From a virus: 33,407 nucleotides of DNA. The notes beneath the pieces were generated by a model. The model was not told where the DNA came from and searched no databases. It worked only from the letters and a program-made list of their open reading frames with translations. The stretch is from IMG/VR virus record IMGVR_UViG_3300022562_000272, positions 1 through 33,407 of that record. One strand, written 5' to 3'. A program made the translations under genes and the position numbers. Numbering within the stretch: the stretch's first letter is position 1; each line of letters opens with the position of its first letter. Shown piece by piece: positions 1 through 33,407 of the stretch.

Positions 1-554
1 AAGGAACCGCCGCTGGCAAAACCAGTGGTGCTGCTGATGAATCGGGTAAAACTGAAGAAGGCAACGCTGCTGCTGGCGAAGGTGACACTGAAACTGTTGA
101 AAATTATGCCGATTTTATAGCGCCGGAAGGAACGGAGCTTGATGCCACATTGATCGATCGCGTGTCTCCCATTTTCAAGGAATTGGGATTAAAGCAAGAT
201 CAAGCGCAAAAGCTTGTCGACTTCTACGCCTCTGAAATGTCGGCGGTGATGCAGAAGCAAGTGGAATCTTTCGATCAGCTTAAGCAGGACTGGCTTACTC
301 AATCAAACCAAGACAAAGAGATCGGGGGGGACAAACTCGATGAATCTGTCAAACTCGGTCGTGTAGCCTTGGGTAAGTTTGGTACGCCAGAATTGACGAA
401 GCTGTTGAATGACTTCGGGATCGGTAATCATCCTGAAATGATTCGCTTCACGTCGAAGGTCGGTCAATTAACCCAGGAAGATGATCCAGGTAATCCTGGT
501 CTTCTTACCAATGGAAAGAAAGATCGAGCGGAGATGATGTATCCCAACGATTAA
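1..554 (+). CDS. Scaffolding protein, C-terminal part (5' end outside window)
   Basis: The reading frame is open from the window edge (first complete codon at base 3) to the TAA at 552-554, giving 183 visible residues, so the true start lies to the left. The first 35 or so residues are rich in Ala, Gly, Glu and Thr (low-complexity, acidic). The rest is strongly helical and charged, with segments such as VSPIFKELGLKQDQAQKLVD. An acidic or disordered N-terminus, a helical C-terminus and a position immediately upstream of the major capsid gene are usual for phage scaffolding (head assembly) proteins, which hold capsid subunits during procapsid assembly and then leave. The scaffold role is inferred from context and composition, not from a diagnostic motif. 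A TTG at 150 could initiate, but the open frame upstream argues against it. Confidence 0.75.
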   Translation, partial: GTAAGKTSGAADESGKTEEGNAAAGEGDTETVENYADFIAPEGTELDATLIDRVSPIFKELGLKQDQAQKLVDFYASEMSAVMQKQVESFDQLKQDWLTQSNQDKEIGGDKLDESVKLGRVALGKFGTPELTKLLNDFGIGNHPEMIRFTSKVGQLTQEDDPGNPGLLTNGKKDRAEMMYPND

Positions 555-571
555 CTGAGAGGTAATCTAAA

Positions 572-1570
572 ATGGCAACTTTAGGAAATACGTTTGTCGA
601 CTTGATCGACATCTACAAACAGCAAGACGGGGAAGGGCGATTTGTTCCTGTCATCGAAATGCTGAAGGAAATGAACCCCATTCTCGACGATGCGATCGCG
701 GTAGAATGTAACAAGGGCACCACGCATCTGCACACTGTTCGCACTGGTTTGCCGAGCGTTACCTGGGGTAAACTTTATCAGGGTATTCCGCAAAGCAAGA
801 GCGCGAAAGCGCAGGTCGAAGACACCACGGGTTTCGTGGAAGGTCTGAGCACTGTGGATGAACGCTTGTTGGAAATATCCGGTAATCCTGGCGCGGTTCG
901 TTTGTCAGAAGCGATGAGTTACTTGGAAGCAATGAGCCAAGAAGCCGCGACCAAACTGTTTTATGGCGACACAGCCACCGATCCAGAAGAATTCATGGGT
1001 TTGGCTCCGCGATTCAACAGTCTGAGCGCGTCCAATGGCAATCAGATCATCAACGCCGGTGGTGTTGGTGCGGATAACACCTCCATTTGGTTTGTTACCT
1101 GGGGTGAAAACCAATGCCAACTGCTCTATCCAAAGGGCACGATGGCTGGTATTAAGCGTGAAGACAAAGGTACGCAACGTGTCACCGATGGCAGTGGTAA
1201 CGCTTACTATGCCAAAGAAGAACTGTTCCGCTGGCACCTTGGTCTGGCTGTTAAAGATTGGCGCTATGTTTCCCGTATTGCCAATATTGATGTGTCTAAC
1301 ATGCAAGCCGGTTCAGTCGCGCTGTATAACTTCATGCGTAAAGCTTACTATAAGCTTCAGAATCGCCGCGTAGCAGGCGGCAAGCTCGCTATCTACTGCA
1401 ATCGTGACGTGTTGGAAGCATTGGATGCTTTAGCGGTAAATGCCGGTGCTAGTGATAGCTTCGTTCGCTTGAAACCGATGGAGATTGAAGGTAAAGAAGT
1501 AATGACGTACCGCGGTATTCCGATTCGCGAAACCGATGCGATTCTGAATACTGAAGCGGTTGTTGCTTAA
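572..1570 (+). CDS. Major capsid protein, BPP-1-like
   Basis: A 332-residue protein starting MATLGNTFVDL, with a GAGAGGT ribosome-binding site 9 bases upstream of the ATG. The sequence has the character of the podovirus capsid family related to Bordetella phage BPP-1. The N-terminal part contains LPSVTWGKLYQGIPQSKS and a helix EAMSYLEAMSQEAATKLFYG; the middle contains AKEELFRWHLGLAVKDWRYV. Length agrees with that family, whose solved structure is an HK97-like fold with altered topology (established for BPP-1). The next gene is a Bbp16-type cement protein, the usual partner, and the gene before it is a scaffold candidate. It forms the icosahedral shell. I am confident about capsid function; the BPP-1 kinship is recognition by eye. 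Confidence 0.88.
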   Translation: MATLGNTFVDLIDIYKQQDGEGRFVPVIEMLKEMNPILDDAIAVECNKGTTHLHTVRTGLPSVTWGKLYQGIPQSKSAKAQVEDTTGFVEGLSTVDERLLEISGNPGAVRLSEAMSYLEAMSQEAATKLFYGDTATDPEEFMGLAPRFNSLSASNGNQIINAGGVGADNTSIWFVTWGENQCQLLYPKGTMAGIKREDKGTQRVTDGSGNAYYAKEELFRWHLGLAVKDWRYVSRIANIDVSNMQAGSVALYNFMRKAYYKLQNRRVAGGKLAIYCNRDVLEALDALAVNAGASDSFVRLKPMEIEGKEVMTYRGIPIRETDAILNTEAVVA

Positions 1571-1579
1571 TCGTTTGGC

Positions 1580-1595
1580 GGAGGCTTCGGCCTCC
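1580..1595 (+). promoter_or_regulatory. UUCG-tetraloop hairpin 1, after major capsid gene
   Basis: Perfect inverted repeat GGAGGC-TTCG-GCCTCC: a 6 bp stem closed by the exceptionally stable C(UUCG)G loop, 10 bases after the capsid stop codon. No U-tract follows (ACTTATT), so it is not a normal rho-independent terminator. It may protect or process the 3' end of the abundant capsid message. Two close copies follow at 2059-2076 and 2258-2273. Confidence 0.75.
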
Positions 1596-1623
1596 ACTTA
1601 TTAATTATTATGAGGTGATTGAA

Positions 1624-2055
1624 ATGATATTTTCTGCACAGCAATTATTCTCGGATGCCCAAGCGATTACTGCAACCGCTGTATCCACGAATGTAATCGA
1701 CCTGGGTGCTCCTGGTACTCCGTATGGTGCCGCTGCCGCTCTTATCCAAGATATCGGCAAAGGTGCGAAGGTTCCGTTTCTCGCGCAGGTTATCGCGGAT
1801 TTTGATAATTTGACCAGTCTCAAGATCGCGGTGGAAACCGGTGCCACTACCGCACTTGGTACGGAAATCTACAGTGTCACGGTACTGCTGGCTGATTTGG
1901 TAGCAGGTTATCAGATCCCGATTGACGTACTACCGAAACAATTGGTAGAACGCTATCTCGGTATGCGCTACACCGTCACCGGTGTTGCTCCCACCGTAGG
2001 TCAGGTTACTGCGGGAATTGTCGCAGGAGTTCAAACTAACGTACACGGTGCGTAA
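1624..2055 (+). CDS. Capsid cement protein, Bbp16 family
   Basis: A 143-residue protein starting MIFSAQQLFSDAQAIT. It matches the Bbp16 family of capsid cement proteins (named from Bordetella phage BPP-1), including the NVIDLGAPGTPYGAAA region and the later PTVGQVTAGIV stretch. In BPP-1 this protein forms trimers on the outside of the shell that lock neighbouring capsomers; it is always found next to the major capsid gene, as here. I chose ATG 1624 because GAGGTG at 1613-1617 sits at proper distance and because the family begins M-I-F-S-A; a GTG at 1615 in the same frame overlaps that Shine-Dalgarno sequence. It is flanked on both sides by UUCG hairpins, which may set its mRNA level relative to the capsid protein. 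Confidence 0.88.
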   Translation: MIFSAQQLFSDAQAITATAVSTNVIDLGAPGTPYGAAAALIQDIGKGAKVPFLAQVIADFDNLTSLKIAVETGATTALGTEIYSVTVLLADLVAGYQIPIDVLPKQLVERYLGMRYTVTGVAPTVGQVTAGIVAGVQTNVHGA

Positions 2056-2058
2056 TTG

Positions 2059-2076
2059 AGAGGGCTTCGGCCCTCT
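2059..2076 (+). promoter_or_regulatory. UUCG-tetraloop hairpin 2, after cement gene
   Basis: AGAGGGC-TTCG-GCCCTCT, a 7 bp perfect stem with a C(UUCG)G loop, 3 bases after the cement stop codon. It is followed by TCC and then the AGGAGA ribosome-binding site of the next gene. No clear U-tract. It shares the GGGCTTCGGCCC core with hairpin 3. Confidence 0.78.
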
Positions 2077-2092
2077 TCCTAGGAGACTTATC

Positions 2093-2257
2093 ATGTTTGC
2101 ATATAAAGTTCTAAAGAAGTGCTACATCAATGACAAGATCCATGAGCCGGGCGGTAAGCACCCCGTGGTGCATGTCAAAGAAAAGTTTAAAGAAGTACCG
2201 AGTTCTCTTGAATTCATCGGTGAAGTAAAACCTGCAAAGAAAGCAGACAAAGAATAG
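2093..2257 (+). CDS. Small head-region protein, paralogue of the next gene
   Basis: A 54-residue protein with a strong AGGAGA ribosome-binding site 6 bases before the ATG. It begins MFAYKVLKKCYINDKIHEPG and ends in a Lys-rich tail. It aligns visibly with the first half of the downstream 91-residue protein: YKVL, then [YF]-I-N, I-H-x-P-x-G-K, K-F-K, and P-S-x-L-E appear in the same order and with the same spacing. The pair therefore looks like a gene duplication, and each copy is preceded by a UUCG hairpin. Function is not recognised. Its place between cement and tail-adaptor genes suggests a minor head or head-completion role. Conserved short aromatic and Gly positions suggest a small beta fold; that is inference. 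Confidence 0.75.
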   Translation: MFAYKVLKKCYINDKIHEPGGKHPVVHVKEKFKEVPSSLEFIGEVKPAKKADKE

Positions 2258-2273
2258 GAGGGCTTCGGCCCTC
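2258..2273 (+). promoter_or_regulatory. UUCG-tetraloop hairpin 3
   Basis: GAGGGC-TTCG-GCCCTC followed by TTT. The stem starts directly after the TAG of the 54-residue gene and can extend by G-U and A-U pairs into the stop codon and the T-run. With its short T-run it could act as a weak terminator or attenuator as well as an RNA-stabilising stem. The same core is present in hairpin 2, one small gene upstream. Confidence 0.75.
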
Positions 2274-2288
2274 TTTATGAGGTGAATA

Positions 2289-2564
2289 ATGAGCAAGAAA
2301 TTTAAGTACAAGGTACTGGAGCCTGGGTTCATTAACGGCAGTATCCATTCTCCCACGGGCAAACGCCGCTTTGTAGTTGTCGACAAGAAATTCAAGAAGT
2401 GTCCAAGCTGGCTTGAGTTGGTCGACACGAACACGGTGTTTGAAGAAGTTGAACAACTGGCCTCTGATATGACAGATGAACAGCGTAAGATGGAAATCGA
2501 TGCTGCTGTCAATTTTCTCGATGAGAAAGTCAGTCCATCAGGCCCGCAAGTGAAGACACTCTAA
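2289..2564 (+). CDS. Small head-region protein, paralogue of the upstream 54-residue gene
   Basis: A 91-residue protein beginning MSKKFKYKVLEPGFING. It is preceded by a TGAGGTG ribosome-binding site. Residues 7-48 repeat the pattern of the upstream gene (YKVL, F-I-N, I-H-S-P-T-G-K, K-F-K, P-S-W-L-E). The extra C-terminal 40 residues are acidic and helical, with FEEVEQLASDMTDEQRKMEI. Its TAA overlaps the ATG of the following gene (TAATG), so the two are likely translationally coupled. Function is not recognised. It is probably a minor structural or head-completion protein because of its position in the late operon. The duplication is seen directly; the role is inferred. Confidence 0.75.
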   Translation: MSKKFKYKVLEPGFINGSIHSPTGKRRFVVVDKKFKKCPSWLELVDTNTVFEEVEQLASDMTDEQRKMEIDAAVNFLDEKVSPSGPQVKTL

Positions 2565-2863
2565 TGGTAACGATCGAAAAGGAAAAAGACTCAAATGAAG
2601 TACCTATGTCTGAGGAAATGTATCCCTGGGGCACTGAACTTCGTTTGAATGATGATCTGGTGGAACAGCTAGGGCTTGTCGATCTTCGCGCCGGAGATGT
2701 TGTCACGGTTCGCGGAACAGCGTTTGTGAGGCATAAAAACGAACGTACTGGCGACTCATCAGATGATCCTGAGCGAGAAGCCGATGTATGCCTCCAGCTC
2801 ACGGAGATCGATGTCACCCCGGCTAAGAAGGATCGCGCCAAAGAAATGTACGGTGAAGATTAA
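2564..2863 (+). CDS. Small capsid-associated protein, staple-like
   Basis: A 99-residue protein coupled to the gene before it (TAATG) and the gene after it (shared A at 2863). The core reads YPWGTELRLNDDLVEQLGL followed by DLRAGDVVTVRGTAFV and, near the C-terminus, DVCLQLTEIDV. The order of an early W-G, a 'lxLxDDxxExLGLxDLxxGD' stretch, a beta region and a final 'LQLTEIxV' strand resembles the short phage proteins labelled capsid staple protein in public annotation. I make this link from memory, without a search. Position between head and tail-adaptor genes fits a head-stabilising or head-completion function. The last residues (KKDRAKEMYGED) resemble the C-terminal AEMMYPND of the scaffold protein, but only weakly. 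Confidence 0.6.
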   Translation: MVTIEKEKDSNEVPMSEEMYPWGTELRLNDDLVEQLGLVDLRAGDVVTVRGTAFVRHKNERTGDSSDDPEREADVCLQLTEIDVTPAKKDRAKEMYGED

Positions 2864-3519
2864 TGGCTTCTGAAGTCGAAATCTGCAATATGGCTTTATC
2901 GCATCTTCGTGCGGGAAGTATCAATAGTTTGACTGAGGCGAGCTTACAAGCCCAGCAGTGTAAGCTTTGGTATCCTATTCTCCGTGATCAATTGCTTGAA
3001 GATGCACCCTGGGGGTTCGCACATGGGCTAAAAGCGATGGCAGTTTTGGCTTCAGTTAGTATTTTTAATTGGAGTTATGCGTATCAGTATCCCTCTGATT
3101 GTTTGAAAATAAATCGTCTTGTATTGAATTGGGAATCGGTAAGCACTGATTCAGCCATATATGCTCAGCGTTTAGCAGAATTTGGTTTAGCGCTCCCCGA
3201 TCTTAAACGACAAGTTGAATACGAAATTCATAACGTCGATGGGAATCGTGTGATAGCGGCAAATGAGTCAGAGCTTCGAATTGATTATGTTAAGAACATA
3301 ACGGACCCTAACATAATGTCTACTCAGTTTAGAGTTGCGCTTTCATATCTTTTAGGTGCGGCGATTGCCGCTCCTATAGTCGGAGTTGAAAAAGGACTCC
3401 CACTTCAAGATAAATGCTTAGGTATGTACGCGAAATACATAAGTGCTGCAAGTTCAAAAGATCTTAATGAACGGTACAGTGAAGACGCGGATAGTGAGTT
3501 CATCACTATAAGGGGTTAA
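2863..3519 (+). CDS. Tail adaptor (tubular protein A, T7 gp11-like)
   Basis: A 218-residue protein with the typical start of podovirus tail tubular protein A: EVEICNMALSHLRAG, then a stretch of small residues (SLTEASLQAQQC), then WYPILRDQLLEDAPWGFA, and later WSYAYQYPSDCLKINRL. In T7 this protein forms a dodecameric ring under the portal and joins it to the nozzle. The C-terminal half is helical, as in the family. The start overlaps the previous stop by one base. The next gene is the nozzle partner, in the order found in T7-like and BPP-1-like phages. Confidence 0.88.
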   Translation: MASEVEICNMALSHLRAGSINSLTEASLQAQQCKLWYPILRDQLLEDAPWGFAHGLKAMAVLASVSIFNWSYAYQYPSDCLKINRLVLNWESVSTDSAIYAQRLAEFGLALPDLKRQVEYEIHNVDGNRVIAANESELRIDYVKNITDPNIMSTQFRVALSYLLGAAIAAPIVGVEKGLPLQDKCLGMYAKYISAASSKDLNERYSEDADSEFITIRG

Positions 3520-3522
3520 ACT

Positions 3523-6057
3523 ATGGCGCAGATGACTCACCGTAGTTTTACAGGGGGAGAACTTGCACCGAGCTTACGTTCCCGCGCTGATCTCAGTAAA
3601 TATGCTACCGGTTTGGCGCTTTGTGAAAACTTCATTATTCGTTCGCAAGGAGGGGTATATAGCCGTCAAGGAACGAAGTTCATCGGCGAAGTAGGCCAAC
3701 CCACAAAACGAGCTAGACTGATACCATTTAGTTTTAGCACTGAACAAACATACATACTTGTATTTGAAGAATACACAATGCGAGTTATCAAGGATGGTGG
3801 ATTCGTTCTTGATGGCGCAGGTCCAGCATTATATGAGTTAGCTACTCCATACCCGGAAGCAGATCTCCCGCGATTGAGTTTTACACAAGATGCGGATGTC
3901 ATGACGATCTGCCATCCTGATTATGATCCCCGTGATTTAAGTCGAACAGCACACGATGCGTGGTCTCTCGATGTTATTAACTTCGACCCCCCGATAAGTG
4001 CTCCAACTTGGTATGCCCCTTCGGCGTCTATAACAAATATAACAAATGACACTAATGCATTAGTTACCACTGCTGCCGCGCATGGAATGGCGAGTGGGGA
4101 CCGTGTGTACGTAGCGGGGGTTAGCGGGATGACTGAAGTAAATGGATTGTATTTTTACATAACGTATGCTGGACCTAGTTCTTTTTATTTGAATGTAGAT
4201 AGTTCTACTTATGGAGTTTATACATCTGGCGGAACTGCCACTGCACAGTCATTGATCCCGACTGGTAGTGGAGCGGGTAGTTACAGTAAAATTTATACCT
4301 ATGTAATAACCGCTGTTGGCCCAGACGGTGAATCCCTTGGATCTAGTTCAAAATCCATTACAGTTGGGTCACTGTCTACTACTTATGGTATTCGATTAAA
4401 ATGGAATTCAGTACCGAACGCTCTTTATTATAGAGTTTATAAAGATCCTTCTAATGCTACAAACGTGTATGGGTGGGTAGGTGACTCAAATACGTTGGAG
4501 TTTACAGACTTTAATACTGCTCCCATAGTAACTGATGCCCCGCCAACTGATAATACTCCATTTAAAACTATTAGTGCCTCTATAACAAACATAACTCAAG
4601 CAAACCCCGCAGTGGTGACCGCAGTTGCTCATGGTTTTAGCACCGGTAACAATATATCGATAGCTAGTGTAGTTGGCATGACGGAAGTGAATAATTTAAC
4701 TTTCGTCATAACAGTGATTGATGAAGATAGTTTCAGTTTGAACGGAATAGATTCTTCTGCTTATACTGCATATACAAGTGGAGGAACGGCTACCAGAGTT
4801 AATAATAAACCGTCTGTAGTTGGGTATTATCAGCAACGTAGGATTTTTGCTAACACTACAGAGCTGCCACAAACAATGTACGGTACTCAAGTGAGTGCGT
4901 ATGAATCATTGAGATACTCAGTTCCTTCTCGGGATGATGATGCTATTACGTTGACAATTAAAAGCCGTCAAGTTAACGAAATCCGTCACATTACAGATGT
5001 AGATGGTTTAGTGTTACTTACTTCTGGAGCAGAGTGGAAGATAACCGAAGGTCAAGATGAAGTTTTAACACCGGCAACCGCAGGTGCAAAGACACAATCG
5101 TATAACGGGTCGAGTTGGGTGCAGCCTGTTATTGTCGGGGACACCCTTATCTATATCCAAGATAAAGGAAATAGAATCCGAGATCTTAAATATGAATTCA
5201 CCGCGAACAAATACACAGGAAGTGATTTATCAATCATGGCTGAACATTTGTTCGAGAATAATACTATTGAAGAAGTATCCTACTCCAAAGAACCTTATGG
5301 TCTTATTTGGATGGTTCGAGACGATGGAAAAATGCTAGGGCTTACCTATCAACGTGAGCATCAGGTATGGGCGTGGCATCAACATGACTTCGGTGGGATA
5401 GTTGAATCAGTAGCTACTGTGAGCGAAGGAAGTAGAGACGCAACATATATCTGCATCAAGAGAACAATCAACGGAAGCACTGTTCGATATGTAGAGAGAA
5501 TGGAACCCCGAGATATCACCGGTCCTGAATACGCATGGTGTGTTGATAGTGGGTTACGTTATGAAGGAGTTGCAACAACTTCAATCACCGGTGCCGATCA
5601 TTTAATCGGGGAACAAGTTGCGGTAGTGGCTGACGGAAATGAAGTTAAAGGTCTTACGGTGGATGCTACTGGGGGGATAACACTCCCGATATCTGCTTCG
5701 ATCGTAACACTTGGAAAAGCATTTACTCCAACTATGGAATTGCTTGATGTTGATATTTCTGATCCGAATAATACTCTCAAAGGTAAGAAAGTTTCAATTG
5801 CGCGAGTCATTATTGAAGTTGAGAAATCTCGCGGCGGGTGGGTCGGTCCTAAGCTGGATGATGGGTCCACTGGCGATATGATCGAAATCAAACCTAGGTT
5901 TGAGTCAGACGGATACGGCCCGATCGCTCTCAAGGACTTCAAACAAGAGATTCATATTGCTCCAGAATGGGGGTACGGAGGGGGGATACGCATTGAACAG
6001 CGCACGCCATTCCCTCTCGCCATACTATCGGTGATCCCTGATGTCGACGTTGGTTGA
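3523..6057 (+). CDS. Tail nozzle (tubular protein B, T7 gp12-like) with repeated FCCH-like domains
   Basis: An 844-residue protein. The first 50 residues have the nozzle family signature: SFTGGELAPSLRSRADLSKYATGL and then ENFIIRSQGGVYSRQGTKF. The central part carries inserted beta domains. Residues about 167-241 and 351-426 are two copies of one unit, each starting ASITNIT, with AHG and GMTEVN in the middle and ending YTSGGTAT. This pattern is the one annotated as 'ubiquitin-activating E1 FCCH domain' in many phage tail proteins. Between them, about 250-340, lies a fibronectin-III-like unit (YTYVITAVGPDGESL, then LYYRVYK). The remainder (about 430-844) returns to the nozzle core. The hexameric nozzle ends the tail tube and carries fibres or spikes. 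The inserted domains probably decorate the outside and may touch the host surface or other tail parts. Confidence 0.87.
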   Translation: MAQMTHRSFTGGELAPSLRSRADLSKYATGLALCENFIIRSQGGVYSRQGTKFIGEVGQPTKRARLIPFSFSTEQTYILVFEEYTMRVIKDGGFVLDGAGPALYELATPYPEADLPRLSFTQDADVMTICHPDYDPRDLSRTAHDAWSLDVINFDPPISAPTWYAPSASITNITNDTNALVTTAAAHGMASGDRVYVAGVSGMTEVNGLYFYITYAGPSSFYLNVDSSTYGVYTSGGTATAQSLIPTGSGAGSYSKIYTYVITAVGPDGESLGSSSKSITVGSLSTTYGIRLKWNSVPNALYYRVYKDPSNATNVYGWVGDSNTLEFTDFNTAPIVTDAPPTDNTPFKTISASITNITQANPAVVTAVAHGFSTGNNISIASVVGMTEVNNLTFVITVIDEDSFSLNGIDSSAYTAYTSGGTATRVNNKPSVVGYYQQRRIFANTTELPQTMYGTQVSAYESLRYSVPSRDDDAITLTIKSRQVNEIRHITDVDGLVLLTSGAEWKITEGQDEVLTPATAGAKTQSYNGSSWVQPVIVGDTLIYIQDKGNRIRDLKYEFTANKYTGSDLSIMAEHLFENNTIEEVSYSKEPYGLIWMVRDDGKMLGLTYQREHQVWAWHQHDFGGIVESVATVSEGSRDATYICIKRTINGSTVRYVERMEPRDITGPEYAWCVDSGLRYEGVATTSITGADHLIGEQVAVVADGNEVKGLTVDATGGITLPISASIVTLGKAFTPTMELLDVDISDPNNTLKGKKVSIARVIIEVEKSRGGWVGPKLDDGSTGDMIEIKPRFESDGYGPIALKDFKQEIHIAPEWGYGGGIRIEQRTPFPLAILSVIPDVDVG

Positions 6058-6505
6058 GTTCGTGCCCCCTAAGAAGGCGTATCTTCGTTATATTATTGAT
6101 AACATGAGAGAAGCCGATAAGATCGAAGTAATGGCTTCTCATGGGGCTACCCCTGGGCAGGCTATTCGTAACTCGGTGAAGATGTCTAATCGTGTCGCAG
6201 TGGTTCTATTTGACGGGAAGCCGGCTGCTGTTTTTGGTTTAGTTATCAAAGACTTACTAACGGGAACGGGGATCCCCTGGTTACTTGGTACGGATCTTAT
6301 CGATGAGCATCGCCTTGCATTTGTAAAAAATACACGTCCAGGTATCCAAGAGATGCTGTCTATCTGTCCCAGATTGGAGAATTACGTACATACAGAAAAC
6401 TCCAAAAGTGTTCGCTGGCTTGCTACAATGGGATTCAAGTTTGAAGACCCCGAGCCAATAGGTAGAAAAGGGGAACTTTTCAGCAAGTTTTGGATGGAGG
6501 CGTGA
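6041..6505 (+). CDS. T7 gp13-like protein (GNAT-fold, DUF2833)
   Basis: A 154-residue protein overlapping the end of the nozzle gene by 17 bases. Sequence elements such as AYLRYIIDNMREADKIEVMAS, then VAVVLFDGKPAAVFGLV, IPWLLGTD, and the final SVRWLATMGFKFEDPEPIG follow the acetyltransferase-like (GNAT) layout of the DUF2833 family, which includes T7 gp13. T7 gp13 is needed for virion assembly but its chemistry is unknown; a true acetyl-CoA-dependent activity cannot be claimed here because I see no clear acetyl-CoA pyrophosphate loop. Position directly before two internal virion proteins is as in T7. Confidence 0.75.
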   Translation: MSTLVEFVPPKKAYLRYIIDNMREADKIEVMASHGATPGQAIRNSVKMSNRVAVVLFDGKPAAVFGLVIKDLLTGTGIPWLLGTDLIDEHRLAFVKNTRPGIQEMLSICPRLENYVHTENSKSVRWLATMGFKFEDPEPIGRKGELFSKFWMEA

Positions 6506-6506
6506 T

Positions 6507-7022
6507 ATGTGTCACCCCGCAGCAATTTACGCAGTAGCCGCGTTACAGGCTTACAACTCTTACGAGCAGGGTAGATACGCCCGCGATGTTGGTCGCTATA
6601 ATGAGCGCTTACTTCAGAACGAAGCCATTCGTACCCGTAACAAAGGCACCGCCGAGGAAATGAAACAGCGCGAACGTACCGCGCAACTCATCTCCAAACA
6701 GAAGGTAGCAGCGGCAGCATCCGGTGTAGAAGTTGGTGGAGGATCTGCAGCTAAACTGCGCGAAGACACTGCACTACTCGGTGAAGTCGACGCTTTACAG
6801 ATCCGAAGTAATTTCCAAGACAAGGCACGTTCTCTTGAATATCAGGCATACCTCGCTGAGCGCCAAGGAGAGCACGCCTATCGAGCCGGAATTAAACAAG
6901 GGATAGCTCAGGCGGGTGCCACAATAATCGGAAGCGGCGTAGCGCAGAGTTGGTATACCCCCGCAAGTGCAGCTAGCACGGGAACAATGAGCGGAAGTGC
7001 GTCCATCGGTGCAATTGCATAG
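6507..7022 (+). CDS. Internal virion protein, T7 gp14-like
   Basis: A 171-residue protein with GGAGG 6 bases before its ATG. It begins MCHPAAIYAVAALQAYNSYEQ and is mostly one long charged, Ala/Gln/Arg-rich helix, including KQRERTAQLISKQKVAAAASG and VEVGGGSAAKLREDTALLGE. This pattern (short hydrophobic start, 'SGVxxxxGSxxxxxxDxAxxGxxD' core, Gly/Ser-rich tail) is that of the gp14-type ejection protein, which in T7 forms the outer-membrane part of the DNA channel. The C-terminal 45 residues are small and apolar (AGATIIGSGVAQ), suited to membrane insertion. The neighbours are gp13-like and gp15/gp16-like genes. Confidence 0.82.
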   Translation: MCHPAAIYAVAALQAYNSYEQGRYARDVGRYNERLLQNEAIRTRNKGTAEEMKQRERTAQLISKQKVAAAASGVEVGGGSAAKLREDTALLGEVDALQIRSNFQDKARSLEYQAYLAERQGEHAYRAGIKQGIAQAGATIIGSGVAQSWYTPASAASTGTMSGSASIGAIA

Positions 7023-7031
7023 GGTGAAGTT

Positions 7032-8633
7032 ATGCCGAAGATACCACAATATGGTGAGTTAAAAGTAGAAGAACAGATCGCTCAACCTGCGTTTGCGAAA
7101 GTGGACCCCAATGTCTACAACCAAGGCACAGTGAATCTATTAGCATCTACTGTGGTCAAGATGCAGCAGCAGGCTGCGGAATCCGAAGCGCATGAAGCCG
7201 TGGTGAATTTTGAACGTGATAAAAACAATCTGTTTTTCAATCCAGACACGGGGTATTTTAATACTCAAGGTCGTGATGCTTATGATAAAGCGAAGGGGGT
7301 CACAGATAGTCTTACCGAACTGAAAGCTAAATACGGTGATAAACTGTCCTCTGATATTGCTAAACGTGCGTTCGATAACGTTGCTACGCAGCATATTACT
7401 CGGGCTAACCAAGATATCATGCAGCACGCTAGTAAAGGGCTGAACGCCTGGGAAATCGGAACTATTAAATCTCAAGTTGAGAACACCCTTGAGAATGCGT
7501 CTCTTTATTGGAACGATGAGAACCGTCTGAAAGTTCAGCGTGAGCTTGGTCGGCAAAACGTCATGCAAGCAGCCGATAAAGAAGGCGTAAGTCCTGAAAC
7601 AAAGAATGAACGTCTTCAAACGTATGAATCCGCGTTTGCATCAGCAACCATAGAAGCGGCTACCAATAAAAGTTCACAGGATGGCAAGGATGCCTTGGAA
7701 AAATACAAGGAAAGACTGGAAGGGCCAGATGTTGTTAAGATGGAAAAGATCATCGCGACAAAAGCAAAAGCAGAGCAAACCGCACGAGACTCAGGTCAAG
7801 CTACAATGTTTGCTACTGCGATGCTCAGCAAACACGGTGATAGTGATACTGCACGCCAAGACATTATGGAAGAGGTTAATCAGATCAAAGATCCTGAAAT
7901 TCGCAAGAAAGCGATGAAAGAATCTATGTATCAGCTTGATCAAAAACTGAAAGCTGATTCAGAAGAAAAAGGTAAGATCTTTGAGAACGGCGAGAACTTC
8001 ATAATTAAGGGCGGTTCGATAGAACAATACAAAGCTATGCACCCTGACGAATGGAATAAGATGACGCCGAAACAAAAACGTGCGCTAGAAAGCGGCGAAT
8101 CTATCAGCACCGATTTTGTGGCACTGTCTAACCTTCTTACGTTGCCAAAAGAAAAGTTAGCGAAAGTAAACCCTCCTGACCACTTTGACAGCCTGAGCAA
8201 GACGGATAGAAGTAAGTTGATCAATGCGGTAAAAGCCGCGAGACAGGGCGGGCCAGAACATCAAGCAGGGCGCACTCGTATTAGTCAAACCAATGCAGCA
8301 GTCGAGCAGTTATTTGGTAAACGTAGCAGTTGGAGCACTAACGATAAAAAACTTATCAATCAGTTCTATAGTACATTTAATGATGAAGTAGAACTAAGAG
8401 AGCAATCGAAGGGCGCGCCTTTAACTGCTAAGGAGTACACCGAGGCGCTTAACGATATGACCAGAGAGCATGTCAAGAAGAAAAGCTTTCTCGGTATTGG
8501 TTACGAAAACAAACGGGATCTCACCGATCTGTCGGCTGAAGACCTTAAAGCGATATCGGACTATCTGCATAGAAACAATATACCGGCTACGGTGGACAAC
8601 ATTTTCAAAGCATATGATCAGGCTAATCAGTAA
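7032..8633 (+). CDS. Internal virion protein, T7 gp15 position
   Basis: A 533-residue, very hydrophilic, mainly alpha-helical protein, rich in Lys, Glu, Asp, Asn and Gln and with few aromatic clusters. It begins MPKIPQYGELKVEEQIAQPAF. Its place between the gp14-like gene and a giant gp16-like gene, its size and its helical composition make it the counterpart of T7 gp15, a periplasmic part of the ejection channel. I see no catalytic motif. The N-terminal pattern (NLLASTVVKMQQQAAESEAHEAVVNF, then GYFNTQGRDAYDKA) is of a kind common in ejection proteins of other podoviruses. Its TAA overlaps the ATG of the giant gene (TAATG). Confidence 0.75.
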   Translation: MPKIPQYGELKVEEQIAQPAFAKVDPNVYNQGTVNLLASTVVKMQQQAAESEAHEAVVNFERDKNNLFFNPDTGYFNTQGRDAYDKAKGVTDSLTELKAKYGDKLSSDIAKRAFDNVATQHITRANQDIMQHASKGLNAWEIGTIKSQVENTLENASLYWNDENRLKVQRELGRQNVMQAADKEGVSPETKNERLQTYESAFASATIEAATNKSSQDGKDALEKYKERLEGPDVVKMEKIIATKAKAEQTARDSGQATMFATAMLSKHGDSDTARQDIMEEVNQIKDPEIRKKAMKESMYQLDQKLKADSEEKGKIFENGENFIIKGGSIEQYKAMHPDEWNKMTPKQKRALESGESISTDFVALSNLLTLPKEKLAKVNPPDHFDSLSKTDRSKLINAVKAARQGGPEHQAGRTRISQTNAAVEQLFGKRSSWSTNDKKLINQFYSTFNDEVELREQSKGAPLTAKEYTEALNDMTREHVKKKSFLGIGYENKRDLTDLSAEDLKAISDYLHRNNIPATVDNIFKAYDQANQ

Positions 8634-11600
8634 TGGCACTCGACTTTGACAAAATCAACATAAGTTCTTTTAAGAGTCTCGATACTCAAGAAGATGTTGA
8701 CTCTGCAATTAAAGACCGGCAGCAACAGCAGCTAGGGGCCACACTCAGTGAAGCGGTCAAGGTTAATCCAGATCAACATGCTAAAATAAATCAGTTAGCC
8801 AAAGACTCAGGTGTGCCTGTTGAAGCGGTAGAGTCCGACCCTATCTCCATTGAAACGGATCTTAAATTAAAGAATATCGATCTCCGGGCAATGACCCGGC
8901 TAAATCCTACTACTAGTCGATTCTTGAATGACTATAACAACGCGGCAATGGCGCATGATGACGTTGAAACCCTTAAGCAATTAGAGGGAGTCATGGGCAC
9001 GATGAAGTTGCCCCCCTCTAAACCTAAGCAAGAGAAAACGGGGTTCTTTAAAAACTCCATGATCGGGGCGGCGGAACGTTTCGGCGAGATCGCGAGTTCT
9101 ATAAGTGATTTCGGCGAACAAGTCGGACAGTATTTAGAAGAAGAAGGGATGCTCAAACTCGGCGGATTTGTTATTGATGAGAGTTCTGCGTTCGGGGTAA
9201 GGTACGCTGGCCCAGAGGAATACGCTAAAAAATTAGCAGAGTTCAAAAAGAAAGGTGGCAAAAAGATCGGTGTGGCGCAAATGGTTGCCGGAATGGTCAA
9301 AGGCACTGGGGAGAAATTGGAAGAAGCTGCACCACTCGGCGGGTTCACGATGGACGATAACGCATTTCTCGGAGTGAGGTACGCAGGCCCCGAGGAATAT
9401 AAGAAACTTAAAACAGAAGCAGAGAAGGAAGGCATCAAGGACTTTCTTGACTACTCGGCTACCTATCTAAGCGAACACAAGTTCGGGTATACACCACAAG
9501 CTACCTGGGAGACTACCAAGAAAGCGTACAAAAGTGGCGACACTCTTGAAGCCATTGGTGAGACTGCTGCCTTTGGTTTTGAACAAGGGGTGCATTCAAT
9601 CGCCGATATGATTGCGGTTACTCGATCGCTCCCAGCATATGTTGCAGGTAGAGCGGCAGAGATGGGGCAAACTCGCGCCAAAAATAAAGGGATGGAAGAA
9701 GGCACCCTCAAGGAAACAATGGAGGCTATGCCTTTCGCGTTGGGGTCTGCGTTACTTGAACGCATTTTACCTGAGAAAGTGCTTGGCGGCATGAGTCACG
9801 CGGAAGTGAGCGCGATAGGTAAGGAAGCAATGGACGCATCCGCATCCGCTTTAAAAGAAGTCATGGCTAAAACTGGAAGCGGGTTTCTGACTGAAGCGTC
9901 CACTGAAGCTGTCCAAGAAGGATTGATCGAATATATCGGTGAAAAGTACGGCACCAAAGCTGAGATGTCGATTAAAGAATCTCTTGACAGAGCACTTGGC
10001 GGAGCAGTTGGCGGCGGCGTTGCCGGGGGCATGATGGGGGGCACTGCTGCCACTTTACAAGTGAGCATGAACACCTCTGGAAAAATGGTTCAAGCCAATG
10101 AAGCACAGTCTCAACAAGCTCGGCACGAAAATAAATTCAAACAAGAGCAAGCTACTATTGAAAAACTCAATACACTAGCAAGTGGATCACGACTGCGCCA
10201 GCGTAACCCCGAAGCATTCAAACAGTTCATTACTGACAGCGATGGCTCCAATCATACACACGTATTTATCAATAGCGATGCCGTTCAAAAATACCTAGCT
10301 GGTAAAGAGATTGAATCAGACTTTGCATTGATTGAACTCAGTGAAAAAGTATCTGAAGCAAAAGCACTCGGCGGTGATGTCGCGATTCCTATAAGTGATT
10401 TTGCTACATACATTGCCGGAACTCCACACTTCGATGCGCTTCGCCAATCGATGGCGTTGAGCGGTGAAATGCCTTCTCCACAAGAGCAGCCGCAAGTACA
10501 GGAAGAAACTAAGACATATATCGATGGACTGATGAAAGAAGCAGAGAAAAGCGCTTCACAATACGTCGAGTCACAACAGATTTATGAGAACGTGCGCCAG
10601 CAACTAGTTGATACCGGTATGGTTACTGAACAGAATGCGGGCGTAATGGCGCAGGTCGTACCTGCGTGGGCAACGGTGTATGCTGCTAAGAACGGCGTCA
10701 GTATTCAGGAAGCTTATCAACACTCAGGATTGACAATTGAAGGTCCGGCAACTGGTGTTGTATCTAAACCTGAAGATATTACTCCCCCCGAGATTCCTGC
10801 ATCTAAAATCGAAGAACGCGCTCCGGCTGCCCCTGCCGTATCAGGAGACCAACGTACGGCAGAAAGACGTACAGAACCACGTGAAACCGATCGTCGCATG
10901 GGTAAACGCCGCGAGGATATAGCTCGCCGTGAAAAAATTTCAGCAATGTCTGAGGAAGATCAGTACCGGGCCATTTATACGCACGAGTTATCAGGGCTTC
11001 ATAATCGCCGTGCATTCGAGGAAGACCTGCCTTCTGCTAAGTTTGTAGCCAGCATCGATGTGGATTCCCTCAAAGCTATCAATGACACATTAGGACATGG
11101 CGCAGGTGACTCATTATTGAAGGAGGCAGCTAAATCGGTCTTTCAAATATTTGAAGGAGATGCGTATCATATCTCTGGCGATGAGATGTATGTGCTAACT
11201 GATAGTGAAGAAAAAATTCATGAAGGATTAGCGAAAGCACAAGAAGCATTGAAGGATGTTACTGTAGGGTCAGAGCAAGGAACCTTTAAAGGTATCCAGT
11301 TTACTTACGGCATATCAAAGACTAAAGGTGACGCTGAAAAGACTAAGAATGCTGCGGATCATGCGATGGAACTCGCTAAAGTCGAACGTGAAAAAGCAGG
11401 CATCCGTACACCACGTGGGCAATTGCCTCCGGGACTAGAGATCAAACCAGAGCCGGGTGCTCCTGTTCAGACTGAGCTTAAGTTCAAACAAGGGGAACGT
11501 GGGTATTATGAGCCTGGAAAGTCGTTAATCCGTCTGACTGAATCCGCAGACCTCAGCACATTTTTACATGAGTTCGCGCATTTCATATATGAAATGGAGC

Positions 11601-14600
11601 TACAAACTAACAGTGACACGATTCAGAGTATAAATAACTGGTACAAGCGTAATGCAAAAGAAGTAGCGGCTGAAGCCAACCAAACGGAAGAACCTGACTT
11701 CCGTATGGAGGAAATCACTGAACAAGATGTCGTTACTTATCTTGATACCGGAACCACGGGAAACAAAATCCAGGACGGCGAAATCCGTCGCGCTGTGCAT
11801 GAACAGTTCGCACGGGGATTCGAAACCTACCTGATGGAAGGTAAGGCACCGAGTATTGAGCTTCGCAACGCTTTCCGAACGTTTGCTCGCTGGTTAACTC
11901 AGATATACCGTTCCTTGCGCGGTCAATTAAAAGTCAATCTGGATGATGAAATGCGTCAGGTGTTCGATCGTCTACTTGCCACCGATGATCAGATTGCTGC
12001 TGCTGAAGCGCGTGCTAAGTATGCGCCGATGTTTACCGACGCTGTGATGGCGGGTATGACCGAAGAAGAATTTGTTAAATACAAAGCGCAGCAAGATAAG
12101 GTCAAAGATAAAGAGACCGAGACTCTGCGAGATCAATTAATCCATGAGATTACGCGCCAAACTAAATCTTGGTGGAAGGAAGAAAAGAAGGATCTTATCG
12201 ATGAAAAGATGGACTTGCTTAAAGATGAACCGGTGTACCGTGCGACTGAAGGACTAAAGTCTGGCGAAGTGAAACTCGACTACGTTACTATCAAGGAGAT
12301 GGTAGGCGAAGAACGTAGTGATTCCCTCGGCAGAAAGTCAGTTCGTATCCCAGAGAAACTGCGAGGCATGACGGCTAAAGGTGCGCAGGGCGTTCACCCA
12401 GATGAAGCCGCTGCGTTCTATGGGTTCAAGTCCGGTTCTGAAATGATTCAAGCGCTCATTGACGCACCTCCTATCAAGCAACGCGCAGACGCGATGGCCG
12501 AGCAAGATATGCTGAATCGACACGGCGACATTTTGCACGATGGCACCATCGAACAGCGTGCGGATGAAGCGGTTCTCAATGAAGAACGCGGCAAGTTGTT
12601 ACTGCAAGAATTGAAGGTATTAAGTAGAGGCTCGAAAGTTCCGACACTAGATCGCATGACAATCAAGTCAATGGCAGAAGATAACATTGCCAAACTGAAT
12701 TATAAAGAAATCATCCCTAACAAGTATCGCAAGGCCGAGATAAAAGCCGCGCAGGAGTCTGCCACATTGCTCGCATCTGGTGACAGAGAAGGTGCTGCCC
12801 GCGCTAAAGCTCGTCAAGTAATGAATTATTACTTAGGCATGGCTGCAACCAATGCAAAGAATGAAACGCTTAAAATCGTTGATCGCATGGCTCGCTATAA
12901 CAAGAAAAAAGTTCGTGAGGAAATCCAGAAAGCGGAGAACGGATACTGGGAGCAAATTGAAAAGATCCTACGCAGGTTCGAGTTCCGTAAATCTGTACCA
13001 ATGAAGCGAGTCGAACAAGTCAATCAGGATATCAATAGCTGGATGAAAGAACGTATGGACGTTGATGGAGATGCATTGATCCTCGATCCTGTGGTGCTCG
13101 ATGAGACATACGTTACCCACTGGAAAAATATTAAGTTCGGCGATCTTCAAGGTATTAATGACTCGGTTAAGAACATAGAACATGTTGCTCGCTATAGCAA
13201 TAAACTCATTCGCATGGGTGAAGAAATCGAATTTAAGAAACTGGTAAGCCGCTGGGCTGCTCACATGGATGCCGCCCAGGTAGACAGGTTCAAAGCACAA
13301 CGCACTGATGCCGTTCGTGGTAAGAAATGGGGCCGGTGGGCGATGGCTCAGATGACCAAGATCCCCTTTTTAGCTTCTTGGCTGGACGGAGGCGAAAGGG
13401 TTGGCATGAGTCATGACATTCTTGTGCAGCCCTTCACGGATGCCGCAGACGCCGAGATTCGTCTCTGGGGTGAAGTGGGTGACGTGGTTATGAACGCCAT
13501 TAAAAGCCGCTCAAAAGCGGATGTGAAGCGCCACAACCGCAAGATATTCATACCTGAGCTGAAGGATGCCGTGAATGATGGTAACTTACTGGGGCACCAA
13601 GTTCTCGCGGTAGCTTTGAACACCGGTAACGCGGGGAACCTACGTAAACTGTTACTCGGTGAAGGGTGGGCCAATCCTGACATTGAGGAAGAAATTACGC
13701 TTGAGAATCCTAAACTTAAGGCTGTTCTTAAGCACATGACCAAGAGCGACTGGGATTTGGTTCAAACGATCTGGGATCAAATGGATGCACTATACCCACA
13801 GCTATCAGAAGTGCATCGCAGAACTACGGGGCTGGTCCCGCCGAAGGTCGAAGCATCCCCGGTGGAGACCGAGTTTGGTGTCTATCGTGGGGGGTATTAT
13901 CCGGTCAAATATGACCCTAATAGGAGCCACAAGGCAGAGCTTGACGCGGATCGCCTAGATGCCCAGACCGAATCTATGTTCAGCACAATTGGCAGCATAC
14001 AAGCCTCTGTGAACGCTTCAGCGACCAACGCACGCACAGGGTACTATGCGCCGATTCGTTTGAGTCTTGACGTAGTGCCGGGGCATTTCCAAGAAGTTAT
14101 CCACTATATCACCCATCATGATGCCGTGAGAGAAGTTAATAAGCTGCTTAGAAATCAAACTGTTGCAGATAAGATCAAGGCCAAAGTTGGGCCTGAAGAG
14201 TTTGCACAGCTTAAACCGTGGCTCAATGATATCGCTAAGGATGGTCGGACAGCTCCCACCAAGATGTTCTGGGATGACATGATCGGTAGGCTTCGGTTTG
14301 GCCTCACCCTGGGTACGATGGGGTTCAGGGTTACCACGGGGGTGCTTCAGGTATCAGGTCTCTCCAACACCATAGGGGAGGTAGGTATCAAACCGATGCT
14401 CCAGGCATCCAGATCGATTTTAGGCAGTGTATCCACGATCAAGGAAGCATGGGACTTTGCGAACAGCAATTCTAAAGTATTGAATCATCGTACAAAAACG
14501 ATGGATCGCGAGATTAAGAACGCGATGCATCGGTTAGCCAATAAAAAGGGCATGCTTGCGGCAGTGCAAGAGGCGTCGATGAAGCACATCGCCTATATCC

Positions 14601-15313
14601 AGACTTATGCGGTTGACTTAGTAAGCTGGCACGCAGCCTATATCAAGAAACTCAGTGAAACCGGGGACGAGCAAAAAGCGTTCCAATATGGAGATTGGGT
14701 GGTGGAGCAGGTGCAAGGTTCCGGTATGACAAAAGATATGGCTCGAATAATGCGTAGTCAAAGCGAGAGTGGTAGAATGTTCACTATGTTCATGACATTC
14801 TTTAGTTCTCAATGGAACGTTCAAAGGGACATCGCGAAAGGCGCTAGATCAGGACGGTATTCGATTACTACTATCGCGGCTAAACTTATGTTTGTTATGA
14901 CGATACCAATGCTTTTTGAAATGTTGTTACGTGGTGAGTTGAGCGGTGATGACGATGAGAAAAAGAGGCAAAAGATACTGACGAATACCGCGACATACCC
15001 CTTCCAATCGATACCGTTTGTGAGGGATATTGTCAATGGCGCGACCGGTGAGTATGGCTACAATATCTCACCGATCGCTAGTGTGATAGAAGGCGGAACC
15101 CGTGCTATACCTAAATTAGTCACTGCTCCGCTTACCGATGACGAGATTACTAAATCTCAAGTTAAATCGGGATCAAAAGTTGTTGGAGCAGCGTTTGGCG
15201 TACCCGGTGTGAACCAAGCATGGGCGACCGGTGAACATCTCTATGATGTGATGGAAAACGGTGAAGATTTTAGTGTTCAAGAATTATTATTCGGGCCAAA
15301 CCGAAACAAGTAA
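8633..15313 (+). CDS. Giant internal virion/DNA-ejection protein with GGDEF and zincin domains
   Basis: A 2226-residue protein in the position of T7 gp16, translationally coupled to the preceding gene. Regions: (a) 1-270, low-similarity N-terminus with a duplicated unit (GVRYAGPEEY at 188-197 and 247-256). (b) About 452-472, a Gly-rich apolar stretch (GGAVGGGVAGGMMGG) fit for membrane insertion. (c) About 775-925, a GGDEF-type domain: ELSGLHNRRAF at 785-795, DVDSLKAINDTLGHGAGD at 809-826, SGDEM at 848-852 in place of GGDEF. (d) A zincin motif HEFAH at 979-983, with EQFARGFE at 1057-1064 as a possible third-ligand region. (e) 1100-1600, long charged helices. (f) About 1600-2226, a C-terminal region of the type seen in large polyvalent phage proteins (GYYPVKY, later SGRMFTMFMTFFSSQW and apolar helices). 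It should enter the host with the DNA. The enzymatic activities are inferred from motifs. Confidence 0.85.
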   Translation: MALDFDKINISSFKSLDTQEDVDSAIKDRQQQQLGATLSEAVKVNPDQHAKINQLAKDSGVPVEAVESDPISIETDLKLKNIDLRAMTRLNPTTSRFLNDYNNAAMAHDDVETLKQLEGVMGTMKLPPSKPKQEKTGFFKNSMIGAAERFGEIASSISDFGEQVGQYLEEEGMLKLGGFVIDESSAFGVRYAGPEEYAKKLAEFKKKGGKKIGVAQMVAGMVKGTGEKLEEAAPLGGFTMDDNAFLGVRYAGPEEYKKLKTEAEKEGIKDFLDYSATYLSEHKFGYTPQATWETTKKAYKSGDTLEAIGETAAFGFEQGVHSIADMIAVTRSLPAYVAGRAAEMGQTRAKNKGMEEGTLKETMEAMPFALGSALLERILPEKVLGGMSHAEVSAIGKEAMDASASALKEVMAKTGSGFLTEASTEAVQEGLIEYIGEKYGTKAEMSIKESLDRALGGAVGGGVAGGMMGGTAATLQVSMNTSGKMVQANEAQSQQARHENKFKQEQATIEKLNTLASGSRLRQRNPEAFKQFITDSDGSNHTHVFINSDAVQKYLAGKEIESDFALIELSEKVSEAKALGGDVAIPISDFATYIAGTPHFDALRQSMALSGEMPSPQEQPQVQEETKTYIDGLMKEAEKSASQYVESQQIYENVRQQLVDTGMVTEQNAGVMAQVVPAWATVYAAKNGVSIQEAYQHSGLTIEGPATGVVSKPEDITPPEIPASKIEERAPAAPAVSGDQRTAERRTEPRETDRRMGKRREDIARREKISAMSEEDQYRAIYTHELSGLHNRRAFEEDLPSAKFVASIDVDSLKAINDTLGHGAGDSLLKEAAKSVFQIFEGDAYHISGDEMYVLTDSEEKIHEGLAKAQEALKDVTVGSEQGTFKGIQFTYGISKTKGDAEKTKNAADHAMELAKVEREKAGIRTPRGQLPPGLEIKPEPGAPVQTELKFKQGERGYYEPGKSLIRLTESADLSTFLHEFAHFIYEMELQTNSDTIQSINNWYKRNAKEVAAEANQTEEPDFRMEEITEQDVVTYLDTGTTGNKIQDGEIRRAVHEQFARGFETYLMEGKAPSIELRNAFRTFARWLTQIYRSLRGQLKVNLDDEMRQVFDRLLATDDQIAAAEARAKYAPMFTDAVMAGMTEEEFVKYKAQQDKVKDKETETLRDQLIHEITRQTKSWWKEEKKDLIDEKMDLLKDEPVYRATEGLKSGEVKLDYVTIKEMVGEERSDSLGRKSVRIPEKLRGMTAKGAQGVHPDEAAAFYGFKSGSEMIQALIDAPPIKQRADAMAEQDMLNRHGDILHDGTIEQRADEAVLNEERGKLLLQELKVLSRGSKVPTLDRMTIKSMAEDNIAKLNYKEIIPNKYRKAEIKAAQESATLLASGDREGAARAKARQVMNYYLGMAATNAKNETLKIVDRMARYNKKKVREEIQKAENGYWEQIEKILRRFEFRKSVPMKRVEQVNQDINSWMKERMDVDGDALILDPVVLDETYVTHWKNIKFGDLQGINDSVKNIEHVARYSNKLIRMGEEIEFKKLVSRWAAHMDAAQVDRFKAQRTDAVRGKKWGRWAMAQMTKIPFLASWLDGGERVGMSHDILVQPFTDAADAEIRLWGEVGDVVMNAIKSRSKADVKRHNRKIFIPELKDAVNDGNLLGHQVLAVALNTGNAGNLRKLLLGEGWANPDIEEEITLENPKLKAVLKHMTKSDWDLVQTIWDQMDALYPQLSEVHRRTTGLVPPKVEASPVETEFGVYRGGYYPVKYDPNRSHKAELDADRLDAQTESMFSTIGSIQASVNASATNARTGYYAPIRLSLDVVPGHFQEVIHYITHHDAVREVNKLLRNQTVADKIKAKVGPEEFAQLKPWLNDIAKDGRTAPTKMFWDDMIGRLRFGLTLGTMGFRVTTGVLQVSGLSNTIGEVGIKPMLQASRSILGSVSTIKEAWDFANSNSKVLNHRTKTMDREIKNAMHRLANKKGMLAAVQEASMKHIAYIQTYAVDLVSWHAAYIKKLSETGDEQKAFQYGDWVVEQVQGSGMTKDMARIMRSQSESGRMFTMFMTFFSSQWNVQRDIAKGARSGRYSITTIAAKLMFVMTIPMLFEMLLRGELSGDDDEKKRQKILTNTATYPFQSIPFVRDIVNGATGEYGYNISPIASVIEGGTRAIPKLVTAPLTDDEITKSQVKSGSKVVGAAFGVPGVNQAWATGEHLYDVMENGEDFSVQELLFGPNRNK

Positions 15314-15323
15314 GGGTTAAATC

Positions 15324-17513
15324 ATGACAGTAAATACCAGTAGTACTACATCGGGGCCATACGCGGGCAATGATGTCACAGTAGACTTCTCCTATACTTT
15401 TCGGATTGAAGATAAATCTCAATTAACTGTGTACCTAACTGACGCGCTAGGTGCAGTTAGTATTCTTACGGTCGATGTGGATTACACTGTTGCCGGGATC
15501 GGTGTTGATGGCGGTGGAACTATCACGATGACGGTCGCCCCCGCAACCGGCGAAACGTTATTCATTCGATCCAGTTATTCTCCTACTCAATTAACGGATT
15601 TTGATAGTCAAGGGGGTTTCTATCCTACCGTTCATGAAGCTGCATTCGACAAACTCACTTTCTTAATTCAACAAATACTTGATGTTCAAGACCGTAGGAC
15701 TCTGCTTTTCAATGATAACCTTAATCGTGCATCTACTCTCAATTTAATCCCTGACCCCGTTGAAGGACAAGTATTAGCGTGGCAAAGCGATGGGAGCTTG
15801 GGCAATACCCCGCTAGTTGTTTCCACTACGTCTGCATCATATATCGGCGTAGCGACATATACCCTTCTTAAAGCGATATCTATCGGGGGTCTTGCCGAAG
15901 CTACGCCGGTGATTGTTAAGCATCGATCAACGGAAGGAGATCGCGGCGGCGGCATCTTTCATTGGTATGGCGCGGATTTATCCGCCCAAGTCACCGCAGA
16001 TACCAGCGAAGGTATTTATGTTCCTCCAACATCCGATACCAGTGGTGCAAGTGGTTGTTGGGTAAGACAGCGACCAAATTTGGCGGTATCACCCCGGTGG
16101 TACGGCGCAAAAGGTGACGGAGTTACTAACGACAAAACTGCGTGCCTAGCGGCTATTGCTTCAGGTTTCCCTGTTTATTGGGAAGAAGGAACCTATTTAA
16201 CTGATGGAAGTTTAATTCACAATAGTGCAGCTTGGTTTGGAGATGGATGGCATAAGAGTATCATCAAGTGCTCAGGAGATAATGGGGGGGTTGAGTTCTT
16301 AAAACCTCCTGTGGATTGGAGTGGGATGGCGGTAGAAGGGGATGTTTATCAAGGGACCGCAGTAGCAATGGGGCAAGAATACAGTTTCACCGGTGGACAA
16401 TACTGGAGAAATTTACGGGTCTATTATTTTGATCTAGGGGTACGCGCATATAATTTTTACAATGTTCATTGGGATCATTTTAATATTGTTTATAACAATA
16501 ACGGTTTGCGTATAACCCCCCTTAACGGTGTAGGAGATGATGGGTATTTCACTACTTTCCAAATGGATAGTTGCTTGCTTGGATACGGTACTGGATACGG
16601 TATCAGATGCAGTGTTCCGCTCGGAAACCGCAACTGGATGATGAATAACTGTGTGGTTGAAGGATTCTGTAGTGGAAGCTCTACTGCGACCTTTCAAGGA
16701 ACATGGGATGTGGCAACGGCTTATGCTTTGAACGATGCTGTTATTTATAACTATGTTAGATATGTAGCTAATCAAGCCACCTTAGCAGGAGATACGCCTG
16801 GAGTATCCGGCAAATGGGATGCGCAATCAGCTCTTGCTCAGATTCAACTAAGTAATGCTAAGATCAATGCAAACGGTCTCTATATGGAAGCGTGTTCAGG
16901 TGCTCCAGCCATTTCTGTAGAAGATTCGAACGGCATGACACTATTCATACAAGACCCGTATTTTAATGGAACTGGCGGTGTTTGGGCGGGCACTGGCTCT
17001 TTTATTGGTGCATTTAAAGAAGGTTCGCATGTAAGCGCTAATGATAAGATGATTTGGTGGGCTGGCAGTATTATTCAGAAGTTGATGAAATATAATAGTT
17101 CAGTTACCCCAAGTGTTGAAAGTCCTACACATATAACAGATATTGCACAAGAGACACTAAAGACGCCTAAACTATATTTGGGTAACGCAGCACTAGCAGC
17201 TGTGAATCAAGGTATTTATTTTAATATGGCGTGGCGCAAGAGTTTGAACGGTGTAAGTGTCACCTCTGGAAGTATTGTCACTGTAGTAACTAATCAATAT
17301 TACTCGGGTATCGCTACCAATGGATCGATTGGTAAAGGATTTATATATGGGGGATATTATCCTGGAGCAATTGTCAACATCACACCGGCAACAACAGGAA
17401 GTACTGAGTATTGGTGCGCCCACATTTACAATGCTTCAGGATCAACGATCAACTTTGGCGCGGCGGATTATCTGAATGTTATGTTCTTTAAAACTGAATA
17501 CTTGGGTATTTAA
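15324..17513 (+). CDS. Tailspike / tail fibre with beta-helix and inserted CBM-like module
   Basis: A 729-residue protein. Residues 1 to about 120 have the N-terminal tail-binding pattern of T7-type fibres (PYAGNDVTVDFSYTFRI, a GGG-containing beta region, then HEAAFDKLTFLIQQI). At about 258-290 a pectate-lyase-type beta-helix start is visible: RWYGAKGDGVTNDKT and a following Y-L-T-D. The following 200 residues have the short-repeat Asn/Gly/Val style of a right-handed beta-helix. At about 459-500 a segment WDVATAYALNDAVIYNYVRY ending GVSGKWDA resembles a CBM5/12 (chitin-binding-type) module inserted in the helix. Such spikes bind and often cleave capsule or O-antigen polysaccharide. Enzyme activity and sugar target cannot be told from sequence. 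Confidence 0.8.
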   Translation: MTVNTSSTTSGPYAGNDVTVDFSYTFRIEDKSQLTVYLTDALGAVSILTVDVDYTVAGIGVDGGGTITMTVAPATGETLFIRSSYSPTQLTDFDSQGGFYPTVHEAAFDKLTFLIQQILDVQDRRTLLFNDNLNRASTLNLIPDPVEGQVLAWQSDGSLGNTPLVVSTTSASYIGVATYTLLKAISIGGLAEATPVIVKHRSTEGDRGGGIFHWYGADLSAQVTADTSEGIYVPPTSDTSGASGCWVRQRPNLAVSPRWYGAKGDGVTNDKTACLAAIASGFPVYWEEGTYLTDGSLIHNSAAWFGDGWHKSIIKCSGDNGGVEFLKPPVDWSGMAVEGDVYQGTAVAMGQEYSFTGGQYWRNLRVYYFDLGVRAYNFYNVHWDHFNIVYNNNGLRITPLNGVGDDGYFTTFQMDSCLLGYGTGYGIRCSVPLGNRNWMMNNCVVEGFCSGSSTATFQGTWDVATAYALNDAVIYNYVRYVANQATLAGDTPGVSGKWDAQSALAQIQLSNAKINANGLYMEACSGAPAISVEDSNGMTLFIQDPYFNGTGGVWAGTGSFIGAFKEGSHVSANDKMIWWAGSIIQKLMKYNSSVTPSVESPTHITDIAQETLKTPKLYLGNAALAAVNQGIYFNMAWRKSLNGVSVTSGSIVTVVTNQYYSGIATNGSIGKGFIYGGYYPGAIVNITPATTGSTEYWCAHIYNASGSTINFGAADYLNVMFFKTEYLGI

Positions 17514-17515
17514 TC

Positions 17516-18019
17516 ATGTTCAAAAAATACTTATTTCTTGGTATAGCAATTGCATCAGCACTCGGTGGTGCTTACATTACAAAGCTTTACTGGTCTAACA
17601 AATATGATCATTTAGTGATACAGTTACAGGAAGCTGAAAAGAAAAATATGCAATTTGTTCTTGATGTCGAACGGTTACAGCGTGAAAAGGCTTCAGCCAT
17701 TGAACGTGAACTTGCAGCCAAAGAAGTTAAGAGAGAACAAAAGGTCAAAGTCGTAACGAAAAAGGTGATTCAATATGTTACTCAAAACTCTAATAGCTTT
17801 TTTAAGCTTGATGATGATTGGCTGCGCATCCATGACGCCGCCACCCCAGTGCCCCAAGTTGCCGGTTCCTCCCGCGAAACTGATGCAACCGGTGAAAAAG
17901 TTCGAGACCTTGGGAACGCCCTCCAAGTCGTTACCCAAAACTACGCGGCCTGTCAAGATTCGGTCGACAGGTTAACCGCTTGGCAAGATTGGTATAAATC
18001 GGTAAGCAAACATGATTGA
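17516..18019 (+). CDS. Rz: i-spanin (Rz-like)
   Basis: A 167-residue protein with one N-terminal membrane segment (residues about 5-25: YLFLGIAIASALGGAYIT) followed by a long charged coiled-coil region (QEAEKKNMQFVLDVERLQRE and onward). This is the layout of inner-membrane spanins. The decisive support is the lipoprotein gene embedded in the +1 frame. Spanins fuse inner and outer membranes at the last step of lysis in Gram-negative hosts. The start lies 2 bases after the tailspike stop codon, and the end overlaps the next membrane-protein gene by 8 bases. Confidence 0.85.
   Translation: MFKKYLFLGIAIASALGGAYITKLYWSNKYDHLVIQLQEAEKKNMQFVLDVERLQREKASAIERELAAKEVKREQKVKVVTKKVIQYVTQNSNSFFKLDDDWLRIHDAATPVPQVAGSSRETDATGEKVRDLGNALQVVTQNYAACQDSVDRLTAWQDWYKSVSKHD
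17775..17975 (+). CDS. Rz1: o-spanin lipoprotein (Rz1-like), embedded in Rz
   Basis: A 66-residue ORF wholly inside the Rz gene, in the +1 frame. It has a signal sequence MLLKTLIAFLSLMMIGC with a lipobox ending at Cys17 (MIG-C), then a short Pro-rich mature protein (PPPQCPKLPVPP). This is the standard form of outer-membrane spanin lipoproteins and the nested layout is that of lambda Rz/Rz1. The partner is the surrounding i-spanin. An extra Cys in the mature part could form a dimer disulphide, as in lambda Rz1; that is inference. Confidence 0.85.
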   Translation: MLLKTLIAFLSLMMIGCASMTPPPQCPKLPVPPAKLMQPVKKFETLGTPSKSLPKTTRPVKIRSTG

Positions 18020-18236
18020 CAATTTCTTCAATAAACACAAAGGCGCTCGCAGGGTTGCGTTATTCTGGTCGATGGGATTGATCACCTTCGTTGTGTATCG
18101 CGTCACTGATCCCGCTATCCTAACAAAATTGGACGGCGCGAGTTCGTCAGTGGTCATCGCGATGATAGGTATCCTGACCACAGTCATCGGGTTCTACCAG
18201 TGGCATCGATCCCTCGACGTTAAGAAAGATGGTTGA
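18012..18236 (+). CDS. Small two-span membrane protein, holin candidate
   Basis: A 74-residue protein with two predicted membrane segments (about 15-31, VALFWSMGLITFVVYRV, and about 46-64, SVVIAMIGILTTVIGFY), a basic N-terminus (NKHKGARR) and a charged C-terminus (RSLDVKKDG). Size and topology fit a class II holin, and the gene sits directly after the spanin pair. I know no diagnostic motif, and the next gene is another candidate. The ATG overlaps the Rz stop region; the end overlaps the next gene by 8 bases, so the three are tightly linked. Confidence 0.6.
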   Translation: MIDNFFNKHKGARRVALFWSMGLITFVVYRVTDPAILTKLDGASSSVVIAMIGILTTVIGFYQWHRSLDVKKDG

Positions 18237-18528
18237 AGAACGATTACATCAACTAGAAATGGAATTTAGAAAACATAAGGACGATTGTGACAAACGCGAT
18301 GCGCGAGTTGATAAACTTATTGAAGCGCAGGAGCGGTGTACCGCAGCGCTTGAACGACTCACCCACGATACTAGTGGTGTGGTTGAATTATACAATAATG
18401 CCGCAGGCGCCGTGAAAGTAGGAATAAGTGTTCAGAAATTTGGTCTATGGCTGCTTAAGTGGCCGTTGATCGGGGCGGGGCTGTATGCCGCGTATCAGTG
18501 GCTTATTGCCCATCTCCCGCATCCTTAA
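18229..18528 (+). CDS. Coiled-coil protein with C-terminal membrane segment, holin-like
   Basis: A 99-residue protein. Residues 1-45 form a charged coiled coil (VEERLHQLEMEFRKHKDDCDKRD), and one membrane segment lies at about 72-92 (LWLLKWPLIGAGLYAAYQWL). This layout recalls XhlA/haemolysin-type accessory lysis proteins, which work with a holin. It is the last gene of the rightward late block. Its TAA occupies 18526-18528 and shares the TTAA with the stop codon of the converging gene on the other strand. Function is inferred from topology and from its spanin neighbours. Confidence 0.6.
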   Translation: MVEERLHQLEMEFRKHKDDCDKRDARVDKLIEAQERCTAALERLTHDTSGVVELYNNAAGAVKVGISVQKFGLWLLKWPLIGAGLYAAYQWLIAHLPHP

Positions 18529-18665
18529 TTGATTTTCTTTTCGATCTTTACATCGGGGATTTTTTCAAGAACTTTATCCGCCTTTATATAGTCATGGGTA
18601 ATCAACCACATAATGGCCCCCACGATTATGATTAGACCTGCCCATTTGTTCAGAAAAGCAGACAT
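18525..18665 (-). CDS. 46-residue single-span membrane protein
   Basis: A short ORF, ATG at 18665, stop at 18525. It encodes MSAFLNKWAGLIIIVGAIMW, a single membrane segment (about 6-23), followed by a charged tail rich in Lys and Asp. A strong ribosome-binding site GGAGGG lies 6 bases upstream of the ATG, which is the main reason to accept it. It is the last gene of the leftward block and converges on the late block with a 4-base overlap. Function is not recognised. The form is that of a small phage membrane protein such as an antiholin, a superinfection factor or a host-membrane modulator; none can be preferred. Confidence 0.65.
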   Translation of the reverse strand: MSAFLNKWAGLIIIVGAIMWLITHDYIKADKVLEKIPDVKIEKKIN

Positions 18666-18698
18666 AGTGAACCCTCCAAAGCTGTACAAATTATAACC

Positions 18699-20195
18699 TT
18701 AAAAGAAATTCACTTCTAGGTCATTCGTCGTGTAGCCTTGACGATAACGTTGCATCGCGGCCTTAAGCCCTTCTTGATCATCTGACTTGCGCTCGATCGC
18801 GTCAGCCACCGCTAGATCGATAGTATCCCTGCAAAGTATGCGGATGATAGACACCACTTGCGTCTGACCTTGACGGTCCAGGCGTCCGTTCATCTGTTCC
18901 CAAAGCTCCAGACTCCAATTGACACCGAACCACACCAGGATACTGCCGTTCTCTTGGAGTCCATCGATACCATGCCCCATAGACGCCGGGTGCCCTACCA
19001 ACAGTTTGATTTCTCCACGGTTCCATCGATCGATGATCTCTTGCGTTTTGCGTGACGGCTCTTTTGTAAGGTTCACAGGGCGGAGTTTTTTAAACCGTTG
19101 CATAATTCGTTCAGCGTCCGATTTGAACGTGTAGCTGCACAGCACAGGGCGCCCTGCGGCTTCTTCCAGTACATCATCCAAAGCGTCCAGCTTGGCATCG
19201 TGCAGCACTTCCCATTCCTTACGTGAATCACCTACGTACGGAGTTCCGTTACAGAATTGCAAACACTTATTTGAGACGCTGGCTTTGTTGAAAAGCTCAA
19301 TCTCAGATCCGCTATCTAGCCGGGTGAACATTTCCTTCTCAACTTCCTGGTAAGCTTTGCGGGCTTTGGGGGGCAGGTCCACCATAAGGTTCGTGATCTT
19401 ACTGCCCTTCAGATCCAGGTAGTCTTTAGCGTCCATCTTCTTAGTAATATCTCTAATATGGTATTCGATCCAACGCTTACCTTCTTCCGTCGGCTCGTAC
19501 CCCCAACCGTTGTATCCTTTGATGAAATAGCTATCTTGGTAATGTGTTTTATATTCGCCTAGACGCTTGCCGCCATCCACCGCGAGGAACTGTCCGTGCA
19601 GATCCAGGTATCCGTTGGGGGCTGGGGTGCCTGTTAGCCCTACACGGTACTGAAATTCATTCAGGAATCGACGCCAGCCATACTTCTTGATCTCATAAGT
19701 TGCGCCCCATTTATCCTTGCGATCTATTTTCCCGCCAGCCATACGAACCGAGGTACTGTTCTTCAGTTTTGACACTTCATCATAGACAGCCATTTGAAAC
19801 GGGATGGGGCGATTCTGATCCAGGTAGTAGTGTTTCAGTGTTTCAGCTAACCAGTTCATATTCTCGTAGTTGCACAAGAAAATGTCGGCGTCAGCGAACA
19901 GTGCGCGGGTGCGTTGCTCTTTGGTTCCAGTCAGGATGCTGCACCGTAGATGTTTAGTATGACTCCACTTCTGGCATTCCCGGTTCCATACGGATTGCAC
20001 CACGCGAAGCGGGCCGAAGATGAGCGTCTTCTGCACTTGGCCCGCACGCATACGATCCACGATTACTGTAAGAGTGATTGGCGTCTTACCAAGGCCCATC
20101 TGAAGCCAGAGCATGGAGTCTGGGTTATAGAGCATGTGTAGGACACAATCTTTTTGGTAATCGTGCAGTTGGTAGGGTGTTAATAAATCCTTCAC
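18699..20195 (-). CDS. SNF2-type superfamily 2 helicase/ATPase
   Basis: A 498-residue protein with the complete SF2 set. Q-like start: LTPYQLHDYQKDCV. Walker A: QMGLGKT at 32-38. Motif II: DEVSKLKN at 139-146. Motif III: GLTGTPAPN at 186-194. Later VGHPASMGHGIDGLQ and the motif VI region NGRLDRQGQ. The spacing and the motif VI form are those of the compact SNF2-like helicases common in phages, often near a VRR-NUC nuclease and family A polymerase as here. It should couple ATP hydrolysis to movement on DNA during replication or recombination. The start overlaps the stop of the upstream 90-residue gene by 4 bases. Confidence 0.9.
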   Translation of the reverse strand: MKDLLTPYQLHDYQKDCVLHMLYNPDSMLWLQMGLGKTPITLTVIVDRMRAGQVQKTLIFGPLRVVQSVWNRECQKWSHTKHLRCSILTGTKEQRTRALFADADIFLCNYENMNWLAETLKHYYLDQNRPIPFQMAVYDEVSKLKNSTSVRMAGGKIDRKDKWGATYEIKKYGWRRFLNEFQYRVGLTGTPAPNGYLDLHGQFLAVDGGKRLGEYKTHYQDSYFIKGYNGWGYEPTEEGKRWIEYHIRDITKKMDAKDYLDLKGSKITNLMVDLPPKARKAYQEVEKEMFTRLDSGSEIELFNKASVSNKCLQFCNGTPYVGDSRKEWEVLHDAKLDALDDVLEEAAGRPVLCSYTFKSDAERIMQRFKKLRPVNLTKEPSRKTQEIIDRWNRGEIKLLVGHPASMGHGIDGLQENGSILVWFGVNWSLELWEQMNGRLDRQGQTQVVSIIRILCRDTIDLAVADAIERKSDDQEGLKAAMQRYRQGYTTNDLEVNFF

Positions 20196-20464
20196 TTATG
20201 CACCTTCTTATGCAGCCATATCGCAAACCAGCAACCGATCCACCCACCGGTGCCATACGCGAATGCTATCGGGAGGATCTGCAACCAGCCGTCTGCGATG
20301 ATCTTGGTTACACTGAGTCCAGCAAATGCTACTTCAAAAATGCCCATCAAATAACTAACAGGGATGATGGACACATACTTATCATTCATTACATTCTTTT
20401 GCTGGAATGCTCTTGCAGCTACTTTGAAAAAGCCTATCAGTAATAATGCGAATAACTGAAGCAT
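20192..20464 (-). CDS. Small multi-span membrane protein
   Basis: A 90-residue apolar protein with two or three membrane segments: about 2-17 (LQLFALLLIGFFKVAA), 32-50 (SIIPVSYLMGIFEVAFAGL), and 62-83 (LQILPIAFAYGTGGWIGCWF). It ends in a basic tail (HKKVHK). It lies between the helicase and the kinase-like gene with minimal overlap on both sides, so it belongs to the same operon. The function is unknown. Membrane proteins of this size in phage replication operons have been linked to superinfection exclusion or membrane tethering, but nothing here decides. Confidence 0.7.
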   Translation of the reverse strand: MLQLFALLLIGFFKVAARAFQQKNVMNDKYVSIIPVSYLMGIFEVAFAGLSVTKIIADGWLQILPIAFAYGTGGWIGCWFAIWLHKKVHK

Positions 20465-21021
20465 TAGAGTAACACGTGCAATTGCTTTACCGTGTCCTCC
20501 AGTTCTTCGAGGGTTCCGTTGTTGTCAATCCATATCATGTGGATAGGGTCAAATTTTACTAGCATTGTATCCTCGTAGGGTTTACGTTTTCGAGCGTCTA
20601 CCCACAGGATATGATCGAACAGACACCGAGAGGCTTCATACTCCTTGTCACATCTAAGTCCAACATAGCAATCTGCTTGAGATAAAATCAGTTTGCAGAG
20701 AGCCGACTTATCTGGTGTATTGTAGAGAGTAATTAGTTCCTTCCATAGCAATCGGTGATTCGATCGGTCTTGGAATGCATACTCAATAAAATCTTGTTCC
20801 GTCATATCGATGTACTCGCCGGCCCCATCCATCATTGACGTATATCCCAACGCTGCATCAAGCGCTGGAAATATCTCCTTGCATAGTGCGAAACTGGAGC
20901 TAATATAGCTTATACCGTAATGTTTATGCATGAGTTCAGCAACGGTGTCCTTACCGTGGCGACCGTGACCGAGAATCAGAAATTTCTGACGATGAAAAGT
21001 TGTCTGTGAGTGTGAGTTCAT
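20464..21021 (-). CDS. Deoxynucleoside monophosphate kinase-like P-loop protein
   Basis: A 185-residue protein with a clear P-loop, GHGRHGKDT at 18-26, after a beta strand (FLILGHG). The form G-x-G-x-x-G-K-D-T is typical of phage dNMP kinases and related adenylate-kinase-like proteins. Downstream: a substrate-region candidate YISSSFALCKEIFP and a switch-like stretch (LRCDKEYEASRCLFDHILWVDA), which matches the family's 'R...E...D...WV' area. It probably phosphorylates dNMPs for phage DNA synthesis, in keeping with the MazG-like and polymerase genes nearby. Substrate specificity cannot be read. Confidence 0.72.
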   Translation of the reverse strand: MNSHSQTTFHRQKFLILGHGRHGKDTVAELMHKHYGISYISSSFALCKEIFPALDAALGYTSMMDGAGEYIDMTEQDFIEYAFQDRSNHRLLWKELITLYNTPDKSALCKLILSQADCYVGLRCDKEYEASRCLFDHILWVDARKRKPYEDTMLVKFDPIHMIWIDNNGTLEELEDTVKQLHVLL

Positions 21022-21032
21022 TATATTACCTC

Positions 21033-22592
21033 TTATGCTGTTAGTGCTAGTTCCCTCAATATTGGGGAGAGTTTATTGTTCACGATGCTAACCAATGCCC
21101 GTTTCCCATTCTTATGGATTATACAGTGAGTTATCATCCACGATGAGTACCCTATCGCGTAGTTTAAATTCAATGTAGAAGTCCCTACTTGCCAGCATCC
21201 CTTCTCGATCCCAGGTGTATGCACATGCGCAATGATTGTTTTATAGCCCGTCTTGCTGAACGATTTCGCGCTACCTCTTGCGCCGTTTGGGCCTCTATCT
21301 CCATGTTGGCTGCAATCTATTTCTCCTATGATGAATAAATCATTACCGTGGACAAATGTAACCGGAACCTTCGAATACCTTTCGATAAATAGTCGAAATA
21401 GATTAGCATCCCCCCCTTTACGAAAATCCTCTCGCGCCATCTCACCTAGTTCAAAATAGAGATCTGCATTCACAGGATCTCTATTAGCTTTGAATCGATT
21501 GAACCATTGATCAAGATGACGGTGATGGTTTGAGTCCACAAGTACCACGTTAGGTTTATCTTCAAGAAACTTAACTGACATCAATAACTCATCACGGATG
21601 CTGTGTTCCTTGGCAATACTTTTCCCAATATGGAAGATCGTGTCATTCACGTGATGATGTGACCCTATATGCTGGTCATGTAGATCATGGTACACTTCCG
21701 TTTCAGGTTTGAATATTTTCCTTATATTGTCGATCCCTTTCTTGGATTGCTTAGTCAGATTTCTTACGTGAATATCGCCGAATACTGCGCCCAATGACCC
21801 TCCGGCTTTCCTACTTCCTTTTGGGGTATAATATCTGTTGAATAAGTACGCGCCTTCACCATCAAATCCTACTTCTGTATGCCAGAAAGAACTCCCTTCA
21901 ATCTCGATGAACACTGCGCCGATGGAATGGTGGGACTTTGCCTTTTTAGCGCGCTTCGATCCTCCGTAATTTTTCACCGAGATACTTCCAGTAGTGTGCA
22001 TCATTTTCGGAAGTGATACCTTTGGTGTGGCAACCATCTCCATCGCGATCTGTGGATGACCAAAAATTTCAGATCGGATATCGCCGGCGTGATTCATCCC
22101 CGACAACGGATTGATCGCGGTGTATTGGATGCGGGTCGATCCTCTTATCGTTAAATTTTTATTGAGTGCTACGTCTGCATTGCAGATATAAGGTAGTATC
22201 TCCTTTGGCCAAGTGTAACCGTGTATCACTCCTTGATGTTTTAAATCTGGATTCTTATAGACTCCAGGGATCACCAAATAGCATGCGTCCAGCTCCTTAG
22301 CGATACGTTCAAACGTCTTATGTGCTTCCATTACCAACTTGGTATCATTCACTGCACTTGTGATTAAAAATCGTTTGTGCTTCTTGATCTCCGATACCTT
22401 AGTTTCAGGGAGTAATTGCGGTTTAGTATACAATGTTGTCGTGGTTCTGAATCCACATGTGACACACCGGTATCGCGTTCTCCCTGATTCCGCCTTTGTT
22501 TCTAAGGGGCGCATTCCTTCATTGGAACATTCTGGACAGAATAAATCTTCTCGCGTCTCAAGTGTGGGTTTGCTCCCGTTCTTAGACGCCAT
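21033..22592 (-). CDS. T5 A1-like metallophosphoesterase with N-terminal zinc ribbon
   Basis: A 519-residue protein. An N-terminal zinc ribbon is given by C19, C22, C43 and C46. The C-terminal half has calcineurin-type metallophosphoesterase motifs: GDIH (D273, H275), YHDLHD (D303, D306), DSNHH (N355, H356), HGD at 430-432, and HVH at 456-458. The middle (about 150-230) includes NPLSGMNHAGDIRS, typical of the A1 family. In T5, A1 is a pre-early protein needed for host DNA degradation and the second step of DNA entry. A related role is possible here: a phosphodiesterase or nuclease acting on DNA. The A1 relation is my recognition of pattern and length. It lies between kinase-like and VRR-NUC genes. 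Confidence 0.68.
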   Translation of the reverse strand: MASKNGSKPTLETREDLFCPECSNEGMRPLETKAESGRTRYRCVTCGFRTTTTLYTKPQLLPETKVSEIKKHKRFLITSAVNDTKLVMEAHKTFERIAKELDACYLVIPGVYKNPDLKHQGVIHGYTWPKEILPYICNADVALNKNLTIRGSTRIQYTAINPLSGMNHAGDIRSEIFGHPQIAMEMVATPKVSLPKMMHTTGSISVKNYGGSKRAKKAKSHHSIGAVFIEIEGSSFWHTEVGFDGEGAYLFNRYYTPKGSRKAGGSLGAVFGDIHVRNLTKQSKKGIDNIRKIFKPETEVYHDLHDQHIGSHHHVNDTIFHIGKSIAKEHSIRDELLMSVKFLEDKPNVVLVDSNHHRHLDQWFNRFKANRDPVNADLYFELGEMAREDFRKGGDANLFRLFIERYSKVPVTFVHGNDLFIIGEIDCSQHGDRGPNGARGSAKSFSKTGYKTIIAHVHTPGIEKGCWQVGTSTLNLNYAIGYSSWMITHCIIHKNGKRALVSIVNNKLSPILRELALTA

Positions 22593-22600
22593 AAGCTACC

Positions 22601-22960
22601 TCATCTTAATTGTTTGATAAAATCGTCTACTCCGTTCTGTCCATAAACTACGTAAACATTCGCTCCGTGTGATTTGAGTCTAGCGATTTCTCGTTCCTGC
22701 CAAGAACTCAATACCCCATCCACGGTCTTCACTTCTACAAAGTAAATTTTTCCATTAAGGAAAACTATCCTATCAGGTACACCGTTCACACCGGGTGACA
22801 CCCATTTGCGTGTCATCCCTCCGAGCTTAAGAACTTCCGAGATAAGATACTTCTCAACTTTGTTTTCTCTTGATGCCATAAAATACCCGAAATAAAAAGT
22901 GATTGCATAAAGAACTGCTGCACCTACCAGAATAAATGTATAGAAAAGAATGTGTTCCAT
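22601..22960 (-). CDS. VRR-NUC nuclease with N-terminal membrane segment
   Basis: A 119-residue protein. Residues about 36-119 form a VRR-NUC domain of the PD-(D/E)XK superfamily: VSPGVNGVPDRIVF (P62, D63) and YFVEVKT (E76, K78), then SSWQEREIARLKSHGANVYVV. The first 28 residues form a clear membrane span (LFYTFILVGAAVLYAITFYFGY), which is uncommon for this family. The long form is favoured because AAGGA lies 7 bases before the first ATG, while the internal ATG at residue 29 has only a weak ribosome-binding site. VRR-NUC proteins cut branched or Holliday-type DNA in other systems. The gene follows the polymerase with a 3-base gap. Confidence 0.82.
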   Translation of the reverse strand: MEHILFYTFILVGAAVLYAITFYFGYFMASRENKVEKYLISEVLKLGGMTRKWVSPGVNGVPDRIVFLNGKIYFVEVKTVDGVLSSWQEREIARLKSHGANVYVVYGQNGVDDFIKQLR

Positions 22961-22963
22961 GTT

Positions 22964-24952
22964 TCAATCCTTAGTGTAAGCATCTGTTATAAATCCCGCA
23001 GCACCCAGCCACATATCAGGTGCCCATGATAAAGTTCTAGTCATACAGTCTATCAAAAGTTTCAATGCCTGTTTAGCTTTTGCTTTTTCTTCCTCGCAGC
23101 CTACCTCGTCATGTACATGCAAAATAACATTTAATCCTGCGGCTTCTGCATTTACTATGCCATTCCACAGAATGTCGCCCGCGATACTTTGCACAATGTT
23201 CTCAGTGAGTAAGCCTGAATGAGCGCGTATGCGAACCCACCTGTTCTTATCATCGGTTCCCATGTAAGAGAAATTCTGGATCAATTGATCACTATTCCAG
23301 GGAGCCGGGTGCCACTCCATCTCCGGCTGGTAGTAACTTAGGTTACGTCCACTTGGCAAACGTATGCGCAGGAAATCCGCATCACGCTCAATGACTAATC
23401 GATACCCTTCAAGTGGTTGCCAGGTTTCAGTAACGTAATGAACGGCTTTTCCGATCCAATCCCAGAAAGCAGGGATCTCTGGATACATAGTTCGGAAAGT
23501 ATCAACCGCGCTTCGTGCCTCTCCTTCCGACATCTTAACGCCGTATCCTTCAGCGTATGCAATCAATCCCTTCCACCCGAGCATATAGCCACAACCTAAC
23601 ACCGGTGGTTTAGCGAAATTGCGCATATCCTTGGTGACTTCATCATAGCCTATCTTATAGTGACGAGACGCGAATACCTTATAGGTATCTTTCCCGCTTC
23701 TGAAAGTCTCATCGATAAGAGGGCACATAGCTAGCCAACCAAGGACGACCGATTCAATCGATGATAAATCCGCGATGACTAATGTCTTGCCTGTCTCCGC
23801 CTTTATCACATGACGGATCGCTCCGCCGACGATATTAGATACAGGCATGCCATACAACATGCTGAGTGCTTCCGGTTCCTCCATCTTGATCGCGTTAGTC
23901 AGTGCGTTAATGTGGTCTTGGGGGAGAACATCATCTACTGGCTTGCCTTTGATGAATGGACGTTTTAAGTTTTGCAACTGCACCACACGACCGCCGACCC
24001 TATCGGTGCGAGCGGCACCTTTGTATTGGAACATGCCGCGAGCGCGGTTATCTTCGCAAGCGGCTTTCAACACAGCAGTGTATTTGGATACTGCTTTGGC
24101 TTCTTTCTGTTGCCACAGATTTATGATAGGCTTTGCTTCCTCTGGTATGGCTCCGAGTTTCAATTGATAATTTAGATAGTCTTTCTGTGTGTTCTCAAGA
24201 GTCACGCCGAATGCGTCATATAGATATTGCAAGAAAGGGCCTCGTGTGACTTTAGGCAAGCCAGTTATCTCTGCCATCTTAGACTTAAGTTGCTCAGTCT
24301 CCAGACGCCATACCTCAACCGCGCTTAACGCCATCTCCACATCCATCGGCACGCCGCGATCATTGATACGCTGGTCAATAAACCATTGATCCCAGTCCCA
24401 CTTATGCATCACAGGAAACTGCATCATCCACCGTTTGAGTTCACGCTCTACGAACGTATCCTGTATGCAGTATTCGCAGAACTCTTGCCACTCATCGGGC
24501 CTATCATCCCATGTGTATCGGTCTGCTTTGTGGTTCTTCGGAGCTGGTTTACTGAAGATATTTATCAACTTATCGCCGCGTGGGTCTTTCTCGGCCAATC
24601 CAATAGCTTTAAGCCTGTCGCCTAGTCTACCAGTGAACCCAAGGTATGAGCTGGCAACCTGCATACACCGCCAGTTTTCAGGGGGCACTTCTACCCCTAG
24701 TACGTGACGTGTTATGAGTCTTTCGAACTGAGCATTGTAAGCGTACTTGGTGACATGTGGGTCGGTGATACCGTCCTTGAGTTCAGGAGGAATCGACTCG
24801 ATGTGGGGTTGCCACAGTTTCACATCATCGTCGTCGAATGCCCAGCTCAACATAAGGATCTCGGTGGATGGATCACGTGCGTACTTATAAGCCCCCGCGC
24901 CTTTAATATCGACGCGGGAGAATGTTTCATAATCGAGATCGAGATCAGTCAT
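22964..24952 (-). CDS. Family A DNA polymerase with 3'-5' exonuclease
   Basis: A 662-residue replicative polymerase of the compact phage type. The N-terminal DnaQ-like exonuclease has the DxE at LDYET (D7, E9) and a second-site region YNAQFERL at 72-79. The polymerase domain has motif A DLSSIE (D395, E400), motif B R444-x3-K448 with Y456 (RNFAKPPVLGCGY), and motif C HDE at 614-616. The catalytic residues D395, D615 and E616 are intact. No 5'-3' exonuclease is present. It copies the phage genome with the primase-helicase on the opposite strand and the SSB upstream. The ATG overlaps the end of the MazG-like gene by one base. Confidence 0.95.
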   Translation of the reverse strand: MTDLDLDYETFSRVDIKGAGAYKYARDPSTEILMLSWAFDDDDVKLWQPHIESIPPELKDGITDPHVTKYAYNAQFERLITRHVLGVEVPPENWRCMQVASSYLGFTGRLGDRLKAIGLAEKDPRGDKLINIFSKPAPKNHKADRYTWDDRPDEWQEFCEYCIQDTFVERELKRWMMQFPVMHKWDWDQWFIDQRINDRGVPMDVEMALSAVEVWRLETEQLKSKMAEITGLPKVTRGPFLQYLYDAFGVTLENTQKDYLNYQLKLGAIPEEAKPIINLWQQKEAKAVSKYTAVLKAACEDNRARGMFQYKGAARTDRVGGRVVQLQNLKRPFIKGKPVDDVLPQDHINALTNAIKMEEPEALSMLYGMPVSNIVGGAIRHVIKAETGKTLVIADLSSIESVVLGWLAMCPLIDETFRSGKDTYKVFASRHYKIGYDEVTKDMRNFAKPPVLGCGYMLGWKGLIAYAEGYGVKMSEGEARSAVDTFRTMYPEIPAFWDWIGKAVHYVTETWQPLEGYRLVIERDADFLRIRLPSGRNLSYYQPEMEWHPAPWNSDQLIQNFSYMGTDDKNRWVRIRAHSGLLTENIVQSIAGDILWNGIVNAEAAGLNVILHVHDEVGCEEEKAKAKQALKLLIDCMTRTLSWAPDMWLGAAGFITDAYTKD

Positions 24953-25536
24953 CAGAACTTCTTCCCGCCTTCTTTGGCTCGGTTCTCGCGCTTATGGTCT
25001 GCGCGGTTCTGGTTATAGATGAACTTTTCTTCTGCTGCTGCTTTGATATCATGACCGAGAATAGACGACACGATGAACAGTGCGTCAATGCACATCGAAT
25101 AGAGATGGTTCTGCGGTTTACTGACAAAGAACGCGCACCCAAAGTGGACGATCTCACGTGACACCATGAAGTGCAGAGCCGGTGGGGTCTTACTTAGATC
25201 CGATAAGTCATCGAAGTTCAGCATCCCCCAGTTTGTACTCTCATACTTAAGGCCGCAGTGATACCCGAGATCAAGTAACCGGATCAATGCGTCTGCGAGT
25301 TCCACTTCCTCCATCTTGCGATGAGGCAGATGATCATCCATAAGATCCTTACGCACGCCCTCAGTGGCTTCCGCGATCTCAGTTATCGTAAGTTGTACCT
25401 TAGTTAGATACCAAGGGAAGTCTATTTCTCCATCCCACCAGCCAGCTCCCAGATTGTACATGTGAATCCGTTCGGCGAACTCATTGATGTAGTCTTCCTC
25501 ATCCGCCATGAAAGCGAATCTATCTTGTTGATTCAT
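24952..25536 (-). CDS. MazG-like nucleotide pyrophosphohydrolase
   Basis: A 194-residue all-alpha protein. The metal-binding helices are visible as E53-x-x-E56 (ITEIAEATEG) and E79-x-x-D82 (EEVELADALIRLLDL), the ExxE...ExxD pattern of MazG/dUTPase-like pyrophosphohydrolases. The C-terminal tail (AAEEKFIYNQNRADHKREN, then KEGGKKF) is shared by many phage members. It likely removes unwanted or non-canonical NTPs, or lowers ppGpp-type signals, during replication. The gene comes directly before the polymerase in the same operon. An AAGGAAC ribosome-binding site precedes the ATG. Confidence 0.85.
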   Translation of the reverse strand: MNQQDRFAFMADEEDYINEFAERIHMYNLGAGWWDGEIDFPWYLTKVQLTITEIAEATEGVRKDLMDDHLPHRKMEEVELADALIRLLDLGYHCGLKYESTNWGMLNFDDLSDLSKTPPALHFMVSREIVHFGCAFFVSKPQNHLYSMCIDALFIVSSILGHDIKAAAEEKFIYNQNRADHKRENRAKEGGKKF

Positions 25537-25556
25537 TGTTTGTTCCTTGTGTTGGG

Positions 25557-25638
25557 TGCGCGAGGTCTGGAGTCGAACCAGCGCCGGTTATCGCATACCG
25601 GCTACGGGAATAGCGGATGCCTTTCCGCCACTCGCGCA
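25557..25638 (-). tRNA. Type II tRNA-like element, non-canonical anticodon arm
   Basis: Reading the minus strand, a cloverleaf-like element is visible. Acceptor stem GCGCGAG/CTCGCGC (7 bp, 8 with a flanking T-A pair). D-arm GCGG-AAAGGCAT-CCGC with the G18G19 pair. T-arm CTGG-TTCGACT-CCAG with the invariant TTCGA. A 6 bp hairpin GCCGGT...ACCGGC sits where the long variable arm of Leu/Ser/Tyr tRNAs lies. Between the D-arm and this hairpin only about 10 bases remain (TATTCCCGTA), too few for a normal 5 bp anticodon stem and 7-base loop; an alternative pairing gives an 8-base loop with a C-C mismatch. One extra base separates T-arm and acceptor. No CCA is encoded. I do not assign an isotype: it may be a decayed tRNA or a tRNA mimic. 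Confidence 0.5.
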
Positions 25639-25643
25639 TTAAT

Positions 25644-25673
25644 AAAAAAGCCGCCCCATAGGAGTAGGGCGGC
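25644..25673 (-). terminator. Rho-independent terminator after SSB gene
   Basis: On the minus strand: GCCGCCC, a 10-base loop, GGGCGGC (7 bp, G+C-rich) and then TTTTTT. It lies 10 bases beyond the SSB stop codon. It should end much of the transcription from the SSB/DUF2800/regulator operon, so the genes further left (tRNA-like element, MazG, polymerase and onward) need read-through, antitermination or their own promoter. Confidence 0.88.
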
Positions 25674-25683
25674 AAACCGCTGC

Positions 25684-26427
25684 CTATTGGGAGAAGGAGG
25701 GGGAGACCCCATTCGGTGGCAGCATTAAACCGTGTTGTATCAAAAGCTCGTCAGTCCATCCTTGAGCAAGATATTGATCACGTGTAGCACCCTTAGCTGC
25801 TGCTGTCATCTGGTATGCAGGTGAAGCAGGGGGCGCAGCCGGTGGTGTAGGAGGTGCGGGCGGAGGGGTAGCTCCAACCGCAGGAGTTTGGGGTGCCACA
25901 GGCGGAGTCATACCCGGTGTGCCAACACCAGAGAACATCTGCTCTACTGTTGGTTTGTTATCTAATCGACCAAGTTCGCCTTCTTCACCGGTTAGCATAA
26001 CCCCGTTCAGCCCCGCAGCGATGCCGCGATTCACATCCTTGTTATAAGGATAGATGGAGATATGGAGCCATGCGATAGCACCAGCGTAAACTTTAGCTGG
26101 GTCCATGACAGGCTGCATACTGGTATCCACTACCGGTGGTTTATCCTTGGCGTTTGCATTGCAGCTAACTACATAATAGTTCGCGAGCTTGGGGTCTTCG
26201 GGGAACTCTACCGCGCAATCTTTCAAGCACACTTTAGCCTTGGCCGGGAAACCGGATGGAAAGCCGTTAGCTTTCTCGGTTTCGATGGCCGCTTGAATTT
26301 GTGTTACTTGTGGATCATCTTTACGTATTAACGCGGCTACCGAGTATTTAGGTTCTTGCCCTTGCTGAACAGCACGCGGCTGAAACAGGTGAGGATAAGA
26401 CATAATTGCTTTTAGTTTGAGTTGCAT
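25684..26427 (-). CDS. Single-stranded DNA-binding protein, Enc34/DUF2815 type
   Basis: A 247-residue protein. Residues 1-155 follow the DUF2815 (Enc34-type SSB) pattern: LKLKAIMSYPHLFQP, then EPKYSVAALIRKDDPQVTQIQ, later YVVSCNANAKDKPPVVD and YAGAIAWLHISIYPYN, ending GIAAGLNGVML. Residues about 171-203 are a Pro/Ala-rich linker. The last 40 residues contain QYLAQGWTDELLIQHGLM, a short helical motif found at the C-terminus of other phage proteins and possibly a docking site. It should bind ssDNA in replication and recombination beside the DUF2800 nuclease, its usual neighbour. The ribosome-binding site is AGAGGAC, 7 bases before the ATG. Confidence 0.87.
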   Translation of the reverse strand: MQLKLKAIMSYPHLFQPRAVQQGQEPKYSVAALIRKDDPQVTQIQAAIETEKANGFPSGFPAKAKVCLKDCAVEFPEDPKLANYYVVSCNANAKDKPPVVDTSMQPVMDPAKVYAGAIAWLHISIYPYNKDVNRGIAAGLNGVMLTGEEGELGRLDNKPTVEQMFSGVGTPGMTPPVAPQTPAVGATPPPAPPTPPAAPPASPAYQMTAAAKGATRDQYLAQGWTDELLIQHGLMLPPNGVSPSFSQ

Positions 26428-26443
26428 TGATATTGTCCTCTAA

Positions 26444-27745
26444 TTAGATGAAAGATATTTCAGGAGTAGACTGTACCACGTCTGTTGTACCTTGTGCAAC
26501 ATCTTTAAACATATTTTCGATAGATTGTTGCTGAGATTCACGTGCTACTTTACCAAGTTTACTATCCCCCGCTGTATACGTGATGTATTCTTTTTGAATC
26601 CGTTCTTTCTGCTCCTTGGTTAAGTTTTTCAACTTCATTACTTGTGCAGGGGATATAAGTTTAGCCGGGTAGATTTCTTCCTTTTTAAGTTTGCGGGCTT
26701 TTAACATCTTCGCAATCTTTTCCTCGTCCTCACTCCAGACATTACTGCCTTTACCAGGGACCATACCGTAGCCGGGAACTACTTTGCCGCTGGCGATACG
26801 AGTTTCCATTTCCTTATGTACTCGATCAAAGATTGCGAGAATCCCTTCACGTGCATCCGCGAGTTCCGATAGCTGTTCTTCCGTGAGTGCTGTTATCATT
26901 TCCGTTGATTGCTGAATGATAGAGAACAGATCGCTCCCTTTGCTTAGGTTTGTCATTGTGCTCACCGTTGTTAATGATTTACTAGCTAACGCAGTGCAGT
27001 TAGATTTGTGTTTACACCATCGACAGTACCCCTTCCCCCCTTTATCGTCGGGAATGAGGGGGGCGTCTTCGGAATCAGTTCGATTAGCTGCCATTGCTAG
27101 GATCTTAGCTTCCTTCTTAACATCAACAGAATCCGTTTCTTCATATCGAACTACTGGATTGGTCTTTGGCTGAACGATAGTCATGCGACATTGAACTTTT
27201 ATATCGTCGACTAACCAAGGGAGCACCTTTCCGGCTATGTAGCTAACCAATTGTGTGTTGCCAGGAACATGCACCCACCCGCGCCCATCCTTAAAGTCAA
27301 CTATCTCAACTAGCATTATATTTCCATTGGCATCAAATGCTTCAATAGTTATGTCAGCGGTTCCATGCCAGTCTGTTCGTCCAAAGAAAACACCTGGGTC
27401 AGATATACTTTCGGACTCAACCGATACTTCGCCGCCGAATTGTTCGCGTAATTCCTGCACCCTACGTGAGACGTAATCCAAGCACATCTGCACACGCTCA
27501 ATGCGATCACTACTAACTAGCCACCCCATCGGGTTATCAGGGTGATTAGCGCCGATGATCTGACCTTCATACTGTTCAGCCCTTACACCGTTCGTGAGGC
27601 ATAGTTCTAACAGAAGATGACTACCCGTTCCGTCAATAGCAGCTTCACCAGCGACATCGGGGTAGCCTGCTTCCTCTCTAACTGATCCAGGACAATTGGG
27701 CCATCGATGATTAGATGGCCCTAGTCGTGCGTGCCCTTCGCTCAT
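26444..27745 (-). CDS. DUF2800 Cas4/RecB-like nuclease with Fe-S cysteines
   Basis: A 433-residue protein. Nuclease core: GTGSH at 39-43, HGTAD with D131, and VEIVDFKDG with D150 and K152, the RecB/Cas4-type PD-(D/E)XK arrangement. Four cysteines, C18, C241, C244 and C250 (one near the N-terminus, three in CRWCKHKSNC), match the 4Fe-4S cluster layout of Cas4 and AddB. Residues 270-433 are an extra helical, Lys-rich region. DUF2800 proteins pair with DUF2815 SSBs in many phages, as here, and are thought to act as recombination exonucleases. The start overlaps the stop of the upstream gene (ATGA). Confidence 0.88.
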   Translation of the reverse strand: MSEGHARLGPSNHRWPNCPGSVREEAGYPDVAGEAAIDGTGSHLLLELCLTNGVRAEQYEGQIIGANHPDNPMGWLVSSDRIERVQMCLDYVSRRVQELREQFGGEVSVESESISDPGVFFGRTDWHGTADITIEAFDANGNIMLVEIVDFKDGRGWVHVPGNTQLVSYIAGKVLPWLVDDIKVQCRMTIVQPKTNPVVRYEETDSVDVKKEAKILAMAANRTDSEDAPLIPDDKGGKGYCRWCKHKSNCTALASKSLTTVSTMTNLSKGSDLFSIIQQSTEMITALTEEQLSELADAREGILAIFDRVHKEMETRIASGKVVPGYGMVPGKGSNVWSEDEEKIAKMLKARKLKKEEIYPAKLISPAQVMKLKNLTKEQKERIQKEYITYTAGDSKLGKVARESQQQSIENMFKDVAQGTTDVVQSTPEISFI

Positions 27746-28173
27746 AGTGCGCGAACTTTAGCAATGACATCTGCGTACTGCTCAGGCTTCAAGTTCGTCA
27801 CTGACTGAACTCCGAACTCACGCAACACGCCATCGATAGGCTCTCGACTGCCCAACCGGTGAAACTCCTGAACCAATGCAGCATTCAGATCGTCGGCAGA
27901 CATCGTGTTCTGCGCTGGCATCGCAGGTTCAGGCTTAGGAGCCGGTGGGGGCGGGGCCACACTAGAAGGCGGCGGGGTAACCGGCGCACTCTGGGTAACG
28001 GGCGGCGGGGCAGGAGGGGTAGCGGGCTTCAATGGCTCCACGATATCCTGCTTGGGCGTTGCAGAGTTCACAGACTTCTTCGATGACTTTTTTGGTTGTT
28101 CACTGTTTTCGATTGCCTTCAAGATACCTTCCAAGGCGTTGGCAATACGTTCAATGTTATGTTCGAGCGACAT
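27742..28173 (-). CDS. Proline-rich linker protein of the SSB/nuclease operon
   Basis: A 143-residue protein in three parts: an N-terminal helix (residues 1-24, HNIERIANALEGILKAIEN), a Pro/Ala-rich linker (about 46-86), and a small C-terminal helical domain (about 92-143) with the phrase HRLGSREPIDGVLREFGVQS. Function is not recognised. The neighbouring SSB also has a Pro-rich linker with a small C-terminal helix, so both may tether partners in one nucleoprotein complex (inference). The gene overlaps the DUF2800 start by 4 bases and the regulator gene by 17 bases, so it is surely co-transcribed. Confidence 0.75.
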   Translation of the reverse strand: MSLEHNIERIANALEGILKAIENSEQPKKSSKKSVNSATPKQDIVEPLKPATPPAPPPVTQSAPVTPPPSSVAPPPPAPKPEPAMPAQNTMSADDLNAALVQEFHRLGSREPIDGVLREFGVQSVTNLKPEQYADVIAKVRAL

Positions 28174-28333
28174 TTTTACGTGTCTCCTTTTTTGGTTTGA
28201 TAGTTATTCTACCTTCATTGTGCGCAATGATTAAGTTACGCAATACAATGTAGTAGGGTATATCGCCACACTTTTCAAGGAAGGTTTGCTTCACCTCTCC
28301 CTCAATCCGCATATCGATTCTGTCGTTTAACAA
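28157..28333 (-). CDS. Ribbon-helix-helix DNA-binding protein, likely operon regulator
   Basis: A 58-residue protein with a TTG start at 28333, supported by AAGGAG 7 bases upstream. An ATG at 28312 would remove part of the fold. The sequence LNDRIDMRIEGEVKQTFLEK followed by a helix (YYIVLRNLIIAHNEG) has the ribbon-helix-helix layout: a short strand with alternating polar residues (R-I-D-M-R-I) and then two helices. Basic tail (KPKKETRKN). As first gene of the leftward operon, right behind a control region with a 6+5+6 palindrome over its own promoter, it is probably an autorepressor or transcription switch. The fold is recognised by pattern; its target is inferred. Confidence 0.7.
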   Translation of the reverse strand: MLNDRIDMRIEGEVKQTFLEKCGDIPYYIVLRNLIIAHNEGRITIKPKKETRKNVART

Positions 28334-28367
28334 AGTTCGTCTCCTTAATTGATTTAATGCTTTCACT

Positions 28368-28384
28368 CTGTTAGTGTATAACAG
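28368..28384. promoter_or_regulatory. Operator-like palindrome CTGTTA-N5-TAACAG
   Basis: A perfect 6 bp inverted repeat with a 5-base spacer (GTGTA). It overlaps the extended -10 element of the leftward promoter, 35 bases before the start codon of the ribbon-helix-helix gene. A protein bound here would block that promoter, as in classic autoregulation. The binding protein is not shown; the adjacent regulator is the first candidate. Confidence 0.55.
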
Positions 28385-28401
28385 ACCCGGACATTGTGCA
28401 A
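28375..28401 (-). promoter_or_regulatory. Leftward sigma70-type promoter for the regulator/nuclease/SSB operon
   Basis: On the minus strand, an extended -10 TG-T-TATACA (hexamer at 28375-28380) with a -35-like TTGCAC at 28396-28401, spacing 15. A second arrangement nearby has a perfect TTGACA (28417-28422) 18 bases from CACAAT (28393-28398). Either would transcribe the ribbon-helix-helix gene. Hexamer matches are partial, so the exact promoter is uncertain. Confidence 0.45.
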
Positions 28402-28406
28402 CATCT

Positions 28407-28434
28407 TTGCAAGCGCTGTCAAGTGGCGTATACT
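28407..28434 (+). promoter_or_regulatory. Rightward sigma70-type promoter for primase-helicase
   Basis: TTGCAA (28407-28412), 16 bases, TATACT (28429-28434; five of six consensus bases). It points to the primase-helicase gene about 100 bases away. It interleaves with the leftward promoter elements, so the two operons probably compete for polymerase or share a regulator. Confidence 0.45.
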
Positions 28435-28451
28435 CAATGACTCTGGGAGAT

Positions 28452-28480
28452 AAAAAAGCCGCATCGGGAGATGATGCGGC
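28452..28480 (-). terminator. Leftward rho-independent terminator upstream of primase gene
   Basis: On the minus strand: GCCGCATC, a 7-base loop, GATGCGGC (8 bp) then TTTTTT. No minus-strand gene ends here; the gene to the right is on the plus strand. It would stop leftward transcripts that have run antisense through the primase gene from the region at 31-33 kb, insulating the promoter region. On the plus strand it gives a hairpin in the primase 5' leader but has no U-tract in that direction. Confidence 0.8.
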
Positions 28481-28533
28481 GAGCGGTGAACAACACAATG
28501 AACTCCAATTCAGTATAAGGTATTGCAACCAAT

Positions 28534-31101
28534 ATGCCAACCGTAACCAATAAAGAATTTCTTGATGCAATATTTGGACCGGAAGCCAACTACTCACATG
28601 TCACGGACTTTACCTATGACCCTGGAAACATACCCTCAAGCGAACATTTACGTGCTTGGAAGGGTAACTATTTCTCCAGGTATTTCTTAACGCCAGGAAC
28701 AAACCAATACTTCACGATTAGTTTGTTCGATGCTGATCAGAAAGGTGTTGCTCGACGCCGTAAAGCATTGTTCAAACAAACTAATTGCATAGTATTAGAT
28801 GATGTCAAGGAAAAGTTATCGCTTGAAGAAGCGAATAAGCTGCCTCAACCATCATGGATACTGGAGACCTCTGCCGGGTCCGAACAGTGGGGGTATATCC
28901 TAAGCGAACCATGCACCGATCGACACCGGGTGGAGAACCTGCTGGATGGTTTGGTGGCTAACGGACTGGCCCCTGATGGTCGTGATCCCGGGATGAAGGG
29001 GGTCACACGGTACGTCAGGCTCCCTGAAGGCGCGAACAATAAAGCCAGTAAACTTGTCAATGGTCAACCGTTTCAGTGCCGCATGCTTCTGTGGAATCCG
29101 TTTAGCACAGTAACCCTGGAGCAATTGGCTCGACCCTTTGGGGTTAACCTGGACGCCGAACGACGCGAAGCACGTGTCGATGGGGCGGCCCAAGTCCTCG
29201 ATCACCCTATCCTGCAAATTTCAGACCTGATTCACATCAAGGAGGTCCGTAGCGCGGGGCGTTTTGATATCACATGTCCGTGGGTAGACGAGCACACTAA
29301 CTCTGACGACTCGGGCACCGCAGTCTTCACCAACGGTGATGGTACTATAGGCTTTAAATGTCATCATGGTGCGTGCCAGGGGCGCACAGGTAACGACCTA
29401 CTGAAACTCATTGAGAAAGAAGTACCGGGGTTTGGGGCGAAGTTCAACACTTGGAAAATGATGAACGCCTTTTCTGACTTACCAGTAGTCACCCTCAGTA
29501 CGGGCGAAAAAATAACCCTTAAACCTATAACTGCCAATAAAGAGCCAGAGATCGCCCGTTCAGATGAACCGGACGAAGTTCTTCGGAGTGTCTTAAGACA
29601 ACTACGCGGTGAGATCCCCGGCAGCCAAGCTTCCATAGAGCTTGCATCCCGTATCTTGTATCAAGTAGACCAACTACCCGAGATTAATAAGATCGGGTGG
29701 CATAACGAAGTTTGTGACATTATGCGCTGGAGCAAGCGCGAGTTTGACCGCATACTGAAAGACTTGCGCGGTACGTGGTACGACCAGAAAACAGGTGATA
29801 TTAGTTTCTTTGATGAAACGATCTATGTTGCAGAGCAAAACCAATTCTTTGATCGTCGTCGACGCATCTGGTACACCGCAGAAGCCTATCAAAACGCGTA
29901 CGCGCATCTCGATTCAGAGGCAAGGTCTAATGCCCTGCAAGGTGGACGTGTTACTAAAGTTCATAAGATTGATTACGCTCCGTTGAAACCCCCAGTATTC
30001 GAAGAAAACGGAATTATTTATGGTAATGGATGGCATGGTGAACTTGAAGTGCAAGGTGCACCCGGTGACGTTCGAGTATGGCTTGACCATTTTGACACAC
30101 TAGGGTGGGGCGAGTATCGCGATCACATTCTTAAGTGGATGGCGTGGACAATCGTTCACCCTGATATCAAGATCAATCACATGATCATCTTCGGCAGTGG
30201 CGAAGGGTGTGGTAAAGACTGGCTACTGTATCCATTGGTGAAAGCGATGGGCGACAATCACATGACAATTAACGGAGAAGAATTGCTTGACGGTTTTAAC
30301 GACTACATCTTATCAACGAAGCACCTCCACATTAACGAGGCAGAACTGGGGGATAAAAAAGAAGCGCGAGCAGTATCGAATAAACTCAAACCATTGGCGG
30401 CAGCCCCACCGGATCACCTTAGAGCGAATCAGAAGAACGTAAAGCCAGTGAGAGTGCGTAACTTACTCAGTGTTAGCATGACTACTAACTCACAGTTACC
30501 TGTGCAAATCAATGGTCATTCACGCAGAATGTTTCCTTTGTGGTCCGACCTTAACCCGCGTGATGAAGATGGTAACCTGAAGCCTGAATGGGATGCGTTT
30601 TGGACAGACGCTTGGGCATGGATGAAACAGGGTGGGTATCTTCAGTGCATCCATTATCTTCGTAATCAAGTAGACCTGTCACAATTCAACCCCGGCAAAG
30701 CACCTCCTGTCACTGCGTTCTTACGCGACATCATTGAGTCAAGTCGTTCTCCTGTACAGCAAACACTATTCCAGCTTATAAAGAATCGGGCTGGTGTGTT
30801 CGCACATGATCTTGTCACCGTGGATGATGTGATCCAAACGATAGCGATGGTGCGTAACATGACACCGGATCTGATCTATGTCAGTGATAAAGTGATTAAC
30901 CCGGCGTTGATCGCGATCGCCATGAAGGAGTTAGGTCACTTCAAAGTAGAAGGGCGTAACGAGACAGGATATGTAGCGGTGTGGGTAGTGCGCAACCACA
31001 ACAACTGGAAAGTATCAGCCCAGACAGACATTATAGATGCTTATGAGTTACAGGGTAGAGGGTACATGAAGGAGATGTTAAAGCCCACTCTGGTGAAGTG
31101 A
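28534..31101 (+). CDS. Primase-helicase (AEP-like domain plus SF3-type ATPase, DUF5906)
   Basis: An 855-residue fusion. Residues 1-200: archaeo-eukaryotic-primase-like region with an acidic pair in CIVLDD (D89, D90), a SAGSEQWGYIL stretch, and DPGMKGVTRYVRLPEG. About 245-285: a zinc-binding candidate (C248, C276, H278, C281). About 500-750: a DUF5906-type SF3/AAA+ ATPase with Walker A GSGEGCGKD at 554-562, a Walker B-like LHINEAE at 598-604, and a later TTNSQLP followed by SRRMFPLW (sensor and arginine region). It should unwind the fork and make primers for the family A polymerase. The ribosome-binding site is poor: only AAGG, 13 bases upstream. It stands alone on + among leftward genes. Confidence 0.88.
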   Translation: MPTVTNKEFLDAIFGPEANYSHVTDFTYDPGNIPSSEHLRAWKGNYFSRYFLTPGTNQYFTISLFDADQKGVARRRKALFKQTNCIVLDDVKEKLSLEEANKLPQPSWILETSAGSEQWGYILSEPCTDRHRVENLLDGLVANGLAPDGRDPGMKGVTRYVRLPEGANNKASKLVNGQPFQCRMLLWNPFSTVTLEQLARPFGVNLDAERREARVDGAAQVLDHPILQISDLIHIKEVRSAGRFDITCPWVDEHTNSDDSGTAVFTNGDGTIGFKCHHGACQGRTGNDLLKLIEKEVPGFGAKFNTWKMMNAFSDLPVVTLSTGEKITLKPITANKEPEIARSDEPDEVLRSVLRQLRGEIPGSQASIELASRILYQVDQLPEINKIGWHNEVCDIMRWSKREFDRILKDLRGTWYDQKTGDISFFDETIYVAEQNQFFDRRRRIWYTAEAYQNAYAHLDSEARSNALQGGRVTKVHKIDYAPLKPPVFEENGIIYGNGWHGELEVQGAPGDVRVWLDHFDTLGWGEYRDHILKWMAWTIVHPDIKINHMIIFGSGEGCGKDWLLYPLVKAMGDNHMTINGEELLDGFNDYILSTKHLHINEAELGDKKEARAVSNKLKPLAAAPPDHLRANQKNVKPVRVRNLLSVSMTTNSQLPVQINGHSRRMFPLWSDLNPRDEDGNLKPEWDAFWTDAWAWMKQGGYLQCIHYLRNQVDLSQFNPGKAPPVTAFLRDIIESSRSPVQQTLFQLIKNRAGVFAHDLVTVDDVIQTIAMVRNMTPDLIYVSDKVINPALIAIAMKELGHFKVEGRNETGYVAVWVVRNHNNWKVSAQTDIIDAYELQGRGYMKEMLKPTLVK

Positions 31102-31108
31102 GTGGGCT
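31082..31108 (+). terminator. Hairpin terminator at end of primase gene
   Basis: AGCCCACT, an 11-base loop, AGTGGGCT (8 bp), overlapping the TGA of the primase gene. The following GGTTTGGTT is only modestly T-rich. On the minus strand the stem is followed by TTAAC, so it may work weakly in both directions between converging genes. Confidence 0.55.
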
Positions 31109-31115
31109 GGTTTGG

Positions 31116-31445
31116 TTAATTCAATCTTACAAAAGTTAATCCACCCCGGATCTTGACCGGGTTTCCTTTTCTATCTAAGCCGAGAGTACGTTCCTTCTCG
31201 CCGACTTGAGCGACTGCGTACAACCGGCCTCCTACTACTGCAATTGTACCTCCTTTACCATCTTTGGCTGCTTTGACAATGGCTTCTTTCGCAGTGTTAC
31301 GGCGTTGCTGACGTTTGCTGCGATCTTTTTTCTTGAGACGTTTAGCCGCTTTCAAGATACGAGGGCTAGCCTTCCTGTTCGGGTCGTCAAGTTCTTCTAT
31401 AAACTTATCAAAATCCTCGGGACGCATATCTATCTCATTATCCAT
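31116..31445 (-). CDS. Basic hypothetical protein
   Basis: A 109-residue protein. The N-terminal 25 residues are acidic (MRPEDFDKFIEELDD). The middle is very basic (RILKAAKRLKKKDRSKRQQR). The C-terminus is a short beta-type region (GGTIAVVGGRLYAVAQ, ending RGGLTFVRLN). No family is recognised. The basic centre suggests nucleic acid binding (inference). It overlaps the muramidase gene by 8 bases and is the last gene of the right-hand leftward operon before the converging primase gene. Confidence 0.7.
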   Translation of the reverse strand: MDNEIDMRPEDFDKFIEELDDPNRKASPRILKAAKRLKKKDRSKRQQRRNTAKEAIVKAAKDGKGGTIAVVGGRLYAVAQVGEKERTLGLDRKGNPVKIRGGLTFVRLN

Positions 31446-31878
31446 GTTGCCACCTCTTAAGTGCTTCGTAATAGCTGTCGACCTTTGCTGCCCCTCCAGC
31501 CGTGTTGTAGTAATCTTTCAAGTATTTTGAAAGCTTTATCAAGTCCGTTGGTAGCGGTCGCGGGTCCATCAACAGCATGCAACGCGCCATGAAGACATTA
31601 TAGCGTAAATCCCAAACCAGCGACGTTACATTCCGTTTGATACCAAGCTTAGCGGCATACTTCTTAATGGTATCACAGTTATCCCAAATAGAATCATGGG
31701 TGCGCGGCTCCATCTGGATCACACCGAGGGCGGGACCATTTAACTGCCGCAGGTATCTGCCCCCACCGGATTCATGCGCGACGATCATCTCAATGGCATC
31801 CACTGCTTCTTGTGATATCGCGCCCATCTCGGTGAGGGTGCTTATCACTAATCCTGCGAAATGTGGGTAATAAATCAC
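31438..31878 (-). CDS. Lysozyme-like muramidase (SLT-type fold), endolysin candidate
   Basis: A 146-residue protein with GTG start and a perfect AGGAGG 5 bases upstream; the start overlaps the previous stop. Lysozyme-superfamily signs: a catalytic Glu candidate E36 in IVAHESGGG, then GPALGVIQMEPRTHDSIW (the 'G-x-x-Q-x-x-P-x-T' region of soluble transglycosylases), and YYNTAGG with SYYEALKRW near the end. There is no signal peptide or membrane segment, so export would need a holin. It may be the phage endolysin, which is not found next to the spanins. Alternatively it could be packaged as a virion muramidase, but it lies outside the structural block. Confidence 0.75.
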   Translation of the reverse strand: MIYYPHFAGLVISTLTEMGAISQEAVDAIEMIVAHESGGGRYLRQLNGPALGVIQMEPRTHDSIWDNCDTIKKYAAKLGIKRNVTSLVWDLRYNVFMARCMLLMDPRPLPTDLIKLSKYLKDYYNTAGGAAKVDSYYEALKRWQHG

Positions 31879-32072
31879 ACGTACCTCCTAAAATAAGGTA
31901 AGCTGGCGCAATCGGCCATCGCGGTTATCTCGAACAAACAGATACCGATAATCAGCGCGACTATACCATAGTTAAAAAGGCTGCTCTTTGGGTTAAAGAA
32001 CAGGTTGATAACGGCGCACAATGCGCCGTATGTCATAACGACAATAGATACTGCGTACATCAAGGTGATCAT
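31875..32072 (-). CDS. Two-span membrane protein next to muramidase, holin candidate
   Basis: A 65-residue protein with two membrane segments: about 2-26 (ITLMYAVSIVVMTYGALCAVINLFF) and about 34-53 (YGIVALIIGICLFEITAMA). Its last codons (RRYV, stop) contain the AGGAGG that serves the muramidase, and the stop overlaps the muramidase GTG by 4 bases, so the two are translationally coupled. Size, topology and coupling to a muramidase make a holin role likely but unproven; the late operon has other holin-like genes. Confidence 0.65.
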   Translation of the reverse strand: MITLMYAVSIVVMTYGALCAVINLFFNPKSSLFNYGIVALIIGICLFEITAMADCASLPYFRRYV

Positions 32073-32362
32073 TACCTCTTACCTTTTTTCTCCGGTTTAC
32101 TTTTTCCTTTCTCAATCTTGTCTAAAGTTCCGTAGACGTATGCGTCCTTGGCTTCTCCTTTCAGACCTTTCTTGTCGGCCTGCTTCTTCAATTTTTCCTC
32201 AACTTTCTTCGGCACGGGTTTCTCCTTATCAACTAGATCATGTATCAATATTATGAAGCACACGGTCAGCGTTGCAATCGCAGCCATCGTGAACTTCACG
32301 GCATGGAACACTACGAAAAACAGCATTGTTCCAAGATTTAAAACTGTATCAGTCGCCTTCAT
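32072..32362 (-). CDS. Membrane protein with very basic tail
   Basis: A 96-residue protein with an apolar N-terminal half (about 10-42: GTMLFFVVFHAVKFTMAAIA, then TLTVCFIILIHD), one long or two short membrane segments. The C-terminal 50 residues are rich in Lys, Glu and Gly (KKVEEKLKKQADKKGLKGEA). The stop overlaps the start of the next gene by one base. A basic cytoplasmic tail is typical of holins and antiholins, but the family is not recognised. Confidence 0.65.
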   Translation of the reverse strand: MKATDTVLNLGTMLFFVVFHAVKFTMAAIATLTVCFIILIHDLVDKEKPVPKKVEEKLKKQADKKGLKGEAKDAYVYGTLDKIEKGKSKPEKKGKR

Positions 32363-32564
32363 ATACTACTAACTTTTGTCCAGGCTTCATCACTGCTAGT
32401 TTCTGGTCAACTAATGCGGTGCGATAACGGCGCGGCAAGTATGCGCGATGCATTGCCTCCAGGTAATCGATGATATTAAAATGCTCTCCCCAATGCACAT
32501 AGTAGTACCCCATTGATTCGTAACTATCATCCGGTACATAGTAACATCGGAGAGTGATCATCAT
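32349..32564 (-). CDS. Small hypothetical protein
   Basis: A 71-residue protein with ATG at 32564 overlapping the stop of the previous gene (ATGA). A second ATG follows at once. It is rich in Tyr and Arg (LRCYYVPDDSYESMGYYYVH), with a later AYLPRRYRTALVDQKL. It is soluble and without known motif. It overlaps the next gene by 14 bases. Tight coupling on both sides supports it as real. Confidence 0.65.
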   Translation of the reverse strand: MMITLRCYYVPDDSYESMGYYYVHWGEHFNIIDYLEAMHRAYLPRRYRTALVDQKLAVMKPGQKLVVYEGD

Positions 32565-32731
32565 TCGCCCCCTTTAACATAGTCCTCCGCTTCCCTGATT
32601 TGTTTTTTAATGAATGAGCCTTCCCATGCTTCATCCGGCGACACTTTCAAACCGTCTTTCAGGTTCTCAGTGGCTTCAATATACCCTGCTTTATAAGCAG
32701 TTTCTAACGCAGTGTCGAATCGTTTACTCAT
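32561..32731 (-). CDS. 56-residue hypothetical protein
   Basis: The ORF runs from ATG 32731 to TGA 32561. It starts MSKRFDTALETAYKAGYIEA and ends in an acidic/basic helix (KKQIREAEDYVKGGE). It bridges two overlapping neighbours: the start lies within the end of the 76-residue gene and the stop overlaps the next ATG (ATGA). A GAG-type ribosome-binding site lies about 8 bases upstream. The content is mainly helical; function unknown. Confidence 0.65.
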   Translation of the reverse strand: MSKRFDTALETAYKAGYIEATENLKDGLKVSPDEAWEGSFIKKQIREAEDYVKGGE

Positions 32732-32954
32732 TGGAAAACTCCAGTTTATCAGCTCTATCCTCTAACCGATCTAGCGCGGTCTCAAGCGCGTCCTCGGCTA
32801 TCTGTTTCAGATCTAAAGCAGCCATTACGTCCGGTATGATTTCACGGACGTAGGGCTTGAATTTATCCCATCCACACCAACGGGTGATGTCATCTTTCTC
32901 CTTGAGAAAGTAGTACACCATTCGCAGCGATTCTAAAAGTTCTTTATTTGTCAT
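32724..32954 (-). CDS. 76-residue hypothetical helical protein
   Basis: It begins MTNKELLESLRMVYYFLKEK and contains RWCGWDKFKPYVREIIPDVM followed by an acidic helix (EDALETALDRLEDRADKLE). The ATG overlaps the stop of the upstream membrane ORF (ATGA), with GGAGT 7 bases upstream. No family is recognised. It may bind a partner through its amphipathic C-terminal helix (inference). Confidence 0.68.
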   Translation of the reverse strand: MTNKELLESLRMVYYFLKEKDDITRWCGWDKFKPYVREIIPDVMAALDLKQIAEDALETALDRLEDRADKLEFSNE

Positions 32955-33076
32955 TGGAAAACTCCTATCAGAATTATGCCTCCGAAGCTTATGATCAGTG
33001 CAACACTGATCGCGTCTATCTCTACAATGTGTAATGGCTTCTTGATCTCATCACCATCGGTGTAGTACGTCATCAT
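32951..33076 (-). CDS. 41-residue single-span membrane protein
   Basis: The ORF starts at ATG 33076 (or the adjacent ATG 33073) and ends at 32951. It encodes a short polar start (MMTYYTDGDEIKKP) and one membrane segment (about 22-40: AISVALIISFGGIILIGVF). Its TGA overlaps the next gene's ATG in the ATGA form used throughout this operon, which supports it. The ribosome-binding site is weak (CAGG). Function unknown. Confidence 0.55.
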   Translation of the reverse strand: MMTYYTDGDEIKKPLHIVEIDAISVALIISFGGIILIGVFQ

Positions 33077-33125
33077 CCTGCGCAACCCACCGTGCCCATT
33101 CTGGTATTTGTATGTCGATTAGCAT
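33051..33125 (-). CDS. 24-residue micro-ORF, Trp-rich small phage protein or truncated relative
   Basis: The ORF starts at ATG 33125 with a strong GGAGGG ribosome-binding site (spacing 7) and ends at TGA 33051. It encodes MLIDIQIPEWARWVAQDDDV plus four residues. The I-P-x-W-A-x-W-x-A-Q-D core is one I associate with short phage and prophage proteins that normally continue with a few aromatic residues after the D-x-D-G. Here the frame stops early and overlaps the next ORF by 26 bases. It may be a complete micro-protein, a truncated one, or a leader for coupled translation. Confidence 0.45.
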   Translation of the reverse strand: MLIDIQIPEWARWVAQDDDVLHRW

Positions 33126-33129
33126 TTCT

Positions 33130-33210
33130 TCACCCTCCAATGATGCCGGTGGCTATTTCATCACAAACTTGTTCATAAATAGGTTCAGATATTGTTCGGA
33201 GTTCGGTCAA
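33130..33210 (-). CDS. Short ORF, possible -1-frame continuation of the release-factor-like ORF
   Basis: The open frame begins at 33225 directly in the -1 frame relative to the end of the upstream ORF (ATG-TAA there, GTA here) and runs to TGA 33130. The only start codon is a TTG at 33210 with no ribosome-binding site. The sequence TELRTISEPIYEQVCDEIAT is protein-like and helical. As an independent gene it is weak. As the C-terminal part of the upstream protein, made through frameshifting or separated by a mutation or sequencing error, it makes more sense. Confidence 0.3.
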   Translation of the reverse strand: MTELRTISEPIYEQVCDEIATGIIGG

Positions 33211-33221
33211 TAATAATGTGG

Positions 33222-33389
33222 TTACATGGCTGTATGGGTTTGTACATGCCTCTCGATAAATATTCGCGACCGCTCGCCGCTATGCTCAACAGTAATACCT
33301 GTAGGCAGGTGCTTGACGGTCACGATTTCAATATAACTAAATCCTTTCTGAATTAGTCGCGCTGAAATACTTAAATTTTCACTATTCAC
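33222..33389 (-). CDS. 55-residue protein resembling part of peptide chain release factors
   Basis: The ORF starts at GTG 33389 with GAGGG 7 bases upstream, after a stop codon in frame, and ends at TAA 33222. It contains IVTVKHLPTGITVEHSGERS. The phrase 'V-x-x-x-HLPTGI-x-V-x...ERS-x' resembles the segment that follows the GGQ loop in class I release factors (THLPTGIVV...ERSQ). The GGQ tripeptide itself is absent, so it cannot be a hydrolysing release factor. It may bind the ribosome or be a re-used fold. Similarity judged by eye. Confidence 0.5.
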   Translation of the reverse strand: MNSENLSISARLIQKGFSYIEIVTVKHLPTGITVEHSGERSRIFIERHVQTHTAM

Positions 33390-33407
33390 CTCTCAACCCT
33401 CTGCAAA

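Follow-up and report, generated by a model that had tools for sequence, protein, structure and literature searches.

Why does a phage carry a GGDEF (diguanylate cyclase-type) domain inside a giant protein encoded among its predicted ejection genes? We addressed this question in a 33,407-nucleotide stretch of viral DNA (IMG/VR record IMGVR_UViG_3300022562_000272), which we call the window. A preliminary description, made from the letters alone, had placed the domain at positions 10961-11407, as residues 777-925 of the ORF at 8633-15313. These coordinates are exact, and the landmarks described with them, which are ELSGLHNRRAF at residues 785-795, D809 at the head of DVDSLKAINDTLGHGAGD, and SGDEM at residues 848-852, are correct to the residue. 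The features that we assigned are listed in Table 1.

Table 1. Features of the giant protein and its neighboring genes (window positions; residues are those of the giant protein)
Feature	Residues	Window position	Strand	Basis or remark
Predicted internal virion protein		6041..6505	+	PHROG 308, E 6.9e-38
Predicted internal virion protein		6507..7022	+	PHROG 418, E 1.5e-26
Predicted structural lysozyme, upstream of giant gene		7032..8633	+	PHROG 10475 endolysin, E 6.8e-19
Giant polyvalent ejection-type protein, 2226 aa		8633..15313	+	PHROG 9880; BPP-1 Bbp10 relative
LPD22 domain	36-121	8738..8995	+	Pfam PF18834, E 2.7e-17
Conserved N-terminal anchor of slot	about 487-715	10091..10777	+	Alignment with relatives
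Cargo slot	about 716-953	10778..11491	+	Alignment with relatives
N-terminal helical stalk of GGDEF module	754-782	10892..10978	+	Model helices 2-18, 22-30
GGDEF domain (Pfam limits)	785-919	10985..11389	+	PF00990; fold match; family alignment
D809 (metal), N817 and D826 (guanine recognition)	in DVDSLKAINDTLGHGAGD	11057..11110	+	Invariant, 21/21 phage relatives
SGDEM active-site loop	848-852	11174..11188	+	SGDEF in most relatives
Zincin-like metallopeptidase domain	954-1120	11492..11992	+	Alignments; model
HEFAH (HExxH) zinc motif	979-983	11567..11581	+	Kept in annotated relatives
Conserved C-terminal backbone	1121-2226	11993..15310	+	62-68% identity to Vibrio phages

The giant protein and its gene neighborhood

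The ORF that contains the domain is intact over 2226 codons. The nearer relatives of its product are proteins of the Vibrio phages PS25B.1, 1.021.A, 1.185.O, and MZH0603, and more distant relatives occur in Pseudomonas phage AF, Bordetella phage BPP-1 (Bbp10), and Caulobacter phage RapA. Megablast with the giant gene returned no near-identical phage records, and PADLOC gave no defense-system match for the protein. LPD22, an N-terminal mark of polyvalent proteins, scored above the Pfam cut-off in almost every annotated phage relative that we scanned. The protein has the makeup of a polyvalent protein: it is giant and multi-domain, with LPD22, an HExxH domain, and a slot that carries ART, PBECR, GNAT, or GGDEF modules.

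The set of genes around the giant protein is an ejection cassette. Matches to PHROG 308 and PHROG 418 upstream bear out the earlier placement of the giant gene beside genes for predicted internal virion proteins. The gene for the predicted structural lysozyme occupies the same place as bbp11, which encodes a soluble transglycosylase, and as the structural lysozyme gene of phage AF. A tail spike is encoded downstream of the giant gene. The giant protein had also been said to sit in the position of T7 gp16. This stands for gene order, as the two proteins have a comparable place in the ejection cassette, but it does not extend to homology: we found no sequence relation to T7 gp16 and rejected a gp16 relative as the identity of the protein, whose sequence relatives are the Bbp10-like proteins. 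The window also differs from T7 in having the lysozyme-like function in the upstream gene; Pfam and PHROG gave no match to a lytic transglycosylase domain in the giant protein, and the only lysozyme-type match was in the gene upstream. In the literature that we read, we found no virion proteomics or enzyme assay for the giant protein or its relatives and no experimental evidence of Bbp10-like proteins inside virions.

We made several other observations in this region. Residues about 172-262 of the giant protein (window 9146-9419) contain two similar stretches, LGGFVIDESSAFGVRYAGPEEY and LGGFTMDDNAFLGVRYAGPEEY. The surrounding region aligns poorly with the Vibrio phages, and no DNA-level repeats were detected in the N-terminal part of the gene. 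The tail spike (window 15324-17513) has a pectate-lyase-like domain and a weak match to a chitin-binding domain (CBM_5_12); since relatives infect Vibrio, chitin surfaces may matter for this protein. A tail protein (window 3523-6057) contains two E1 FCCH domains, known from ubiquitin-activating enzymes, in line with the annotation of the Vibrio relatives.

Fold, active site, and relatives of the GGDEF domain

PF00990 matched the whole giant protein with 48.6 bits (E 1e-12) and the GGDEF segment alone with 55.8 bits, compared to a curated cut-off of 23.8 bits. When the single sequence was searched against the PDB with phmmer, diguanylate cyclases were matched (best E 1.4e-7), and a profile built from the phage relatives matched 48 PDB sequences, nearly all of them GGDEF proteins (best E 3.5e-17). 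Structure prediction, which the preliminary description had proposed as a check, also gives the GGDEF fold. An AlphaFold model of residues 753-936, built on 18 phage sequences, has a pLDDT of 92.7; Foldseek ranked diguanylate cyclases at the top (SiaD, 7e6g, E 1.3e-10), and the closest solved match in structural alignment was 3ign (Z 18.2, rmsd 1.8 over 143 residues). Since DgcB (6ttr), which consists of a coiled coil and a GGDEF domain, aligns with the model over 168 residues (Z 17.4, rmsd 6.7), the predicted helix that precedes the domain resembles a dimerization stalk.

To describe the active site, we compared the domain with 21 phage relatives that are 37-58% identical to it. D809, D811, K814, N817, D818, G825, and D826 are invariant, as are G849, D850, E851, K916, R919, G923, and R925, in agreement with the earlier view that the catalytic residues are intact. 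The metal- and guanine-binding residues (D809, N817, D826) and the (G/S/A)G(D/E)E motif (G849, D850, E851) are therefore all present. D809, N817, and D826 have the spacing of D327, N335, and D344 of PleD. Within the active-site loop, G, D, and E are invariant and the first S is found in 19 of the 21 relatives, while M is confined to the window copy. Of the C-terminal Lys and Arg that bind phosphate, the Lys (PleD K442) is kept; the position of PleD Arg446 is Glu by sequence count, and an Arg one residue before it is invariant in the clade. Proteins with SGDEF can be active, as exemplified by ECA3270 (cited in PMC3974145) and by MbaA of Vibrio cholerae, for which the in vivo activity comes from genetic evidence (PMC8079147). 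The RxxD inhibition site (I-site), already described as absent from the window protein, is missing in 20 of 21 relatives. The sole phage-type GGDEF domain of the 21 with an RxxD near the inhibition-site spacing (RHTDEAYHISGDEF) is in L107 (7001-7426).

The best relatives of the window domain are phage proteins, not bacterial cyclases. In a tree that included the nearest bacterial GGDEF domains, picked as nearest hits from 84,980 genomes, a branch supported at 98/98 separates the phage-type sequences from the others; some members of the phage-type group come from bacterial MAG contigs and are labeled phage-type by sequence. The clade includes solo proteins of YuA, Churro, and Bordetella phage CN1, encoded beside anti-restriction genes, as well as domains within other giant polyvalent proteins. 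YuA gp44 and the solo GGDEF proteins of Vojvodinavirus share the clade, its signature, about 40% identity, and the lack of an I-site with the window domain, but they are free-standing proteins of 150 residues and belong to siphoviruses. With the bacterial enzymes PleD, DgcB, SiaD, and MbaA, the phage domain shares the fold, the catalytic residues, and a helical stalk before the domain, whereas it lacks a sensor domain and an I-site, has an SGDEF or SGDEM loop, and carries a changed C-terminal motif, KxxRExxGxR.

In L103, L104, L106, L107, L110, L111, L112, and L120, an inorganic pyrophosphatase (InPase) domain and a phage-type GGDEF domain occur in the same giant polyvalent protein. Overall, 9 of 12 other giant polyvalent ORFs combine the two domains; since L111 and L113 are near copies, eight of the nine are distinct. 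The order of the domains varies, and they are often close together. The InPase domain might remove pyrophosphate made by the cyclase. As just 3 of 80 InPase ORFs carry a GGDEF domain, the pairing may be a lineage effect, and we rejected it as proof of activity, taking it as weak support only.

The cargo slot and the adjoining predicted metallopeptidase domain

When the window protein was aligned with that of MZH0603, both flanks matched and about residues 714-953 were without a partner. Among relatives, this slot varies in length: it is nearly empty in L002 and Vibrio phage MZH0603, with 20-26 aa, and reaches about 2000 aa in others. In a Pfam scan of 77 slots, we detected ART-PolyVal (24), PBECR5 (10), GNAT (7), and GGDEF (4), as well as Zeta toxin, RadC, kinase, and other domains. 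The four slots with GGDEF all come from metagenomic sequences. The slot contains PBECR1 in BPP-1, ART-PolyVal in RapA, and LPD23 in AF. Even sister phages differ by whole modules, with GGDEF-GNAT-ART in L023, GGDEF-ART in L065, and GGDEF alone in the window.

On the backbone tree, a quick tree with long branches on which slots cut by contig ends were counted as none/other, cargo is randomly distributed: the tree requires 18 changes of cargo class, compared to 18.1 for shuffled labels, and two of GGDEF. By these comparisons, the GGDEF domain is one of the cargo modules that can be exchanged in the slot of this predicted polyvalent ejection protein, a relative of Bbp10. Bbp10 and its counterparts in AF, RapA, and MZH0603 share the backbone, the place in the cassette, LPD22, and the HExxH domain with the window protein; they differ in that their slot holds PBECR1, LPD23, ART-PolyVal, or nothing, and not GGDEF. 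In a separate observation, L005 (2992-10533) and L023 (6959-15373) carry nearly identical GNAT cargo (FGFVENKGRNKDFEIS) in otherwise different slots, suggesting that cargo is exchanged between phages.

An HExxH motif directly follows the slot in every annotated phage relative; the motif played no part in finding these relatives. Its conservation in the IMG/VR set proves nothing, because that set was found with the motif. A model of the domain that contains it (pLDDT 84.6) has the zincin domain of a lethal factor protein as its best solved match, which is weak (Z 5.1 over 100 residues). Iyer et al. independently link this class of metallopeptidase to the same protein and propose that it divides polyvalent proteins into functional parts (PMC5512222).

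A candidate injected diguanylate cyclase

The alignments and models show a predicted GGDEF fold with intact active-site residues and a lost I-site, carried in a slot for alternative cargo next to an HExxH domain. With a probability of about 0.5, we propose that the domain is an injected diguanylate cyclase, a packaged cargo that is probably cut free and that would increase host c-di-GMP at an early stage of infection. The giant protein would be packaged in the virion and enter the host with the DNA. The neighboring predicted metallopeptidase would probably free the GGDEF cargo, a release that we infer because Iyer et al. propose cutting by this domain (PMC5512222). Once free, the module may pair through its N-terminal helical stalk and convert GTP to c-di-GMP without product inhibition, such that host c-di-GMP would rise early in infection. 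On a rough scale, ten copies working at 0.5 molecules per second would make about 300 molecules in a minute, which is about 0.5 micromolar at a cell volume of 1 fL and within the range of high-affinity c-di-GMP receptors. The rise would alter motility, receptors, or the polysaccharide of the cell surface, or interfere with nucleotide-based defense; loss of motility and each of the other changes are possible gains for the phage. Phage N4, for example, depends on a c-di-GMP-controlled glycan (PMC8669472).

One alternative is that the window copy is a weak, degenerating GGDEF domain that serves as a decoy binding GTP or c-di-GMP, or that the ejection protein keeps as an inert spacer. SGDEM and an extra 7-residue insert are peculiar to the window copy, which is also the faster-evolving branch of its subgroup, and it is only 57% identical to its sisters, compared to 75-77% for the backbone. 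However, it retains all catalytic residues. A c-di-GMP sponge acting through the I-site, one form of the decoy suggested in the preliminary description, is unlikely given the lack of that site, and a spacer is not needed, since MZH0603 and L002 do without the module. The sister copies in L023 and L065 are under strong purifying selection: dN/dS is 0.07 for the GGDEF domain (dS 1.34), 0.05 for the C-terminal backbone, and 0.49 for the short linker before GGDEF (19 codons), values that cover this pair and not the window copy, dS between the window and the sisters being saturated. We therefore consider degeneration unlikely.

The domain could instead act in the producing cell or lysogen, as proposed for the YuA-like solo proteins, which are ordinary genes beside anti-restriction genes. 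LK3 lysogens of Bordetella form more biofilm, and the authors point to the phage GGDEF gene, which was not knocked out, so that GGDEF as the cause was not tested there (PMC8471281). Since the window domain is built into an ejection-cassette protein, within an effector-bearing slot and adjoining a metallopeptidase, we regard this explanation as somewhat less probable than degeneration. We give still less weight to a third possibility, that the domain makes cGAMP or another nucleotide signal that triggers or foils a CBASS-like defense. GGDEF enzymes with different products are known, and the cGAMP-making Hypr enzymes have Ser in place of the base-recognizing Asp (PMC6456294). The C-terminal motif of the phage clade does differ from that of bacterial enzymes, but N817 and D826 are invariant, with Asp826 in 21/21 sequences where the Hypr criterion calls for Ser or Thr. 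Because this Asp is kept, cGAMP, which had been put forward as a possible product, is less likely than c-di-GMP.

The presence of GGDEF domains within polyvalent phage proteins is already known, as the preliminary description had noted: Iyer et al. predicted it in 2017 and proposed interference with host nucleotide signaling (PMC5512222). A protein of an Acetonema prophage from that work, WP_004096050, is likewise a giant protein that combines GGDEF with MPTase and LPD domains and is predicted to be injected (PMC5512222). Unlike in the proteins of Iyer et al., the GGDEF domain of the window occupies a slot of a BPP-1-like podovirus protein that can be shown to be swappable: close relatives have it empty or filled with another cargo. 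What is new here is this slot, which can be empty, filled with alternative cargo, or stacked, together with the phage-specific GGDEF clade and the loss of its inhibition site.

More broadly, and at somewhat less than even odds, virions may deliver a ready-made, feedback-insensitive c-di-GMP synthase, freed by a built-in protease, that would reprogram host signaling before phage gene expression. Close relatives, in which the giant protein has an empty slot, a different cargo, or GGDEF, provide natural controls, and solo members of the clade are available in laboratory phages that can be cultured, such as YuA. Thus, injection of a second-messenger enzyme is directly testable, and the slot-plus-protease layout offers a route to listing more effectors that BPP-1-like phages may inject.
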